Shown here: one piece after another, positions 1 to 64,000 of the stretch | Numbering within the stretch: the stretch's first letter is position 1 | How the letters are laid out: each line of letters begins with the position of its first letter | NCBI RefSeq assembly: GCF_001748285.1 | Contig: NZ_BDGT01000024.1 | Coordinates: 1 to 64,000 of the forward strand | Length of the DNA stretch: 64,000 nucleotides | Direction of reading: 5' to 3' | Origin: Thermogemmatispora onikobensis | GTDB lineage: Bacteria > Chloroflexota > Ktedonobacteria > Ktedonobacterales > Ktedonobacteraceae | Translations under genes and position numbers: made by a program | Notes under the pieces: model-generated | What the model saw: only the letters and a program-made list of their open reading frames with translations | Told to the model about the DNA's origin: nothing | Database searches by the model: none

Positions 1-582
1 CGTCGAATGGTGTGCCAGATATGGGATCAGGTGGACGCTGCCGCCGTAATTCTGGACTACCCGGGCCTCCGGCAGGCGGGCGAGATCGGGCGTGCTGTCG
101 CTGGCCGAGGGCGAGACCGGAGAAGCGGCATAGTCACCCCCTTTGACATAGATGGCCGGGCGAAGCAGGGCCACCAGATCGCAGGCCGTTGGCTCGCCGA
201 AGATAGTCACATAGTCGACGCAGGCCAGAGCCGCCAGAATCTCGGCCCGCTCCTCCTGGGGTACGAGAGGCCGCCCTGGACCTTTGAGGGTCCGCACACT
301 CTCATCGCTATTGAGACCAACGATCAGAAAATCGCCCAGGGCACGGGCCTCCTGAAGATAGCGCACATGGCCCAGGTGGAGCAGGTCGAAACAGCCATTG
401 GTGAAGACCGCCCGTTCACCGCTTTCTTGACGTTGACGCACCAGGGCAGCCAGTTGCGCGCGCTCCACCATCTTGGCGCGCGTCGCCAGAGGCGAGCCGG
501 GGTAGCCCGCTGACGGGGCCGGTTCGGCAGGGCGAGCGCTGCCGCCCTGCGTTGTCAGCTTAGGTTCTCCTCCATTACTCAT
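1..582 (-). CDS. rfaE2: RfaE2/HldE-type nucleotidyltransferase domain protein (3' end outside window)
   Basis: Adenylyl- or cytidylyltransferase of the HldE C-terminal type, which activates a heptose 1-phosphate to a nucleotide sugar. The minus strand encodes an N-terminal stretch of about 35 low-complexity residues, then [13 protein letters not shown] with the HxGH nucleotide-binding signature, then a Rossmann-like nucleotidyltransferase fold including [11 protein letters not shown] and YVKGGDY. The ATG at 582 overlaps the end of the upstream kinase gene by 8 bp, so the two are translationally coupled. The reading frame is open to base 1, so about 194 codons are visible and the C-terminus lies outside the window. 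In many bacteria this domain is fused to the kinase; here the two are separate genes. The exact heptose substrate is inferred. Confidence 0.85.
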
Positions 583-1603
583 GCAGAGCATCCATCAGTT
601 CTTCTGGCGTATTGCTGGCGCAGCCGAGGCGACGCACGACCAGAGCGGCGGCCACGTTCGAGAGAAAAGCCGCCTCAGCCATCGTAGCGCCGGCGGTCAG
701 GGCCAGCGCGAAGGTCGCGGCCACTGTGTCGCCGGCACCGTTGGTATCGACCACCTCGCTGCTATGGCGGTTCAGGCGATAGACCGGCAGGTGCAGTGGT
801 TCCCTGCCGACCTCGAACAGACTCATCCCCTCGCTTCCGCGAGTGATCAGCACGCCGCGGGCCTGACTGCCCTCTAGCAGGCGCCGCCCGGCCTCGTTTA
901 GCTCCTCCTCGTCGTGGATCGTCATCCCCAGCGTCGCCTCGGCTTCCGGCTGATTGGGGGTCAAAGCGGTGACGCCCTGGAAGCGGAAGAGCGAGCCATG
1001 TGAGTCCACCACGATGATCTTGCCCAGCTCACGTGCCAGGGGCAGGCAGGCGGCAATGATATCGGGACTGATCACGCCGTTCTCGTAATCGGCGACCATG
1101 ACCGCGTCCATCGAGGGGAGCATGTGCTGAATATAGGCGATGATCTGGCTCTTGCAGGGTTCAGTGACCTCCGATGTATCGACGCGATCCAGGCGCACGA
1201 TGTGCTGACGCACTACCTGCGGGCTACCGGCCAAAATGCGTGTCTTCGTAGAAGTTGGGCGGCGCTGGTCGGTCAGGAGGCCCTCCTGGTGGATGCCCCA
1301 ATCGCGAATGGCCTGGCGCAGGCGGGCACCGGGGGCGTCATCGCCGACCACACCGGCCAGGAAGACCTCCGCGCCCAGGGCACGTGCGTTTACAGCCACA
1401 TTGGTAGCGCCGCCTGGGATAGTGCGCTCTTCGCTCAATTCAAGGATCAGGACGGGAGCCTCGCGAGCGATGCGCGTTGGGCGCCCGATCAAATACTCAT
1501 CGGCGACCATATCGCCGATGACCAGCACGCGCTTGCCGGCGAAGGCTGAAATAAGAGCGCGCAGGCGTGCAAGCCTGCTGGTGCCAAGCTCTTCCTGCAT
1601 CAT
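575..1603 (-). CDS. rfaE1: D-glycero-beta-D-manno-heptose-7-phosphate kinase-like PfkB sugar kinase
   Basis: PfkB/ribokinase-family kinase of the RfaE/HldE N-terminal type, expected to phosphorylate C1 of a heptose 7-phosphate. Visible features are [19 protein letters not shown] near the start, the glycine pair in [12 protein letters not shown], and the catalytic DTNGAGDT motif near the C-terminus, where the GAGD aspartate is the base. The frame is open further upstream, but that extension would overlap the glycosyltransferase gene. The ATG at 1603 overlaps its stop by 4 bp (ATGA) and gives 342 residues, as expected for this domain alone. It sits between a WecG-type glycosyltransferase and the matching nucleotidyltransferase, so a role in surface-glycan precursor synthesis is inferred. 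Confidence 0.88.
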
Positions 1604-2409
1604 GCCTCTGAATGCCTTCCTCGTCCCTTGAAGATTACCACCAGTGCAAAGCGGGGCAGTGCCAGCATCCGGCGCCAGCGCCACGGCTCGTGATAGAGGC
1701 GGTAGAGCCATTCCAGGCCCAGACGCTGCCAGGCACGAGGCGCCCGCTTCTTGCGGCCCGAAAGGAAGTCGAAGGCGCCGCCAACGCCTATGGCCACGGC
1801 TACCGGCAGGCGTGACAGGTTGCGCCAGATCCACAGCTCCTGAGCTGGCGCACCGTAGGCCACGCAGAGCAGGTCGGCCTGAGCGGCGGCCAGACGCTGC
1901 AGGATCGCCTCCTCCTCGGAAGGTGCGGGCGAACCTGCATAGGTACCGGCGATCTGCAGGCCGGGGAAGCGCGCACAGAGGCGAGCGGCGGCGGCCTCGG
2001 CCACACCGGGAGCGGCACCCAGTAAATAGAGACGATAGCCGTGGGCGGCGCAGCGCTCCGCCAGGGCTGGAATCAGGTCGGTACCTGTGATGCGCTCGGG
2101 CGCGGGCTGGCCCAAATAGCGTGTTGCCCAGACCACGCCGATGCCGTCGGGCACGTTCAAAGCCGCCTCGTTGATGGCCTGGCGAAAGGCCGGGTTGCGG
2201 CGGGCCTCCATCACGAACTCAGGATTGACCGTCACGACCTGACGACAGGGCAGGCGGTTGCCACTGGCGCGCCGGCGGCGCATCTGCTCCTCAATAAAGG
2301 TGAGGGCTTCCTCCTGCGTAACGCAATCGATACGCACGCCGAGCACAGAGACAAAACGAGGGCTTCCCCGGCTCTGGCTGGGCGTGCTTTCCACTTGCTC
2401 TACTGACAT
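1600..2409 (-). CDS. WecG/TagA/CpsF family glycosyltransferase
   Basis: Family GT26 glycosyltransferase of 269 residues. Enzymes of this family transfer N-acetylmannosamine(uronic acid) or related sugars to lipid-linked GlcNAc in teichoic acid, enterobacterial common antigen or exopolysaccharide synthesis. The diagnostic TVNPEFVMEARRNPAFR, NVPDGIGVVWA and the C-terminal ALGVGGAFDFLSG-like block (here AIGVGGAFDFLSGRKKRAP) are all present, ending in the basic/aromatic LGLEWLYRLYHEPWRW typical of the family. No signal peptide is seen. It is cotranscribed with the downstream heptose-activation pair (4-bp overlap). The acceptor and donor cannot be told from sequence. No strong Shine-Dalgarno precedes the ATG. 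Confidence 0.9.
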   Translation of the reverse strand: MSVEQVESTPSQSRGSPRFVSVLGVRIDCVTQEEALTFIEEQMRRRRASGNRLPCRQVVTVNPEFVMEARRNPAFRQAINEAALNVPDGIGVVWATRYLGQPAPERITGTDLIPALAERCAAHGYRLYLLGAAPGVAEAAAARLCARFPGLQIAGTYAGSPAPSEEEAILQRLAAAQADLLCVAYGAPAQELWIWRNLSRLPVAVAIGVGGAFDFLSGRKKRAPRAWQRLGLEWLYRLYHEPWRWRRMLALPRFALVVIFKGRGRHSEA

Positions 2410-2468
2410 AGTGCCTGTTGTAAGTACTCAGCCTGGTCAGGCGAGCCTGGCAGGGGTGGGCATCACCA

Positions 2469-2759
2469 TCACCAGCTCATAATCTCGGTCCTGGCGTCGG
2501 TCACGATCACATCGGGGCGTGTCTCTTCGATGAAGCGCCAGACATGATCAAGGACCTCTTCGGCATGCTGGCTGCTGGTGCTCACGTAAGATAGCCCCAG
2601 GTAGGCGATCTGCCAGCGGTCATGCCCATCCACCTCGGCAATCGCTACCTCGAACTGGTTGCGCACGCGCGCCATAATCGATTTCAGAACCTGCCGTTTG
2701 GCTTTCAACGAGTGGCACGACGGCAGATGCAATGTGATTTGACAGACTCCCACGACCAT
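2469..2759 (-). CDS. DUF503 domain protein (YlxP-like)
   Basis: Small protein of 96 residues matching the DUF503/YlxP family: MVVGVCQITLHLP at the start, the HSLKAKRQVLKSIMARVRNQF core, VAIAEVD and a C-terminal helix. Members are often found near nusA/infB/rbfA genes and their function is unsettled; here the neighbour is instead a glycosyltransferase operon 59 bp downstream on the same strand. The ATG has no Shine-Dalgarno, but a TATACT hexamer lies exactly 6 bases upstream, which would place transcription initiation at the start codon (leaderless mRNA). Confidence 0.88.
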   Translation of the reverse strand: MVVGVCQITLHLPSCHSLKAKRQVLKSIMARVRNQFEVAIAEVDGHDRWQIAYLGLSYVSTSSQHAEEVLDHVWRFIEETRPDVIVTDARTEIMSW

Positions 2760-2765
2760 GAGGCT

Positions 2766-2771
2766 AGTATA
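2766..2771 (-). promoter_or_regulatory. -10 box TATACT giving a leaderless DUF503 transcript
   Basis: TATACT on the minus strand is followed by the 6 bases AGCCTC and then the ATG of the DUF503 gene. There is no Shine-Dalgarno in this interval. The -35 region is poor (about TCACGA at a 17-base spacing). Confidence 0.5.
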
Positions 2772-2933
2772 GCACAGTTGGTTAGCTCTCGTGACCTGCT
2801 TGCCTTCACTGCACGTACTTCCAGGTCCCAGGCCAGCCCTGCCCGCTGCCTGACGAGCTTCCTGTCGTTGGCCGATCTGCTCACTGACGGCCTGCCTGAG
2901 TTGCTCACCGCCACGGCTTGCGCGTTCGCCTAT

Positions 2934-2965
2934 TTGCTTGCTTGCTTGCTTGCTCGCTCGCTCGC
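2934..2965. repeat. Short tandem repeat (TTGC)5(TCGC)3
   Basis: Tetranucleotide tract of five TTGC units running into TCGC units. It is one of several such tracts in intergenic regions of this window and has no coding role. Confidence 0.8.
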
Positions 2966-3143
2966 GTGCGGCACAGATGTGCGATGCAGGCCATCCCTGG
3001 GGTTATCCTATCCATTCCTGTGGCAGGCCCACGAACCGCTAAAGCGGTGCTGCAGGCAGGGCACAAGTGCTGGCTCCGCTCTGCCAGTCGCCAGCCCCTC
3101 ATTGAGCGACTGGCTGGCACTTGGTAGGCGGGATGGGACACTC

Positions 3144-3172
3144 TCGACGCCCTCAATTATCTCTGATAGAAT
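3144..3172 (+). promoter_or_regulatory. upp promoter candidate
   Basis: TCGACG, 17 bases, then TAGAAT preceded by TGa (extended -10). This leaves a leader of about 55 bases before the upp start at 3234. Confidence 0.5.
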
Positions 3173-3233
3173 GGCATGAAGGCAACCATACAGGCCACTT
3201 TTCTTCCGCCACGAGCATGAAGGAGAAGGCAAG

Positions 3234-3947
3234 ATGACAGAAGTTGGTACGCGGAGCGAAGAACAGCCCGTGCTCCCAATGCAGGGAGTGCCGCAGCCTC
3301 GTCGGGAAGAGGTCCTCAATCTACCGCGTGTCCATATATCTCACCACCCGGTGGTGGCGCATAAGATGACCGCCCTGCGCGACAAACGCACGCCGCCCAC
3401 CGAATTCTATCGCCTGGTGAAGGAAATCGGGGCCTTGCTGGCATACGAGGCCACGGCCAATCTCTCGCTGGAGCCGGTCGAAGTTGAGACGCCACTCCAG
3501 AAAACCATCGGTCAACGTTTGGCCGGCGGCATTGGCATTACACCGATTCTCCGCGCTGGTCTGGGACTGGCGGAGGGCTTCCGCGAGGTCATCCCCGATG
3601 CCCAGGTCTGGCATCTGGGTCTGCGGCGCGATGAGCGGACACTCCAGGCCCAGGAGTACTATAATCGGCTGCCAAGTACGGTCAATCTGCAGGTCTGCTA
3701 CGCCGTCGATCCTATGCTGGCCACTGGAGGCTCGGCGATCGATGCCATTTCGATCCTCAAGCAGCGGCATATTCCACGCATCTGCTATGTGGGCATTATC
3801 GCCGCCCCCTATGGATTGCTGCGGCTCTCGCAGGCTCATCCAGATATCGACATCTATATTGCCGCTCTTGATGAGAGCCTGAACGATTACGGCTTTATCC
3901 TGCCGGGCCTGGGCGATGCCGGCGACCGGCAGTTTGGAACCTTCTGA
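3234..3947 (+). CDS. upp: Uracil phosphoribosyltransferase
   Basis: Pyrimidine salvage enzyme that converts uracil and PRPP to UMP and pyrophosphate in the cytosol. Visible family marks are HPVVAHKMTALRDKRT, the GGIGITPILRAGLGLAEGF loop, the PRPP-binding VDPMLATGGSAIDAI and the C-terminal uracil-binding stretch ESLNDYGFILPGLGDAGDR. At 237 residues it is about 28 longer than usual. The extra length is an unstructured, proline- and glutamate-rich N-terminus. The start is supported by GAAGGAGAAGG 6-8 bases upstream. Confidence 0.96.
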   Translation: MTEVGTRSEEQPVLPMQGVPQPRREEVLNLPRVHISHHPVVAHKMTALRDKRTPPTEFYRLVKEIGALLAYEATANLSLEPVEVETPLQKTIGQRLAGGIGITPILRAGLGLAEGFREVIPDAQVWHLGLRRDERTLQAQEYYNRLPSTVNLQVCYAVDPMLATGGSAIDAISILKQRHIPRICYVGIIAAPYGLLRLSQAHPDIDIYIAALDESLNDYGFILPGLGDAGDRQFGTF

Positions 3948-3967
3948 GGAGGACGGCGAGGGGCGCG

Positions 3968-4438
3968 ATGTCGGATGTGAACCATGACCCGGAACAGCTC
4001 CGCGCAGAATCCGCTCGGGTGCCGGACAGGCAGAACCAGACAGCCGGGGAGGCCGCTGTCTCCGAAGCGGCTCCCCAGGCCGGTGTCAATGAGACTGAGG
4101 CTGGACAGTCCGCGCCAGGAAGTGCGGCCACAGAAGAGTGGGAAACAAATGGTGGTCCGCTGGGCTGCTGTCTGGGCGTGACTGTCGGCCTCCTGCTGAG
4201 CCTCTCTCTGCCTGTGGCTGCGCGCCTCATCGGCTCACCGCTCACCGATCTCTTCAACGGCGCGCTCCTGCGAGTGACGATGGCTCTGGTCGCTCTGGTG
4301 GCCGCCATCATCTGCGGCTACTTCGGCTGGAAGATCGGGCGCCGCCTCTATCGTGAGTATGAGCTGAGCCCCCGCCAGCGTCGCCGCCTGGAGGAACTGG
4401 AGCGCAAATATGCCCAGCGCCAGCGGGGACAGCGCTGA
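3968..4438 (+). CDS. Two-pass membrane protein of unknown function
   Basis: 156 residues that I do not recognise. The first 60 or so are hydrophilic and acidic. Then come a hydrophobic segment around GCCLGVTVGLLLSLSLPVAA, a short loop, and a second segment around MALVALVAAIICGYFGW. A highly basic C-terminal helix (RRLYREYE...RRLEELERKY) follows. This predicts a hairpin membrane protein with both ends cytoplasmic. It lies 20 bases after upp with a GAGGAGGACGG-type ribosome site, so it is probably in the same transcript. The arrangement resembles small AtpZ/AtpI-like or DUF proteins, but no motif supports a name. Confidence 0.6.
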   Translation: MSDVNHDPEQLRAESARVPDRQNQTAGEAAVSEAAPQAGVNETEAGQSAPGSAATEEWETNGGPLGCCLGVTVGLLLSLSLPVAARLIGSPLTDLFNGALLRVTMALVALVAAIICGYFGWKIGRRLYREYELSPRQRRRLEELERKYAQRQRGQR

Positions 4439-4659
4439 GCGGTAGACCAGGGAGGGAAGGCCCGCGCGGGCCCGACCCATTCATCGCTTTCCACAGAAGA
4501 GAGGGCGGAGGTCGTCGTAGGAAGATAGGAGTGAGCGTTACTTTTTTGGCTTTTTAGTATCTTGCTACGTCATATATAGAGAGGATCAATGTGAGACAGA
4601 CAGGCATATGTAGTAAGTATGTGTAAGCGATTCTACATCGCTTGAGGGAGAGCTTCCCT

Positions 4660-5481
4660 ATGCGGATCGTTATCTTTTGTGATATGGAAGGGGTGGCCTG
4701 CATTGAGCACTGGGAGCAGGTCACAGCGGGTCATTCGCTGTATGAGGAGGCGCGCAGACTCTACACTGACGAGATGAACGCAGCGGTGCGCGGGGCGCGT
4801 GCTGCCGGCGCCACCGAAATCACGGTTGTGGATTGCCACGGGGCTGGAGGCGCGCATAACTTCAAAAGCTTTCTCCCGGAGCGTCTGGAGTCTGGCGCGC
4901 AATATGTGCTGGGTCATCCCTGGGCGCGCTACATCGAAGCCTTCGAGCGCGGCTGTGACGCCATTCTCTTTGTCGGGGCCCATGCAATGGCTGGCACACC
5001 TGACGGAGTGCTCTGCCACACCGTTTCTTCCGAGGCCTGGTACAATGCCTGGATCAACGAGACGCGCGTTGGAGAGAGTGGCATTCTCTCTGCCATCGCT
5101 GGCTGCTGGGATGTGCCCGCCGTCTTTGTCTCCGGTGACGCAGCCACCTGCCGCGAGGTGACAGCCCTGCTCGGCCCCCAGGTAGTTACTGCCGAGGTTA
5201 AGCGTGGACTGAGCTGCTTCTCAGCTGTCCATATGGCGCCGCGCGATGCCTGCTCGCTGATCGAAATGGGGGTAGCGCGAGCGCTGAGCACACGCAACTG
5301 GCCCAAGCCCTACAAACCGACCACCAGTCCGGTCACCTTCAAGGTCGAGCTGGCCGGACCTGAACGGGTGAGTGACTTCAAGGGCCGTCAAGGCGTGGAG
5401 ATTGTTGGACCGCGGACGGTGAGCTCGACAGCCGCAACCTTCTGGCAAGCCTGGGACCAGTTGTGGTATCGTCATGCTTAA
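4660..5481 (+). CDS. D-aminopeptidase, DppA family (peptidase M55)
   Basis: Zinc-dependent D-aminopeptidase of the DppA fold, 273 residues, expected to release D-amino acids from short peptides such as cell-wall-derived D-Ala-D-Ala. Metal-ligand positions match the family: D8 and E10 in CDMEGVA, H60 in VVDCHGAGG, H108 in VGAHAMAGT, and an acidic residue in NETRVGESG near 134-139. The ATG at 4660 was chosen over an in-frame ATG 18 bases earlier because it begins directly at the conserved MRIVIFCDMEG and has GAGGGAG about 10 bases upstream. It is monocistronic, about 200 bases after the previous gene. Confidence 0.93.
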   Translation: MRIVIFCDMEGVACIEHWEQVTAGHSLYEEARRLYTDEMNAAVRGARAAGATEITVVDCHGAGGAHNFKSFLPERLESGAQYVLGHPWARYIEAFERGCDAILFVGAHAMAGTPDGVLCHTVSSEAWYNAWINETRVGESGILSAIAGCWDVPAVFVSGDAATCREVTALLGPQVVTAEVKRGLSCFSAVHMAPRDACSLIEMGVARALSTRNWPKPYKPTTSPVTFKVELAGPERVSDFKGRQGVEIVGPRTVSSTAATFWQAWDQLWYRHA

Positions 5482-5712
5482 CTGCGCTGAGGCGAAGAGC
5501 GCTTCAATGCTGCTTGAAACGGCCCCTGGGACCCTGCATCAACCCGGATGACGCAGGCCAGGCCCAGCCGCGCCTAGCTTCAGCCTGTCCTCTGGCCACG
5601 CTGCTCTCTCTGACTTCTGAGCTGGCAAGAGAAACAGATTTGCGGAGCGCGTGGCCTCTGCTCCGTCGGGGGCTGAGGCAACCGCCGAAGCGCCCGGCTC
5701 ACCCCACCTGCT

Positions 5713-7551
5713 TCACAGCTCTTCTTGTACCTTGAACGGTGCCAGGCGCCGACGCAGGCCCTCGGTTAAGCCAACCATCGCATCAACTGCCTGCTTGCTG
5801 TGCTGCAAGTGCTCGTTGAGTTCTGTACTCATACGAGACATCTCCCCTACCGAAGCGACAGCCAGCTGCGAGCTTTTGCTCTGGCGTTCCGTATCGACGT
5901 GGATCACGTCGGCCAGATCGGCGATCTGCTCAGCCACCGTCAGAATGGCATCCAGCTCGATGCCGGTCTGCGTGACCAGGTCGGTCTGAGTGATCACCTG
6001 CTGGGTATTGCGCTCCACGCTCTGGGAAATGGCTGTTGTCTCGTGCTGCACTGTGCGGATATGGGTAGCGACCTTGCGCGCCGCTTCGGCGCTGCGCACT
6101 GCCAGCGTGCGAATCTCCTGAGCGATCACCGCGAAGCCCTGGCCATACTCACTGGCGCGCACAGCTTCAATGGCCGCGTTGAGGGCCAGCAGATTCATAC
6201 TAGCTGTCAGGTCAGTGATGGCCGTTACTGTCTCATTAATCTCCTGACCACTCTCGCTCAGGCGCTTCATGAGGCGTGCCGACTGCATGGTTGCCTCGCG
6301 TACCTGACGGATGCCCTCCACGGCGCGATCCACCGTTTCCTGTCCCTTAGCCGTCACATCCAGGGCCTCCGAGGTCATCTGTGTCAGCCTGGCGGCGTGT
6401 TCGCCCAGTTGGCGGATCAGGGTCATCAGTTGATCGACCTCGTGGGAGAGGTGGTAGACCTGACGCTCCTGTTGATCGGCGTCACGCACCAGCAGCTCGG
6501 CGCTTCGCTGCAGTCCGTGAGCGTAGTCATCGAGCGTGCGTGTGCTTTTCTGGAGATCGGAGACTGTGGCGTGAAGGTGCTCAATCAAGGTATTGAGCAC
6601 CTCCGTCACTGGCTCCAGGGAGACATGGCGGGCTTGCAGTCGGACCCGCAGATCGCCGCGGCTCAGCGGCTCCAGCTCTGCCCGCAAGGCGGCAATAGCC
6701 TCTTGTAAGGCCCGATGCTCGGCCTCTTGCTGAGCAAAAACCTGGGCATTATCGATGGCGATCGCTGCCTGATTGGCGAAGAGTTCCAGGATCTCAATGC
6801 GCTCTAAGGTGGGGATCTGCCCATCCTCCGGCTCATCAAGTGAGATAAAGCCGACGAGCTGTTTCTTGCGTGGACTGTAGAGCGGCACGATCAGCATGTC
6901 GAGCGGATGCCAGCCACCGGGCTGATAATCGCTGAGGGGCATATTGCCGACCAGGGTGACATCAGCAAACTCATGGATATGCTCATGTGAAATAAAGTAG
7001 CTCTGGCTGATGCGGAACTCTGGTCGCATCTGGCGCAGCATTTGCTCCACTCGCATAGGATGCTCGATGAGGCGGCGCTGGTCCTCGGAGGAGATGCCGG
7101 CGAAGGCCACTGCTTTCAAGTACTCGCTATTCTCTTGCAGCAACTTAATTACCGCGCTGCGGAAGCCGGTGCAGGCAGTAATCGAAGCAGCAATCTGCTG
7201 AAGCACCTCCTCCAGGCCCAGCTCTGCGCGCAGCATATTGCCCAGGCGGATCAGCTCCTTGACCTGGCGTGTGTAAAGCGCCTGTTCCTGGGTGGTAGGA
7301 TTGGCCGTACCGGTCGCGCTGGCGGAGCCAGTGGCGGGCACTGCAGGTCCGGGTCCGGCGGACTGAGGCCGTGAGGCGAAGCGCTCGCGCTCCGCCGAGG
7401 TATTGAGCGGGGGGAAGGTAGTCATAGCAGCCCTACTCCGTGCAAGGTTAGTCTCGTGATGGACGCTCCGTTCCTGGCGTGTCGGCTCATTGCCGCTGCG
7501 CAGGCGTACACGCAGGGGAATAAACCAGTTCTGCTGTTTTCTCTCTGCCAT
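5713..7551 (-). CDS. Soluble GAF-MCP chemoreceptor-like signalling protein
   Basis: 612 residues from the ATG at 7551. An unstructured, basic and Ala/Pro-rich N-terminus of about 85 residues comes first. A GAF domain follows (roughly 90-290; FRSAVIKLL, then IPTLERIEILELFANQAAIAIDNA at its end). Then comes a HAMP-like linker (GDLRVRLQ) and a methyl-accepting signalling domain with the hairpin tip MNLLALNAAIEAVRA near 451. No transmembrane segment or signal peptide is seen, so it is a cytoplasmic receptor. Such proteins in non-flagellate bacteria usually feed type IV pilus or other Che-like pathways, but no che gene is in the window. The frame stays open to 7725, but that part contains a -10-like TATGCT. 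Another possible ATG is at 7428. Confidence 0.85.
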   Translation of the reverse strand: MAERKQQNWFIPLRVRLRSGNEPTRQERSVHHETNLARSRAAMTTFPPLNTSAERERFASRPQSAGPGPAVPATGSASATGTANPTTQEQALYTRQVKELIRLGNMLRAELGLEEVLQQIAASITACTGFRSAVIKLLQENSEYLKAVAFAGISSEDQRRLIEHPMRVEQMLRQMRPEFRISQSYFISHEHIHEFADVTLVGNMPLSDYQPGGWHPLDMLIVPLYSPRKKQLVGFISLDEPEDGQIPTLERIEILELFANQAAIAIDNAQVFAQQEAEHRALQEAIAALRAELEPLSRGDLRVRLQARHVSLEPVTEVLNTLIEHLHATVSDLQKSTRTLDDYAHGLQRSAELLVRDADQQERQVYHLSHEVDQLMTLIRQLGEHAARLTQMTSEALDVTAKGQETVDRAVEGIRQVREATMQSARLMKRLSESGQEINETVTAITDLTASMNLLALNAAIEAVRASEYGQGFAVIAQEIRTLAVRSAEAARKVATHIRTVQHETTAISQSVERNTQQVITQTDLVTQTGIELDAILTVAEQIADLADVIHVDTERQSKSSQLAVASVGEMSRMSTELNEHLQHSKQAVDAMVGLTEGLRRRLAPFKVQEEL

Positions 7552-7833
7552 GCCAGCATCGTATTCCTTTCCAGTGTGGCCCGCGCGGTCTGGCCTGGCG
7601 GCAAAAAGCGGGGCAGCCGGTCTTGCCTCCTGTGCTTCCGGTGGGCGAAAAGGACTCCCATGCCGCGCTAAAAAGTCGCCTCCAGTCTTAGGGTGAGGAT
7701 AGCATATTCTCATGCAAGAGTACAAGGTGGGTGGGAAGATGGTTTGAAGAAGATCTCGTTTTGAGGAATCCGGGCCTGCTGGCGGCCAACCGGGCCACCT
7801 CAGAGCGGCGCTTGCTCAGCCCTTCTCTTGCTC

Positions 7834-9228
7834 TCAAGATTCGGCTGATGCCAGGGCATCGAGTGGGAGCAGGCCCTCCTCTATGGCTCGACTGAGGGCC
7901 TCGGTGCGTCCCGAGACTTGCAGCTTCTGGTAGATGTTGGCCAGGTGGAAGTTCACGGTGCGCTCGCTGACCTGCAGGCGACGTGCGATCTCCTTATTGC
8001 GCAGGCCGCGCGCCAGCAAGAGCAAAACCTGGCGCTCGCGTGCCGTCAGCGAGGTAGCGCCGCTGCCGCTGCTGCCTTCCTCTCCCTGGCTCAGGCGCGT
8101 CAGCAGGCGGGCTGCCAGCTGGGGCTGCACCACCGTCTCGCCTCGGGCCAGCGCGCGGATGGCCTGGACCAGCTCTTCGGGGGCCACTTCTCTGAGCAGA
8201 TAGCCATCGGCCCCAGCTCGCAGCGCCGCTGCAAGGTGCTCGGGACGACTGGAGGCCGAAAGGACCAGGATACGGGTATCGGGGCTGAGCTGCTTCATCT
8301 GACGCAGGGTCTCTACTCCCTGCTCTTCGGGCAGAGGAAGGTCGAGCAGCACCACTTGTGGCCCCAATTCGAGCGCCTCACCGCTGGCCTGGATGCCACT
8401 GGCGGCCTCGCCGATGACCTGCAGATCGGGATAGCTCTCTAGCAGGCGGCGCAAGCCGGCGCGCATCACGGGCTGACCAGCGACCACCAGCAGGCGCAGG
8501 CCCTGAGAAGGTGTCTCCGTCTCCGCAGCGCCGGCTGGCAAGAGTGCGGGAAGGCTAGAGTCGGGCGGGCGCTCGTACGGCAGACTGGCGCTGATCTGGT
8601 GACCCTGACCAGGCGTGGCACTGATCGTCAGGGTGCCTCCCTGAGCACGTAGCTGCTGACCTAAGCCCTCCAGTGCCTCCTGGCTGCTACCACCTGGAGC
8701 GAAGGGGGGTGCTGCCACGACTGTGCTCCCCTCAGCGACCGTGCCATCGCCGCTGAGGGTCAACTGCAGCCGCTCGCGGCCATAGTGCAGAGTCAGCCGC
8801 AGGTGGTGGACATCGCGGTAATGACCTATTGTAGCCAGGGCGGCGCGTGTCAGGCGATAAAGCAGAACTGCAGCTGAGGGGGACAGCCGCCGCGCCTCGC
8901 CCGTCACCTGGACCCGGCTGGCCGATCCCAGGGCCTCGGCGCGCTCCTCCACCAATCGCCCCAGCGCCTCCGCCAACTGCTCCGTCTGTTGCTCCGGCTC
9001 CTCCCCGGCGGAAGGTGTGCTGGCGAGGCGCAGCTCGGTCAGCAGCGTTGTCACCTCCTCCTCCACCAATGCCAGGCCCTGGGTCACAGTAGCAAGCTGC
9101 TCAGGGGCGAGCGGTCCGGTCCCGGTCAGCAGCGTGTGCAAGGCCCGCAGCTGCAAAGCGATCGTACTTAAAGCCTCAAGCAAACCTTCGCTGTGCCCGA
9201 CACTGCGGGCGCTATCCACTGGTAGCAT
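7834..9228 (-). CDS. Degenerate sensor kinase - receiver - LuxR fusion regulator
   Basis: 464 residues with three parts. Residues 10-220 look like the dimerisation and ATPase halves of a NarX/DesK-type kinase, but the N-box is destroyed (YRLTRAALATIGHYRD where E..N is expected) and no clear phosphoacceptor HD pair is present. Residues 244-370 are a NarL-type receiver with phosphoacceptor D296 (VVLLDLP). However, the acidic pair at its start is AGQ, and the conserved lysine is R346 (GYLLREV). Residues 392-455 are an intact LuxR helix-turn-helix (LTARERQVLLLLARG, NKEIARRLQVSERTVNFHL). Phosphorylation-independent DNA binding is inferred. It lies upstream of the GAF-MCP gene on the same strand. 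Confidence 0.82.
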   Translation of the reverse strand: MLPVDSARSVGHSEGLLEALSTIALQLRALHTLLTGTGPLAPEQLATVTQGLALVEEEVTTLLTELRLASTPSAGEEPEQQTEQLAEALGRLVEERAEALGSASRVQVTGEARRLSPSAAVLLYRLTRAALATIGHYRDVHHLRLTLHYGRERLQLTLSGDGTVAEGSTVVAAPPFAPGGSSQEALEGLGQQLRAQGGTLTISATPGQGHQISASLPYERPPDSSLPALLPAGAAETETPSQGLRLLVVAGQPVMRAGLRRLLESYPDLQVIGEAASGIQASGEALELGPQVVLLDLPLPEEQGVETLRQMKQLSPDTRILVLSASSRPEHLAAALRAGADGYLLREVAPEELVQAIRALARGETVVQPQLAARLLTRLSQGEEGSSGSGATSLTARERQVLLLLARGLRNKEIARRLQVSERTVNFHLANIYQKLQVSGRTEALSRAIEEGLLPLDALASAES

Positions 9229-9349
9229 CAGTCAGCACTCCCCTGCAAATAAGGGAAGCCAGCCGGCCTCTCCCGCTCGTGCTGGCGGTCCGATCCGGCT
9301 GGCCTCAGACAGCACGGGCCCAGCCAGCCCATCAGCCGGCCAGGCGGTC

Positions 9350-11950
9350 TCAGACCTGGGCCGCCGCCCGCAGCGGCTCGATCACAATCTGGCCATCGCG
9401 GACGTCGATCTGCAGCGTATCGCCCTCGCGGATCGTCCCGTCCAGCAGCGCGCGCGCCAGGCGGTTCTCGACCTCGCGCTGGATCACCCGCTTGAGCGGG
9501 CGGGCACCGAAGTGAGGATCGTAGCCCTCGCTCGCCAACAGCTCACGGGCTGCCTCGCTCACCTGCAAGCTGATATGGCGCTCGGCCAGGCGCGGACGCA
9601 GGCGGTTGATCTGAATATCCACGATCTCCTTGATCCGCTCGGGTGTCAGCGGATGGAAGATTACAATCTCGTCGATCCGGTTGATGAACTCTGGACGGAA
9701 GCCCTCCTCGCGCAGGCGCTGACGGACCTGCCGCTGGGCCTCCTCCTCATCGAGGCCCTCCAGCTCGGGCAGCCAGGTGGTGCCCACGTTGCTCGTCATA
9801 ATAATGACCGTGTTCTTGAAGTCCACGGTGCGGCCCTGGCCATCGGTCAGACGACCATCGTCGAGCAGCTGTAGCAAGACATTGAAAACATCGGGCGCTG
9901 CCTTCTCGATCTCATCGAAGAGCACCACACTGTAAGGATGGCGGCGCACGGCCTCCGTCAACTGGCCGCCCTCCTCATAGCCGACATAGCCCGGCGGAGC
10001 ACCGATCAGACGCGAGACACTATGCTTCTCCATGTACTCCGACATGTCGATGCGCACCAGCGCCTGCTCATCATCGAAGAGGAACTCCGCCAGAGCACGG
10101 GCCAGCTCTGTTTTGCCGACGCCAGTTGGACCCAGGAACAAGAAGCTGGCCAGCGGACGGTTGGGGTCCTGCAGGCCGGCACGCGCCCGGCGAATGGCGT
10201 CCGAGACTGCGCGCAGCGCATGGTCCTGACCGACCACCCGCTCACGCAGACGCTCCTCCATCTTCAGCAGCTTCTGGACCTCGCCCTCCATCAGTCTGGC
10301 GACCGGGATATGCGTCCACTTCGAGACGATCTCAGCGATATCTTCGGCGTCGACCTCCTCCTTTAGCATGCGCGCGCCCTGAATCTCGCTGAGCTTCCCC
10401 TCCATCTCGCGGATGCGGCGCTCCAGCTCTGGGATGACGCCGTAGCGCAGGCGGGCCTGCTCCTCCAGGTTATACTCACGCTCGGCTCGCTCCAGAGCCA
10501 CCTGAGCCTCTTCTAGCTCCGTCTTCAGGCGGCGCAGGGTCTCCACCGGCTCCCGCTCGCGCTCCAGCGAGAGGCGCAGGCTATGCAACTGCTCATTCAG
10601 ATTAGCGATCTCCTGCTCCACCCGCTCGCGCCGCTCACGGCTGGCCGGGTCGGTCTCCTTCTTCAGGGCCTCATGCTCCACCTGGAGCTGACGGATGCGG
10701 CGCTCCAGAGTATCGATCTCGCTCGGCGTGCTATCCAGCTCCACGCGGCGCCGGCTGGCCGCCTCATCGATCAGATCGATAGCCTTATCCGGCAGGAAGC
10801 GGTCGCTGATATAGCGTTTCGAGAGCACCGCCGCCGCCACCAGGGCGCTATCCTGGATACGGACGCCGTGATGGACCTCATAGCGCTGCTTCAGGCCGCG
10901 CAGGATACTGATCGTATCCTCGACCGACGGCTCCTCAACCATAATTGGCTGAAAGCGGCGCTCCAGGGCGGCATCCTTCTCAATATATTTACGGTACTCA
11001 TCGAGCGTCGTTGCACCAATGCAGTGGAGCTCGCCGCGGGCCAGCATAGGCTTGAGCATATTCGAGGCATCCATCGCCCCTTCAGCGGCGCCGGCCCCAA
11101 CCAGCGTATGCAGCTCATCGATGAAGAGGATGATCCGTCCCTCGGAATTCTGGATCTCGCGCAGGACCGCCTTCAGGCGCTCCTCGAACTCGCCGCGGTA
11201 CTTGGCACCTGCAATCAGCGCGCCCAGATCGAGAGCGATGATCTGCTTATCCTTCAGTGTCTTCGGCACATCACCGCGTACAATGCGCTGAGCCAGGCCC
11301 TCGACAATGGCCGTCTTCCCCACGCCGGGATCGCCGATCAACACCGGGTTATTCTTCGTGCGCCGGCTCAGCACCTGAATAACGCGCCGAATCTCCTCAT
11401 CGCGCCCAATCACCGGATCAAGCTTACCCTGAGCCGCCAGGGCCGTCAGATTGCGCCCGTACTTCTCCAGGGCCTGATACTTGCCCTCGGGATTCTCATC
11501 CGTCACGCGCTGCGCACCGCGGATCGCACTCAGTGCCCGCAGCGTGGTATCGCGCGTCACCCCGGCAGCGCGGAAGGCGCGCTGAATGGCCTCACCACCA
11601 ACCTCAAAAAGCGCCAGCAGCAAATGCTCGACACTCAGATACTCATCCTTGAAGCTACCCATCTGGCGCCAGGCCTCTTCCAGGACCCGCCGCAGCTGTG
11701 GCGAAAGACCCGGCTCGCTCCCACCATAGACGCGCGGCATGCGCTCCAGCTCATTACGCACCACGCGCTGCGCTGCCGCCAGGTCCCCCCCAGCCTTCTG
11801 GATAACCTCTCTCGTAATGCCACCCTGCTGCTCCAGCAGGGCATAAAGCAGATGCTCTGGCTCAATCTGGCTATGGTTATAGCTCCGTGCTAACTCTGAC
11901 GCATCCGTGATGGCCTCGCGGGCCTTCTCGGTTAAGCGCTCTAACTTCAT
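9350..11950 (-). CDS. clpB: ATP-dependent disaggregase ClpB
   Basis: 866-residue Hsp100 chaperone that threads aggregated proteins through a hexameric pore together with DnaK. Domain order is the double Clp N-domain (1-145), AAA1 with Walker A GDPGVGKT (206-213) and Walker B ILFIDELH, the coiled-coil middle domain (about 400-525), AAA2 with GPTGVGKT near 600 and [10 protein letters not shown], and the C-terminal small domain. The length and the long middle domain separate it from ClpA/ClpC. It is probably monocistronic with its own sigma-A-type promoter. No CIRCE palindrome was seen upstream. Confidence 0.97.
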
Positions 11951-11997
11951 GGCTCTTCTGGTCTCCCTCTGTTTGCCAACGTCTTACCTTGTCTGTT

Positions 11998-12026
11998 ACT
12001 ATACCATATTGAGTGGCTCATTGCAA
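11998..12026 (-). promoter_or_regulatory. clpB promoter
   Basis: On the minus strand, TTGCAA (12026-12021), a 17-base spacer and TATAGT (12003-11998). It is close to the vegetative consensus and leaves a leader of about 40 bases before the clpB ATG at 11950. Confidence 0.75.
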
Positions 12027-12101
12027 GAAGATTTGAGTGACTTCTTATCAAAGTTTGGCCAGGAGGACCAAAATTGCCGGCTATGCTGGGAGGAGGGGCT
12101 A

Positions 12102-12110
12102 TGATATAAT
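12102..12110 (+). promoter_or_regulatory. Extended -10 (TGaTATAAT) upstream of scpB
   Basis: TGaTATAAT matches an extended -10 element without a good -35. It is divergent from the clpB promoter and about 140 bases upstream of scpB. Confidence 0.5.
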
Positions 12111-12248
12111 GGCCGCGCCGTCCCGCTCCTCTCCCGGGAGGGGGAAGGCGGGCGCGGCGCTCAAGTTGGTCACTCAGGCAGTGAGTCAAGTCAATCAGTC
12201 ATCAGCCAGTCAGCGATTCACTCACCCACTAGGCGGAGGCAGGACGAG

Positions 12249-12935
12249 GTGAGCGCGGAGACGCCGAACGGCACGACAGAGGTAGCGGCCCTGCCACAGG
12301 CGTTGCAGGGAGATGAGGCGCGTGTAGCGGCAGCGATCGAAAGCCTCCTCTTTGTCGCGGGGCGGCCGCTGGAGCAGCACGAGCTGCGCAAGGTCTTGGG
12401 CGTCAACGAGGAGGAGCTGCAGGCGGGCCTGCGCGCGCTGGCGCATAGTTTAGAAGAGCAGCGGCGTGGGCTGCGCTTGCAGCGTCTAGGCACTCAGGTG
12501 CAGCTGGTGACAGCGCCTGAGAATGCGCGCTACGTGGCGGCGCTGCTGGGTCTGCCATTGACTGCCAGGCTGACGCCGGCGGCTCTGGAGACACTGGCGG
12601 TGATCTGCTATCGCCAGCCGATTACGCGCGCGCAGATCGAGGCCATTCGCGGAGTGAATAGCGATCGGGCCCTGGCGAGCCTGATTCAACACGGACTGGT
12701 CGCCGAGGTGGGCCGGGCCCCGACAGTGGGCCATCCGGCTCTCTTTGCCACGACGCCGGAGTTTTTGCAGCAGTTTGGGCTGACGAGCCTGGAGGAGTTG
12801 CCTCATATCGATGGACTGCCCGATGTTCAACGCGCCGTTCAGGCCCTGCAAGAACGGCTGCCCTTGAACGACGGCCCGGCCACCTCGGCTGGCCAGGGAG
12901 GACAGGCGTCCAGGACGGAGGCCTCATCTTCATAG
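12249..12935 (+). CDS. scpB: Segregation and condensation protein B
   Basis: Kleisin-associated winged-helix protein of the SMC-ScpA-ScpB condensin. The two winged-helix modules are visible (ESLLFVAGRPLEQHELRKVLG, and LETLAVICYRQPITRAQIEAIRGVNSD, written here with its conserved core YRQPITRAQIEAIRG). At 228 residues it has a short disordered tail. The start codon is GTG at 12249, with purine-rich GGAGGCAGGACGAG upstream. scpA is not adjacent, which differs from the usual scpA-scpB pair. The next gene is a DNA repair enzyme. Confidence 0.94.
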   Translation: MSAETPNGTTEVAALPQALQGDEARVAAAIESLLFVAGRPLEQHELRKVLGVNEEELQAGLRALAHSLEEQRRGLRLQRLGTQVQLVTAPENARYVAALLGLPLTARLTPAALETLAVICYRQPITRAQIEAIRGVNSDRALASLIQHGLVAEVGRAPTVGHPALFATTPEFLQQFGLTSLEELPHIDGLPDVQRAVQALQERLPLNDGPATSAGQGGQASRTEASSS

Positions 12936-13025
12936 AAAGCGGCCCCTGAGTTCTGACGAGATGTGGAGCAGCAGAGCAGATCAGAGCAGGGCGCAAGATC
13001 AAGCCTAGGCGGAGAAAAGAGCGAG

Positions 13026-14057
13026 ATGAGAATAGGAAGGCATATGCCACTCAACGGCAAGCCCCTGCGGGCGCTGGAGATTGCCTCTTTCCTGGGCTGT
13101 GAGACGATCCAGCTGTTTGCCAGCAATCCCACAGGGTGGAAACCGCCGGCTGGGGGAGAGGAGGCGGCGCAGGAGTTTGCGCAGGCCGCGCGGGCGCGAG
13201 GTCTGGCGCCGCTGGTGGTCCATGCGCCCTATCTGATCAATCTTGCTTCACCGCGTGAGGAGATCTGGCAGTCCTCGGTCAGGCTCCTCTCCTGGACGCT
13301 GAGGCGGGCGGCCCTGCTAGGGGCTTCTGATGTAGTAGTGCATATTGGCAGTCACCGTGGAGCTGGCCTTGAGCTGGGCATCGCGCGCCTGCAGGAAGCC
13401 GTGCGCCTGGTCCTGGCCGAGGCTCCGGAGGACGTGCGCCTCTTGCTCGAAAACGACGTCGGGGCTGGCCATACCCTGGGGCAGCGCTTCGAGGAGCTGG
13501 CCACTGCGCTGGCCTTCCTCCCAGAGGAGCAGGAGCGGCTGGGAATCTGCCTGGATACGGCTCATCTGTGGGGGGCTGGCTACGATATCGGCTCGCCCGC
13601 CGGAGTGGAGGCGGTCCTCCAGCGCTTCAGCGAGCTGGTTGGTCTCGCGCGACTCAAGGTGCTGCATCTCAACGATAGTCGGCAGCCGCTGGGCAGTCAT
13701 CGCGATGTTCATGCCCGCATAGGCGAAGGGCAGATTCCTGTGGCGGGACTGCAGGCTCTGCTCAATGATGCCCGTCTGGCCGGGCTGACGGTAGTGCTGG
13801 AAACGCCCATCAAGCGTGACGAGCAGGACCGCGAGGACTGGGAGCACGATCGAGCCCATCTACAGTATGTCAGGAGCCTGCGGGTGGATGAAGGCGGCCT
13901 GGCCTCTCCACACCTACGCCCGCAGCAGGAGCAGACTGGCGAGAGGAGAGCGGCGTCTCAGTCGACGGAGGAGGGAGGAGAGGGCAGGAGCGAGACCCGT
14001 GCCGGCGGCTCCCTGCGGAGCGAGCGCGGGCGGCACTCCGCTTCTGCCCTCCAGTGA
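13026..14057 (+). CDS. nfo: Endonuclease IV (AP endonuclease)
   Basis: Zinc-dependent apurinic/apyrimidinic endonuclease of the TIM-barrel AP2Ec family, acting in base excision repair. Family marks are RIGRHMPLNGKPLRALEIA, QLFASNP, LVVHAPYLINLASP, VVVHIGSHRG, LLLENDVGAG, ICLDTAHLWGAGYD, LKVLHLNDSRQPLGSHRDVHA (conserved HLNDS and GSHRDRH-like part) and LTVVLETP near the C-terminus. The ATG at 13026 is chosen because it begins the barrel and has a GGAG ribosome site; an ATG 63 bases earlier would add only charged filler. The barrel ends near residue 285, and about 55 hydrophilic, Arg/Ser/Gly-rich residues follow, which is longer than typical. Confidence 0.93.
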   Translation: MRIGRHMPLNGKPLRALEIASFLGCETIQLFASNPTGWKPPAGGEEAAQEFAQAARARGLAPLVVHAPYLINLASPREEIWQSSVRLLSWTLRRAALLGASDVVVHIGSHRGAGLELGIARLQEAVRLVLAEAPEDVRLLLENDVGAGHTLGQRFEELATALAFLPEEQERLGICLDTAHLWGAGYDIGSPAGVEAVLQRFSELVGLARLKVLHLNDSRQPLGSHRDVHARIGEGQIPVAGLQALLNDARLAGLTVVLETPIKRDEQDREDWEHDRAHLQYVRSLRVDEGGLASPHLRPQQEQTGERRAASQSTEEGGEGRSETRAGGSLRSERGRHSASALQ

Positions 14058-14068
14058 AGGCCCCGGCA

Positions 14069-14095
14069 AGCCACAGGCGTCGCAAGCTTGTGGCT
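14069..14095. terminator. Hairpin between convergent genes
   Basis: AGCCACAGG (14069-14077) pairs with CTTGTGGCT (14087-14095), allowing one G-T pair, with a 9-base loop. It lies between convergent nfo and the VCBS gene. There is no clear T-run, so function as a terminator is tentative. Confidence 0.35.
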
Positions 14096-14105
14096 GAGGC
14101 CCGGC

Positions 14106-14861
14106 TCAGTAGGAGATGTGATCGGCAGCGGTAGCTGGGCGGAAGGTACTGCCGTCGTTGAGCAATACGAGGCGCTGCTCACCGATATGGACGAGCAGAT
14201 CAGGCCGACCGTCTCCGTTCACATCGCGAACCTCGGCGGTAATCGGCACCAGGTCCTGATTGGGGCCGAAGAGCACCGGGCCATTGTAGACGCGCGCGTT
14301 GTTGCCATCCCCGCCAGGAAATTCAATGATCTCAACATGTCGATTGAGATTGATAAAGACAAAGTGGGTGGGATGGCTTGGGCTGTCGTTGTGCCCAACC
14401 ACAGCGTCCATCTGCCAGGTACGTGGGCGCCCAAACTGGACATCTTCCTGGTGGAGCTGCCACCAGGAGCCGAGGTAAGCCAGGCCCAGGCCGAGCAGGG
14501 CGGTCAGCAAGAGGCCCAGAAAGAAGGCGCGCAGAACCCAAGAGCGACCCATGCGCCGGGCCTTGATGCGCGTTGGGGCCACGGTGCGCAGCCCCTCGGG
14601 CACCACCGCCTTGGAGGTCGTGCCATATTCCGGCCTCATCTGGTTACTGGCACGCCGCCGTTGGATGAAAACCGCTGGCTGCGGGCCAGTAATGCCGCTC
14701 AGCGGGCCAACCACGTCCGCGTTGGCGGGTGGCAGGGGCTGATAACGGCGTGTGCTGCTCGGCAGCCGCGGCGTAAGGTAGATGGCATCATCCTCCTCCT
14801 CCCCGGTGATGGCCTGCCTCTTCCTGGTCACCCCGGGCGGCTGACGAAGCTGTATCGTCAT
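14106..14861 (-). CDS. Membrane-anchored FG-GAP/VCBS-repeat protein
   Basis: 251 residues from the ATG at 14861, which has AAGGGGAAAA upstream. A basic, proline-rich cytoplasmic N-terminus of about 110 residues is followed by one hydrophobic segment (VLRAFFLGLLLTALLGLGLA). An extracellular region follows with a VCBS/FG-GAP calcium-binding-like motif, DVNGDGRPDLLVHI, and a probable second, weaker repeat (FVFINLNRHVEIIEF). Such modules form beta-propeller blades in larger proteins, but there are too few here for a full propeller. Function is unknown. An upstream in-frame ATG at 14891 is less likely, since it falls in the palindrome next to the promoter. Confidence 0.65.
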   Translation of the reverse strand: MTIQLRQPPGVTRKRQAITGEEEDDAIYLTPRLPSSTRRYQPLPPANADVVGPLSGITGPQPAVFIQRRRASNQMRPEYGTTSKAVVPEGLRTVAPTRIKARRMGRSWVLRAFFLGLLLTALLGLGLAYLGSWWQLHQEDVQFGRPRTWQMDAVVGHNDSPSHPTHFVFINLNRHVEIIEFPGGDGNNARVYNGPVLFGPNQDLVPITAEVRDVNGDGRPDLLVHIGEQRLVLLNDGSTFRPATAADHISY

Positions 14862-14884
14862 GGAGTATTTTCCCCTTTTTCGCC

Positions 14885-14898
14885 GGCCCATATGGGCC
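14885..14898. promoter_or_regulatory. Perfect palindrome GGCCCATATGGGCC
   Basis: A 14-base perfect palindrome lies between the minus-strand promoter and the VCBS-protein start. It could be an operator or a leader hairpin. Confidence 0.4.
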
Positions 14899-14915
14899 TA
14901 GAATGCATGTTCTAT

Positions 14916-14945
14916 ATACTAAGGCGATCACAGTTCGTTTGTCAA
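14916..14945 (-). promoter_or_regulatory. Promoter of the VCBS-protein gene
   Basis: On the minus strand, consensus TTGACA (14945-14940), an 18-base spacer and TAGTAT (14921-14916), about 50 bases upstream of the chosen start. Confidence 0.65.
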
Positions 14946-15056
14946 GTCCCCCGGTAGGAAAATCTTAGATGTAACCTGGCATGAAACAGTGTATAACAAT
15001 GTGAGACAGCTGCAGTTGCGTTGCAACGCCAATGTCTGCTTTGCAGGGATTCAGGC

Positions 15057-15086
15057 TTGACTCTCGTGATTTGTCTATGCTATAGT
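15057..15086 (+). promoter_or_regulatory. Strong plus-strand promoter with no nearby gene
   Basis: TTGACT (15057-15062), an 18-base spacer and TATAGT (15081-15086). Transcription should begin near 15093. The next plausible plus-strand gene is the hydrogenase small subunit at 16036, so the transcript has either a leader of about 940 bases or an RNA product of its own. Confidence 0.6.
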
Positions 15087-16035
15087 TGTTTGTGTCTCGG
15101 GTTGCTTGCCGGACGTGAACCTCAACAATTCTTCTGAAGAAGCGAAAGTCCATCCCTGAGCGGAAGTTTCTGTCACGAGTCTCTTCAGACCAAGGAAGCA
15201 TTCAGTGCTCTCAGGGAAGAGCTGGTCCCTGGACGTTGTATCGTTAGCGCGCCTTGTGCTCACGAGGTGGGACGACGGACCGGCTGAGGGCTTTCCGGCT
15301 GTGCTGCTTGCATCGGAACCCCTTATCCGCTTCCTGGCTTGTACTTTCATGACTGTGTCGCTGTAGTGCGCGCCCTTCATGCTATCTCTAAGCTGGCGGC
15401 CCAACTGAATCCCGACTGAGTTTTCTCCTACTATGCCTTATTGCTTCTTGCCCTGGTGGCCAGGACTGCGTTCGGCTCTGCTTGTCTGACTGTCTGCTCA
15501 GAAGGTGAAGGGAAAGAGGGGCATCTAGCATGTGGCCCTGGCCTGGCTGGGGGAGGGTTGCTTACTCTGTTCGGCTGATGGCCTTGCGGAGGAGGGGAGC
15601 GGCGCGGAGCGGAGCAAGAAGGAGGATCTGTGCGGGCCTCTGTCTTGCTGTGCTTTCCGGGAAGGATTTTCTCGCTTTCTGTTTTCTCCCTCTCTCCTGG
15701 CGGTTGCCGTGCGCTGGTTCTGGTGCAGAGGCGAGGAAGCTCGCGATTTGGGGCGGCTCGCTATCCTCAATATAGGGATGGGAGTGAGAGGAAGAGCTAC
15801 CAGGCGGCGGTTGGCTGGGCTGGGCTAGGTTGAGCTGAGCTGAGCTGAGCGGTGCAAGGAAGCCCGGAATGTGTGCTGTATCCAGCGGCAGCGAAGGCTG
15901 CGATGGCTGTATCGTGTGCGTGTGTCTATGGTATTCGTCTGCGTGCCAGGCAGGCAGTGAGTCAGGCTGTGCGCGTGGTGAGTTGGTCTGGCTGCGAGCG
16001 AGCACTGGCGCGCTCTTGTTGAAGGAGGCACCGCT
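15087..16035 (+). other. Long non-coding stretch or leader before the hydrogenase operon
   Basis: About 950 bases with no supportable gene. Open frames here lack ribosome sites and family features, and the longest minus-strand frame is the complement of the hydrogenase gene. The first 400 bases are less GC-rich than the neighbours. There is a pyrimidine-rich block near 15660-15710 and a (TGAGC)4 repeat at 15831-15850. I did not recognise RNase P RNA, tmRNA, SRP RNA or a riboswitch core. No other consensus promoter was seen closer to 16036. Confidence 0.5.
15831..15850. repeat. Tandem repeat (TGAGC)4
   Basis: Four perfect copies of the pentamer, about 185 bases upstream of the hydrogenase start. 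Confidence 0.8.
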
Positions 16036-17064
16036 ATGACCAGGACGCGCGTGGAGGCGGTCCACATCGTCTGGATCACCGCGGGCCTGGGCTGTGATGG
16101 CGACTCGGTCTCGATTACGGCGGCCAGTCAGCCAAGCCTGGAGGATGTGATCCTGGGGGCGATTCCGGGACTTCCCCGCGTTTATTTGCACAATCCTGTT
16201 CTCGCCTACGAGCTGGGCGGAGACAGCTTTATGACCTGGTGGTACCAGGCCGAACGCGGCGAGCTTGATCCTTTTGTGCTGGTGGTCGAAGGCTCGATCC
16301 CCAATGAGCGCATTAAGCGAGAGGGCTACTGGGCCGCCCTCGGCACCGATCCGGCGACCGGACAGCCGATCACGACCTGTGAGTGGATCGATCGCCTGGC
16401 GCCGAAGGCCTGGGCGGTGGTGGCCATCGGGACCTGCGCGACCTACGGCGGTATCCACGCGATGCAGGGAAACCCCACCGGAGCGATGGGCCTCGCCGAC
16501 TATCTGGGCCACGGCTGGAAGTCGTGGGCCGGAATCCCCATTGTCAACGTCCCCGGCTGCCCTGTGCAACCGGACAACTTCATGGAGACGCTCCTCTACC
16601 TGCTCTACCAGGCGGCGGGTCTGGCGCCGATGATCTCCCTCGATGACCTCGGGCGCCCTACCTGGCTCTTCGGCAGAACCGTACATGAGGGCTGTGACCG
16701 CGGCAGCTACTACGAGCAGGGCGACTTTGCTACCGAATATGGCACTCCCCAATGTCTGGTGAAACTCGGCTGTTGGGGCCCGGTGGTGCAGTGCAACGTG
16801 CCGAAGCGGGGATGGATGGCCGGCCTTGGTGGCTGCCCCAATGTGGGCGGCATCTGCATCGGCTGCACGATGCCCGGCTTCCCCGATAAGTTTATGCCTT
16901 TCATGGATGAGCCGCCTGGCGCCAAGCTGTCTACTGGCATCGCTGGCGCCTATGGGGGCGCGATTCGGGCGCTGCGCAATATTACAAAGTCGACGCTCAA
17001 TAAAGAGCCTTCGTGGCGCCGTAAGGGCCGCGAGCTGGCGACCGGCTATCAGCCACGCTGGTAG
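16036..17064 (+). CDS. hhyS: Group 1h [NiFe]-hydrogenase small subunit
   Basis: Iron-sulfur electron-transfer subunit of a high-affinity, oxygen-tolerant uptake hydrogenase that can oxidise atmospheric H2. Its 342 residues carry cluster ligands at C20 (LGCDGDS), C134 (GTCATYGG) and C175 (VPGCPVQPD). They continue with H217/C220/C240/C246 for the distal cluster and C253, C267, C274 and C277 around the medial cluster (GGICIGCTMPGFPDKF). The proximal region has Cys plus acidic residues where ordinary enzymes have CxxC, consistent with the 3Cys/1Asp ligation reported for this group. There is no twin-arginine signal and no C-terminal membrane helix, as known for group 1h. The start has GAAGGAGG upstream. 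It is the first gene of the operon. Confidence 0.95.
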   Translation: MTRTRVEAVHIVWITAGLGCDGDSVSITAASQPSLEDVILGAIPGLPRVYLHNPVLAYELGGDSFMTWWYQAERGELDPFVLVVEGSIPNERIKREGYWAALGTDPATGQPITTCEWIDRLAPKAWAVVAIGTCATYGGIHAMQGNPTGAMGLADYLGHGWKSWAGIPIVNVPGCPVQPDNFMETLLYLLYQAAGLAPMISLDDLGRPTWLFGRTVHEGCDRGSYYEQGDFATEYGTPQCLVKLGCWGPVVQCNVPKRGWMAGLGGCPNVGGICIGCTMPGFPDKFMPFMDEPPGAKLSTGIAGAYGGAIRALRNITKSTLNKEPSWRRKGRELATGYQPRW

Positions 17065-17268
17065 AGAGGGAACGGCTGACGTCTCTGACGAGCGGCGGCG
17101 CCCGAGCCTTCTTTTGCTCAGGTTGCTGTGCTGCTGTGCGCAGGTCTCCCTGTCTTGTTTGCTCGTCTAGATGCTTGCTTATGGCGGCAGGAGCGGCAGT
17201 GGTGGAAGTGTCGCTCGCCATTTCCGCTCTCTGGCTGGCTGGTGCCTGTTCGGCAAAGGAGAGAGCAG

Positions 17269-19065
17269 ATGACCACTGAGGTGCGACGTCAGGCAGCCCC
17301 GGCTGAGCCTGGCCAGATCATTGAAATGGCCTGGGACCCGATTACGCGCATTGTGGGCAGCCTGGGGATCTATACCAAGATCGATTTCAAGAAGCGGCAG
17401 GTGGTGGAGTGCTACAGCACGTCGTCGATCTTCCGCGGCTATAGCATTTTCCTGAAGGGCAAGGACCCGCGCGATGCCCATTTTATCACCAGCCGCATTT
17501 GCGGAATCTGCGGAGATAACCATGCCACCTGCTCGGTCTATGCCCAGAATATGGCCTATGGGGTGAAGCCGCCGGCCCTCGGCGAGTGGATTCTGAACCT
17601 GGGCGAGGCCGCGGAGTATATGTTTGACCACAACATCTTTCAGGAGAACCTGGTCGGGGTCGATTTCTGTGAGCAGATGGTGCGGGAGACCAATCCTGGG
17701 GTCTGGGAGCTGGCTCAGAAGACTGAGGCTCCGCATGCCAAAGACCACGGTTATCGCACGATTGCCGATATTATGCGGGCGCTTAATCCCTTCACGGGCG
17801 AGTTCTATCGCGAGGCGCTGCAGATGAGCCGCCTGACGCGCGAGAAGTTTTGCTTGATGGAGGGGCGCCACGTGCATCCGTCGACGCTCTATCCCGGCGG
17901 CGTAGGGACGGTGGCGACAGTCCAGCTCTTCACCGACTATCTGGTGCGCCTGATGAAGTATGTGGAGTTTATGAAGAAGGTTGTGCCGCTGCATGACGAC
18001 CTCTTCGATTTCTTCTATCAGGCGCTGCCGGGCTACGAAAAGGTAGGGCAGCGTCGCATTCTGCTCGGCTGCTGGGGCTCGTTCCAGGACCCCGAGGTCT
18101 GCGACTACGAGTATCGCACGATGGATAAGTGGGGACGGGCGATGTTCGTGACGCCGGGCGTGGTGGTCGATGGTGAGCTGGTGACGACCAGCCTGGTCGA
18201 TATCAATCTGGGTATCCGCATTCTGCTGGGTAGCTCCTACTACGAGGATTGGGAGAACGAGCGGACCTTTGTGGATCGCGATCCGCTAGGTAATCCGGTT
18301 GATCAGCGTCATCCCTGGAACCAGACGACGATCCCGAAGCCGCAGAAGCGCGATTTCAAGGGGAAGTATAGCTGGGTAATGTCGCCGCGCTGGTACGATA
18401 AGCGTACGGGGCAGTATCTGGCGCTGGATACCGGCGGGGGGCCGCTGGCGCGCCTGTGGGTGACGGCGCTGGCGGGTTTGGTCGATCTGGGGGGCTACAT
18501 TAAGGCGACCGGCCACAGTGTGAAGATCCGCTTGCCGAAGACGGCGCTCAAGCCCGAGGTCGAGTTTGAGTGGAAGATTCCGAAGTGGAGCAATGCCCTG
18601 GAGCGCGATCGGGCTCGTTCCTACTTCCAGGCCTATGCGGCGGCGGTGGCGCTCTATTGCGTGGAGAAGGCGCTCGCCGAGATCCGCGCGGGCCGCACGA
18701 AGACGTGGAGCGATTTTACGGTGCCCAAGGAGGCGATCGGCTGCGGCTTCCATGAGGCGGTGCGCGGGGTGCTCTCGCATCACCTGGTGATCGAGAACGG
18801 CAAGATTGCCAACTATCACCCCTATCCGCCGACGCCCTGGAATGCCAGTGTGCGCGATGTCTATGGGACGCCTGGCCCCTACGAGGATGCGGTGCAGAAT
18901 ACGCCGATCTTCGAGGAGAATGGTCCCGAGAAGTTTAAGGGCATCGATATCATGCGGGCGGTGCGCAGCTTCGACCCGTGTCTGCCTTGCGGGGTGCATA
19001 TGTATCTCGGCGACGGCAAGGAGCTGGAGGTGGTGCATTCGCCGACCTTCGGGCGCGTGCCGTAG
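17269..19065 (+). CDS. hhyL: Group 1h [NiFe]-hydrogenase large subunit
   Basis: Catalytic subunit carrying the NiFe(CN)2CO centre, 598 residues. Ligand motifs are RICGICGDNHATC (L1, residues about 77-90) and DPCLPCGVH (L2) near the C-terminus. After the L2 histidine a tail of 21 residues remains, to be cut off by the maturation endopeptidase encoded at 22706. ITRIVGSLGIYTKIDF and the long insertion between L1 and L2 fit the actinobacterial/Chloroflexota high-affinity clade. The ATG at 17269 has AAAGGAGAG just upstream; the frame is open another 141 bases but without family similarity. It follows hhyS after about 200 bases. Confidence 0.96.
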   Translation: MTTEVRRQAAPAEPGQIIEMAWDPITRIVGSLGIYTKIDFKKRQVVECYSTSSIFRGYSIFLKGKDPRDAHFITSRICGICGDNHATCSVYAQNMAYGVKPPALGEWILNLGEAAEYMFDHNIFQENLVGVDFCEQMVRETNPGVWELAQKTEAPHAKDHGYRTIADIMRALNPFTGEFYREALQMSRLTREKFCLMEGRHVHPSTLYPGGVGTVATVQLFTDYLVRLMKYVEFMKKVVPLHDDLFDFFYQALPGYEKVGQRRILLGCWGSFQDPEVCDYEYRTMDKWGRAMFVTPGVVVDGELVTTSLVDINLGIRILLGSSYYEDWENERTFVDRDPLGNPVDQRHPWNQTTIPKPQKRDFKGKYSWVMSPRWYDKRTGQYLALDTGGGPLARLWVTALAGLVDLGGYIKATGHSVKIRLPKTALKPEVEFEWKIPKWSNALERDRARSYFQAYAAAVALYCVEKALAEIRAGRTKTWSDFTVPKEAIGCGFHEAVRGVLSHHLVIENGKIANYHPYPPTPWNASVRDVYGTPGPYEDAVQNTPIFEENGPEKFKGIDIMRAVRSFDPCLPCGVHMYLGDGKELEVVHSPTFGRVP

Positions 19066-19160
19066 TATGGAGGCGCTGAGAGGTCCCGCTGGGCTGCCTG
19101 CGCCACCCGCGGCTGGGCTGTGTGCTGGGGCGGGCAGCGCTCATTGAGGAGGAGAAGGCT

Positions 19161-19841
19161 ATGGGTAGCGATGTGCACAGCGATGTGCAGGGGCGCCAGG
19201 GAGGTCAGGAGCTTCATCCGGCTGCTGAGATTGAGCGCTTGCTGGCCGAGGTTGAGAGCCTGCCCGATCTTCAGGCGCGCGCCTTGGCGGAGGAGCTGGT
19301 CCGGGCTTTGCTGGCGCTCTATGGCGAGGGCCTGCGGCGGATCGTGGAGCTGCTGGCCGCTGTGGATGGCTCGCAGACGCCTGCGGCCTCCTCTGGGGGG
19401 CGCCTGCTCGATCTGCTGGCGCGCGATGAGTTGGTCGCCGCTCTGCTACTCTTGCATGATGTGCATCCCATCCCTCTCAGAGAGCGGCTGGAGCAGGCGC
19501 TTGCGGAGCTGCGGCCTGTGGTAAGGGGGCACGGCGGCGATCTGGTGCTCCTGGGTGTGGCCGATGGCGTGGCCTCGCTGCGCCTGAGCGGAAGCTGTCA
19601 CGGTTGTGCCGCCTCGCTTCAGTACCTGCGGCAGAGGATCGAAGAGGCGGTGTATCGTGTGGCTCCCGATTTGAACGGGTTGGAGATCGAGGGGATCGCT
19701 GGGGCGGAGGGTGGGACGGTGGGGGCAACGCCGTCGCGGAGCAGGACGCCGGCCCCGGTGGTCTTTGTCCCGCGGCGGCGCGGCAGCTCTCCTGCGGCGA
19801 TAGCGGCGCAGGAGAGCGGAACCAGGGTGAGAGAGGGGTGA
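19161..19841 (+). CDS. NifU C-terminal-domain-like protein of the hydrogenase operon
   Basis: 226 residues. The first 105 or so are helical and unnamed. Residues about 110-190 match the NifU C-terminal/NFU scaffold fold: a helix ending in RPVVRGHGGDLVLLGV, then the strand VASLRLSGSC and the SCHGCAAS cysteine pair that can hold a transient Fe-S cluster. The tail is disordered and basic. A role in supplying or relaying Fe-S clusters for the hydrogenase is inferred from the domain and from its position right after hhyL. NifU-like genes are known neighbours of group 1h hydrogenases. The start at 19161 has GAGGAGGAGAAGG upstream. Confidence 0.82.
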   Translation: MGSDVHSDVQGRQGGQELHPAAEIERLLAEVESLPDLQARALAEELVRALLALYGEGLRRIVELLAAVDGSQTPAASSGGRLLDLLARDELVAALLLLHDVHPIPLRERLEQALAELRPVVRGHGGDLVLLGVADGVASLRLSGSCHGCAASLQYLRQRIEEAVYRVAPDLNGLEIEGIAGAEGGTVGATPSRSRTPAPVVFVPRRRGSSPAAIAAQESGTRVREG

Positions 19842-19848
19842 GTGGGTA

Positions 19849-20634
19849 GTGATGAAGAAGGTTGGTAGTGTGTGGCCGGGGCCAGACCTGGCGCGGCTCT
19901 CCTGGCGTGAGGAGGCGGGTGCTACAAGCGGGCCGCGTGCCGGCCAGGCTCCGATGGCGCTCCCCTTGGGCGCGCTGCGGCGCTTCGTGTCGCGCGAAAG
20001 TCAGCCGCAGCGCCGCCCCCTGGAGCGCTGCGAGCTATGCCGGGCCGCGTTGCTGCCGACCCATCGCCATCTGTTGGCCATCGAGCGGCGTCAGGCGCTC
20101 TGTGTCTGCGAGCCGTGTGCGCTGCTTTTCCGGGCTGGGGCCCAGCCTGACCAGGGCCAGTATCGCTTGATCCCCGAGCGCTATCGCTGGCTCCGCGATC
20201 TGGCGCTGACTGATGCCGAATGGGAAGCGGTGGGCTTGCCAGTGAACCTGGTCTACCTCTTCTACAGCACGCCTGCGGGGCGGCTGCTGGCCTTCTATCC
20301 GGGGCCAGCGGGGGCGACGGAGTCCTTGCTGGATCTCGACGGCTGGCAGGGGCTGGTCGCCCGCTATCCGCTGCTGGGGGAGCTGCTGCCCGATGTGGAG
20401 GCCCTGTTGATCAATCGTGTCCGCGGGGCCCGCGAGACGTATCTGGTGCCGATCGATGCCTGCTATCGTCTGACGGGCCTGATGCGGGCCACCTGGCGCG
20501 GCCTGAGCGGCGGCGCCGAGCTAGAGCGCGTCCTGGCGAGCTTTTTCGCAGAGCTGCGAGAGCGGGCCGAGGTGATCACCGTTGGAGACACGGCGCCGGA
20601 CCGTGGGGAAGGGGAAGATGATGCCGGATCTTGA
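19849..20634 (+). CDS. DUF5947-type hydrogenase-operon protein
   Basis: 261 residues that I place in the DUF5947 family found in actinobacterial-type hydrogenase operons. A cysteine module spans about 60-90 (RCELC, then CVCEPC), suggesting a rubredoxin- or zinc-ribbon-like site. A globular domain follows (YRWLRDLALTDAEWEAVGLP, LINRVRGARETYLVPIDACY) and then a helical C-terminus. It may be an electron-transfer or assembly factor; its biochemical function is not established. It begins at GTG 19849 or ATG 19852, 8-11 bases after the NifU-like gene, and overlaps the next start by about 15 bases. The family name is from memory of the operon context and could be wrong. Confidence 0.7.
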   Translation: MMKKVGSVWPGPDLARLSWREEAGATSGPRAGQAPMALPLGALRRFVSRESQPQRRPLERCELCRAALLPTHRHLLAIERRQALCVCEPCALLFRAGAQPDQGQYRLIPERYRWLRDLALTDAEWEAVGLPVNLVYLFYSTPAGRLLAFYPGPAGATESLLDLDGWQGLVARYPLLGELLPDVEALLINRVRGARETYLVPIDACYRLTGLMRATWRGLSGGAELERVLASFFAELRERAEVITVGDTAPDRGEGEDDAGS

Positions 20635-21277
20635 GTTTGCCATCCTGGGCGCAGAGGTGCCAGCCTATGCCGCCGCTCCCATGCTGCTCTTCCGGCTGCA
20701 GGTCAGCAATGGGGTGCCCCGGGAGCCGGTGCAGAGTGTGGCCGTGCGGACCCAGATCCAGATCGAGGCCACGCGCCGCCGCTACAGTCCAGCAGCTCAG
20801 GCGCGCCTGCTGGAGGTCTTCGGGGAGCCACCGCGCTGGGGCGAAACCCTGCGCTCGCTGCTCTGGACCCATGCCGGGACGGTCGTGCCGGCCTTCAGCG
20901 AGTGCACCGAGGTTGAGCTGCCGGTGCCCTGCACCTACGATTTCGAGGTGGTCAGCGCCAAGTATTTCGCAGCCCTGGAAGGCGAGGAGGGGGCCATTCC
21001 GCTGCGCTTCCTCTTCAGCGGCACGATCTTCTACGAGAGCGAGGAGGGGCGCCTCCAGGTTGCTCCGATCCCCTGGTCGAAAGAGGCCGCCTTTGATCTG
21101 CCACTGGCTTGCTGGCGTGAGCTGATCGCCCGCTTCTATCCCGGGAGCGCCTGGCTTCGTCTGCAGCGCCAGGTCTTTGATCGTCTCTCTGCCTATAAAC
21201 TGGCTCACGGACTCCCGACCTGGGATGAGACCGTACAGCGCCTGCTGGAGGCGGCAGAACAGGAGGGAAGGCAGTGA
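20618..21277 (+). CDS. DUF6084-type hydrogenase-operon protein
   Basis: 219 residues beginning MMPDLEFAILGAEVPAYAAAP, where all but the first residue are shared with proteins I recall as DUF6084. These are always near group 1h hydrogenases. The N-terminal half looks like a beta-sandwich (PMLLFRLQVSN, VRTQIQIEATRRRY). The middle has CTYDFEVVSAKYF and LFSGTIFYES, and the C-terminus is helical. No catalytic motif, cysteine motif or membrane segment is seen, so a structural or chaperone role is possible. The ATG at 20618 (or 20621) overlaps the upstream gene and has GGGGAAGGGGAAG as a ribosome site; a more upstream start would only add basic filler. Confidence 0.68.
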   Translation: MMPDLEFAILGAEVPAYAAAPMLLFRLQVSNGVPREPVQSVAVRTQIQIEATRRRYSPAAQARLLEVFGEPPRWGETLRSLLWTHAGTVVPAFSECTEVELPVPCTYDFEVVSAKYFAALEGEEGAIPLRFLFSGTIFYESEEGRLQVAPIPWSKEAAFDLPLACWRELIARFYPGSAWLRLQRQVFDRLSAYKLAHGLPTWDETVQRLLEAAEQEGRQ

Positions 21278-22347
21278 GGAAGTTGGAGGAGATCCAGGCC
21301 ATTGCCGATGCGGTGCTCTATGAGGGCTATCTGCTCTATCCGTATCGTCACTCGGCTCTCAAGAACCGTCAACGCTGGACCTATGGTGTGGTCTATCCAC
21401 GCGCTTACAGCGAAGCTGGCGGCGAGGTCGAACCCTGGCGCATGCAGACGGAGTGTCTGCTTGAGGCCGGGACGGGGCTGGGGATCGAGACGCAGCTCTC
21501 TGTTTCTGTGCGTTTCCTGCACCTGATGCGCTGCAGGCGCGAAGGTGAGCGCCACAGCCAGGGAGAGGTGCCGGAGCGGCTCCAGGAGGCGCCACTCTGG
21601 GAGGACGCCCCTTTTGACGGGGTCTGGGAGGAAGGAGTCGAGCGCACAGTCCGGGCGGCAGCGCTTTCGCTGCCTGGGCTGCTTCAATCTGAGCAGCGCC
21701 TGCCCTTCGCCTTTCCAGCGCGGTGCCTGGTTGAGGAGGAGCCGCTTGGGGAAAGAACGAGTGGATCAGGACGCATTGTGCGTGAGGGGCACGCTCTGAG
21801 CGGTGAGGTGTCGATCGCCGCTGAGCTGGTGCCCGAGCGAGCGCATCTCTACAAGCTGCGCGTCACCATTACGAATACGACCCCTGTAGAGCAGCCGGCA
21901 GAGCTACGGGCGCACGAAGCCCTGCTCGCGGCCTGCGTCTCGACGCATACCGTTCTCCAGGTGGAGGGAGGAGCCTTTGTCTCCCTGATGGAGCCGCCAG
22001 AGGAGCTGCGCCAGGTGGTAGCTTCCTGTTGCAACAGCGGCACCTGGCCGGTCCTGGTCGGCGAGCCGGGTGAGCGCGACAGCCTGCTCTCGGCGCCCAT
22101 CATCCTCTACGACTATCCCCAGATTGCTCCTGAGAGTCCGGCGGCCCTCTTCGACGGGACCGAGATCGATGAGCTGTTGGCCTTGCGCATCATGACCCTG
22201 ACCGATGAGGAGAAGGAGCAGATTCGCCGCGGCGATGCCCGTGGGCGGACCGTGCTGGAGCAGATCGAGCGTCTGACGCCAGAGCAGTGGCAGCAACTGC
22301 ACGGCACCATTCGCGGCCTGCGTGCGCTGGGGGAGGGTGAACCATGA
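21274..22347 (+). CDS. Conserved hydrogenase-operon protein, function unknown
   Basis: 357 residues that I do not recognise by name. It starts RKLEEIQAIADAVLYEGY, continues LLYPYRHSALKNRQRW, and has mainly beta-rich sequence to about 230 (VSIAAELVPERAHLYKLRV). It ends with a helical, acidic region (MTLTDEEKEQIRRGDARG). No membrane segment, signal peptide or metal motif is obvious. The GTG start overlaps the stop of the previous gene by 4 bases (GTGA), and its own stop overlaps the next ATG by 4 bases. This tight coupling implies it works with the DUF6084-like protein and the next small protein. Confidence 0.7.
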   Translation: MRKLEEIQAIADAVLYEGYLLYPYRHSALKNRQRWTYGVVYPRAYSEAGGEVEPWRMQTECLLEAGTGLGIETQLSVSVRFLHLMRCRREGERHSQGEVPERLQEAPLWEDAPFDGVWEEGVERTVRAAALSLPGLLQSEQRLPFAFPARCLVEEEPLGERTSGSGRIVREGHALSGEVSIAAELVPERAHLYKLRVTITNTTPVEQPAELRAHEALLAACVSTHTVLQVEGGAFVSLMEPPEELRQVVASCCNSGTWPVLVGEPGERDSLLSAPIILYDYPQIAPESPAALFDGTEIDELLALRIMTLTDEEKEQIRRGDARGRTVLEQIERLTPEQWQQLHGTIRGLRALGEGEP

Positions 22348-22718
22348 GCCTTGCGAACGGCAACGACTGGATCTTTCCCGGAGAGGACTACCCGCCGCCG
22401 GAGATGATTACTATCGCGGGGCGCCTGGTGAGGGCGGGCACGCGCGTGCGCCTCTGCCCGACACGCTCGCGTCAGGGGCGCCTGGCCGATGCCTTTGATC
22501 TGCTGCTGGAAGGGCGCACCGGGCGCGTTGAGGTCATCCAACAAGACTTCGAGAACCGCCTCTATCTGGTCGTCACCCTCGATGATGATCCCGGCAGAGA
22601 GCAAGGGGACGAGCGTGTCCTGCCTGGCCATCGCTTCTTCTTTTTCCCGGAAGAGGTGGAGCCGCTCGACGCGGACGAAGATAACGAGCGGGACGGAGGG
22701 CTGCCATGCAGAGCCTGA
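22344..22718 (+). CDS. Small conserved hydrogenase-operon protein, function unknown
   Basis: 124 residues, ATGA-overlapped with the preceding gene. The central block GTRVRLCPTRSRQGRLADAF and the following GRTGRVEVIQQDFENRLYL read as a small beta-barrel (SH3-like). FFFFPEEVEPLD follows. The last 15 residues are acidic and probably disordered. A barrel of this kind could bind a partner subunit, but no function is known to me. Its end overlaps the endopeptidase start by 13 bases. Confidence 0.65.
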   Translation: MSLANGNDWIFPGEDYPPPEMITIAGRLVRAGTRVRLCPTRSRQGRLADAFDLLLEGRTGRVEVIQQDFENRLYLVVTLDDDPGREQGDERVLPGHRFFFFPEEVEPLDADEDNERDGGLPCRA

Positions 22719-23335
22719 GCTGCGATGAGCGGTCCGCCCGGCCTGAGCAGGAGAAGGCAGGGCTGCAGGCTGTGGAAGAAGCCTTTGCCCTCTCGACCAG
22801 AGGGGGGCTGCGTCGCCTGTTGGTGGCTGGCATTGGCAATATCTTTCTGGGCGACGACGGTTTCGGCTGCGCGGTGGCCCAGCGCGCGCGCGGACGCTAT
22901 CCGCCGGGGGTGGAAGTGGTCGATTTTGGCATTCGGGGTCTGGAGCTGGCCTATGCGCTTCTTGACGGCTACGAGGCGCTGATCCTCATCGATGCCGTGC
23001 CGCGCGGTGGCAGTCCGGGCACGCTCTATTTGCTCAAGCCGCTGCTTCCCCCGGCAGATCAGGCAGCCGATCTGGCGTCTGGCAAGCTCGGTCTAGAGGC
23101 CCATAGCCTTGATCCCGTGCGCGTCCTGACCTATGCCCGGGCCCTAGGGGCGCCACCCATTCCGACCTTGCTGATTGGTTGCGAGCCGGCTCCTCTGGCA
23201 GACGATGCCGGAGAGGAAGGGCTGCGGATGGGACTCAGTCCCCCCGTCCAGGCGGCGGTGGAGCGTGCGCTGCCCATCCTTGACATGGTGGTCATGCAGC
23301 TCTCCCAGGGCTCGGATTCGGCTGAGACCGTATAG
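22706..23335 (+). CDS. Hydrogenase maturation endopeptidase (HybD/HyaD family)
   Basis: Nickel-dependent protease that removes the C-terminal extension of the large subunit after nickel insertion. It has 209 residues. The family core begins LLVAGIGNIFLGDDGFG with the first acidic ligand in GDDG, continues with VVDFGIRGLELAY and ALILIDAVPRGG (second acidic ligand), and includes a histidine in EAHSLDP, the third expected nickel ligand. About 38 extra residues precede the core. The partner is the 21-residue tail of HhyL in the same operon. GGACGGAGGG precedes the ATG. Confidence 0.93.
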   Translation: MQSLSCDERSARPEQEKAGLQAVEEAFALSTRGGLRRLLVAGIGNIFLGDDGFGCAVAQRARGRYPPGVEVVDFGIRGLELAYALLDGYEALILIDAVPRGGSPGTLYLLKPLLPPADQAADLASGKLGLEAHSLDPVRVLTYARALGAPPIPTLLIGCEPAPLADDAGEEGLRMGLSPPVQAAVERALPILDMVVMQLSQGSDSAETV

Positions 23336-23388
23336 TACTGGCGTGAGAACGAGCCTCGCTCTCACTGACTGAAAGGAGGCATCTACCG

Positions 23389-23493
23389 ATGGTCAAATGG
23401 ATCATGAGCGCCATTGTCCTGTCGCTGTTGTTACTTGTGCTCAGGCAGCAGCTTCCCGATATTCAGCGTTATTTGCGTATTCGCTCGATGTAG
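23389..23493 (+). CDS. 34-residue single-pass membrane peptide in the hydrogenase operon (DUF6893-like)
   Basis: Very small gene with a good ribosome site (GAAAGGAGGC, 8 bases before the ATG). The product starts MVKWIMSAIVLSLLLLVL and then reads RQQLPDIQRYLRIRSM. That is one membrane-spanning helix followed by a short basic amphipathic tail, predicted with the tail in the cytoplasm. The pattern of a hydrophobic helix plus LPDIxRYLxxRxM resembles small proteins I recall as DUF6893. It sits between the endopeptidase and hypA. Because neither hydrogenase subunit has a membrane segment, a role in anchoring or quinone coupling is a reasonable inference. Confidence 0.72.
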   Translation: MVKWIMSAIVLSLLLLVLRQQLPDIQRYLRIRSM

Positions 23494-23613
23494 AGAGAGA
23501 AAGTGACTGTGCACAGACAGCGCCACCTGTGAGCAGGCGCGGAGAGGATGGCGGGGCAGCGCAAACACAGCCAGGCCCCGGGCGATCGAGACAGGCGAAA
23601 GGTGGGAGTGGCG

Positions 23614-24000
23614 ATGCATGAGCTAGCGCTCGCTGAGAGCATCATCGAGGTGGTAGAGGCCAGGGCGGAAGAGTGCGGCGTACAGAGGGTGCGGACGGTG
23701 CATCTGCGTGTGGGCGAAGCCAGCGGCGTCCTGGTGGAGGCCCTGCAAACGGCCTTTGTCATGCTGGCTTCGCTCTCGCCCGCTCTGGCTGGGGCCCGGC
23801 TGGCGATCGAGATCGTCCCGCATCGGGCCTGGTGCGAGCCGTGCGCCCAGGCTTTCGCCGTCGTGGACTACATCGCTCGCTGTCCTGCCTGCGGCACCTG
23901 GTCCGCGCGCATCCTCTCGGGCACCGAGCTGCAGATTCTCGACATGGAGGTTGCGGCTGACAATGAGTCAGGAGGCCCGGGGCAGGAGAACAACGGATGA
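23614..24000 (+). CDS. hypA: Hydrogenase nickel incorporation protein HypA
   Basis: Nickel metallochaperone that works with HypB to load Ni into the large subunit. The start is set at MHELALAESIIEVV (23614), giving the invariant N-terminal MHE with the nickel-binding His2. The frame is open 66 bases further upstream without similarity. The structural zinc site is the pair WCEPC and CPAC (residues about 73-95). It has 128 residues, slightly longer than usual because of an acidic, Gly-rich tail. GGTGGGAG is the ribosome site. It is followed by hypB after 12 bases. Confidence 0.95.
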   Translation: MHELALAESIIEVVEARAEECGVQRVRTVHLRVGEASGVLVEALQTAFVMLASLSPALAGARLAIEIVPHRAWCEPCAQAFAVVDYIARCPACGTWSARILSGTELQILDMEVAADNESGGPGQENNG

Positions 24001-24012
24001 GGAGCGGTAGCT

Positions 24013-24720
24013 ATGCCCAGAGTGACTATTGCCAGACACATCCTGGCGGCCAATGAGGAGGTTGCGGCAGAGGTGCGCCAACGGTTGGCGGCTGCTGGCG
24101 TGCGCTGCATCAACCTGATGAGTGGTCCGGGCGCAGGCAAGACGACCCTGCTTGAGCGCAGCGTCGCCCGGCTGCGTGGACGACTGGCCATAGGGGTGAT
24201 CGAGGGGGATATTGAAACCAGCCTGGACGCTGAGCGCATGGAGGCCGCCGGGGCCCAGGTAGTACAAATCAATACGCGCGGCGCCTGTCATCTAGAAGCG
24301 CATATGGTGCGCGATGCTTTGGAGGCGCTTGATCTGCAGCGGCTCGACCTGCTCTTCATCGAGAATATCGGCAATCTGGTCTGTCCGGCGGCCTGGGAGC
24401 TGGGCGAGGACCTGCGGGCCGTGGTGGTCTGCACGACCGAGGGCGATGAGAAGCCGGCTAAGTATCCGCAGATCTTTGCCGCCGCCCAGGTGCTGGTGAT
24501 CAATAAGCTGGATCTCTTGCCCTACGTGGACTATGATCCCGAGCGCGTGCGTGCTCAGGCGCTGGCCGTCAACCCAGGGCTGCAGATCTTCACGCTGAGC
24601 TGCCGCAGCGGCGCGGGACTCGACGCCTGGTGTGATTGGCTGCTCTCCTTCGCCGCTCGACCTCCTGCTGTTCCCGCTCAGGCAGCGCCAGTTAGCCAGG
24701 AGGAAGGAGCAGCGTCATGA
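24013..24720 (+). CDS. hypB: Hydrogenase nickel incorporation GTPase HypB
   Basis: SIMIBI-class GTPase that powers nickel delivery with HypA. Its 235 residues carry the P-loop NLMSGPGAGKTTLLE, switch regions GVIEGDIETSLDAERM and GACHLEAHMV (with the conserved cysteine and histidine), LLFIENIGNLVCPA and the guanine-specificity NKLDLLPY. It lacks the His-rich N-terminal nickel store found in some HypB proteins, so nickel storage must be elsewhere. The stop overlaps the HypF start by 4 bases. Confidence 0.95.
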   Translation: MPRVTIARHILAANEEVAAEVRQRLAAAGVRCINLMSGPGAGKTTLLERSVARLRGRLAIGVIEGDIETSLDAERMEAAGAQVVQINTRGACHLEAHMVRDALEALDLQRLDLLFIENIGNLVCPAAWELGEDLRAVVVCTTEGDEKPAKYPQIFAAAQVLVINKLDLLPYVDYDPERVRAQALAVNPGLQIFTLSCRSGAGLDAWCDWLLSFAARPPAVPAQAAPVSQEEGAAS

Positions 24721-27125
24721 GCGAGCACCTTTCCGGAGTCCAGGCCACGATGACAACCCGCCAGCGACAGCGCCTCTCGGTAATGGGCATTGTCCAGGGG
24801 GTAGGTTTTCGTCCCTTTGTCTACGGTCTGGCTCAGCGTCTGGGGCTGGCTGGCTTCGTGCTCAACGATAGCCGCGGGGTCACCATCGAGGTGGAAGGAC
24901 CGGCAGAGGCCCTGACTCGCTTTCGCCAACTGCTGCTGGCCGAGGCGCCGACGCTGGCGCGTATCGAGAGAATCACGGTCGAGATGCTGCCACCCCGGCA
25001 CGAGATGGCCTTTGTAATTGGGCAGAGTCAGGAGGGCCACGAGCGAACCACGCTGGTCTCCCCCGATATGGCCACCTGCGCTGATTGCCTGCGCGAGTTA
25101 TTTGACCCAGCGGATCGTCGCTATCGCTACCCATTCATTAATTGCACTAATTGCGGGCCGCGTTTCACCATCATTCAAGATGTCCCCTACGATCGTGAGC
25201 AGACGACCATGCGCGTCTTCGTCATGTGTCCTGCCTGTCGGGCCGAGTACGAGGACCCGGCCAATCGGCGCTTTCATGCCCAGCCCAATGCCTGCCCGCG
25301 CTGTGGGCCGCGGGTCCAGCTAGAGCTGTGGACTGAGGGGGAGCTGGTCCTCGTGGCCAGCGGCCCAGAGGTCGAGGAGGCGACCCCCATTGAGCAGGTA
25401 GCTCGGCTGCTTACTCAGGGGGCGCTTCTGGCCATCAAGGGCCTGGGCGGCTATCATCTGGCCTGTGATGCCCTCAACGCCGTCGCTGTCCAGCGGCTGC
25501 GGCGACGCAAGCGTCGTGAAGCCAAACCCTTCGCCTTGATGGTACCCGATCTGGAAACGGCGCAGCGTCTCTGCTTTGTCAGCGAGGCCGAGGCGACCTT
25601 GTTACAGTCGCCGCGCCGGCCTATTGTCCTGCTTGAGCAGCGGCCTGCCTCTCCCATCGCGCCCGCCGTGGCCCCGGGCTACCGGACTCTGGGCCTCATG
25701 CTGCCCTATACCCCCTTGCATCATCTCCTGCTGCACGCCTTTGCCCAGGCCCTTCCCGCCGGGCGTCTGCCGGTGCTCGTCATGACGAGCGGCAACCTCA
25801 GTGAGGAACCGATCGCCTACCGCGACGATGAGGCGCGTCAGCGTCTGGCGGCCATTGCTGATGGCATGCTCAGCCACAACCGCGTCATCCACATGCGCTG
25901 CGACGACTCGGTCACGCGCCTGGTGGCTGGAGGCGAGCAACTCCTGCGCCGCTCGCGGGGGTATGTGCCGGAGCCGATCACGCTGGCCTTTGAGCTGCCG
26001 CGTCCGCTACTGGCCTGCGGGGGCCATCTCAAAAACACCTTCTGTCTGGGCAAAGGGCGGCAGGCGTTTGTCGGGCACCACATTGGCGATCTAGAGAACC
26101 TGGAGACCCTGGCCTCCTTCCGCGAGGGTATTCGCCATTTCCAGCGCCTCTTTGGCATCGCACCCGAGGCTGTGGCCTATGATCTGCATCCCGACTATCT
26201 GGCGACCCGCTATGCGCTGGACAGCGACATAGAGCTGCGCCTTGGCGTCCAGCATCACCATGCCCACATCGCCAGTGTCCTGGCCGAGCACGGCCTGAGT
26301 GGGCCGGTGATCGGCATTGCTGCCGACGGGACGGGCTACGGTACCGATGGGGCGATCTGGGGCTGTGAGATCCTGCTGGCCGATCTCTGCGGCTTCGAGC
26401 GCCTGGCCCATCTGGCCTATGTGCCGCTCCCTGGAGGAGAGCAGGCGGTCCGCCAGCCGTGGCGCATGGCGGCGGTCTATCTGGCGCAGACCTACGGCGA
26501 GCGCTTTCTCACCCTTGACATCCCCTTCGCGCGGCGTCTCGACCGCAGCACCTGGCGCATTCTGGCGCAGATGATCGCGCGCGGCCTCAACTCGCCGCTG
26601 ACTTCCAGTCTGGGGCGCCTCTTCGATGCCGTCGCCGCCATCCTCGGCCTGCGCGACGAGGTGTTCTATGAAGGCCAGGCGGCCATCGAGCTGGAGATGC
26701 TCGCCAGCGCTGTGCCACCCGACGACCAGCCGTCTTATCCCTACGCTCTCCTGCGTCCTGGTCAGGGACCACTTCAGATAGACGTTTCTCCCCTGCTCAC
26801 CGCGCTGGTCGATGATCTCCAGCGCGGCGGTGAAGTGGCGCGTCTGGCTCGTCGCTTTCATCGCTCGCTGGTGGTCATGTTCAGCGACCTTTGCCAGCGG
26901 ATCAGGGAGCGCACTGGTCTCTCCCAGGTCGCACTCAGCGGCGGCGTCTTTCAGAACCGCCTGCTTCTGGAAGAACTGGTCAACGACTTGCAAGCCAACG
27001 GCTTTCACGTCTATCTCAATCGCCGTGTCCCCCCGAACGATGGCGGTTTGAGTCTGGGGCAACTGGCCGTCGCGGCGGCCCGCCTGGCGGCGGGGAGTGA
27101 ATGCAGCTCTGTATCTGCAAAGTGA
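24717..27125 (+). CDS. hypF: Carbamoyltransferase HypF
   Basis: Makes the cyanide ligand precursor: it carbamoyl-adenylates carbamoyl phosphate and transfers the carbamoyl group to the C-terminal cysteine of HypE. Domain order over 802 residues is acylphosphatase (15-105; GIVQGVGFRPFVYGLAQRL), two zinc fingers (CADCLREL, CTNCGPRF, CPACRAEY, CPRCGPR; about 120-200), a YrdC-like domain (about 215-400) and a Kae1-like domain (about 430-790) with VQHHHAHIASVLAEHG and SGGVFQNRLLLE. The length and motifs are complete. Confidence 0.96.
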   Translation: MSEHLSGVQATMTTRQRQRLSVMGIVQGVGFRPFVYGLAQRLGLAGFVLNDSRGVTIEVEGPAEALTRFRQLLLAEAPTLARIERITVEMLPPRHEMAFVIGQSQEGHERTTLVSPDMATCADCLRELFDPADRRYRYPFINCTNCGPRFTIIQDVPYDREQTTMRVFVMCPACRAEYEDPANRRFHAQPNACPRCGPRVQLELWTEGELVLVASGPEVEEATPIEQVARLLTQGALLAIKGLGGYHLACDALNAVAVQRLRRRKRREAKPFALMVPDLETAQRLCFVSEAEATLLQSPRRPIVLLEQRPASPIAPAVAPGYRTLGLMLPYTPLHHLLLHAFAQALPAGRLPVLVMTSGNLSEEPIAYRDDEARQRLAAIADGMLSHNRVIHMRCDDSVTRLVAGGEQLLRRSRGYVPEPITLAFELPRPLLACGGHLKNTFCLGKGRQAFVGHHIGDLENLETLASFREGIRHFQRLFGIAPEAVAYDLHPDYLATRYALDSDIELRLGVQHHHAHIASVLAEHGLSGPVIGIAADGTGYGTDGAIWGCEILLADLCGFERLAHLAYVPLPGGEQAVRQPWRMAAVYLAQTYGERFLTLDIPFARRLDRSTWRILAQMIARGLNSPLTSSLGRLFDAVAAILGLRDEVFYEGQAAIELEMLASAVPPDDQPSYPYALLRPGQGPLQIDVSPLLTALVDDLQRGGEVARLARRFHRSLVVMFSDLCQRIRERTGLSQVALSGGVFQNRLLLEELVNDLQANGFHVYLNRRVPPNDGGLSLGQLAVAAARLAAGSECSSVSAK

Positions 27126-27240
27126 ACCGGCGTGAGAACCGGGCCGGCCTTTGACAGCTGCCATCAGCCGCGCAGGCTCAGCGTGCACAGGAGCGCGACG
27201 TCCTGGTTGGTTGCCACAATCCAAGAGAGGAGCCAGTCCG

Positions 27241-27513
27241 ATGTGTCTGGGAATTCCTGGTCAAGTGCTTGAAATCGTAGACGAGGCCAACTCGATTGCG
27301 CGTGTTGACGTCTCGGGCGTCAAGCGCAACGTCAGTGTTGCCCTGGTGCGCTCGGAAGGAATTGCCCCCGGCGACTGGGTGCTCATCCACGTCGGCTTTG
27401 CCATGAGCAAAATCGATGAAGTGGAGGCGCAGGAGACGCTCAAAGCGCTCCAGCTAATGGGGGACGTCTACACCGATGAGCTGAAGCTTCTGGGCTCCAG
27501 CCAGATCGAGTAG
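27241..27513 (+). CDS. hypC: Hydrogenase assembly chaperone HypC
   Basis: Carries the Fe(CN)2CO unit with HypD and docks it to the large subunit. It is 90 residues beginning MCLGIPGQVLEI; Cys2, exposed after Met removal, is the iron ligand. HVGFAMSKID holds the second conserved block with its histidine. Upstream in-frame codons were rejected because Cys2 must follow the start; AGAGAGGAG lies at a good distance. A second HypC-like gene follows two genes downstream. Confidence 0.95.
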   Translation: MCLGIPGQVLEIVDEANSIARVDVSGVKRNVSVALVRSEGIAPGDWVLIHVGFAMSKIDEVEAQETLKALQLMGDVYTDELKLLGSSQIE

Positions 27514-27539
27514 TGATGAGGGAGGAGGACGATCAGCGC

Positions 27540-28151
27540 ATGTCTCCAGAGGCGCAAGAACCGCTTGAGGCCGTACTAGAGCGGCGCTTTGGCCTCAGTA
27601 CCAGTCTACCGGCGCTCTTCTTTGAGCGCGAGGCGCCGCGCATCGCCGAAGCCTGCTGGGCGATGGCCCGCCGCTTTCATCAAGGTGGGCGCCTGCTGGC
27701 CTTTGGCAATGGGGCCTGGGCCTCCGACGCACAACACGTCTCGGTCGAATTCGTCCATCCGGTCATTGTCGGCAAGCGCGCTTTACCGGCTCTGGCCCTG
27801 ACCAACGATAGTGCCACGCTCAGCGGCCTCATGGCTGGCGGACGGACTGACAGGCCCTTTAGCGAACAGCTGCGTGTCCTGGCGCGGCCCCAGGATATCG
27901 CCCTCGGCTTCTCGCCAGACGGGTGCTGTGCCAACGTCCTGGCCGCCCTGGCGCAGGCGCGGCAGATGGGCCTGCTCACCCTGGCAATGCTAGGCGGCGA
28001 TGGAGGGTTGATCACTGCCGAGGCCGTCGACTATCGCTTTGTCGTGCCCGCCGACGATCCGCTGGTCATCCAGGAGGTCCATGAAACGCTCTATCACGTC
28101 CTCTGGGAACTGGTGCATGTCTTTTTCGAACACGAGGGGTTGCTGCAATGA
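27540..28151 (+). CDS. GmhA-like SIS-domain protein 1 (phosphate loops degenerate)
   Basis: 203 residues from ATG 27540, which has GGGAGGAGG 11 bases upstream (starts at 27513 or 27516 are also possible). Overall it matches sedoheptulose-7-phosphate isomerase (GmhA), and the four zinc-site positions are kept: His and Glu in SDAQHVSVEF, and Gln and His in VIQEVHETLYH. Both sugar-phosphate-binding loops are altered: GNGGS is GNGAW, and STSGNS is SPDGCC. It is therefore unlikely to bind a sugar phosphate alone. It is encoded between hypC and the HypC-like gene, and overlaps the latter by 4 bases. SIS proteins occur in related hydrogenase operons; their role is unknown. Confidence 0.82.
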   Translation: MSPEAQEPLEAVLERRFGLSTSLPALFFEREAPRIAEACWAMARRFHQGGRLLAFGNGAWASDAQHVSVEFVHPVIVGKRALPALALTNDSATLSGLMAGGRTDRPFSEQLRVLARPQDIALGFSPDGCCANVLAALAQARQMGLLTLAMLGGDGGLITAEAVDYRFVVPADDPLVIQEVHETLYHVLWELVHVFFEHEGLLQ

Positions 28152-28459
28152 AACCGGAATCCGAGCGCATCTCTCCCGCTCTGTCGCCAAGCGTGCCATT
28201 GCGACCGCTCTGTCAGCCCGATCCCGAAGGGCACTGTCCCACCTGTGCGGACGAGGCGGTGGCGGTGACGGTTCTCAGTGTCGACCAGGCCGCCGGCCTG
28301 GCCTGCGTCCGTCTGGGCCTGGGCGAGGCCCTGATCGACATCACCCTGCTTGGGGAGGTGCAGCCGGGTGAGCGCCTGCTTGTGCATGGCGGCGTTGCCC
28401 TGGAGCGGCTCGACGAGGCGGCGGAGCCGGCTCGTGAGGAGCACGGTCCCTCTGCCTGA
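28148..28459 (+). CDS. HypC/HupF-like protein with Cys-rich N-terminus
   Basis: 103 residues. The C-terminal 65 follow the HypC fold (DEAVAVTVLSVDQAAG, then LGEVQPGERLLVHGGVALERL, including the histidine seen in HypC). The N-terminus lacks the Met-Cys start that HypC needs to hold iron. Instead it has CQPDPEGHCPTC about 22-33 residues in, which could be an alternative metal or thiol site. It may be a chaperone specialised for another step or partner. It overlaps SIS protein 1 by 4 bases and is followed by SIS protein 2 after 48 bases. Confidence 0.78.
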   Translation: MKPESERISPALSPSVPLRPLCQPDPEGHCPTCADEAVAVTVLSVDQAAGLACVRLGLGEALIDITLLGEVQPGERLLVHGGVALERLDEAAEPAREEHGPSA

Positions 28460-28507
28460 GCTGTTCAGCCTGGGTCACCTTCACGAAGGAAAGCGAGCGA
28501 GCCAGCC

Positions 28508-29216
28508 ATGAGCCATGACCTTGAGCATAGCGAGCCGGTCCAAGGCTCGGAGTACGATCGCCTCTTTTATCCCTATCTCTTTGCGGGTGGCAAGGTCAGT
28601 CTGGAGGAGGTCCTCAGCCAGGTCCGGCATTCCACCCTGGAGAAGTGCCGCGAGGTCATCGCCCTGCGTCAGGCGACCCTGGCCATCGCGCGCGAGGCGC
28701 TGCTGGCGGCGGCCCAGGCGATGGCCCGGGCCTTCGCTGCCGGGGCGACCCTGCTGGCCTTTGGCAATGGGGGCAGTACCACCGATGCCCAGGACCTGGT
28801 GACCGAGCTGCTCCATCCGCCCTTCTCTCACTGGCGGGCGCTGCCGGCCATTGCCCTCACCAACGACATCGCCGTCGTCACGGCGGTGGGCAACGATGTC
28901 GGCTTCGAGAATATCTTTACGCGCCAGGTCATCGCCTTCGGGCGACCCGGCGATATTGCCGTGGGCATCTCTACCAGCGGCAACTCGCTCAATGTCCTGC
29001 ACGCCTTTGAGCAGGCCAAAAAACAGGGCTTGCTCACTGTGGGCCTGGCTGGCTACGACGGCGGCAAAACCAGGCGCTCGCCGGCGGTGGACTACTGTCT
29101 CGTCTCCCCCGGCGATCACATCCCGCGCATTCAGGAGGCGCAGGCCACTGTCTACCACGCCCTCATCGAGCTGGTGCAGGCCCTCTTAGCCGCACAGAAA
29201 GGGAGAGCTGACAGCG

Positions 29217-29230
<14 letters not shown>
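28508..29230 (+). CDS. GmhA-like SIS-domain protein 2 (phosphate loops intact)
   Basis: 240 residues with a 45-residue N-terminal extension and then a GmhA-type SIS domain. The phosphate-binding loops are intact: FGNGGS (85-90) and GISTSGNS (153-160), as is AVGNDVGFENIF. Of the zinc-site positions, the first His is replaced by Asp (D96 in TDAQDLVTEL), while E100, Q209 and H217 remain. The changes are roughly complementary to those in SIS protein 1, which suggests that the two form a mixed oligomer. Its C-terminus overlaps the HypD start by 14 bases. Confidence 0.84.
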
Positions 29231-30356
<1,126 letters not shown>

Positions 30357-30488
30357 ACGGCAGCGAGGGCCAGACAGGCAACCCGGCCCTGATGAAGCGC
30401 ACCAAACCCACGCAACCAGGCGAACCAGGGGAACAGGCACAGCAAGCTCCTCAATGACGAACGCAAGAAAGGAGGAAGGGAGAGAGCG

Positions 30489-31607
30489 ATGGACGTCAAG
30501 CCCGGTTCTGAGCAGGAGGCGGCGCGGCTCGACGCGGTCCTGCAGAAAATGGAGCGCGTCCGGCAGGCGCGCCGACACAAGTTCTATTTGCGTGACGAGC
30601 GCATCACGCTCAGTCACGGCAGCGGTGGCAAGGCCACCCATAACCTGATTGAGGGCGTCTTTGCCCCGGCCTTCTCCAATCCACTGCTTGACGCGCTGGA
30701 GGATGCGGCGGTCTTCTCACTGGACGGCAGCGGTCTGCAGCTGGCCTTTACGACTGACACCTATGTGGTCAGTCCCCTCTTCTTTGCCGGCGGCGACATC
30801 GGCAAACTGGCCGTGCACGGCACCATCAACGATCTGGCGATGGCCGGGGCTCAACCGCTCTATCTATCAGCGAGCTTCATCCTGGAAGAGGGCTTTTCCA
30901 TTGCGGAGCTGCGACGCATCGTCGCCTCCATGCAGGAGGCGGCCAGTCAGGCCGGGGTGGCCATCGTCACCGGCGACACAAAGGTCGTGCAGCGCGGCAA
31001 AGGGGATGGCGTCTTCATCAATACCGCCGGCGTCGGACTGCGACGTGCGCACTGGCCGCTCGGGCAGACCTGTCTGCAGCCGGGCGACGCTGTGCTCCTC
31101 AGCGGCAGTGCGGGCGACCACGGGATTGCCATCATGCTGGCGCGCGAGACCCTCGATATCGAAACCGATATCCAGAGCGATACGGCGCCGCTGCATACGC
31201 TGGTAGCGGCCTTGTTCGAGGCTCTTGGCGAGCGTGTGCATTGTCTGAAAGACCCGACCCGCGGCGGCGTGGCCACGGCCCTCAACGAAATGGCCCTGGC
31301 CTCCGAAGTGGCCATTGGCCTTGACGAGCAGGCGATCCCCGTGCATCCCGGAGTGCGTGGCGCCTGTGAGATCCTGGGACTCGACCCGCTCACCATTGCC
31401 AACGAGGGCAAGTTGCTGGCTGTGGTGGCCCCCGAAGCGGCAGAGCAGGCCCTGGCCGTCATGCGCGCACATCCTCTGGGACGAGAGGCGGCTATCATCG
31501 GCAGCGTCCAGGCCGAACCGCCCGGCATCGTCTTTCTGCGCACGGAGATCGGCGGTATGCGTGTCCTCGATATGCTCGTCGGTGATCCGCTCCCCCGCAT
31601 CTGTTAA
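30489..31607 (+). CDS. hypE: Hydrogenase maturation protein HypE
   Basis: PurM/AIRS-family dehydratase that converts its C-terminal carbamoyl-thiocarboxamide to thiocyanate with ATP, giving the cyanide ligands. It has 372 residues. The family block ITLSHGSGGKATHNLI, GDIGKLAVHGTINDLAMAG, VTGDTKVV and LKDPTRGGVATALNEMA are all visible, and the protein ends in PRIC with the essential terminal cysteine. About 40 extra N-terminal residues precede the core. AAAGGAGGAAGGG precedes the ATG. It is the last gene of the hydrogenase operon. Confidence 0.96.
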   Translation: MDVKPGSEQEAARLDAVLQKMERVRQARRHKFYLRDERITLSHGSGGKATHNLIEGVFAPAFSNPLLDALEDAAVFSLDGSGLQLAFTTDTYVVSPLFFAGGDIGKLAVHGTINDLAMAGAQPLYLSASFILEEGFSIAELRRIVASMQEAASQAGVAIVTGDTKVVQRGKGDGVFINTAGVGLRRAHWPLGQTCLQPGDAVLLSGSAGDHGIAIMLARETLDIETDIQSDTAPLHTLVAALFEALGERVHCLKDPTRGGVATALNEMALASEVAIGLDEQAIPVHPGVRGACEILGLDPLTIANEGKLLAVVAPEAAEQALAVMRAHPLGREAAIIGSVQAEPPGIVFLRTEIGGMRVLDMLVGDPLPRIC

Positions 31608-31641
31608 GTTTCTTCCTCTTCTGCTCCCCTCGAACACTCCA

Positions 31642-31672
31642 AGCGCTCGCCTGAAGCTAGAAGGTGAGCGCT
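31642..31672 (+). terminator. Hairpin after hypE
   Basis: AGCGCTCGCCT (31642-31652) pairs with AGGTGAGCGCT (31662-31672) over 11 positions including one G-T pair, with a 9-base loop. It lies 35 bases after hypE. No T-run follows, so it may be a processing or partial termination structure. Confidence 0.45.
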
Positions 31673-31819
31673 ATGCTCATTCCGGGAAGCCCTTCTCTAC
31701 CTGTGAGCAGCCTCCTATATCATCAGAAGTCACAGATATTGAGCAATATAAATAGAGGGGGTCTGGCGTTTCTATTACGTAGAAAGCTCGCTGTCGTAAT
31801 ATGCTTGCAGGAGAACAAC

Positions 31820-32743
31820 ATGCTAGAATCATCGTTTCTATTGCCTGACAGGGGCCGAATCAGTACTTCTCAGCGGCAGAACCTCGTGAGGAGCTGGCTC
31901 GGCAAGCAGCTGCTGGGGCTACTGCTCGCTATGGGGTTACTCCTGGCCGGTGGGAGAGTGGCCCTGGCCGAGAGCGTCACTGTCAGCGACAGAGCAGGGG
32001 TCTTGGATGTGGCTCGTGTCAAGAGCGAGGGGGCGAAGTTACCCTATCCGTTGGAGGTCGATACGACCAACAGCTTCAGCGGCAGCCAGGCAGACTTTGA
32101 GGGCTATGCGCGTGGACGGGTGAGTGCAGCCGAGCTGCTAATTGTGATTGCCATCGACACGGTCCATCGCTGGGTCTATATTGAGTCGGGCAATGCGGTC
32201 CCGCTCTCAGATAGCGAGGCGGAGGATGCCTACACGGCCTTCAAGGAGCACTACCGCGATGGGAGCTACACGGGGGCAACGCTGGCGGCCATCCAGTCGC
32301 TGGAAGAGAGCCTGACCGGGCTGACCGAGACTTCATCGCCTGATGGATCGTCAGGTAGCGTCAATCAAGGCTTTGATTGGACACGGGTGGTCTGGCCTGG
32401 CTGTTTCTGTATCTCTACTGTCGCCATTTTCTTCTTAGCCGTTGGGGCTGCTGCCAATGAGGATGCAGCTCGGCAGCGTAGGAGGTATCGAGGAGGTAAA
32501 TCCAGCACTGGCTTTGGGAGAAGCAGCTATGGAGGAGGCTTCAGCGGCACTGGAGGAGGAGCCGGTTGGGGCTTCAGCGACAGCGGTGGGAGTGCAGGAG
32601 GGAGCTTCAGCGACAGCGGTGGGAGTGCAGGAGGGAGCTTCAGCGACAGCGGTGGGAGTGCAGGAGGGAGCTTCAGCGACAGCGGTGGGAGTGCAGGAGG
32701 GAGCTTCAGCGACAGCGGTGGAGGAGCTGGCGGGAGCTTTTAG
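31820..32743 (+). CDS. Secreted/membrane TPM-domain protein with Ser-Gly repeat tail
   Basis: 307 residues. A signal-like hydrophobic segment (LLGLLLAMGLLLAGG, about 37-51) ends in ALAESV. A TPM/YgcG-type domain follows (SVTVSDRAGVLDVARV, then LLIVIAIDTVHRWVYIESG). Next comes a membrane helix (CFCISTVAIFFLAVGAAA) and a Gly/Ser-rich tail with five 11-residue units of the type FSDSGGSAGGS. Other TPM proteins act in photosystem II repair or as phosphatases; the role here is unknown. The start at 31820 has CAGGAG upstream. It is a paralogue of the next gene. Confidence 0.75.
   Translation: MLESSFLLPDRGRISTSQRQNLVRSWLGKQLLGLLLAMGLLLAGGRVALAESVTVSDRAGVLDVARVKSEGAKLPYPLEVDTTNSFSGSQADFEGYARGRVSAAELLIVIAIDTVHRWVYIESGNAVPLSDSEAEDAYTAFKEHYRDGSYTGATLAAIQSLEESLTGLTETSSPDGSSGSVNQGFDWTRVVWPGCFCISTVAIFFLAVGAAANEDAARQRRRYRGGKSSTGFGRSSYGGGFSGTGGGAGWGFSDSGGSAGGSFSDSGGSAGGSFSDSGGSAGGSFSDSGGSAGGSFSDSGGGAGGSF
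32573..32737 (+). repeat. Five 33-base coding tandem repeats
   Basis: Five copies of a 33-base unit beginning TTCAGCGACAGCGG, in frame, encode FSDSGGSAGGS. The first four are identical at DNA level and the fifth diverges, which indicates recent expansion. Confidence 0.9.
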
Positions 32744-32867
32744 TTGGGCAGTGTGGATAGGGCCGAACCTTGCTGTCAACCCCGGCCCTAGATCATCCGT
32801 ATAAATAGCGTGGCATGGAGCAACAAAGTGCGCCATGATAGGGCAAAAAGAGGAGGGGAACGTATTC

Positions 32868-33896
32868 ATGATTCTCACACAAGCACCATCTAGTGGGCCA
32901 GATGCTGATCAGCAAAGGGGGCCGTTCCGGTCTGCTCGCCCTCGTAGGTTCAGTGTACTGCGGCCACTACTGGCGCTACTACTCGCCGGCTTCCTGCTCA
33001 TGCTGACCAGCGCAGCTGCCCTGGCCGATAGCGTGACCATCAGTGATGGGGCCGGCGTTCTTGATAAAGGTCGCGTCCAAAGCGAAGCGGCAAAACTGCC
33101 CTACCCCATCGCTATCTATACGACCAACTCCTTCACTGGCAGCCAGTCCGACTTTGAGGCGCGCACACAAAGCCATGTCACCAACTCGCGTCTCATTGTC
33201 ATTGCTATCGATACTGTTCATCACTGGATGTACATCAAGTCTGGCTCGCAGGTGCCGCTTTCCAACAGCGCCGCCCAAGACGCCTACAATGCCTTCAAAG
33301 ACAACTACAACAATGGGGACTATACCGGGGCCACGCTAGCGGCGATTCGCTCGCTAGAGGACTCGCTGGCAGCGGCGCGTAGCGGTGAAGGAGGCTCACC
33401 AGCCAGCTCCGGGGCTGGCGGTCTCCTATCGGGGGGTCTGGGCACGCTCTGCTGTCTTGGTCTGTTGGTCTTGATCATCGGGGGAATCATCTTCGCTGTC
33501 GTCCGGCGGCGCTCTGGCCAGAGCTGGGGTTGGGGGCGCAGGAATGTCCCCTACGAACCGACGCCTCCCGGGGGCTACCCGTACCAGGGTCCCTATCAGG
33601 GAGGGTATCCTCCTAACTATTACCCACCCAACCAGGGCGGGGGCATGAATCCCTGGGCTGCCGGTGGCCTCGGTGCCCTCGGTGGCGGCCTGATTGGCTA
33701 CGAGCTTGGCAAGATGGCTGGTGAGGGAGAGGCCCAACATCATGAAGCTGGCTTCGCCGGTGATCCCGGCCCGGGTGGGGGCGGAGACTTTGGGGGCGGC
33801 GGAGACTTCGGTGGAGGAGCTGGCGGAGACTTTGGGGGCGGTGGAGACTTTGGGGGCGGTGGAGACTTCGGCGGTGGCGATGGCGGCAGCTTCTAA
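32868..33896 (+). CDS. Secreted/membrane TPM-domain protein with Gly-Asp-Phe tail
   Basis: 342 residues, paralogous to the previous gene. A signal segment (LLALLLAGFLLMLTSAAALA) comes first, then a TPM domain (VTISDGAGVLDKGRV, LIVIAIDTVHHWMYIKSG, AQDAYNAFKDNYNNGDYTGA with its conserved ending). A membrane helix (LCCLGLLVLIIGGIIFAVV) follows, then a Pro/Tyr/Gly-rich segment and a tail of GGGGDFGGG repeats. The ATG at 32868 is preceded by GAGGAGGGG. It is likely the same transcription unit as the first TPM gene, 124 bases downstream. Its biological role is not evident. Confidence 0.78.
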   Translation: MILTQAPSSGPDADQQRGPFRSARPRRFSVLRPLLALLLAGFLLMLTSAAALADSVTISDGAGVLDKGRVQSEAAKLPYPIAIYTTNSFTGSQSDFEARTQSHVTNSRLIVIAIDTVHHWMYIKSGSQVPLSNSAAQDAYNAFKDNYNNGDYTGATLAAIRSLEDSLAAARSGEGGSPASSGAGGLLSGGLGTLCCLGLLVLIIGGIIFAVVRRRSGQSWGWGRRNVPYEPTPPGGYPYQGPYQGGYPPNYYPPNQGGGMNPWAAGGLGALGGGLIGYELGKMAGEGEAQHHEAGFAGDPGPGGGGDFGGGGDFGGGAGGDFGGGGDFGGGGDFGGGDGGSF

Positions 33897-33966
33897 ACTC
33901 TCTCTGTGCGACCCCATCTCATGAGGTCGCCCTGATCAGCGATCGGCGAACAAGCCAGAGTCAACA

Positions 33967-33999
33967 AAACAACAATAACAACAACAACAACAACAACAA
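33967..33999. repeat. (AAC)n tract
   Basis: AAC trinucleotide tract directly adjoining the atp terminator hairpin. On the minus strand it supplies a GTT-rich tail after the hairpin. Confidence 0.8.
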
Positions 34000-34029
34000 A
34001 GGAGAACGCCAGCCGATGGCGTTCTCCTT
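33999..34029 (-). terminator. Terminator of the atp operon
   Basis: AAGGAGAACGCC and GGCGTTCTCCTT form a perfect 12-base stem with a 7-base loop. On the minus strand the hairpin is followed by TTTGTTGTTGTT, a T-rich exit, so it should stop transcription coming from atpC. On the plus strand there is no T-run. Confidence 0.8.
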
Positions 34030-34127
34030 GTGCTTAAGGACAACGTCCTTGTCTACGAGCGGCTTCCGCTGACACAGCACCTTGATGAAGGTGAAGGGCC
34101 AGCGCTCCCAGATGAAGCGGAAGAGGG

Positions 34128-34580
34128 CTACTCTTCCTCGCCTGTGCTCGGGCGAATACGCCGGGTATGGCGGCGACGCGCTAGCTCTGCCACGCGCAGG
34201 CGGCTCACCGCCTGCTCCAAGGCCGCCTGTAGCTCGGCGCGCTCCACATCCGTCTGCGCCTGCTCCAGACGCTCCAGGGCCTGGCGGCGGGCCTCCTGAG
34301 CACGGGCCTCATCGATCTCCTCAGCGTGCTCAGCGGCATCGGCCAGCACCGTCACCTGATCCTCGAAGACCTCCAGGAAGCCGCCGGAGACGAAGATCGG
34401 CTCCTCGGCCTCTCCCAGACGGATCAGCAGCTCGCCCGGTGCCAGCACTGCCAGGAGCGGCGCATGGCGCGGCAGAATGCCCAGGCGTCCTTCCGTGCCC
34501 GGAGCATTCACCTGGTCCGCCTCTCCACTGTAGAGCGCCCGCTCGGCGGTCACCACCTCAACGTGCAGTCTTCCAGCCAT
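34128..34580 (-). CDS. atpC: F-ATP synthase epsilon subunit
   Basis: Rotor-stalk subunit of F1, which couples and regulates catalysis. It has 150 residues: an N-terminal beta-sandwich (LHVEVVTAERALYSGEAD, GRLGILPRHAPLLAVL, FVSGGFLEVFEDQVTVLADAA) and a C-terminal helical hairpin rich in Ala, Glu and Arg. The highly charged tail is somewhat longer than usual. It starts one base after the atpD stop and is the last gene before the terminator. Confidence 0.95.
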   Translation of the reverse strand: MAGRLHVEVVTAERALYSGEADQVNAPGTEGRLGILPRHAPLLAVLAPGELLIRLGEAEEPIFVSGGFLEVFEDQVTVLADAAEHAEEIDEARAQEARRQALERLEQAQTDVERAELQAALEQAVSRLRVAELARRRHTRRIRPSTGEEE

Positions 34581-34581
34581 A

Positions 34582-36042
<1,461 letters not shown>

Positions 36043-36221
36043 TCACTACCAGCAAGGCGCGTCAGCCTGCTCGCAAGCCTGCTGCATCCATCCCGCTTCC
36101 GTTCAGCGTTCGTTTCGTTACAGACTATTACGTGTCCCTGATAGAAACCGTTGCCCACAGCAACGGACAGGCTCGCGCCGGGTGGCCATGACCGACCGAC
36201 CAGGCGCGAAGGCTGACTACA

Positions 36222-37118
36222 CTACAGCTCGCCTGCGCCGGCCACCACCTCAAGAATCTGCGTCGTAATGCTGGCCTGGCGGGCCTTGTTGTAGGCCAGC
36301 GTCAAATCATCGACCAGCTCGTTGGCATTGTCGGTAGCGTTCTTCATCGCCACCATACGTGCCGACTCCTCGCTTGCCCGCGCCTCAAGCAAGGCCAGAT
36401 AGACCTGGACATCCACATAGCGCGGCAGCAAAGCCTCGAAGATGGCCCCCGGGTCCGGCTCGTAGATATAGTCAATGCGCTGACGCTCGCTGCTCCCCTC
36501 ACTTCGCGGCGGCTGCACCGGCAGCAGCTGGATCGCCACCGGCTGCTGCGAGGTCGTGCTCACAAAGCGGGCGTAGACCAGGTAGACGACGTCCACCTCG
36601 CCGCTCAGGAACGCATCCATTGCCACCTGAGCCACCGCCGACGCATCGTTCATCGAAGGGTTATCACTCAGCTGTGTAAACTCGGCCAGCAAGTGCTGCT
36701 GCGTCCGCACAACGAAGTCGCGCCCCTTGCGGCCAATAGCCACGAATGAGACAGCCGGACGCTGTCCCTCGGCCCGCTGCACCTCTTCCTGAATCTCCAG
36801 CGCCGTCGAAGCCGCTTTACGGTTAATATTGCTCGGCAGCGCGCCGCAGAAGCCGCGGTTAGGCGAGATCACAATGAGGCCGACACGCTTCACCGGACGG
36901 CTGCGTAGCAAGGCCAGCTCACTGCCCAGATCCTCGCCGGCCACCGTCGCCAGGCGTGACACCAGCTCTCGAATCTGCTCCGCATAAGGGCGCGCCCGCT
37001 GGACCCGCTCCTGCGCGCGCCGCATGCGGCTGCTGGCGATCATCTGGAAGGTGCGCGTAATCTGAGCAATATTCTTGACCGTCCTGATGCGCCGCCGAAT
37101 CTCGCGGGTTGATGGCAT
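36222..37118 (-). CDS. atpG: F-ATP synthase gamma subunit
   Basis: Central rotor shaft. It has 298 residues, with the N-terminal helix STREIRRRIRTVKNIAQITR and the C-terminal helix RMVAMKNATDNANELVDDL, the two halves of the coiled coil. The Rossmann-like middle domain carries VISPNRGFCGALPSNI. The DNA gap to atpD is about 220 bases, longer than in most atp operons. AGGAGG precedes the start. Confidence 0.96.
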   Translation of the reverse strand: MPSTREIRRRIRTVKNIAQITRTFQMIASSRMRRAQERVQRARPYAEQIRELVSRLATVAGEDLGSELALLRSRPVKRVGLIVISPNRGFCGALPSNINRKAASTALEIQEEVQRAEGQRPAVSFVAIGRKGRDFVVRTQQHLLAEFTQLSDNPSMNDASAVAQVAMDAFLSGEVDVVYLVYARFVSTTSQQPVAIQLLPVQPPRSEGSSERQRIDYIYEPDPGAIFEALLPRYVDVQVYLALLEARASEESARMVAMKNATDNANELVDDLTLAYNKARQASITTQILEVVAGAGEL

Positions 37119-37135
37119 AGCTCTCCGCCTCCTAG

Positions 37136-38698
<1,563 letters not shown>

Positions 38699-39138
38699 CG
38701 TCTTTCCTCCTCAGGTAGTCTCTCCTCGCCATAGAGGCCAGCCGGAACAAGGAGCCGATCCACGCAGACGCCGAATCACAAAGCGAAGCGGCCTGCGTGC
38801 ACAGGCCAGCCCGGCATAAGCCTGCTGTGCCGGCCTCAGACTAAGAGGACGGCGGGCAACAACAAGGCGGACCAGTAGACAGCAGGGCAGCCGGCCCGTT
38901 ACGGACGAGAGCGAGCGATGGGCAAAACGCTAAAGTACAGATTCACCAACTGGCGAACGAGAAGCAAACGAGTAAACAAACAGACAAAAGAGCAACGGCC
39001 AACAACCAGAGAGTTGAGGAGCCGACGCCTCAACTCGCAGCCAACGGGCCTCACTGCCTGCAGCGCTCCAGTCAGAGTCAGCCGGGCCAGGGCAGGCAGG
39101 CAGGCAGACAAGAAGACAAGGCTGATCCGATTCCTGCT
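38699..39138 (-). other. 440-base spacer between atpH and atpA
   Basis: No gene is seen. The segment contains a (GGCA)4 tract at 39091-39106 and imperfect short repeats of the AAAC/GTTT type, and is more AT-rich in the middle than its neighbours. No convincing promoter was found on the minus strand. It is unusual for this point in an atp operon. Confidence 0.6.
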
Positions 39139-39783
39139 CTACTGAGTGCGTGTCGGCTCAGGGCGGTCCCTGGCTGGTGGATCGTTGACCGTCGCCAATT
39201 CGGCGGGCAATTCCAGCGAAGCCAGCAGTTCAGAGCTATGGGCGGCAGTCTCCTGCAGCAAGCGCTGCTGAAGGGTAGCCAGCCGATGCTGGACGCTGGC
39301 ATCGATGACCTCATCGCCGACGCGGGCGATGATCCCTCCCAGAATCTCCGGCTCGACCTTTGTCTGCAGGATAATCTCTTTTCCAGTTCTTCGCTCTAAC
39401 GCCTGCTTCACACGCTGAAGCGCGGCCTCATCGAGAGGCGCCGCCGTAATCACCTCGGCGATTGCCTGGTTCTTATACCGAAGTACGAGCTGTTCGAGTT
39501 CGCGCGCAATATTCGGCATCAACTCGACCAGATTACGCTGGACCACCAGCAATGCGAGATTGAGCGACGTCGGCAGAACCCGCGACGCAAGCGCCTGACG
39601 CAGCGCCTGCTCCTTGCGCGCCAGGGGGATTTTCGGCTCGCTCAGCAGATAGGCCATCTTGCGCTGGGCAAACAATTCAGCGATGGAGCGCACTTCGTCG
39701 AGAGTGCGATCAATCGTCTGCTGCTGCCGCGCGATAGTGAAGATAGCTTCAGCGTAGCGGCGTGCGATCGCTCCCTTAAGCAT
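39139..39783 (-). CDS. atpH: F-ATP synthase delta subunit
   Basis: Peripheral stalk subunit that joins the b dimer to the top of F1. It has 214 residues, starts LKGAIARRYAEAIFTIARQ and has the C-terminal signature VEPEILGGIIARVGDEVIDASV. The tail of about 30 residues beyond the family end is Pro/Arg-rich. The start overlaps the atpF stop by one base (TAATG). Confidence 0.94.
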   Translation of the reverse strand: MLKGAIARRYAEAIFTIARQQQTIDRTLDEVRSIAELFAQRKMAYLLSEPKIPLARKEQALRQALASRVLPTSLNLALLVVQRNLVELMPNIARELEQLVLRYKNQAIAEVITAAPLDEAALQRVKQALERRTGKEIILQTKVEPEILGGIIARVGDEVIDASVQHRLATLQQRLLQETAAHSSELLASLELPAELATVNDPPARDRPEPTRTQ

Positions 39784-40310
39784 TACTGTCCCTTCGTAGC
39801 CTGGCTGGCGTTGACGAACTCTTCAACCAGGCGGCGGTTATCACTGCTATCGACGGACTTACTGATCACTTTACCGGCGGCAGCGATTGAGAGGTTGACC
39901 ACCAGGCGACTCAGGTCGGCACGAGCGCGGGCGGCCTCCTGGCGGATACGCTCAACCTGCTGCTGCTCGATCTGGCGGGCGCGCGCCAGGGCCTCCTCCT
40001 CGATGCGACGGGCCTCGCGCTCGGCGGCGCGCTGGGCGTTAGCGATGACCTCCTGGGCCTCGCGACGTGCCTCCGCCAGCAGCTGCTCTGCGCGGGCGGT
40101 GGCATTCTTCAGCTCCTCCCGCGCTCGCTCGGCGTTCTCGATGCCCTCGCGGATAATGGCGGCGCGTCTATCAAGCATGCGCTGAACAATGGGCAAAGCC
40201 CACTTGCGCAGAAGAATCAACACGATGATGAAGCTAACGAGCTGCGAGAGGAAAGCAAAGGTATTGATACCCAGGCCCTCTAGCGGACTCGCTGCGAGAA
40301 TCAAAGTCAC
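39783..40310 (-). CDS. atpF: F-ATP synthase b subunit
   Basis: Membrane-anchored peripheral stalk, 175 residues. One N-terminal membrane helix (FAFLSQLVSFIIVLILLRKW) is followed by a long charged helix for dimerisation (RAREELKNATARAEQLLAEA), then AGKVISKSVD near the end. It is followed directly by atpH. The c-subunit gene is 308 bases upstream. Confidence 0.95.
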   Translation of the reverse strand: MTLILAASPLEGLGINTFAFLSQLVSFIIVLILLRKWALPIVQRMLDRRAAIIREGIENAERAREELKNATARAEQLLAEARREAQEVIANAQRAAEREARRIEEEALARARQIEQQQVERIRQEAARARADLSRLVVNLSIAAAGKVISKSVDSSDNRRLVEEFVNASQATKGQ

Positions 40311-40618
40311 GCCGACCCCCTCCTTTTTTCTTCAATCAAGGCGTGCGTTTCACGCTCTCCATACATGCGGGTAAGCCAAGGGGAGACCGATCAAAAAAAT
40401 CCTCGGAACCATCGTATTCCTCGCCCGCTCCCTCGAATGGGGGAACAGCTTGCGAAGTAGTGATAGGCACGATGTGTGTTGGACATACCCGCATTGTCAG
40501 GCGCGCTACATGCGTTCGTTCCGGCAGGCGGGACGAGCAGCCCGCGAGGCACTCCGGGCGGAGCCGGGCGCCTGCTTCGGCGGGCCAGCTCGTCTTCTCC
40601 TTGCCTGTCCCTACCAGC
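40311..40618 (-). other. 308-base spacer between atpE and atpF
   Basis: No gene, tandem repeat or promoter is seen. AAAAAAGGAGGGGG lies at its left end as the atpF ribosome site. Confidence 0.5.
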
Positions 40619-40903
<285 letters not shown>

Positions 40904-41133
40904 TCAAGCGGGCAAGTAAAGTACGTATGAATTGAACGGTAACAAGCAATTCAAGAGCGCCTGCCTTGCGGCCTCGCTCGGCCAGGCCAGGCAAGCGGCG
41001 CCCCTCGCTCAGCCTGCGCTGCACCCGCACTGGAGTGAACCCGCGGCACTCGGAGCAATCAGGCGGGCGCGTTCACAAGAGAACCTCCCCGACCAGGCGG
41101 CTGAGGAGGCTCGCAGACGGCGAGGTGCAGGCA

Positions 41134-42072
41134 CTACGCGGCGGCCTTCTCCCCTTGTAGTACCTTCTGCTCCTCTTCGACAAGATGCTCCTCGTGAGCC
41201 TCGTGACTGGTGGTGCCGATCTCCATGAAGACCAGCGTCAGCAGGGAGAAGATCAGGGCCTGCATCACCGCGACGAAGATCTCAAAGGGAATGAAGATGA
41301 TCGCGGCGACGAATGGCAGGATGAAGGCAAACGCAGCCAGCACAAGGCTACCAGCGAAGATGTTGCCAAAGAGACGGAAGGAGAAGGAAATGATACGCGC
41401 GGCTTCGGAGATGATCTCCAGCAGCCCGACAACAACATCGATAAGGCCCATTGGGCCTTTGCGTAGTGCTCGGAAATTGAAGTACTTTGACAGGTGCTCT
41501 TTGGCACCCAGATGGTAGAAGCCGAAGAACTGGGTTGCCCCCACCGAAAGCAGGGCCATTGCCACCGTCAGGTTAAGATCGGTGGTCGGCGGACGGAACC
41601 AGGGGATAATCAGGTTCGAAATGTTGCCAAAGAGGAAATGAATCGGCCCCAACGAGAGCGGCTGACACGAAGGCAGGAAGCCCAGGACCGGCGCGCAGTT
41701 GCCTCCCACATGGGCGACCTCCTCTCCTTTGAGCGTGCCAATGGTGTCAACACCCGGCAGCACGTCCATCAGGTTGGCGACCAGAATGAAGATGAAGAAG
41801 GAGGCGACCCACGGGAAGAAACGCGCCGCTTTCTCCTTCCGCGAGCCAACCACACCGTTGACCAGATTCACCACAAATTCGACGATCCACTCCACGAAGT
41901 TTTGAAAACCCGAGGGGATCAGCGAAGCGTTGCGTGTGCCAAAGTAGAAAAAGGCAACCAGAGCAAGAATGGTAATCCAGGTGCATAATAGCGTATTGGT
42001 TATCGGAAAGATACCGCCTGGATTCCATATGACCTCTGGTGCCAGGGATACCTCAGGAAATTTCCAGAGCAC
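41134..42072 (-). CDS. atpB: F-ATP synthase a subunit
   Basis: Stator channel of the Fo motor, 312 residues and five to six membrane helices. The essential Arg is in SFSFRLFGNIFAGSLVL, and the C-terminal helix LQALIFSLLTLVFMEIGT-like stretch (here VMQALIFSLLTLVFMEIG) is complete. It has an extended, His/Glu-rich hydrophilic tail (TTSHEAHEEHLVEEEQ). The gap to atpE is 299 bases and contains no gene. Confidence 0.95.
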   Translation of the reverse strand: MLWKFPEVSLAPEVIWNPGGIFPITNTLLCTWITILALVAFFYFGTRNASLIPSGFQNFVEWIVEFVVNLVNGVVGSRKEKAARFFPWVASFFIFILVANLMDVLPGVDTIGTLKGEEVAHVGGNCAPVLGFLPSCQPLSLGPIHFLFGNISNLIIPWFRPPTTDLNLTVAMALLSVGATQFFGFYHLGAKEHLSKYFNFRALRKGPMGLIDVVVGLLEIISEAARIISFSFRLFGNIFAGSLVLAAFAFILPFVAAIIFIPFEIFVAVMQALIFSLLTLVFMEIGTTSHEAHEEHLVEEEQKVLQGEKAAA

Positions 42073-42131
42073 TCAATATCCTCCATCCGAATCGTGCTCT
42101 GCGTGGCCCGGTCTGTCAACGTCGACGCCGT

Positions 42132-42359
42132 CTATCTCATGCTTGAGAAGAAGGTTTTAAATAAACGGTACGCGCCGTATATTCCCGTAATCAGGCCAAG
42201 CAGCAGCCCGAGAAGTATACACAACGGTGCGGTACGCAACACGCCATCCAGGTAGTGACCGAGAATGGCTCCTGCAGCAATGGGGACTGCAATCGTGAAC
42301 CCCAATCCTCCCACTGGCCCCACGATTTCCCACAGGGTGGGGGGAGGCTTCTTACTCAT
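42132..42359 (-). CDS. AtpI/AtpZ-like accessory membrane protein
   Basis: 75 residues with two membrane helices (GGLGFTIAVPIAAGAILGHY and LCILLGLLLGLITGIYGAYR). Its position at the head of the atp operon and its size fit AtpZ or AtpI, which help c-ring assembly or carry Mg/Ca in other bacteria. I cannot separate the two from sequence. It is followed by atpB 59 bases downstream. Confidence 0.85.
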   Translation of the reverse strand: MSKKPPPTLWEIVGPVGGLGFTIAVPIAAGAILGHYLDGVLRTAPLCILLGLLLGLITGIYGAYRLFKTFFSSMR

Positions 42360-42385
42360 CCTTTTGTTGTCCCGCTTGTCTCACG

Positions 42386-42394
42386 ATTATATCA
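42386..42394 (-). promoter_or_regulatory. Second -10 for the atp operon (TGaTATAAT)
   Basis: Extended -10 on the minus strand, nearer to the start than the main promoter and lacking its own -35. Transcription from it would give a leader of about 20 bases. Confidence 0.5.
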
Positions 42395-42404
42395 TACCGT
42401 GAGG

Positions 42405-42434
42405 ATTATAGCATAAGGCTGACTGTCTGTGCAA
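42405..42434 (-). promoter_or_regulatory. Main promoter of the atp operon
   Basis: On the minus strand, TTGCAC (42434-42429), an 18-base spacer and TATAAT (42410-42405), about 45 bases upstream of the first operon gene. Confidence 0.75.
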
Positions 42435-42742
42435 CGCAATGACAGCATCCCTCAAGCGCCTTCGCTCCCGGCTCGCTTCCTGTCGCAAGCCGCTCTCTCG
42501 CCTTCAGAGAGCAGGCAGCCGACAAGCCGGGCCGCCTCTTCAATTGCGTATTTCTACGGATAGCCCTGCTCAGGTCCCAGCGGCCCGGCTGCCGGGGGCC
42601 AGGGCTGCTCTGCTCTCCCCGCTCCTTGCTCTGCAGGGCCGTGTCTATTATTTATGCACTCCGGTGGTAAGTGGCCCTCTCTTGCTGGCCTGCCGGAAGA
42701 GGCTGGTCGGCAGAGCTGTGTAGCGCGGCGCGGCCCTATGCG

Positions 42743-42770
42743 GATCAGATCAGATCAGATCAGATCAGAT
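42743..42770. repeat. (GATCA)5 tandem repeat overlapping a stop codon
   Basis: Five perfect pentamers plus GAT. The TGA stop of the NarL-type regulator lies in the unit nearest the gene, so most copies lie downstream of the coding region. Confidence 0.9.
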
Positions 42771-43448
42771 GAGCTTGCGCTCGCGGGCCTTGCTCGCGGC
42801 CTGGGTACGGTTAGTCACCTGCAGCTTGCTCAAGATGTTGGAAACGTGGTTTTTGACGGTACCCTCGGCCAGACAGAGTTGTTGGGCGATCTCGCGATTG
42901 CTGGCTCCCTGGGCCAGTAATCGCAGGACTTCTCGCTCGCGGGTGCTCAGCTCCTCTCTCACGCCTTCGCTGCTCTGGAGCTGGCTCTGGCTCCCTTTTT
43001 CTCGCCGGCCAAACTCGATGAGCAGCTTGCTGGCGATACTCGGTTGAATGAACGGCTCCCCCTGAGCAACCCGGCGGATGGTGGCCGCCAGCTCTTCGGC
43101 GGGCAGGTCCTTGAGCACGTAGCCCGCCGCCCCGGCTTTGATGGACTCGAAGACGTAGTCGTCGTAGTCGAAGGTGGTCAGGATGATGATCTTTGCCTCC
43201 GGGTAGGCGCTCAAGATAGCGGCGGTTGCTTCAACCCCGCTCATGAGGGGCATCTGGATATCCATCAAGACAATGTCTGGTCCCTGACCGGCCTGTCGCA
43301 GCTCTCGGTAGCGCCTGACCGCCTCCTCGCCGTTCGCGGCCTCGCCCACAACCTCCATGCCTGGTTCCAGATCGAGAATGGTGCGCAGGCCCTGGCGCAT
43401 CAGCGTCTGGTCCTCGCAGAGGAGCAGCCGGATAACTGGTGTCGACAA
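42765..43448 (-). CDS. NarL/FixJ-family response regulator
   Basis: 227 residues from a TTG start at 43448, supported by GAGGGAGG directly upstream; no ATG or GTG fits the receiver start. The receiver is intact: acidic pair in LLLCEDQTLMRQG, phosphoacceptor Asp in DIVLMDIQMP, Thr in IIILTTFDYDD and Lys in GYVLKDLP. The LuxR-type helix-turn-helix follows (LSTREREVLRLLAQG, EGTVKNHVSNILSKLQV). No kinase gene is adjacent, so it is an orphan regulator here. Contrast the degenerate receiver encoded at 7834. Confidence 0.9.
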   Translation of the reverse strand: MSTPVIRLLLCEDQTLMRQGLRTILDLEPGMEVVGEAANGEEAVRRYRELRQAGQGPDIVLMDIQMPLMSGVEATAAILSAYPEAKIIILTTFDYDDYVFESIKAGAAGYVLKDLPAEELAATIRRVAQGEPFIQPSIASKLLIEFGRREKGSQSQLQSSEGVREELSTREREVLRLLAQGASNREIAQQLCLAEGTVKNHVSNILSKLQVTNRTQAASKARERKLI

Positions 43449-43851
43449 TGCTGACCTCCCTCTTCTGTCTAGCTGGCGGCTGGCGGGGCGCTGGTGGTCG
43501 CTGCTTTTCGCTCTGATCCTTTCCACTTCCTCTCCCCTCCCTCTTCCCGGGCTGCGGCTGCGACCCCTTCCCTCTATAGGATATTCTATCTCTTCTGCTG
43601 AGAGATGAACAGTGACATCTCTGTCGCGCGCACAAATTTTGTCGAGGCTTAACGGGTTCTTTGAGGGAATTTTACAGAGCTATAACGCTGCTGGCTGAAG
43701 ATTCTCTTGAGGGGTGCTGTGGGGGGGCTGAGGGAGGGAGGGAGGGCTGGCCAGGGTCAGGGCTGATGGTTGCTCTGGTCTGCCCGCTGTGGTGAGGCGC
43801 GGGGGGAAAGAGACGAGGACGGTGTAGAGCAGGAGACAAAGGAGGACTGCG
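43449..43851. other. Divergent intergenic region, regulator / glycosyltransferase
   Basis: 403 bases with no gene. Several AT-rich hexamers (TAGAAT on the minus strand near 43580, TATAAC on the plus strand near 43682) could be -10 elements, but none has a good -35. The right end is purine-rich with GGGA repeats. Confidence 0.5.
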
Positions 43852-45024
43852 ATGCGGGTCGCGATTATTACTGAGAATTTCTTGCCCAAGCTGGATGGGG
43901 TGACGCGCACGCTGGCGCGACTCCTCTCTCATCTGGAGAGCAGCGGCCACCGGGCGCTCTTGTTAGGCCCGCGCTGTGGAATGCGTGAGTATGCCGGGGC
44001 GGAGATTGTGACGACGCCTGGCCTGCCGTTGCCTTTCTACCCAGAACTCAAGTTCAACTTTTTCCGTCCTCTCTTTGTGAAGAAGCTCCAGGAGTTCCAG
44101 CCTGATGTCATCCATGTTGTCGATCCCGTCGTGCTGGGTGCCGTGGGGGTGGCCGTGGCCAGGCTGCTGCGGCGCCCCCTTGTCTCTTCCTACCATACCA
44201 ATCTCGCCGCCTATTGTCGTCATTTTGGCTTTCCCTGGGCAACAGGCCCTATGTGGCGCTACAATCGCTTTCTGCACAATCACTGCTCTCTGACCTTCTG
44301 CCCGTCTCCTTCGACAGCCAGGGCGTTGCGCTGTCAGGGCTTTCAGCGTGTGCGGCTCTGGCCCCGCGGTGTGGACAGCACGCTCTTTCGACCTGAGCGT
44401 CGCCGCTCTGCCCTGCGTGCTGCCTGGCTGGGTACTACTGAGGAGAAGGCAGACGAGCGCTGTGTCTTGCTCTATGTAGGGCGCATCTCCCGAGAGAAGA
44501 ATCTCCTGTTGTTGGCTAACGCTTATCGTCAGCTGGATCATCGTCACTGCCATCTGGTGGTGGTTGGTGGGGGGCCGGCCATGACGGAGCTGCGCCAGGC
44601 TCTGGCCGGGCTGCCGGTCACGTTTACCGGCTATCTCACTGGCGAGGCCCTGGCGGAGGCCTATGCTTCTGCCGATGTCTTTGCCTTCCCGTCGGCCACC
44701 GAGACCTTTGGCCAGGTGGTCCTTGAAGCGATGGCCTCCGGCCTGCCAGTGGTCGCGCTGCAGGCCGAAGGGGTCTGCGATCTGGTGATCCCGCAGGAAC
44801 AGGGTCTGTTGCTGGACCCCACTGGTCTTAGCCCGGAGGCCCAGGCCGCCGCCTATCGGCATTTGCTCGCTCGTCTGATCTACGAGCGAGCAACACGGGA
44901 GCGTATGCGCTCCGCAGCGCTCGCTCAGGCTGCCAGATATAGCTGGTATGAGGCGATGGAGTCGCTGCTGCGTGGCTATGAGGAAGTGATTCGGCAGAGA
45001 GAGCAGACGCTGCTGGCGGCTTGA
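43852..45024 (+). CDS. Family GT4 glycosyltransferase (SqdX/MgtA-like)
   Basis: 390 residues in a two-Rossmann GT-B fold. The start VAIITENFLPKLDGVTRTLARLL, whose core is ITENFLPKLDGVTRT, is typical of the sulfoquinovosyl- and mannosyltransferase group. The donor-binding half contains LYVGRISREKN, VVVGGGPAMTELR and ATETFGQVVLEAMASGLPVV with the E-x7-E-type motif. A role in glycolipid or glycan synthesis is likely, with the exact sugar unknown. GGAGGAC lies just upstream. It is probably cotranscribed with the PAP2-like gene. Confidence 0.9.
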   Translation: MRVAIITENFLPKLDGVTRTLARLLSHLESSGHRALLLGPRCGMREYAGAEIVTTPGLPLPFYPELKFNFFRPLFVKKLQEFQPDVIHVVDPVVLGAVGVAVARLLRRPLVSSYHTNLAAYCRHFGFPWATGPMWRYNRFLHNHCSLTFCPSPSTARALRCQGFQRVRLWPRGVDSTLFRPERRRSALRAAWLGTTEEKADERCVLLYVGRISREKNLLLLANAYRQLDHRHCHLVVVGGGPAMTELRQALAGLPVTFTGYLTGEALAEAYASADVFAFPSATETFGQVVLEAMASGLPVVALQAEGVCDLVIPQEQGLLLDPTGLSPEAQAAAYRHLLARLIYERATRERMRSAALAQAARYSWYEAMESLLRGYEEVIRQREQTLLAA

Positions 45025-45122
45025 TGGGTTCACCTGCCGAGTGGTGGGCATCCCTGAACCTGGATGGAGCGCTGCCGGCCTGTGTAGGACGCGGCATGAA
45101 GTTATAGGAAGAAAGACGCCCG

Positions 45123-45821
45123 ATGTCCAGATTGTTCCCAGAAACTGCCCTCGATAGGGCTGGCGGGCGCCAGGCTCTCGCTCAGCAAGACTCCCAGGCG
45201 TTCGCTGATCCTCAAGCACTGAGGCGTGAGCCTTCAGCACGTGTTTTGCGCCTCGCGCGCGGCATTTCATTGTTGTGTTCACCGGCTGCTGTCTCGGTGC
45301 CGTTTGTTCTGCTGGTGGCCCTCTATCGCTCCTCTTCGCTCTGGCCCTCGCTCGGCTTCGCGCTCCTAACGCTCGGCTTTGTCTGTGCTGGCCCCCTGTT
45401 CTATGTGCTTCTGGCTATGCGCCTGGGGCTGGTGAGCGATCTTGACCTCACGCGCCGCCACGAGCGCTGGCATCCTTTCCTCGTCAGTCTGCTCTCCTAT
45501 GGCCTGGGATTGCTCTTGCTCCTCCTGCTGCATGCGCCGCGGAGCCTGGAGCTGGCGCTTAGCCTGACCTTGCTGGTGGGGGGGCTCCTCCTGCTGATTA
45601 CCCTCTGGTGGAAGATCAGCATCCATGCGGCAACGCTAGCCGGAGCGGCCACGGTCTTGACTGTCCTCTATGGCCTGGTTTTCCTGCCATCCTTCCTTCT
45701 GCTGGTGCTTGTCTGCTGGTCGCGGGTGGCTTTAGGGCGCCATACCCCTGCTCAGGTAATCAGCGGGGCCCTGCTCAGCATGGGTCTGGCTCTGGGCCTG
45801 CTCCTCCTGGTGGGCCTCTAA
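45123..45821 (+). CDS. PAP2-like integral membrane protein
   Basis: 232 residues. A hydrophilic N-terminus of about 45 residues is followed by five or six membrane helices. SIHAATLAG and SRVALGRHTPAQVISGALLS match the last two motifs of the PAP2 lipid phosphatase family (His in each). The first motif, K-x6-RP, is not obvious; LDLTRRHERWHPF is the nearest candidate. It probably acts on a polyprenyl or phosphatidate phosphate, or is an inactive relative. It lies about 100 bases after the glycosyltransferase. Confidence 0.72.
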   Translation: MSRLFPETALDRAGGRQALAQQDSQAFADPQALRREPSARVLRLARGISLLCSPAAVSVPFVLLVALYRSSSLWPSLGFALLTLGFVCAGPLFYVLLAMRLGLVSDLDLTRRHERWHPFLVSLLSYGLGLLLLLLLHAPRSLELALSLTLLVGGLLLLITLWWKISIHAATLAGAATVLTVLYGLVFLPSFLLLVLVCWSRVALGRHTPAQVISGALLSMGLALGLLLLVGL

Positions 45822-45873
45822 GCCTGTGCCTTCTTCCTCCCTTCTCGGTCCAGTGCCAAAAGCGGACCGACTT

Positions 45874-45930
45874 GCAGGCAGTGAAAGGCCAGAGCAACGG
45901 CAAAGGCAGCCCCGGCCTTTCACTGCCTGC
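45874..45930. repeat. 17-base perfect inverted repeat
   Basis: GCAGGCAGTGAAAGGCC (45874-45890) and its exact complement (45914-45930) with a 23-base loop. It lies 50 bases after the PAP2-like gene. It would form a very stable hairpin; no T-run follows. Confidence 0.85.
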
Positions 45931-45972
45931 TCAGAACCTGGCACGGTGTAGGGGCAGCCGCGTCCTTCTCTC

Positions 45973-46002
45973 TTGACTTTCCATGCTCTTGCTTTCTATA
46001 CT
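45973..46002 (+). promoter_or_regulatory. Promoter upstream of the 2-hydroxyacid dehydrogenase
   Basis: TTGACT, an 18-base spacer and TATACT. Transcription should begin near 46009, leaving a leader of about 340 bases. Confidence 0.6.
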
Positions 46003-46348
46003 GCTCCAGAACAATTCCCTGAGTCTGCATAACTATTGTATGTGTGTTTCTTGCTGACTGCGATGAAAGGCTATTTGCTGCAGAAGCTTGTCTCGCTGCT
46101 AAGGTTGAGCAAGCAAACAAGCTCTTTTTGCCCTGGTGCTGGCCTCCACCTCACTGGTAGGTGGGGTGGGGCGGGGGCCTTGGGGGCTTTGCCAGAGGCA
46201 AGGACCGCCCAAGCAACGGCTTGCCAGAAAGCAGCCAATTCGGATAGACTGAGGGAAGAGACGCGGTGACGCTCAGCGAGCCTGTTTTCACTCTGCCGTT
46301 ATACTATCTCGGCAAATGCTCGTCTGATCAGGTAAGGAGAGTCTGGCA

Positions 46349-47332
46349 GTGAGTCAACATCAGAGTCTGAAAGTGCTCTGTACCTTCCCCTTCGATGAAG
46401 AAGCGCTGGGGAAGATTCGCGAGGCGGCCCAGGGCGAAGTTGTGCTGGCCACACAGGACGAGGAGCTGGCGGCGCAGGCGGGGGATGTCGAGGTCATCTG
46501 TGGCTTCTGGTTACCCAAGAACATCCGTCAGCTTGCCCCGCGTCTGCGTTGGCTCCAGTTCGCTGGCGCGGGCGTTGATGGCCTGCGTGACACGGGTCTG
46601 CTTGATTCTGCCAGTGGAGTGATGGTAACCACTGCCACTGGAATCCATGCCTCAACTATTGGGGAGTATGTCTTTGGCAGCATGATCATGTTCAATCGTT
46701 CCTGGCCCGAGCTGGTACGTCTGCAGGATCGCCGTATTTGGGGCAACACCGCCTGGTATCATCTGCGCACGCTAGAACTCTATGGGCAGACGCTGGGAAT
46801 CATTGGCGTGGGCCACATTGGGCGCTACGTTGCGCGCCTGGGACGGGCTTTCGGCATGCGCGTCTTGGGAGTGAGGCGCTCGGCCAGGGGTGGCGAGCAG
46901 GACCAGGATGTCGAGCGCTATTATACGTTCAGCCAGTTGCGTGAGATGCTGCCGCTGTGTGACTATGTTGTGATTGCGACGCCGCTCACCCCTGAGACGG
47001 AGCGCTTGATCGGCGAGCCGGAGCTACGTGCTATGCGCCGAACCGCTTATCTGGTCAATGTCGCTCGTGGGCGAGTCATCGACGAACAGGCCCTGATTCG
47101 CGCCCTGAGCGAGGGCTGGATTGCCGGGGCAGGTCTCGATGTAACTGAAGTGGAGCCGCTTCCCCAGGACAGCCCGCTCTACTCGCTACCCAATGTCATT
47201 CTAACGCCCCATATTTCGGGTGAAAGCATTCACTATGGTGCCCGGCTGGCCTCGCTCTTTGCCGATAACCTCCAACGTTATCGCCGTGGCGAGCCGCTAC
47301 GCAATCGCTATGATCCAGAGCGCGGTTACTGA
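46349..47332 (+). CDS. D-2-hydroxyacid dehydrogenase family protein
   Basis: 327 residues from a GTG start with AAGGAGAG upstream. The NAD(P)-binding motif is LGIIGVGHIGRYVARLGRAF. The catalytic Arg is in LVNVARGRVIDEQAL, the Glu lies in VTEVEPLPQDSPLYSLPN, and the His is in VILTPHISG. The substrate cannot be decided (phosphoglycerate, glyoxylate/hydroxypyruvate and others all fit). It stands alone with its own promoter region. Confidence 0.9.
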   Translation: MSQHQSLKVLCTFPFDEEALGKIREAAQGEVVLATQDEELAAQAGDVEVICGFWLPKNIRQLAPRLRWLQFAGAGVDGLRDTGLLDSASGVMVTTATGIHASTIGEYVFGSMIMFNRSWPELVRLQDRRIWGNTAWYHLRTLELYGQTLGIIGVGHIGRYVARLGRAFGMRVLGVRRSARGGEQDQDVERYYTFSQLREMLPLCDYVVIATPLTPETERLIGEPELRAMRRTAYLVNVARGRVIDEQALIRALSEGWIAGAGLDVTEVEPLPQDSPLYSLPNVILTPHISGESIHYGARLASLFADNLQRYRRGEPLRNRYDPERGY

Positions 47333-47754
47333 TCTCGCCCAACCCGACCGGGCCATAGAGACCTGTCCGGCGGTCGAGAGGCGCGGGCAAAGTCGACGAG
47401 GCGGGCCAGTGAAGCACACAATGGCTGTCTAAGGTGAGGGCTCTCTGCGGGTCTCCGGGGAAGGGCAGGCATCTGCCGGCTGCGCCTTATGCTAAGGGCT
47501 AGCTGAAACGACTTGCCCTGGCTCTGGCGGTGTCTAGATCCATGCGTGATCTAGGGGAGCTCTCCATCCTGAGCTTTCTGGCAGACGGCATGTACAATTG
47601 CTGAAAGAGGGCCGGATGATCCTGACTGTCTGTTGTCTGTCCGACTCCGAACAGCCAGGGAGGGACGGAGGTACGGCTGACACTGCAGCGACAGGTGAAT
47701 CGATTATCAGAAGGGAGCAAGACACTCTTCACGTAGGGGCAAAGAGGAGGTCCG
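47333..47754 (+). other. Intergenic region before the DUF3090 gene
   Basis: 422 bases. A TACAAT at 47593-47598 could be a -10 element, but no -35 fits. No gene, long repeat or hairpin is convincing. Confidence 0.45.
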
Positions 47755-48390
47755 ATGAGCAGAGATTTAGGTCTGGTGGAACTACTGGGCGCGGATGCCG
47801 TTGGCCCACCGGGGCAGCGTCGCTTTCGTCTGTTTGCGCGCAGCGAAAGTGGCTCTGCTATGATGTGGATGGAAAAGATGCAGCTTAACGAGCTGGGGCT
47901 GGCCATTGATCGCCTGCTGACCCAAGTGACGCAAGGTAAGGTCCTGCATGTTGAGGCACAAGCCCGGCAGGAAGGTGCGGAAGAAGAAGCGGCACCACCG
48001 GGTATACCTGCTGATTTCCCGCTGATCCCCGACGAGGAGTTTCAGGTAGCGCAGTTGAAGCTCAGCTACGACTTCCGTCGAGAGCTGATCATTCTCATGG
48101 CAGTTCCCCTGGAGATCATCATGGAGGCAGATCAGGAGCCGCACGGGCGCGTCCGCGAGGATCGAGCGGTCACTTTTTCTTTCACTCATGCTCAGGCAGA
48201 GGCCCTGACCAAGATGATCACGCGCGTCGTCTCCGCGGGGCGTCCCGTTTGTCCTTTCTGCCATATGCCCCTGGATGGGGGGCCACACATGTGCGAGAAG
48301 CAGAACGGGCATCGTCAGATTATCCAATTGTTGGAAGAAGAAGATGATGACGATGATGGTGAAGACGAAGAAGAAGAAGAGGGCGACTAG
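47755..48390 (+). CDS. DUF3090 family protein
   Basis: 211 residues of the DUF3090 family, found in Actinobacteria and Chloroflexota. Marks are RRFRLFARSESGSAMMWMEK near the start, LSYDFRRELIILMAV in the middle and a C-terminal zinc-ribbon-like CPFCHMPLDGGPHMC followed by QNGH. An acidic tail of Asp and Glu ends the protein. In related bacteria it is often near a histidine-phosphatase and a SCO1664-type gene, which are absent here. Function is unknown. GAGGAGG lies before the ATG. Confidence 0.88.
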   Translation: MSRDLGLVELLGADAVGPPGQRRFRLFARSESGSAMMWMEKMQLNELGLAIDRLLTQVTQGKVLHVEAQARQEGAEEEAAPPGIPADFPLIPDEEFQVAQLKLSYDFRRELIILMAVPLEIIMEADQEPHGRVREDRAVTFSFTHAQAEALTKMITRVVSAGRPVCPFCHMPLDGGPHMCEKQNGHRQIIQLLEEEDDDDDGEDEEEEEGD

Positions 48391-48735
48391 CGCATGCTAG
48401 CTCAGTTGCGGCGGCGGAGGGGGAGGCCTATGCTTGCCAGGAGTAAAGAGGGTGCACGCGCTAGCGAGCAAGCAATTATCCTGGCAAGCTGGCCAGGGGC
48501 GATAGCTGGGCGACACCAAGAGGCGAAAGCGAGCGGTCTTTCTAGCGACGATGGGCTGAGCAGAGGGCAAAAGCAGACCGGGAGCCCGTCCGCCCTCTTC
48601 CTCAGCCTGGTCTGGTGGGAGAGGCTTCGCCGGGCGCCGGGTCCAGGTCCGCAAGCGAGCAAGCGCTGGGTGGCTATTGCGAGGGGCTGGTGGAGGGACG
48701 AGTAGGCCCATCCGGTGCCATCGCCGATCGAGCGA
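48391..48735. other. Convergent intergenic region
   Basis: 345 bases between the DUF3090 gene and the minus-strand membrane protein. GC-rich, without gene, promoter or clear terminator. A tRNA-like AGCTCAGTTG near 48400 is not part of a tRNA. Confidence 0.5.
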
Positions 48736-49146
48736 TCAATCGGTACAGAGATACTTATTAGCCTTTTGCAAATACAGCTCCTCGTTCCCCTCGATCATCA
48801 GCTTATGGAGCACAACGATGTCGGCGTCCGGCAGATTTTCCACCGGCTGAAGGCAGAGGCGCATTGTCGCGCGGCCATTTTCGATGACCTGGACGAAGCC
48901 TTTACCGCGGGGTACGCGATAGATGCGCTGGGGGGCAGTAGGGCTAGGCACCTCCAGATAGCCATGCCAGAGGAGCTGGCGGAACTGCTCGGGCGTCAGG
49001 ATATCGCGCAGCAGATCGGAGGCCCGTCGCTCGGCCCGCGACCAGCCCCGTAAATATGGCTGAGTGATCAGCCAGACAACGGCTCCCATCGCAGTGGCGA
49101 TGATCACCCAGTCCAGGATGGTCAGAATCTCAGAGATCAAGCTCAT
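48736..49146 (-). CDS. Single-pass membrane protein of unknown function
   Basis: 136 residues that I do not recognise by name. One N-terminal membrane helix (ILDWVIIATAMGAVVWLI) is followed by a cytosolic domain with LRDILTPEQFRQLLWHGYLEV, whose helical core is TPEQFRQLLWHGYLEV, and a small beta-rich part (RIYRVPRGKGFVQVIENG). The last segment is helical. Its start overlaps the end of the upstream gene by 4 bases. Confidence 0.65.
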   Translation of the reverse strand: MSLISEILTILDWVIIATAMGAVVWLITQPYLRGWSRAERRASDLLRDILTPEQFRQLLWHGYLEVPSPTAPQRIYRVPRGKGFVQVIENGRATMRLCLQPVENLPDADIVVLHKLMIEGNEELYLQKANKYLCTD

Positions 49147-49388
49147 CCACCGACAACGCGCGGAACCATGATGATCTGCTCGGCGGTCGCGTCAAACTGA
49201 TCGATGCGCTGAGCAGGCTTCCCGGGCTCGACACGAAAAGCAGTGGCTCCCCTGGCGCGCTCCTGGGCGAAAATGCGCTCAGCTTCTCGCACGGCGGCCA
49301 GTGCTTCGGGGTCACCTGCTAACACCTTCTGCTCATCCCAGGCGACACGATCATCACCGCGCCGTGACATCACCCGTAGCATTCCCAC
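49143..49388 (-). CDS. Small conserved protein of unknown function
   Basis: 81 residues, translated just before the membrane protein and overlapping it by 4 bases. A helical segment (LAGDPEALAAVREAERIFAQ) is followed by FRVEPGKPAQRIDQFDATAE and IIMVPRVVGG. The shape suggests a small partner of the downstream membrane protein. The frame can start at 49388 or at the next ATG two codons later; AAGGAGGAAC lies upstream. Confidence 0.6.
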   Translation of the reverse strand: MGMLRVMSRRGDDRVAWDEQKVLAGDPEALAAVREAERIFAQERARGATAFRVEPGKPAQRIDQFDATAEQIIMVPRVVGG

Positions 49389-49890
49389 GGTTGTTCCTCC
49401 TTCGTCGCTTGCACCATCGGCGATGGTGGCTGACTAACGAATCTTCCAGTGAGTGAACGCATGATCTTCTGGCTACAAGCTCTCGCGCAGGTTCCACGGC
49501 TACTCTGCATGCGTTGGCCCTGTGCCGCCTTGCCTGCTTGCCTGCCTGTTGACCTGTCGTCGAGCCAGGCGAGCAAGGAGCCTGAAGTCTCGCGGCTCAG
49601 AGAGCGGTTGGAGGCACGCACATAGAGCGAGCCCTGCAGTGCCTGCAGCACAGCCCTTTCTGGCGTGGGTAAGCGCTCTACTACCTACTATTGTACCGAC
49701 GAAGATGCAAGTCGTCAATGGTTATCTCATAATGTATCAGCTTTATTGCCTGAGATGACCTCATGCCGTCCGACCGTGCCCGCCGAGCGGGCCAAGGACC
49801 TGCCCGGGCCTGCTTGTCTGGCTGGCTAGCTAGCTGGCTGACTGGCTGGCTGCCTGCCCGCCCGACGGGTCTGGGGGGAGGAGTTCGGGT
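49389..49890. other. Intergenic region with GGCT/TAGC repeats
   Basis: 502 bases. A (GGCT/AGCT)n-type tract lies at 49818-49855, with GCCT repeats near 49530-49550. No gene, and no promoter with both boxes, was seen. Confidence 0.5.
49818..49855. repeat. GGCT/AGCT tandem tract
   Basis: Imperfect tetranucleotide tract of GGCT, AGCT and CTGG units. Confidence 0.7.
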
Positions 49891-50736
49891 TTACTGTGCG
49901 CTCATAAAGATAATACCGACGGTGCCGGGTCCTGTGTGGGTACCGAGGACGGCGCCCAGCTTATAGCGTGGAATTGGCTGAGGGTAGACTGTCTTCATGG
50001 CTGCGGCGAGCTGCTCGCCCAATTCGTCGCTTGATTCCACGATGACCACCTCTTCCACCGGGCTGGCTTCCTGGAAGAGCTGAGCCACCCGCTCATAGGC
50101 TTTGGCGCGTGTGCGTGGGCGTTCGACCGGCACCACCTCGCCGGCCTGAATGCCGATAATCGGCTTGAAGCTCAGCATCGTGCCCAGGAAGGCGCTGGCG
50201 CGTCCGATGCGTCCCCCGCGGCGCAGATGCTCCAGGCTATCCAGCACGCCCAGGATGCGTGTGCGGCGCAAGCGACTGATCAGGCGTTCTTTAATGGAAG
50301 CCAGATCGTCGCCGCGCTGGGCCTCTTCGGCGGCGTGCATGACCGACATCCCGATCCCCAGGCTGATGCTCTCGGAATCCACGACCTCGATAGGGATGTG
50401 TTGCAGCTCCGCCGGCAAGGCCGCCCGAGCGGCGCAGGCCGACTGGTAGGTTCCGCTGAATTTGGCTGACAGATGGACCGAGAGAATGGCCTCGGCGCCT
50501 TCTTCGATCAAGCGCTGGTAGACGGCGAGGAAGTCGGCGGGTGTTGGCTGTGAGGTACGGGGAAAATCCTTACTCTCCGCCAGCTTTTTGAAAAAGCCCT
50601 CTGTATCCAGATTGACCCCGTCCAGATACTCTTCATTGCCAAAAATAACCTTGAGGGGAACAACGCTGATTCCCAGGGCCGCGGCCCGTTCTTTAGGCAG
50701 ATCCGCCGTGCTATCGGTGACGATGCGGACGGCCAT
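49891..50736 (-). CDS. DegV family fatty-acid-binding protein (FakB-like)
   Basis: 281 residues. DegV/FakB proteins hold a fatty acid for phosphorylation by FakA. Family marks are VRIVTDSTADLPKE at the start, VVPLKVIFGNEEYLDG, SKDFPRTSQPTPADF, ILSVHLSAKFSGTYQSA, VEVVDSESISLGIGM-like VDSESISLGIGM and the C-terminal GTHTGPGTVGIIF. It is encoded close to a DAK2/FakA-like kinase (next gene upstream), a functional pair in other bacteria. AGGAGGTG precedes the ATG. Confidence 0.93.
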   Translation of the reverse strand: MAVRIVTDSTADLPKERAAALGISVVPLKVIFGNEEYLDGVNLDTEGFFKKLAESKDFPRTSQPTPADFLAVYQRLIEEGAEAILSVHLSAKFSGTYQSACAARAALPAELQHIPIEVVDSESISLGIGMSVMHAAEEAQRGDDLASIKERLISRLRRTRILGVLDSLEHLRRGGRIGRASAFLGTMLSFKPIIGIQAGEVVPVERPRTRAKAYERVAQLFQEASPVEEVVIVESSDELGEQLAAAMKTVYPQPIPRYKLGAVLGTHTGPGTVGIIFMSAQ

Positions 50737-50988
50737 GAGGCACCTCCTGAACGCGAGAGAATTGTCTGCGCATGCGCGTCAGCGCACATGGCAGCTTGCA
50801 AGAAGCGTGGGTACGTTTATCGCTAGAGTAGCGGGAAGAGCACCGGGACGAGACCAGCCCTCTCGGCCTTGATCCTGTCTGGTTGTCTCTCTCTGGGTTC
50901 TGCGCGGTCCGGTCTGGCTTACGGTTCCGGCCAGGCTAGCTAGCTGCCGGGCATGCGCTCTGAACGGCTATCGCTGTCTCTGATCTTT

Positions 50989-52743
50989 TCATTCAACTGA
51001 GAAAATATAAGTGTAGTAGGGTTGGCCACCATCCACCACCTCTACCTCCAGGTGGGAATAGGTCTGCTTGATGCGGGCCGCGGTCTCCTGAGCGTGGGTC
51101 TCGCTGGTCCCCTCACCGTAGTAGATGGTGAGCAGCTCGTAGCGCTCGACGTGCATGCGCTGGAGCAGGTCGTTGATAACGCCGTCCAGACTGCTGCCAG
51201 CCACCGCCAGGTTGCCATTGATCAGGCCGATGATGTCGCCCTCTCGCACGCGCAGGCCATCGATCTGGACGGCGCGCACAGCCGTGGTGATCTCGGCGGT
51301 CTGGATGCGTCGGGCGGCGGCGCTCATGCTTTGGACGTTGGTAGCCAGGTCGGCGCTGTAGTTGAAGCCCATCAGGGCGGCAATCCCTTGGGGCAAGGTC
51401 TCGGTTGGAATGACCTCCACCCGTTTGCTGGTCAGGCGTGGAATCTGCTGCGCGCTGAGGATCACGTTGCTGTTGTTGGGCAGGATAATGACCTGCTCGG
51501 CTTCAACGGAGTTGACTGCCGCCAGCAGCTCTTCAATGCTGGGGTTCATGGTCTGTCCACCGGGCACGAGAGCGCTGACGCCCAGGCCGCGATAGACCTT
51601 CTCGAAGCCGGGACCTGAGACGACGGCGACTGTGGCGATCGGAGTGGTGGGGGCCGAAGCCTTGTCATCTGCGGGGGTGTCCTGGCCCCAACCTTCTGCT
51701 CGTGCATGTTCGGCGCGACTCTCTGCCGCGTAAGCCAGGCTCTGCTCCTGAAGGTTCTCGATATTGATGTCCAGGAGACTACCCAGGCTCACGCCGTAGT
51801 CCAGGATTTTGCCAGGCCACTGGGTATGGGTATGGACCTTGAGCAGCTTTTCATCGCCGGCCACGACTGTTGAAACGCCGCCCATGTCGATGATTGTCTG
51901 GCGAATGCGCTCGACGTCGAGGTTCTCGCCACGCAGCAGGAAGACCACCTCGTAGCCGTATTCTTCCTCCTCGACATTGACGCGCCCGCGTCGAGGAGTG
52001 GCCTCGGCGGGCGCTGCCGCTGAGGAGAAGGGACGCGCCTCTCGCCCCTCGCCGCGTAGGGCGTGCCAGATCCCTTCAAGAATCACGCACAGCCCCTGGC
52101 CGCCGGCATCGACTACTCCCGCCTGCTTGAGGATGGGTAGCAGCTCGGGCGTGCGGGCGACCGATTGCCGCGCCGCAGTCACCACCTCGTGCATCAGGGT
52201 CACCAGGTCGTCGCCGCGCTGCGCACTGGCCAGGGCTGCCTCGGCGCAGTCGCGGACCACCGTCAGGATCGTCCCCTCGACCGGTTTGATGACGGCGCGC
52301 GAGGCCAGCCGAGAGGCTTCCATCAAAGCGTTGGCCAGGTCTAGCGAGGTAAAGGTCTGCTTTTTCTCCAGTCCCTGGGCCAGGCCACGGAGCACCTGCG
52401 ACAGAATCACCCCCGAGTTGCCGCGCGCACCCAACAGGGCGTCATGAGCGATGCGTGCCGCGATCACCCCCGCCGCCTTCTCCTGGCTATCGATGATTCC
52501 CCGGATGGCGGCCTGCATGGTGGCGGACATGTTCGAGCCAGTGTCTCCATCCGGGACGGGGAAGACGTTGAGGGCGTTAATGCTCTCGCGTCGCTCCTCC
52601 AGCCAGGTGGCCCCCGCAATGATGGCCTTCTTCAGGTCCTGGCCGTCCAGCACACTGATCCGCCGCGGGCGGCTAAACCGCTGCATCTGCTGCTTGCCTT
52701 GCGCATCTTGCGCGTGTAGAGCACCTGGTGCCTGTTCCTGCAT
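50989..52743 (-). CDS. DAK2-domain fatty acid kinase (FakA-like)
   Basis: 584 residues. The N-terminal DAK2 nucleotide-binding domain (about 30-230) carries NALNVFPVPDGDTGSNMSATM, whose key part is PVPDGDTGSNM, and ARGNSGVILSQVLRGLA and VDAGGQGL. The middle and C-terminal domains are as in FakA/YloV. It should phosphorylate fatty acids presented by DegV proteins; the DegV gene lies 250 bases downstream and supports this. The start at 52743 is preceded by AAGGTAAG; a second ATG 57 bases later is possible. Confidence 0.92.
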   Translation of the reverse strand: MQEQAPGALHAQDAQGKQQMQRFSRPRRISVLDGQDLKKAIIAGATWLEERRESINALNVFPVPDGDTGSNMSATMQAAIRGIIDSQEKAAGVIAARIAHDALLGARGNSGVILSQVLRGLAQGLEKKQTFTSLDLANALMEASRLASRAVIKPVEGTILTVVRDCAEAALASAQRGDDLVTLMHEVVTAARQSVARTPELLPILKQAGVVDAGGQGLCVILEGIWHALRGEGREARPFSSAAAPAEATPRRGRVNVEEEEYGYEVVFLLRGENLDVERIRQTIIDMGGVSTVVAGDEKLLKVHTHTQWPGKILDYGVSLGSLLDINIENLQEQSLAYAAESRAEHARAEGWGQDTPADDKASAPTTPIATVAVVSGPGFEKVYRGLGVSALVPGGQTMNPSIEELLAAVNSVEAEQVIILPNNSNVILSAQQIPRLTSKRVEVIPTETLPQGIAALMGFNYSADLATNVQSMSAAARRIQTAEITTAVRAVQIDGLRVREGDIIGLINGNLAVAGSSLDGVINDLLQRMHVERYELLTIYYGEGTSETHAQETAARIKQTYSHLEVEVVDGGQPYYTYIFSVE

Positions 52744-52759
52744 AGATCGCTTACCTTAT

Positions 52760-52776
52760 GTGGTGGTGGTGGTGGT
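52760..52776. repeat. (GGT)n tract between Asp23 and FakA genes
   Basis: Trinucleotide tract of five to six GGT units in the 63-base gap. Confidence 0.75.
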
Positions 52777-52806
52777 AATGAGGTCGGTGGTGCCCACACC
52801 TTGTCG

Positions 52807-53208
52807 TTAGTGCTCGCGCCGTGTAGTAGGGCTGTGTTCCAGCCCCTGGATATTGACGTTCACCTGCTGCACGGGTACTCCGAGCATCTTTTCAACCGAG
52901 AATTTAACGCTGCTCATGATATTATGGGCGATCTCAGACATGCGCAGCCCGTATTCCAGCACGACGTAGACCTCGATGATCAGGCGTCCGCTGGCGATGC
53001 GCACCTGGATGCCCTCGCCGCTGCGTTCGGGGGGAAGAAGGATGGCCTCCCCATTGCGCAGGCGGGGCGCGGCGATGCCGACAACACCGTAGCTTTCGCT
53101 GACGGCGCGGGCCGCGATGGTGTGAATCGCGTGAGGAAGGACCTCGATCCTGCCCAGCGGGCGCGTTCCGTGCTGCGGTTGAATCGTAGATGGCTTCGGC
53201 ATACCCAT
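52807..53208 (-). CDS. Asp23/Gls24 family protein
   Basis: 133 residues with the Asp23 core GRIEVLPHAIHTIAARAV, VRIASGRLIIEVYVVLEYG and MLGVPVQQVNVNIQGL. In Firmicutes such proteins sit at the membrane and relate to cell-envelope stress. The order Asp23 - FakA on one strand with rpmB divergent is widely conserved. The gap to the kinase gene contains a GGT tandem tract. A charged tail ends the protein. Confidence 0.9.
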   Translation of the reverse strand: MGMPKPSTIQPQHGTRPLGRIEVLPHAIHTIAARAVSESYGVVGIAAPRLRNGEAILLPPERSGEGIQVRIASGRLIIEVYVVLEYGLRMSEIAHNIMSSVKFSVEKMLGVPVQQVNVNIQGLEHSPTTRREH

Positions 53209-53830
53209 GTCTTCTCTGTGCTTTCTCTGCTTTGCTGGTTTGCTGGTCTTCTTTCTGGCCTATGCACTTGCCAAAGCGAGGGCGATCTGCTATACTCGCA
53301 GAGCGTACTCAACGCTTACTAACGCTTTGCTCTCGACTTACTGGAGTGCAAGGCCCGCGTTCTGTTGCAGTATATCAAAGGCCCCCGTCAGAATCAAGGG
53401 CGCCGTCGTCTGCCCTGTAGGGTGGGGCAGGGTCGTGGTCCCCGTGGGGCGCTGTGTTTTTCTATAGTAGGATGCGTAGAGCAGGCGCCTGCCCTGGCAG
53501 CGGCAAGCCAGGGAAAGGAAAGGCCAGGCGCTGGGAGTTGTTGAGACCAGTTCAGGTCTACCAGCGGGTTGAGGGATTGTGGCAGGGTCCTGGCACCTGG
53601 CTGGATACCTCTTATCCTGATCAAGCGGCCTCCGGGCGGTAGTCCCCTGACGCGGCTCGGCGAAAGCCGTGGCCCCTCTGCCTGTACTGTCGGGTGAGCA
53701 TGGGCTGGGGCCTGTCGTTCCCTCCTACTTCAAACGGCAACGGCGGAACATAGGCAGACAGGTGTCAGGATGAGCGCCTGGACGGCTTGAACTTGAAAGA
53801 TGAGAAGAGAAAAGAGGAAGGGAGATTGCT
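53209..53830. other. Divergent intergenic region Asp23 / rpmB, 622 bases
   Basis: It contains a consensus plus-strand promoter at 53268-53296 and then more than 500 bases without a gene before rpmB. A hairpin-forming GGCT...AGCC and other GC-rich inverted segments are present at 53650-53680. A TTATC-like stretch near 53610 is not a SAM riboswitch core. The segment may be a long structured leader or a separate RNA. Confidence 0.5.
53268..53296 (+). promoter_or_regulatory. Promoter upstream of rpmB
   Basis: TTGCCA, a 17-base spacer and TATACT on the plus strand. It lies about 535 bases before rpmB. Confidence 0.6.
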
Positions 53831-54022
53831 ATGGCTGGTCGTTGTGACCTCTGTCAGCGTAAGCCGATGTATGGCAATAAGGTGTCGCACTCGCAGCGTC
53901 ATACACGGCGGCGCTTCGTGGTGAATGTGCAGCGTCGTCATCTGGAGATCAACGGGGTGCGGCGCACGGTGCATGTCTGTACGCGCTGTCTGCGTACGAT
54001 GCTCAAGCTCCCCAAAGCATAG
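53831..54022 (+). CDS. rpmB: Ribosomal protein L28
   Basis: Large-subunit ribosomal protein, 63 residues. GRCDLCQRKPMYGNKVSHS is the family start, and the cysteine pairs CDLC and CTRC would hold a zinc ion (the C+ form). RRFVVNVQ and VHVCTRCLRTMLK follow. GAGGAAGGGAG precedes the ATG. It is monocistronic and convergent with rlmN. Confidence 0.95.
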   Translation: MAGRCDLCQRKPMYGNKVSHSQRHTRRRFVVNVQRRHLEINGVRRTVHVCTRCLRTMLKLPKA

Positions 54023-54168
54023 CGTTGGCCGGAGGCAGGTAAGAGCGCCGCTCGCACGGCGTTCCCTCCCCGGCCTGCCCGGCTGCCCTCTGCCGCGCGT
54101 TCGTCCGTCCTGTTATTGCTGTTCCTTCTCCCTGCTACGTCTTTTCTTTTTTTTGGGGCACGCTGAGG

Positions 54169-55353
54169 TCACTGGGGGCGAACCGGCTCAGGTCGGCGGC
54201 TGAAAGCCGCTGCCAGCCGCTGCTGGGTCACGAAGCGGGTGCGCAGTTGCCCGCAAGCAGCATCGATGTCGTCGCCCCGCTCGGCCCGGACGCTGTTGCT
54301 GACGCCGTGCTCGAAGAGGATCTCGCGGAAACGACGGATGGCTTCCGGCCCGGGCGGACGGTAGCCTGCCGCTGTCTTGTTGACTGGAATGCAGTTGACG
54401 TGCGCATACTGCTTGAGTGGAGACAACAGCTCGCCAAGCTGATGGGCACAAGCAGGACTATCGTTGACACCGGCCAGCAGGACATACTCGAACGTGATCT
54501 GCCTTCGCGTGGCGGCAATGTAGTCCTGACAGGCCGCCAGCACCTCGGCCAGCGGATATTTGCGGTTGACCGGCATCGTTTGCGCGCGCAGCTCGTCGTT
54601 GGGCGCATGCAGCGAGATGGCCAGGTTGACCTGCAGCCCCTCTTGACTAAGGCGCCGGATGCCGTGGGGCAGCCCTACGGTGGAGATGGTCATGTGCCGC
54701 GCGCCCAGGTTGAAGCCCTCGGCGCTGTTCAGGATGCGCAAGGCGTGGAGCACGTTGTCATAGTTATGCAGTGGCTCGCCCATGCCCATAAAGACCAGAT
54801 TGGTGATGTGGTCGATAGGCTGGCTGCCGGGCAGGCCGCGAGCACGCCAGGGGGCCGCCCGCAATTCGCGCGCGAAGTGCAGAACCTGGGCCACGATTTC
54901 CCCTGCACTCAAGTGCCGCTCAAATCCCATCTGGCCCGTAGCACAGAAGGTGCAGCCAAAAGCACAACCCGCCTGGCTGGAGACGCAGACGGTGGCGCGC
55001 GCGCTGCTCCCTCCCAGGGGTGGGTAAAGCATCAGCACCGATTCGATGAGGCGGCCATCGGCCAGCTCCAGCAGGATCTTGCGCGTGCGGTCATCCTTGG
55101 AGCGCTGCTCGCTGCGAACGATGACCTGGCCAATGGTGGCTTCGCGCGCCAGACGCTGCCGGAGGCGCAGAGGCAGGTCGCTCATAGCCTCGAAGTCCGT
55201 GACCAGGTGCTTGTAGATCCAGTTGTAGACCTGCCTGGCGCGATATGGCGGCTCCCCCAGTTCCTTGAACCAGACTTCAAGCTGCGTGAGGGTCAGCCCG
55301 AACAGGTCTTGCTGAGGAGCGCTTGTCTCTGTTGTTTTCCCCCTGATGCTCAT
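54169..55353 (-). CDS. rlmN: 23S rRNA/tRNA (adenine-C2)-methyltransferase RlmN
   Basis: Radical-SAM methyltransferase for A2503 of 23S rRNA and A37 of tRNA, 394 residues. The radical-SAM cluster motif is CAFGCTFCATGQMGF; LTLTQLEVWFKELGEPPYRARQ and SLHAPNDELRAQTMP are also diagnostic. The ATG at 55353 was chosen because a TATAAT box ends 6 bases before it, so an upstream start at 55389 would lie inside the promoter. This predicts a leaderless mRNA. Confidence 0.95.
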   Translation of the reverse strand: MSIRGKTTETSAPQQDLFGLTLTQLEVWFKELGEPPYRARQVYNWIYKHLVTDFEAMSDLPLRLRQRLAREATIGQVIVRSEQRSKDDRTRKILLELADGRLIESVLMLYPPLGGSSARATVCVSSQAGCAFGCTFCATGQMGFERHLSAGEIVAQVLHFARELRAAPWRARGLPGSQPIDHITNLVFMGMGEPLHNYDNVLHALRILNSAEGFNLGARHMTISTVGLPHGIRRLSQEGLQVNLAISLHAPNDELRAQTMPVNRKYPLAEVLAACQDYIAATRRQITFEYVLLAGVNDSPACAHQLGELLSPLKQYAHVNCIPVNKTAAGYRPPGPEAIRRFREILFEHGVSNSVRAERGDDIDAACGQLRTRFVTQQRLAAAFSRRPEPVRPQ

Positions 55354-55359
55354 GCCTTC

Positions 55360-55389
55360 ATTATAGCATGTTGGTCTGCCCCAGGCCAA
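55360..55389 (-). promoter_or_regulatory. rlmN promoter giving a leaderless transcript
   Basis: On the minus strand, TTGGCC (55389-55384), an 18-base spacer and TATAAT (55365-55360), then GAAGGC and the ATG. Initiation 7 bases after TATAAT would be at the start codon. Confidence 0.65.
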
Positions 55390-55553
55390 GCCGCTAAGCC
55401 GCTGCCCCCCTGCTTGCCTTCCAGCCTCTTGCTTCCCAGGCTTCCGGCATCTTGGCTGTGACAGTGAGCCTGGAGCCTCGTTTGATTATATATCAGGAGG
55501 TTCAACTTTCTATTTCATTACTTCTCATTCATGATCTTGGGAGGAAGAAGTAA

Positions 55554-56072
55554 ATGTCTCTGTCGTTTAACTGGATCGATCTTGCCTTTCTGGCTACAGC
55601 CATTGTGCTGGTCATCAATGGTTTCCATAATGGCCTTATTGCTAGCTTAATTAATCTGGTTGCGCTCCCGCTGGCCTTGGGTGTAGCCCTGCTCTTCGGT
55701 CCCACCTTCACCGCTGTGCTCGCTGGCAATGGTGCCGGAGCGGCGCCTCTGCTGGCCTATGCGCTGCTCTTCTTTGCTACTGTCGTTATCGTTCATATCA
55801 TCACCACTCTCATTCGGGCCTTTGTGCACCGCATTCCAATGCTAGGTATTCTGGACGAGTTGCTCGGGATGGTCTTGGGTTTTGTTGAAGCCTGGCTCCT
55901 GTGGCTGGTTCTGTTACTGGCCTTGCATAACGTCCTCAGTGCCGTCCAGAATATACCGGCGGGTGATCTGAGTCAGTTCAGCGCCTGGCAGCGGGCTTAC
56001 AACGAAGCCATTGCCCAGAGTCTCTTTGTGCATCTCAATCAGTGGCTACTTGGTCATCTATCTTTAAAGTAA
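55554..56072 (+). CDS. CvpA family membrane protein
   Basis: 172 residues with four membrane helices: LSFNWIDLAFLATAIVLVIN at the start, ALPLALGVALLFGPTFTAVL, PLLAYALLFFATVVIVHIIT and FVEAWLLWLVLLLALHNVL. The N-terminal FxxxD/GFxxG pattern (VINGFHNGLIASLINLVAL) matches CvpA, a colicin V production and envelope protein of unclear biochemical role. GGGAGGAAG precedes the ATG. Confidence 0.88.
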   Translation: MSLSFNWIDLAFLATAIVLVINGFHNGLIASLINLVALPLALGVALLFGPTFTAVLAGNGAGAAPLLAYALLFFATVVIVHIITTLIRAFVHRIPMLGILDELLGMVLGFVEAWLLWLVLLLALHNVLSAVQNIPAGDLSQFSAWQRAYNEAIAQSLFVHLNQWLLGHLSLK

Positions 56073-56167
56073 AGTAGGGTCTGGGGTGGTTGTGCCGGGC
56101 TGTCCGTTTACTGGCTGGGCTGGTCTGGCCTTCCTACCAGGCAGGGCAGGAGGCGCTGCCTCTGGGC

Positions 56168-56196
56168 TTGCGCTCTGCGGTCAAGGCGCATACAAT
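56168..56196 (+). promoter_or_regulatory. hflX promoter
   Basis: TTGCGC, a 17-base spacer and TACAAT on the plus strand, followed by a leader of about 40-60 bases. Confidence 0.55.
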
Positions 56197-56240
56197 GTAT
56201 AGTCAAGGGGTATTCTACGTATTCTAGAGCTGAGTAGATT

Positions 56241-57623
56241 TTGCTTGAACAAAGGAGGCATTTTACGGCAAGAAACGAGGCTGTGCTGATCAAGCAGAGA
56301 ACCACGGAGGGGCCGGAGCGGGCCTTTCTCGTCGCGGTGGCCAGTGAGCGGCAGGAAACGCTCTGGAGCGCTGAGGATTCGCTCAACGAGCTGGAGGCCC
56401 TGGCCAGAACTGCCGGGGCCGAGGTAGTCGGCAAGATGCTGCAGCACCTGCGTCATCCTGATCCTGCTACCTATCTTGGTAAGGGAAAGGTCCAGGAGCT
56501 GGCTGCTCTGGAGCAGGAGCTGGGCTTTGATCTGGTGATTTTCGATGACGAGCTGTCACCCTCTCAGCAGCGCAATCTTGAAAAGGCTCTCAATGCGCGT
56601 GTGATCGATCGTACGACACTGATTCTCGATATCTTTGCCCAGCATGCGCGGACGCGCGAGGGGCGCCTCCAGGTTGAGCTGGCGCAGCTGGAATATCGCC
56701 TGCCTCGCCTGAGCGGGCGTGGTGTTGAGCTGTCGCAGCAGGCTGGTGGCTCGCTTGGAGCGGTTGGCGTTGGCGGTGCTATTGGAGTCCGCGGCCCTGG
56801 TGAGACGCGGCTGGAGATCGATCGTCGCCGCATTCGCAATCGCCTGGCGGAGTTGCGTCGCGAGCTGGAGGAGGTGCGTGAGCAGCGCACGCTCCATCGT
56901 CGTCAGCGGGCGGCTTTGACAATGCCGGTGGTGGCAGTGGTGGGCTACACCAATGCTGGTAAGTCGACGCTCTTTAATGCTTTGAGTCAGGCCGATGTTC
57001 TGGTCGAAAACAAGCTGTTTGCGACGCTTGATCCGACGACGCGCCGCGTGGTGCTGCCGGGCAACCAGGAGGTCTTGCTGACGGATACGGTGGGTTTCAT
57101 TCAGCGCCTGCCGACGCGCCTGGTGGCTGCTTTCCGAGCCACGCTAGAGGAGGTGGTGGATGCCGATGTGCTGCTGGAGGTAGTGGATATCAGCCACGAG
57201 AATGCCATCGAGCAGAGCGAGACGGTCAACGAGGTCTTGCGCGAGCTGGAGGCCCATGAGAAGCCGCGGGTGACGGCCCTCAATAAGATCGATCTGCTGC
57301 CTGATCCCGATCGTGTTGATCCTTCGCTCTATCCCAATGCTGTGGTAGTCTCGGCGCTGCATGGCTGGGGTCTGGAGGCACTGCGTGAGAAGCTGGCCCA
57401 GGTGGTGGCTGAGCAGATGGTGCCTTTGCAGGTGCTTGTGCCTTACGCGCGCGGCGACCTGGTGGAACTCTTCCATCGTCGCGGGCGTGTCGAGCTAGAA
57501 GAGCATCGCGCCGAGGGGACACTCCTGGTCGGGCGCCTGCCCTTTGCCCTGGCTGGTTACTATGCGCCGTATCGCCTTCAGCAGCGCAGAGGCTTGCTCA
57601 GGGTCCCTAGCGTCCGCTCCTAG
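56241..57623 (+). CDS. hflX: GTPase HflX (ribosome-splitting)
   Basis: GTPase that binds and splits ribosomes under stress. It carries the N-terminal HflX domain (ERAFLVAVASERQ, TYLGKGKVQELAAL, VIFDDELSPSQQRNLEKAL with core DDELSPSQQRNLE, VIDRTTLILDIFAQHARTREG). A helical linker follows, then the G domain with P-loop VVGYTNAGKSTLFNAL, LTDTVGFIQRLP and NKIDLLPDP. The start is unclear. TTG 56241 is the outermost choice. A perfect AAAGGAGG is followed 6 bases later by an in-frame ACG (56265). GTG 56283 also fits. The family core starts about 25 codons after 56241. Confidence 0.92.
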   Translation: MLEQRRHFTARNEAVLIKQRTTEGPERAFLVAVASERQETLWSAEDSLNELEALARTAGAEVVGKMLQHLRHPDPATYLGKGKVQELAALEQELGFDLVIFDDELSPSQQRNLEKALNARVIDRTTLILDIFAQHARTREGRLQVELAQLEYRLPRLSGRGVELSQQAGGSLGAVGVGGAIGVRGPGETRLEIDRRRIRNRLAELRRELEEVREQRTLHRRQRAALTMPVVAVVGYTNAGKSTLFNALSQADVLVENKLFATLDPTTRRVVLPGNQEVLLTDTVGFIQRLPTRLVAAFRATLEEVVDADVLLEVVDISHENAIEQSETVNEVLRELEAHEKPRVTALNKIDLLPDPDRVDPSLYPNAVVVSALHGWGLEALREKLAQVVAEQMVPLQVLVPYARGDLVELFHRRGRVELEEHRAEGTLLVGRLPFALAGYYAPYRLQQRRGLLRVPSVRS

Positions 57624-57740
57624 CCGATGCCCTAATGAGGGGTGAATGGGAAAGCAAGAAGAGACTGTTCCTGGAAAGGTGCCTTCCACTGCCCTAAGCT
57701 GGTGAGCTGGGCGGGGGAGATAGGCTTGCGCTTGCTCAGC

Positions 57741-58895
57741 TCAGGTCTGCTTGCTTTTCAACTCCTGGATGACCCGATACAGCTCATCGGCGATCTCCTT
57801 CATGGCTGCGTCGCGGTCCCTGCTTTCCGTGATAGGTTGCCCGGAGCGCGGCAGGGCCTGCAGCTTGCCGAAGGGAGAGTTGGCCAGCTCCACAGTTGGC
57901 CGCAACTTGATCGGGATGATGCGCGCCGTGCCGGCCTCGTGGCGCTGCATGGCCCGCTGCATTTCTTCGTTGTAGCATTGGTCGGAGCTCATGTAATCAG
58001 GACTGATAAGTAACAGAATGATATCCGCCTGCTCTAGCAGGCGCTGGCTCTCGCTCCGTTCACGTCCCGCGCTTAGCTGCTCGCTGTGGTAGCTTTCGAT
58101 CAGTTGATTGCGTCTAAAGGAAGCCAGCTGCTTCTCAAGTTCCTCTCTCAGTTTGCGATCCCGCTGGCTGCCTGAGTAGGATATAAAGACTTTGAGGGCT
58201 TTAGTGTTCTGCTGGAGCAGCGGCTGATACTGGGGACAGCACTGTCCGAGGCGCTGACGTTGCTCGACTGAGAGAAGCTCCAGCCAGCGGCGGTTTTGCC
58301 GGTGTGTGGCCAATTGATGATTGACAAGATCAGGAAGCTGAGCAAGGATGACGCGCGCCTGCAGACCCTGGCCCCCGCGCTCGCTATGGAGGCCCAGCGA
58401 GAACTGGATCATACCGCAGACGCAGCCGCTTTCCCGGTCGAGCAGCGGGGCGCCGCTCATGCCGGGATCGACCGGCCCGCGTTGGAAGGTGATCCACTGG
58501 TTCCGCTCACCGGCTGGTCCGGCGGCGTCGAAAATGAAAGAGGTGCCTCCAGGCACTGAGCCTGGGTAACCATAGGTGTACAGGCTGCTGTAGGGCTGAG
58601 CCTCACCGCAGAGTAAGACACAAGGATGATCCTCAAGAGGGACCGTTAACAGCGCCAGATCCCGATCCGGGGACGAGTCATCAGCAGGCACTGTAGTGAT
58701 GGCCGCCTCGTAATATCTCTCCTGCCAGTAGATCTGGAGGCTGGAAGTTGCCTTGTGAGCAGATGGGATGACGTGGGCGCAGGTCAGAATCAGGCCCGGC
58801 CCCACAAAGAAGCCTGTACCCCTGGGATTATGGGCGGCGTCGATGCGAACAGTGGCCCGCTGGAGGAGCGCCGCTAAGTCGTCGATCATGTCCAT
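57741..58895 (-). CDS. Trypsin-like protease fused to a TIR domain
   Basis: 384 residues. Residues 10-185 are a trypsin-fold serine protease with the catalytic triad visible: His41 (ILTCAHV), Asp79 (DRDLALL) and Ser147 (PGMSGAPLL). A helical linker of about 45 residues (VNHQLATHRQNRRWLELLSV) leads to a TIR domain (234-380): VFISYSGSQRDRKLREELE, ESYHSEQLSAGRERSESQ, DIILLLISPDYMSSDQC and the candidate catalytic Glu in CYNEEMQ. No signal peptide is seen, so it acts in the cytosol. TIR with the Glu often cleaves NAD. Fusion to a protease is typical of bacterial conflict or defence systems. A TATAAT lies about 19 bases upstream. Confidence 0.88.
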   Translation of the reverse strand: MDMIDDLAALLQRATVRIDAAHNPRGTGFFVGPGLILTCAHVIPSAHKATSSLQIYWQERYYEAAITTVPADDSSPDRDLALLTVPLEDHPCVLLCGEAQPYSSLYTYGYPGSVPGGTSFIFDAAGPAGERNQWITFQRGPVDPGMSGAPLLDRESGCVCGMIQFSLGLHSERGGQGLQARVILAQLPDLVNHQLATHRQNRRWLELLSVEQRQRLGQCCPQYQPLLQQNTKALKVFISYSGSQRDRKLREELEKQLASFRRNQLIESYHSEQLSAGRERSESQRLLEQADIILLLISPDYMSSDQCYNEEMQRAMQRHEAGTARIIPIKLRPTVELANSPFGKLQALPRSGQPITESRDRDAAMKEIADELYRVIQELKSKQT

Positions 58896-58913
58896 TTGTT
58901 CCTCTTAGCGCAG

Positions 58914-58919
58914 ATTATA
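58914..58919 (-). promoter_or_regulatory. -10 box of the protease-TIR gene
   Basis: TATAAT on the minus strand, with AGAGGA as a ribosome site between it and the ATG. The -35 is weak. Confidence 0.5.
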
Positions 58920-59143
58920 GCGAATGGCAGGAGAGCTGCTTCTATTCTAAAGCAGAATCCTGCTCTTCGTAAAGGTCGCTTTTGTTGCTGTCGGACGGAA
59001 GCGAACGTGCTCCCTGGGGAGGCCAGGCCGCAGGATTGCTGGCTCTCAGCAGAAGAGACATGGACGCCCATGAGGAAAGCGTGCTAGACTAGGACTCAAA
59101 GCACCAGGATAAGAAGAGAAGAAGCAAGAAGGAGGCGCAAAGC

Positions 59144-60169
59144 GTGTATCCCTGGTCGCACGACTTCAAAGGGCGCTTTGACGAAGTGACCTTTGAGAGC
59201 CAGGTGCTCAAGAGCAATCCTCTAGGTGACCCCTATCAGCGCCCGCTCTGGATCTATCTGCCGCCCGGCTACGACGAGCAGCCAGAGCGGCGCTATCCCA
59301 GCATCTATTTGATTCAGGGGCTGACGGGCCAGCTTGACATGTGGCGCAATCGCTCGGCCTTCCGGCGCAACTTCCCGGAGCTGGCCGACGAGCTGTTTGC
59401 CAAAGGGGAAGCTCCGCCGTGCATCCTCGTCTGGGTCGACTGCTGGACCTCTCTGGGAGGAAGCCAGTTCCTGGATTCACCCGCTGTCGGACACTACCAC
59501 ACCTATCTCTGCGATGAAATCGTCCCTTGGGTCGATGCCCACTATCGGACGCTGGCAGCGCGCGAACATCGGGGAATCGCCGGCAAGTCCAGCGGTGGCT
59601 ACGGCGCGATGGTCACTCCCATGCTACGACCAGATCTGTGGGGGGGCCTGGCAACCCACGCTGGTGACGCCCTCTTTGAGGTCTGTTATCAGCGCGACTT
59701 TGCCAGGGTGGCGCGGGCCTTGCGCGATCACTATGGCGGCTCATACGAACGCTTCTGGCAGGACTTCCGCAGCCGTCCGGCCTTCTCCAAAGAGGGCGAT
59801 GCCGATCTGCTCAATATCTGGTGTATGGCTGCCTGCTACTCGGCGGATATGGATGGTACGGTGCATCTGCCTTTCGATATCGCCACCGGTCAGCTGGTTC
59901 CCGATGTCTGGGAGCGCTGGCTGGCCTGGGACCCGGTACGGATGGTGCCTTTGCACGCCGAGGCGCTGCGCTCGCTGCGGGCGGTCTATATCGATGCGGG
60001 CAAGCGCGATGAGTACTATCTCGACCTGGGAGCCGAGGCGTTCCGCCGGGCCCTGGCCGAGATTGGCGTCACCGATGTCTTCTTTGAGCTGTTCGATGGA
60101 CGTCATGGCGGAATCGAGTATCGCTATCCGCTGAGCCTGAAATATCTGGCCGAACGGCTTTCCCCATAG
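59144..60169 (+). CDS. Esterase-D/putative-esterase family alpha/beta hydrolase
   Basis: 341 residues from a GTG with AAGGAGGCG upstream. The fold is that of putative esterases (RPLWIYLPPGYDEQPERRYP with its YLPPGYD core). The nucleophile Ser is in GIAGKSSGGYGAM (GxSxG), the acid is probably in VYIDAGKRDEYY and the His is in FDGRHGGIEYR. No signal peptide is seen. It lies between the protease-TIR gene and the sigma-like gene, each divergent or convergent to it, so it may be independent. Confidence 0.85.
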   Translation: MYPWSHDFKGRFDEVTFESQVLKSNPLGDPYQRPLWIYLPPGYDEQPERRYPSIYLIQGLTGQLDMWRNRSAFRRNFPELADELFAKGEAPPCILVWVDCWTSLGGSQFLDSPAVGHYHTYLCDEIVPWVDAHYRTLAAREHRGIAGKSSGGYGAMVTPMLRPDLWGGLATHAGDALFEVCYQRDFARVARALRDHYGGSYERFWQDFRSRPAFSKEGDADLLNIWCMAACYSADMDGTVHLPFDIATGQLVPDVWERWLAWDPVRMVPLHAEALRSLRAVYIDAGKRDEYYLDLGAEAFRRALAEIGVTDVFFELFDGRHGGIEYRYPLSLKYLAERLSP

Positions 60170-60178
60170 CCAGCGCCA

Positions 60179-60201
60179 GCGAAGGGAGCAACTCCCTTCG
60201 C
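60179..60201 (+). terminator. Hairpin after the esterase gene
   Basis: GCGAAGGGAG and CTCCCTTCGC form a perfect 10-base stem with a CAA loop, 10 bases after the stop. No T-run follows. Confidence 0.55.
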
Positions 60202-60257
60202 CACGGCTGCCAGCCCCGCAGCAGGACCGGACGAAATCCCAGGTTGGCGCTGGACCC

Positions 60258-60273
60258 GCGAGCGTACGCTCGC
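60258..60273. repeat. 16-base perfect palindrome GCGAGCGTACGCTCGC
   Basis: It lies between the convergent esterase and sigma-like genes and may end transcription of either. Confidence 0.6.
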
Positions 60274-60320
60274 TTGCGCAGCCGGCTGGCCGATAGACAA
60301 GGCGGCTGGCCAGACCAGGT

Positions 60321-60971
60321 TTAGACGCCAAGCGGCTCGCGCAGGTGTCGCCGGGCGGCGCTTAAGGCGGAGCGATAGCGCTTAAGCTCAGCCTGACTCT
60401 GGGGAGACGGTACCTGCTCGGGGTCCAAACCCGCCTTGCGCAGCGCCGCGATCACTGGCCGGAGTTCAAGACTGTGCTCGCGGATGCACCAGAGCACCGC
60501 TTTCCGTTCACCGGCTGATAGACTTTGAATGGCCTGAATGTAAAGGGCAAGACGCTCTTCAGGAAAATCTTGTAGCTCACACTCATAGGCTGGATCACGA
60601 TCTCCCTCATTGGTAGCTGCACACTGCTCGCTGAGGGCAAGAACCTCCGGCTGCTCGGCCTCTAGCGGAAGAAGCAGCGGACGGCGACGGAGGCGCCGAC
60701 AGGCATCACGTGCGCGATTTCGCACGATGACACGGATCAGTAAAGCAGGTCTGCACAGTGGCCCTTTTCGACTGACTTTCCAGAGAGCGATACGCACCTC
60801 CTGGCATTCGTCCTGATAGAGTGCTTCCAGATCTTCCCTCTTGCTATGACCGATACGCGAGAAGTCGTGACGTACCTGGGCCACAACCTGAGCGTCACAG
60901 GCACGTAGTAGGGCGTTATCCTCAGAGTCGCTGTCGTCAGCAGAAACTCCAAACGAAATTGCTGGGTTCAC
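60321..60971 (-). CDS. Sigma-70-like protein with degenerate C-terminal region
   Basis: 216 residues from a GTG, with GAAGGAGGGG upstream. Residues about 45-115 resemble sigma region 2 (DLEALYQDECQEVRIALWKV, LLIRVIVRNRARDACRRLRR). The part that should be region 4 is long and changed (IQSLSAGERKAVLWCIREHS, then VIAALRKAGLDPEQV), without a clear helix-turn-helix consensus. It could be an alternative sigma factor, or a domain of signalling proteins related to sigma factors. Its target genes are unknown. It is divergent from the STAND gene. Confidence 0.6.
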   Translation of the reverse strand: MNPAISFGVSADDSDSEDNALLRACDAQVVAQVRHDFSRIGHSKREDLEALYQDECQEVRIALWKVSRKGPLCRPALLIRVIVRNRARDACRRLRRRPLLLPLEAEQPEVLALSEQCAATNEGDRDPAYECELQDFPEERLALYIQAIQSLSAGERKAVLWCIREHSLELRPVIAALRKAGLDPEQVPSPQSQAELKRYRSALSAARRHLREPLGV

Positions 60972-61250
60972 AGTACCCCTCCTTCAGGAACAAACAAAGA
61001 AGCAAGCCTACAAAATGCAAGCTCTCTCTAGATGTGGAGCCGGCCAGTCTAACTATGTCCCACGCGGGTCAGATTCTGTTGCTCGGTTCGCTCTGTCTCT
61101 CAAGAGAGATGACCAGCAAGCAATGAGTTCGACAGGAGAAGGAGCAGCCCTGCTCAGGTTGACCTGTGGCGAGATAGCCAGAGCGGAGGAGCTGAGCCTG
61201 TTGTTCGCCAGTTCCACAGCCTGACCTGAGAGGATAGTGAACACCATAAC

Positions 61251-61264
61251 GTTCTATAAAGAAC
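61251..61264. promoter_or_regulatory. Operator-like palindrome GTTCTATAAAGAAC
   Basis: Five-base perfect arms around ATAA. It is followed at once by GAACAGTATACAGTGTTC, a second imperfect inverted repeat (61261-61278). Confidence 0.5.
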
Positions 61265-61315
61265 AGTATACAGTGTTCAGCCATGTTTTTCAAGAGGATA
61301 GGGAGGGAAATTTGA

Positions 61316-61329
61316 TGAACGATTGTTCA
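61316..61329. promoter_or_regulatory. LexA-box-like inverted repeat TGAACGATTGTTCA
   Basis: Perfect TGAAC/GTTCA arms with a 4-base spacer. This is the geometry of Gram-positive-type SOS boxes (GAAC-N4-GTTC), though the spacer deviates from that consensus at one position. It lies 38 bases before the -35 of the STAND promoter. Confidence 0.5.
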
Positions 61330-61366
61330 GTAATGTACAATTGAGCAAGATGAGAACGCTGTTCCC

Positions 61367-61396
61367 CTTTACAGGCGTGCACTTCTGTTCTATACT
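61367..61396 (+). promoter_or_regulatory. Promoter of the XRE-NB-ARC-WD40 gene
   Basis: TTTACA, an 18-base spacer and TATACT, about 58 bases before the start codon. TGTTC touches the -10 box on its upstream side and GAACA lies near the predicted start of transcription. Confidence 0.65.
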
Positions 61397-61454
61397 ACCC
61401 AGTGGAACAGTCAACGTAACCCGCCGTGGTGGGTAGAGCAGAGAGGAGGCAGCA

Positions 61455-64000
61455 ATGGCAGAAAAGAGGCACGCTCCGGTGAGCGCTATTGGGACTCGTA
61501 TGCGTCACCTGCGCCAGCAGATGGGGAAGAGCCTGAGCGAGGTGGCTCGCACGGTGGGCTATTCGAAGAGCTATCTTTCTGCGGTTGAGAACAATGTGAC
61601 CTTGCCTTCGCTCCAGCTCGTGCAGGAATACGAGCGTGCGCTCCAGCTCCGTCACGGTGAGCTGGTTGAGGTGCTGGTGGAAGGGCAGCTAGAGCAGCTC
61701 CCACGTGGGCGCCGGCGTGCTCCCGCCTCTCTGGTTCTCCCTGCGTCTCCGGTGGTTTCTCCTTCCTCGACTGCGCTTGCGCGCTGTGACCTTGAAGAAG
61801 CCCCCCACGTCTCGCGTCTCTATGGCCGTGGCGAGGAGCAAGAGCTGCTCTGGCGTTGGGTAGTGCAAGATGGCTGCCGTCTGATTGCTATTGTAGGCAT
61901 CGGAGGAGTGGGCAAGACTGCCCTGGCGGCGACTCTGGTGCAGCGTTTGCGCAGCTCCGCCGCTTTTCAAGGTCTCCTCTGGCTCTCGCTTCACACTCCT
62001 TTGTCGCGTGGGCGCCTGCTCGATCGCTGTTTGCGCTTTCTCAATGGGGTGGAGGGGCAGCAGCCAGCCTCGGCCTCCCTTCCTGAGAGTGAGGAGGATC
62101 GTCTAAAGCTGCTGATCCAGCGACTGGAGCAAGGGCGATTTCTGTTGGTTCTTGATGACTTCGATTCGTTGCTGCAAAGTGGTGCTCTGGCGGGCCAGTA
62201 TAAGGAGGATTATAAGGACTACGAGGAGCTGCTCTATCTGCTGGGGAGCCGTGCTCTGCAAAGCTGCGTGATCCTGACCAGCCGCGAAAAGCCTGATGGC
62301 ATCCCTCTGCAGGAAGGAAAGCATGCGCCGGTGCGCACTATGACCCTGGCGGGAGTCTCGCCCGAGGCGGGGCGTCTCTTGCTCGCTGGTGAGGGGCTGG
62401 AGGGCGATGATGAGCACTGGGCCGAGTTCATCCGCCGCTATGCTGGCAATCCTCTGGCCCTGAAACTGGTCTCGCCGACCATCCGCGAGGTCTTTGATCG
62501 CCAGATCGCTCGCTTCCTCGATCAGGAGGTGCTTGTTCTTCAGGGCATCAGGGACCTGCTTGATAAGCAGTTTGAGCGCTTGACTCCTGATGAGCGGGAT
62601 GTCCTCTACTGGTTGGCGATTGGGCGCGAGGTGGTGACGCTCTCTGAGTTGCTGGAGGATCGTCTGACGCGCACTCCCAAGGGGGCGCTGCTCGAAGTAT
62701 TGAAGTCGCTGCGCCATCGCTCGCTGGTCGAGGTGCGTGGTGCCGCAGGGTATACCTTGCAGCCGGTGATCTGTGAGTATGTGACGGAGCGTCTGGTGCA
62801 GCAGGTGGCCGCCGAAATTCTCCAAGAGCGGCCGCTCTCTCTCTTGCAAAGTCATGCCCTGCTCAAGGCGCAGGCGCGGGACTATATTCGCGAAGACCAG
62901 ATCCGTTCGATTCTTGAGCCGCTGGCTCATATCTTGCGCTCGGCCAGAGGGGGGAACGGCTGTGAGCAGCTGCTGCGCTCTTTGCTGGCCCGGCTCGAAC
63001 GTGGCAGGCCAGGCTATGCGGCTGGCAATATCCTCAATCTGCTCCTCCACTTGCAGTCTGATCTTCGTGGCTGGGACTTCTCGGGTCTGGCGGTCTGGCA
63101 GGCGAATTTGCGGGGCAAAGCCTTACCCGGTGTCAATTTCGCCTGGGCCGACCTGACCGGCTCGGCCTTCACCGAGTTCTTCGGCAGCATTCTTGCGGTG
63201 GCTCTCAACCAGGATGGCTCACTCCTAGCGCTTGGGACAACGACCTGTGAGGTCCGTATCTTCCGTGTTCGTGATTATGCGCCGCTGGTAACCTGCCAGG
63301 GCCATGCCGACTGGGTGCGCTCGGTTCTCTTTAGCCCTGATGGTCGCATGGTGATCAGCGGTAGCGAGGATGGGACGATTCGTCTCTGGGATGTAGAAAC
63401 CGGCCAGTGCCTGCAGACTCTGCGAGGTCATCGCGAACGCATCTATTCGCTCGCTATCAGCGCTGATGGTAGCCTGCTTGCCAGTGGAAGCGGTGATCAG
63501 ACCGTGCGTCTCTGGCGTCTTGATATGGCCTCCGGTCTCGCTGAGTGCTTCTGTGAACTCGCTGACCAGGAGCAAGGCGGCAGAGTCTATGCTGTGGCCC
63601 TCACCCCCGATAGCAAGACGCTGGTCAGCGGCGGAGAAGATGCCATCTTGCGCCTCTGGGATGTCGAGAGCGGCGTCTGCCGGACCCGCCTCCCGGGTCC
63701 CAACGGTGGCATCTGGTCGCTGGCTCTTAGTCGCGATGGCCGCCTGCTCGCCTGCGGTTGCAAGGAGCGAATCATGCTCTGGGACCTGACCTCGTTGACG
63801 CTGCAGGCTTCTTGGGATGCTCACCGTGAGGAGGTCTATGCCCTCTCTTTCAGCGGCGATAGTCGCTTCCTGGTGAGCGCTGGAGGCGATCGTCTCTTGC
63901 GCCTCTGGAACATAGGCGATCACTCTTGCGTCAAGACGCTGGAAGGGCACAGTCGGCGTGTCTATGCCCTGGCTGTGAGCGCTGACGATCGCTTGCTGGT
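61455..64000 (+). CDS. XRE-NB-ARC-WD40 STAND protein (3' end outside window)
   Basis: Starts at ATG 61455 after GAGAGGAGGCAGCA and is open to the window end (848 codons visible). Residues 10-70 are an XRE-type helix-turn-helix (MGKSLSEVARTVGYSKSYLS). Residues 120-450 are a STAND/NB-ARC NTPase with P-loop GIGGVGKT (148-155), Walker B LLVLDD (230-235), sensor LTSRE and GNPLAL. A helical region follows, then a short pentapeptide-like stretch (537-572) and WD40 repeats from about 577 (RSVLFSPDGRMVISGSEDGT, TIRLWD). Such proteins oligomerise on a signal sensed by the repeats. The XRE head may make it a DNA-binding switch that controls its own promoter. The number of WD40 units is unknown because of the cut. 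Confidence 0.9.
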   Translation, partial: MAEKRHAPVSAIGTRMRHLRQQMGKSLSEVARTVGYSKSYLSAVENNVTLPSLQLVQEYERALQLRHGELVEVLVEGQLEQLPRGRRRAPASLVLPASPVVSPSSTALARCDLEEAPHVSRLYGRGEEQELLWRWVVQDGCRLIAIVGIGGVGKTALAATLVQRLRSSAAFQGLLWLSLHTPLSRGRLLDRCLRFLNGVEGQQPASASLPESEEDRLKLLIQRLEQGRFLLVLDDFDSLLQSGALAGQYKEDYKDYEELLYLLGSRALQSCVILTSREKPDGIPLQEGKHAPVRTMTLAGVSPEAGRLLLAGEGLEGDDEHWAEFIRRYAGNPLALKLVSPTIREVFDRQIARFLDQEVLVLQGIRDLLDKQFERLTPDERDVLYWLAIGREVVTLSELLEDRLTRTPKGALLEVLKSLRHRSLVEVRGAAGYTLQPVICEYVTERLVQQVAAEILQERPLSLLQSHALLKAQARDYIREDQIRSILEPLAHILRSARGGNGCEQLLRSLLARLERGRPGYAAGNILNLLLHLQSDLRGWDFSGLAVWQANLRGKALPGVNFAWADLTGSAFTEFFGSILAVALNQDGSLLALGTTTCEVRIFRVRDYAPLVTCQGHADWVRSVLFSPDGRMVISGSEDGTIRLWDVETGQCLQTLRGHRERIYSLAISADGSLLASGSGDQTVRLWRLDMASGLAECFCELADQEQGGRVYAVALTPDSKTLVSGGEDAILRLWDVESGVCRTRLPGPNGGIWSLALSRDGRLLACGCKERIMLWDLTSLTLQASWDAHREEVYALSFSGDSRFLVSAGGDRLLRLWNIGDHSCVKTLEGHSRRVYALAVSADDRLL

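Follow-up and report, generated by a model that had tools for sequence, protein, structure and literature searches.

Two GmhA-like SIS proteins around a HypC paralogue in a [NiFe] hydrogenase maturation operon: a putative heteromer with a single composite active site

Two GmhA-like SIS proteins, designated SIS1 and SIS2, are encoded in a hyp operon of Thermogemmatispora onikobensis, on either side of a HypC paralogue (HypC2). Overall, the pair is probably a GmhA-derived obligate heteromer that works as a unit with HypC2 in assembly of the NiFe cofactor; the complex, the binding of zinc and phosphosugar and the catalysis are inferred, and no experiment was carried out. The parts of this reading are not equally firm. 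The sequences all but compel a SIS1/SIS2 heteromer with one composite site, which is considered very probable, complex formation itself remaining an inference. A role in hydrogenase maturation is considered likely, on evidence of linkage from which the role is inferred. No functional account of these genes was found in the open-access PMC literature, subscription papers being outside the scope. A network association of GmhA, HypD and HypE has been described (PMC3231954) and an 'SIS domain' cluster beside hydrogenase genes has been tabulated, without discussion in the part of the paper available (PMC12727194); in the available parts of PMC9789115, PMC11540253 and PMC10080006 no mention of SIS genes was found.

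The window, i.e. the whole stretch of DNA analysed, comprises 64,000 nucleotides of a genome of 5.56 Mb. Among named genomes, Thermogemmatispora has the SIS1 nearest to that of the window (95%), although very similar records may have been left out of this comparison. On its + strand, the genes are ordered as large subunit, NifU-like/DUF5947/DUF6084, protease, HypA, HypB and HypF, followed by HypC1-SIS1-HypC2-SIS2-HypD-HypE. The main features are as follows.

17128..19065, + strand: [NiFe] hydrogenase large subunit, group 1h type by operon context (Pfam NiFeSe_Hases, 2.9e-64, and neighbouring genes)
24717..27125, + strand: HypF (open reading frame, no Pfam scan; as a query it matches annotated HypF at the equivalent place in other hyp operons)
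27241..27513, + strand: HypC1, canonical, starting with MCLGIPGQV (Pfam HupF_HypC, 4e-28)
27513..28151, + strand: SIS1, GmhA-like, zinc half kept and both sugar-phosphate loops lost (Pfam SIS_2, 1.3e-12; motif tables)
28148..28459, + strand: HypC2, HypC paralogue with a CPTCADEA motif, between SIS1 and SIS2 (Pfam HupF_HypC, 5.1e-08)
28508..29230, + strand: SIS2, GmhA-like, loop half kept and first zinc His replaced by Asp (Pfam SIS_2, 1.4e-19; motif tables)
29217..30356, + strand: HypD (open reading frame; as a query it matches loci with annotated HypD in C. necator, Thermus and others)
30489..31607, + strand: HypE (open reading frame; as a query it matches annotated HypE in related loci)

The hydrogenase is presumed to belong to group 1h from operon markers and homology, without use of a classifier. 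Genes for NifU, DUF5947 and DUF6084 lie downstream of the large subunit, and the best matches to the latter in Actinomycetota are 66-84% identical. The start of SIS1 is a GTG at 27513, with alternatives at ATG 27516 or 27540; if the GTG is the start used, it is touched by the HypC1 stop. The SIS1 stop overlaps the HypC2 start and the SIS2 stop overlaps the HypD start. An arrangement of two SIS genes around a HypC-like gene inside a hyp operon, as originally predicted, is present, HypC2 being assigned by Pfam.

The SIS1 and SIS2 proteins of the window were aligned to GmhA of B. pseudomallei and C. jejuni. SIS1 carries the motifs GNGAW, DAQHVSVEF, SPDGCC and QE...YH where GmhA has GNGGS, DAQH...E, STSGxS and Q...H. 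The corresponding motifs of SIS2 are GNGGS, DAQDLVTEL, STSGNS and QE...YH, the Glu, Gln and last His being kept. The alignment bears out the original prediction that SIS1 keeps all four zinc positions and has both loops altered, and that in SIS2 both loops are kept and the first zinc His is replaced by Asp.

According to the portions of the structural literature that were available, one monomer of N. gonorrhoeae GmhA supplies the zinc ligands H61, E65 and H183 and the adjacent monomer supplies Q175, and the same is stated for B. pseudomallei (PMC5387315), in which the zinc ligands span two chains (PMC11056994). In a model of M. tuberculosis GmhA, based on the B. pseudomallei structure, one monomer holds the substrate through its two loops and Gln, and a second monomer through its Glu (PMC7705670, section 12). 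The B. pseudomallei protein is a half-of-sites enzyme with a three-chain interface at each site (PMC5705639). Given this published architecture, one GmhA site has two halves on separate chains: the loop half comprises the two loops together with Gln175, the zinc half His64, Glu68 and His183. The four zinc residues had been treated as a single set; all four are indeed present in SIS1 of the window, but in GmhA they are drawn from two chains. GmhA, a sedoheptulose-7-phosphate isomerase, and the SIS pair share the fold, the zinc and phosphosugar residues and an inter-subunit site. GmhA, however, is usually a homotetramer with all residues in one gene, whereas the halves of the SIS site lie in two genes or domains that are linked to HypC2 and hyp genes.

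Genomes were scanned with a profile of SIS1, and residue conservation was analysed in the best 80 of the 425 relatives confirmed. In these 80 loci, SIS1 has His64, Glu68, His183 and the channel residue Asp61 without exception. At position 175, Lys (61) is found beside Gln (19), so the set conserved across SIS1 is restricted to His/Glu/His, and the zinc set claimed for SIS1 holds throughout its homologues for these three residues but not for Gln. Loop 1 of SIS1 is changed; loop 2 mostly follows one pattern, S-x-D-G-x-C (Ser 77, Asp 70, Gly 78, Cys 74). In SIS2 of the same loci (two to three gapped), each of the seven loop positions is conserved in 77 or 78 of 78 and Gln175 in 78/78, and His183 in 75/77. 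Position 64 is never His (0/77): Asp occurs in 62, Glu in 11 and others in 4, the residues besides Asp being Glu, Gln, Asn, Ser or Thr. Position 68 is Glu in only 9/78, Leu being commonest (43/78). The His64 and Glu68 counts from the 80 loci are biased because the scan patterns contained the SIS1 His and Glu. Two sets of 22 and 13 pairs, gathered by whole-protein or profile similarity, are free of this bias, and the SIS1 zinc half is intact in all 35.

Pairs were then scored at 11 positions, the SIS2 loop half plus the SIS1 zinc half being set against the reciprocal combination. The composite site of SIS2 loops and SIS1 zinc residues is complete in 108/110 pairs with full data; the reciprocal one never is (0/110). 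Nor does any of these 110 have an SIS1 with the loop half complete or an SIS2 with the zinc half complete, so full sites in both copies, which would have refuted the original prediction, were sought in them without result. By set, the composite site is complete in 74/75 pairs from the best 80 of 425 (5/80 were left out because SIS2 was incomplete; the exception, L081, has a loop Thr to Ser change), in 21/22 chosen by whole-protein similarity (24 chosen, 2 dropped; the exception, L025, has a loop Thr to Ala change) and in 13/13 further pairs from genome searches and one plasmid. Some species are shared between sets (L137/L053 and several Thermogemmatispora). SIS2 of L124 and L182 has none of the zinc-half residues left (Thr, Leu and Tyr instead), and the zinc residues of SIS1 are kept. 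The losses are largely inherited, since all SIS1 proteins fall together in the tree, as do all SIS2 proteins, and 110 pairs are not 110 independent events. The partition is not due to chance, with the same split in 108 of the 110.

It is proposed that the pair descends from a homomeric, GmhA-like zinc isomerase of the aldose-ketose type. SIS2 would contribute both sugar-phosphate loops and Gln, and SIS1 the His/Glu/His zinc ligands, resulting at each SIS1:SIS2 interface in one complete site, in which the 11 checked GmhA positions are retained, and one dead reciprocal site. His183 is still present in SIS2 of the window and in most others, though it is not required by the split-site model. In Chloroflexota, Gln175 of SIS1 is mostly kept, which is a point against that model. 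Trypanosomatid deoxyhypusine synthase, an unrelated enzyme, and its inactive paralogue have complementary site residues and form one active heteromer. The SIS pair is a clean natural example of a shared enzyme site divided between duplicated genes: the split is visible residue by residue, and some lineages carry both halves on one fused chain.

The two genes keep their order, SIS2 following SIS1 in 80/80 loci (best 80 of 425). An open reading frame with the HypC2 motif C-x-T-C-x-D lies between them in 73/75 loci not counted as fused; the remaining two are L050, with a C-A-P-C-A-D variant, and L064 (SAR324), without HypC2 between the SIS genes. The cassette order is constant and its position relative to hypCDE varies. 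SIS1-SIS2 fusions were found in 5/80 loci (L069, L085, L087, L102 and L109; best 80 of 425) and in seven more, from Thermus, Sulfobacillus (broken over two open reading frames) and five Chloroflexota loci. HypC2 is encoded elsewhere in fused loci L035, L037, L069, L087 and L180; in the stretches of L085, L102 and L109 it was not seen, and hypC and hypD are likewise absent from these. SIS1 is fused to HypC2 on a Mycobacterium intracellulare plasmid (L124), and all three are joined in one open reading frame in one Chloroflexota genome (L152), where the HypC and SIS2 domains were identified by Pfam and SIS1 by a phmmer match. Such fusions are good evidence that SIS1, HypC2 and SIS2 act together. 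A further candidate, L086, was rejected as a fusion. One frame spans its SIS1 and SIS2, but HypC2 is encoded in another frame in between, making a lost stop codon of SIS1 or a frameshift the more probable cause.

A single SIS gene lies between HypF or HypC and HypD on plasmids of C. necator (AH operon), Afipia, Mesorhizobium, Sphingopyxis, Methylocystis, Bradyrhizobium and Novosphingobium. Two Chloroflexota loci, L021 and L022, also have a single hyp-linked SIS gene. These genes, such as H16_RS31885 of C. necator, are annotated merely as 'SIS domain-containing protein'. They occupy the same place as the SIS pair, but consist of one gene, and both halves of the site are intact (11/11 positions) in 8/9; the Methylocystis protein has one loop Ser changed to Ala. 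GmhA-type comparison sequences have 11/11 positions in 7/10 and one loop Ser to Thr change in the other three. In a tree of 66 sequences, 55 hyp-linked and 11 GmhA, the split between these two kinds has support of 100/99. SIS1 (100/99) and SIS2 (99/98) each fall on one side of a branch, and the seven plasmid proteins, the closest tree relatives of SIS2, are grouped with it in the best tree (98/95). The two Chloroflexota singles stand nearer to GmhA, with weak support (80/61). A single clade of SIS1 and SIS2 was not rejected (p-AU 0.34). The simplest reading would be duplication of an intact single ancestor followed by splitting of the site, the order of events being unresolved. The original proposal of an obligate heteromer with composite sites is strongly supported at the sequence level by losses that follow the GmhA half-sites, by the natural fusions and by the intact single-copy relatives. 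Its alternative, a pair retooled to bind a different ligand, stays open, chiefly through the altered loop 2 of SIS1.

An AlphaFold2 model of a fused homologue, made from 4 sequences, has a pLDDT of 82 and a pTM of 0.83. Foldseek ranked GmhA first for this model. Its C half matches GmhA with Z 26 and an rmsd of 1.8-1.9. Taken over both halves, the model aligns with the tandem SIS isomerase domain of GlmS at Z 29.2 across 330 residues. The GlmS isomerase domain and NagB-II resemble the fused protein in having two SIS domains per chain, the whole model being matched, but differ in sequence (9-15% identity) and are encoded by unrelated genes; to our knowledge, neither has a shared zinc site of the GmhA type. 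DiaA is also a structural relative. Coordinates of the fused model were not available, and its SIS1:SIS2 contact could not be identified as the zinc-sharing GmhA interface.

The part in hydrogenase maturation that was originally suggested gains support from linkage alone. HypD was found in 77/149 Actinomycetota genomes, and 24 of these 77 match the large subunit of the window at E < 1e-100; some of the matching subunits are just 42-46% identical, and these we take to be group 2a-like. The SIS pair is present in 20/24 HypD genomes with such a strong match versus 1/53 without (Fisher p 1.4e-13, uncorrected for kinship). In Chloroflexota, 32/301 genomes match the large subunit (E up to 1e-40) and 18/32 of them have hyp-linked SIS genes, comprising 16 pairs, one triple fusion and one single. 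The large subunit is present and SIS absent in 4/24 Actinomycetota and 14/32 Chloroflexota. SIS genes are linked to hydrogenase genes repeatedly, in different phyla. Hydrogenases of group 1h and of the 2a-like kind are known for scavenging atmospheric H2, and the proposal is that the SIS pair and HypC2 would act as a unit while the NiFe cofactor of these aerobic, high-affinity-type enzymes is being assembled.

The same data can be read without catalysis. The pair could be an asymmetric SIS chaperone that docks HypC2 or HypD, its kept residues serving in metal or ligand sensing. This scaffold reading draws on the placement of HypC2 between the SIS genes or fused to SIS1 or to both, on the retooled loop 2 of SIS1, with its Asp (70) and Cys (74) in the best 80 of 425, and on the structurally related DiaA, an SIS protein that binds another protein. 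A pure scaffold, however, needs no set of 11 substrate and zinc positions such as is kept together in 108/110 pairs, and the NCBIfam DiaA model (PRK10886) gives SIS1 and SIS2 only 55.6 and 91.2 bits, far under its cut-off of 352. We consider a scaffold unlikely, with a weight that still has to be reckoned with.

Two further readings were considered. SIS1 could be a decaying pseudoenzyme, with SIS2 working alone through an Asp-containing metal site. Asp is able to bind zinc, and SIS2 has both loops, Gln and usually His183. Decay of SIS1 is nevertheless hard to reconcile with the His/Glu/His kept in all scored pairs, from Chloroflexota, Thermus, SAR324 and Actinomycetota alike, and a metal site in SIS2 with a variable position 64, a position 68 that is commonly Leu (best 80 of 425) and, in L124 and L182, no zinc-half residue at all beside an intact SIS1; this explanation is very improbable. 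Even less can be said for ordinary GmhA duplicates that serve heptose biosynthesis and came into a hyp operon by chance. GmhA is the nearest named family and fold, but the hyp-linked SIS proteins stand apart from it in the tree, the NCBIfam gmhA model (TIGR00441) gives 101.7 bits for SIS1 and 145.7 for SIS2 against a cut-off of 209, the source genome has a separate GmhA-like gene (L003) with 11/11 site positions intact, and the hydrogenase linkage recurs in several phyla. This reading was rejected on the tree, the scores and the separate gene.

The place of the SIS pair in cofactor assembly may lie in CO supply. HypX makes CO from formyl-THF via formyl-CoA under oxic conditions, and the source of the CO ligand without HypX is unresolved, as stated in the available part of PMC12134894. 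HypX was absent from every SIS locus examined, within flanks of mostly ~1.5 to 12 kb. It occurs in 3/48 SIS-pair genomes checked, a subset of those behind the best 80 of 425 loci, in none of them near hyp genes within 18 kb. Conversely, SIS was absent from 10/10 HypX-bearing hyp operons, namely C. necator hyp1 and those of Acidovorax, Variovorax, Bradyrhizobium, Rhizobium, Mesorhizobium, Embleya, Kitasatospora and two other Actinomycetota. HypX and the SIS trio occur in the same kind of operon but are unrelated in protein and chemistry: some group 1h operons have the trio, and four examined that are much like that of the window (L146, L147, L173 and L174) have HypX and no match to SIS or HypC2.

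As SIS and HypX replace each other, a function in oxic CO supply is suggested. A conserved, unexplained three-part module in hyp operons without HypX bears on the open question of the HypX-free CO ligand. The step that we favour, plausible but unproven and no more than a tentative suggestion, is that the module supplies the CO ligand or a carbon precursor where HypX is absent. Equally speculative is the broader form, in which SIS1-HypC2-SIS2, and the single SIS of proteobacteria, would constitute a second CO-ligand route, independent of HypX and compatible with oxygen. The split-site zinc enzyme would then convert a phosphorylated sugar or small carbonyl compound to a CO precursor and pass it to HypC2/HypD; that this would proceed through an enediolate bound to zinc, as in GmhA, is mere conjecture.

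A strict rule of either SIS or HypX was weakened. Neither was found in 2/24 Actinomycetota and 12/32 Chloroflexota genomes with the large subunit, many of them draft assemblies. G386 has a complete group 1h locus with neither, and G489 also has neither. HypX was matched in 2/32 of these Chloroflexota, once by a fragment. HypX is not always a hydrogenase gene, since some HypX genes, namely the three from SIS-pair genomes and the plasmid genes L175-L177, lie away from hyp genes. For HypX of G204, a contig of 4 kb gives no gene context. C. necator carries both kinds of hyp set, one with SIS and one with HypX, on one plasmid.

Loop 2 of SIS1, the GmhA-like SIS protein with the zinc half (window 27513-28151), was compared with that of the best 80 of 425 SIS1 relatives (L038-L117). 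The pattern Ser-x-Asp-Gly-x-Cys is mostly retained (Asp in 70/80, Cys in 74/80), and Gln175 (GmhA numbering) is replaced by Lys in 61 of the 80. Judged from sequence, loop 2 in the window and in L038-L117 is more than plain decay. Because of this retention and the Lys replacement, the reciprocal site, formed by SIS1 loops and zinc positions of SIS2 (the protein with the loop half) and dead in that no pair has it complete, may accommodate a new ligand.

HypC2, the HypC paralogue between both SIS proteins (window 28148-28459), lacks the canonical MC start. Its HypC domain is preceded by a C-x(n)-C-x-T-C-x-D-E-A motif, which suggests a putative metal site. All three proteins are joined, in operon order, in a natural three-way fusion from a Chloroflexota genome:
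L152:1492-3105, minus strand, single SIS1-HypC2-SIS2 ORF of 538 codons

The group 1h operon of L148 gave no match to SIS, HypC2 or HypX and carries a second HypC1 (canonical HypC); its CO source would require a third explanation. Full-length HypX relatives away from any hyp gene (L130-L132 and L175-L177; several Actinomycetota, Mycetohabitans, Acaryochloris) may have a role other than hydrogenase.

Neighbouring genes were as follows:
L034:2189-3244, hydrogenase small subunit by Pfam, upstream of the C. necator AH large subunit, annotated 'hydrogenase expression protein HypE'
L035:11097-11357, glutaredoxin-like protein after the fused SIS gene, Thermus hyp operon
L037:11162-11389, glutaredoxin-like protein after the fused SIS gene, Sulfobacillus hyp operon
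window 31664-33896, two TPM-domain-like proteins after the hyp operon (Pfam: one at cut-off, the other below)

In L120 and L174, too, a gene next to the large subunit bears this 'HypE' label, there by annotation alone. Both TPM-domain-like proteins carry glycine/serine-rich repeated tails, and are followed on the opposite strand by ORFs that appear ATP synthase-like.

Follow-up and report, generated by a model that had tools for sequence, protein, structure and literature searches.

The window analysed here, a stretch of 64,000 nucleotides from Thermogemmatispora onikobensis (assembly GCF_001748285.1, contig NZ_BDGT01000024.1, positions 1 to 64,000), carries on its reverse strand an open reading frame of 384 amino acids, P0001, in which a trypsin-like protease is fused to a TIR domain, just as a first-pass annotation had proposed: Pfam identifies Trypsin_2 (E 2.6e-16) in the N-terminal half and TIR_2 (E 2.4e-11) as well as TIR (E 2.9e-8) in the C-terminal half, all above the curated cut-offs (Table 1). 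The frame is a real gene and not a chance one, because its orthologues within Thermogemmatispora are 64-98% identical, their dN/dS lies at 0.13-0.30 and synteny is conserved. The nearest named records come from T. aurantia (97%), T. tikiterensis (93%) and T. carboxidivorans (82%). Upstream of the start codon, an AGAGGA motif resembles a ribosome-binding site; a TATAAT was noted by eye, for which the promoter scan gave no call.

Table 1. Features of the trypsin-TIR gene and its flanks (positions in the window)
Feature	Position	Strand	Evidence
Trypsin-TIR fusion gene P0001 (ATG at 58895, stop ends at 57741)	57741..58895	-	ORF list, Pfam, orthologues
Trypsin_2 domain, residues 26-162	58410..58820	-	Pfam, alignment, AlphaFold model
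Triad codons	H41 58773-58775; D79 58659-58661; S147 58455-58457	-	alignment
Post-protease helical extension, residues about 188-215	58251..58334	-	model and alignment
TIR domain, residues 236-346	57858..58190	-	Pfam, alignment, TIR model
Glu311 codon	57963-57965	-	TIR alignment
Ser271 codon (replaces BB-loop Asp)	58083-58085	-	TIR alignment
Putative allele-replacement breakpoint vs T. carboxidivorans, codon 236, protease/TIR boundary	58190	-	max chi-square
Own upstream signals: TATAAT 58914-58919, AGAGGA 58900-58905	58900..58919	-	by eye
hflX GTPase, conserved housekeeping flank	56241..57623	+	Pfam, synteny
Putative esterase PF00756, conserved flank, divergent from trypsin-TIR gene	59144..60169	+	Pfam, synteny

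The gene occupies the same syntenic site, between hflX and the esterase gene, in all six genomes of the genus that were searched. It converges with hflX and diverges from the esterase gene, and is therefore a lone gene outside any operon. Its near neighbours (rlmN, cvpA, hflX, the esterase gene and a sigma-like gene) are of housekeeping type or unassigned. The sigma-like gene (60321-60971, reverse strand) reaches 20.7 bits against an NCBIfam cut-off of 42.9 bits for sigma-70, has no Pfam match and is conserved in the genus; farther on, positions 61455-63998 hold the start of a large receptor-like protein with HTH, NTPase and WD40 parts, which runs out of the window and whose location is conserved among several members of the genus. 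A PADLOC scan of six neighbours revealed no convincing defence gene, so that enrichment beside known defence genes, which the first-pass annotation had put forward as a check, is not supported by the hflX/esterase locus of the genus. Neither ThsA nor another NAD- or cADPR-responsive partner adjoins the gene, and with no ThsA beside it we rejected a Thoeris system; the position directly upstream is taken by the divergent esterase and not by an MBL-fold nuclease, for which reason a nuclease-protease pair as in HamMAB or Avs1 was likewise rejected. Moreover, neither phage records nor viral contigs gave a match to the gene, and as its synteny is fixed too, a mobile or phage-borne gene was also rejected. 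One genome (G002) contains two copies: Both lie on contig fragments that carry hflX, one of them also the esterase side, which is why we discarded paralogy and consider two strains in one metagenome-assembled genome more likely.

In the protease half, the alignment reveals a complete catalytic triad of H41, D79 and S147, which all 12 related proteases compared across three phyla share without exception, and W204 in the post-protease helix aligns in all 12 Trypco1-type trypsins compared. AlphaFold predicts two domains for the full-length monomer (mean pLDDT 81), of which the protease part is HtrA- and Rv3671c-like according to Foldseek, connected by a linker (residues 219-230) that is disordered in the model (mean pLDDT 44 around residues 221-230). 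No hydrophobic leader is evident: The highest 19-residue hydropathy mean (1.45, at residue 28) falls within the protease fold, and the N-terminus bears D4, D5 and D19. Judged by hydropathy and N-terminal residues, the claim of the first-pass annotation that a secretion signal is absent appears to hold.

As proteases dominated the Foldseek matches of the full-length model, the TIR domain was modelled by itself, also as a monomer (pLDDT 86); its best PDB matches are TIRs of plant resistance proteins, for example RPS4, along with other TIRs, and its best PADLOC match is the ThsB model (E 1.2e-38). Every aligned Thermogemmatispora copy retains E311, the catalytic glutamate of helix alpha-C. In two relatives from outside the genus (G012 and G024, see below) the glutamate is offset by one alignment column and ambiguous: MAFFT places a leucine in the E311 column, yet a DEL motif resembling that of Cat1 and plant TIRs lies one column off, and we dropped the notion that the residue had been lost there. 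Of the key residues said to be kept, triad and glutamate are indeed present, whereas the conserved aspartate of the BB-loop is replaced by Ser271. This position is serine in all Thermogemmatispora copies aligned and glutamate or asparagine in G012 and G024; the aspartate is hence absent in six of six trypsin-TIRs, rows that are not independent of each other, whereas 13 of the 15 other TIRs compared within this bacterial family possess it. The exchange D158R in the BB-loop of SpbK abolishes NADase activity and defence (PMC12847820), and D33A in Cat1 reduces this activity and removes toxicity altogether (PMC12162218); by alignment, D33 corresponds to the replaced aspartate, and D158 presumably does so too, given its BB-loop position. 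Because the aspartate is missing in all six aligned trypsin-TIRs, NADase activity of the fusion is possible yet uncertain. About eight other TIR proteins are encoded in the genome. One TIR-containing frame of about 1000 amino acids (L003, G000:C15:47581-48054) shows a match that extends across one TAG stop, likewise in G001, G003, G004 and G005; the frame probably starts after this stop.

We then asked to which family the protease belongs. By profile similarity it falls into the lineage of Trypco1-associated trypsins described in VMAP systems (Kaur et al. 2020, PMC7159879): P0001 scores 327.9 bits on a 12-sequence protease profile of which it is itself a member. Profile searches returned two full-length relatives outside the genus, G012 and G024, which belong to the same bacterial family, are about 35% identical and have directly upstream a small gene for Trypco1 (PF19493, E 1e-15 to 1e-16). 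Trypco1 also adjoins relatives that match in the protease only, in two further Chloroflexota (G043 and G240) as well as on Allocoleopsis, Streptomyces and Nostoc plasmids. The 12-sequence profile, applied to 400 Chloroflexota genomes, divides the matches into two groups: With the seven Thermogemmatispora trypsin-TIRs set aside, Trypco1 lies within 3.6 kb in 19 of the 20 matches of at least 70 bits, whereas only one of the weaker, HtrA-like matches tabulated (57-70 bits) has a nearby Trypco1. Although the profile includes some of the matched sequences, the Trypco1 neighbourhood is not built into it, because its members were chosen by protease similarity, the trypsin-kinase on contig C36 of G000 excepted. 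None of the seven Thermogemmatispora trypsin-TIR copies has a Trypco1 neighbour; each genome of the genus has just one Trypco1 gene, and wherever its surroundings were examined it stands next to a different trypsin, here on contig C36. Trypco2 was not found in the genome, and VMAP-C had no match in the six genomes or in the control genomes. The defence reading of the first-pass annotation is thus upheld as far as the conflict-type, Trypco1-associated lineage of the protease is concerned, and not with respect to enrichment beside known defence genes.

What follows the trypsin differs widely among the relatives. In ten of them, scanned as partial pieces, we found nSTAND1 five times (once with WD40), NB-ARC with APAF-1-like modules once, NACHT/nSTAND3 once, weaker AAA matches twice and no further domain once; other partners are nSTAND1 with HEAT (Streptomyces), a STAND-like part with repeats (G043), CHAT (Allocoleopsis), a kinase (C36) and TIR with AAA_35 (Nostoc WP_114085519.1). 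Judging from this variety of STAND, NB-ARC, CHAT, kinase and TIR partners, the trypsin is best described as a portable N-terminal module. The trypsin-TIR architecture recurs in at least two phyla.

Several of these loci deserve mention in their own right. On C36 (L055 8388-15026), Trypco1 is accompanied by the 519-residue trypsin-kinase and a 1019-residue SF1 helicase that matches PADLOC MkoA (E 5e-115), which looks like a split Mokosh-like system whose kinase part carries the fused trypsin; all six genus genomes have the Trypco1 gene, and for four of them the trypsin is tabulated beside it. The Nostoc plasmid NZ_CP046708.1 (L129 3667-6205) encodes Trypco1 and the trypsin-TIR-AAA_35 protein, annotated merely as AAA-like. 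On the Allocoleopsis plasmid (L127 4674-6482), Trypco1 stands next to a trypsin-CHAT protein with two protease types in a single chain, CHAT being caspase-like, adjoined by genes for a SLOG-family protein and an AAA_21 ATPase. In G240 (L102 4588-7111), transposase-like frames lie between the Trypco1 and trypsin genes, suggesting that an insertion element split the pair.

In pairwise NG86 comparisons, which are rough, dN/dS of the trypsin-TIR gene (0.13-0.30) contrasts with 0.02-0.10 for hflX, the esterase gene and rlmN; the gene is under purifying selection, yet evolves faster than these neighbours. Relative to T. carboxidivorans, identity is about 94% in the protease and in both flanks, but 77% in the TIR: The best breakpoint falls at codon 236 (max chi-square 56.9, a value as high in 0 of 2000 permutations), dS rises from 0.19 in the protease to 0.70 in the TIR, and no other 450-base stretch in a comparison over 17 kb is as dissimilar as the TIR segment. 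dS among the neighbour genes varies too (0.17-0.51). Because the breakpoint coincides with the domain boundary, the comparison favours a divergent TIR allele acquired by recombination in T. carboxidivorans, a local rate difference being less likely; the TIR half appears to have been swapped between species. The replaced TIR retains both serine and glutamate.

The protein can be compared with several named systems. With the Trypco1-associated trypsins (PMC7159879) it shares the protease lineage by profile, the triad and the post-protease tryptophan, but it lacks a Trypco1 neighbour, an NTPase and, as it seems, a VMAP core. It also joins TIR and trypsin in one chain, although Kaur et al. describe a strong mutual exclusion of peptidase and nucleotide-signal domains in VMAP proteins. 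The Nostoc sp. ATCC 53789 protein WP_114085519.1 (Trypsin_2-TIR_2-AAA_35) has the same order of trypsin and TIR, but also its own C-terminal AAA_35 NTPase and Trypco1 upstream, and is about 24% identical. The trypsins fused to HamA, Avs1b or LmuA (PMC12799240) likewise combine an intracellular trypsin-like protease with a defence-type partner, and P0001 has weak profile similarity to LmuA and Avs1b; here, however, the upstream MBL-type nuclease is missing and a TIR replaces HamA, STAND or LmuA. In contrast to Thoeris ThsB, whose model the TIR matches, the domain is fused to a protease, lacks the BB-loop aspartate and has no adjoining ThsA. Finally, the CHAT-TIR target of a diversity-generating retroelement in Thiohalocapsa (PMC10907252) also unites protease and TIR in one conflict protein, but its protease is caspase-like, not trypsin-like.

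On these grounds we tentatively prefer, at somewhat less than an even chance, the explanation that P0001 is a cytosolic, single-gene conflict protease of the Trypco1-associated trypsin lineage in which TIR-driven assembly activates the attached protease as output, the TIR being the regulatory half and the Trypco1 partner having been lost. The TIR domains would gather on a trigger, which could be a second messenger, a product of the invader or one of the other TIR proteins of the genome, and thereby draw the attached HtrA-type proteases close to each other. Once active, the protease would cut a target, either a pro-effector or its own linker, so that the infected cell stops growing or dies, and the TIR may cleave NAD+ as a second output. 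The domains, the triad, the family, the lost Trypco1 neighbour, the purifying selection and the TIR allele replacement come from the analysis itself, whereas activation by assembly, the identity of the substrate, the fate of the cell and a part in anti-phage defence are inferred. The position of the modules within the family suggests that the trypsin is likely the N-terminal output and the C-terminal module the sensor or assembler: Seven of the ten relatives scanned have STAND, NB-ARC or NACHT, and two more the weaker AAA matches. An assembly role of the TIR would fit because STAND, kinase or CHAT modules fill the same slot in relatives, because the TIR seems to have been swapped as a unit with the protease retained, and because the BB-loop aspartate is absent in the trypsin-TIRs. 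There are precedents as well: HamA- or Avs-fused trypsins are switched on by oligomerisation and then cut a pro-nuclease (PMC12799240), and TIR NADases work as assembled filaments (PMC12847820, PMC12162218). Several observations stand against this explanation. Glu311 is retained throughout the genus, as would suit a catalytic TIR; a substrate gene, Trypco1 or a nuclease is missing next to the gene; the locus is vertically stable and surrounded by housekeeping genes, which is not typical of a defence island; and the linker is disordered in structures predicted for monomers alone.

The reverse order of events, which is the model of the first-pass annotation, appears less likely to us. Here the protease would act as sensor or switch: By cutting its linker or an inhibitor it would release the TIR, which then depletes NAD+ or produces a cyclic ADP-ribose signal. 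The retained Glu311, the ThsB match and the low-confidence linker separating the domains agree with this model, and effector release by proteolysis has been proposed for Trypco/VMAP systems (Kaur et al. 2020, PMC7159879); the replaced BB-loop aspartate, whose counterparts matter for SpbK and Cat1, disagrees with it, as do the sensors fused to the family trypsin, which make the latter a likely output. TIR NADases also need assembly, and cleavage alone would not supply it. Less probable still is a regulatory or developmental protein that these filamentous bacteria inherit vertically, serving programmed cell death or a sporulation-type process and not dedicated phage defence: Its presence at one housekeeping site in all six genomes, the lack of phage or viral matches and the link of these families to a multicellular habit (Kaur et al. 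2020, PMC7159879) would suit such a role, whereas the elevated dN/dS and the replaced TIR allele, both as for conflict genes, and the receptor-like family members would not. That the TIR makes a diffusible, Thoeris-like nucleotide signal, ended or tuned by the protease and meant for effectors encoded at other loci, is very improbable: The similarity to ThsB and the other TIR proteins of the genome speak for it, the missing BB-loop aspartate and a locus with no ThsA-like or caspase-like partner against it.

The protease lineage and the effector-type TIR domain are each known; new is their union in one chain without the usual partner gene. In the open-licence literature we found no description of a trypsin-TIR protein as such, and no reported experiment on Trypco1-associated trypsins, though the family is widespread. 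Most systems with such trypsins are large or multi-gene, whereas this one, from thermophilic bacteria of soil type, is reduced to a single protein; a single gene and two point mutants could therefore tell which half, protease or TIR, is the output and what triggers it. The TIR replacement exactly at the domain boundary suggests that the TIR is the part under changing selection. A stronger proposal, which we regard as unlikely, is a one-gene immune switch in which TIR assembly turns on the trypsin-type protease of the same chain and the TIR is a trigger exchangeable between species; if true, this switch would be a bacterial analogue of TIR-to-caspase signalling with no need for Trypco1 or an NTPase receptor.
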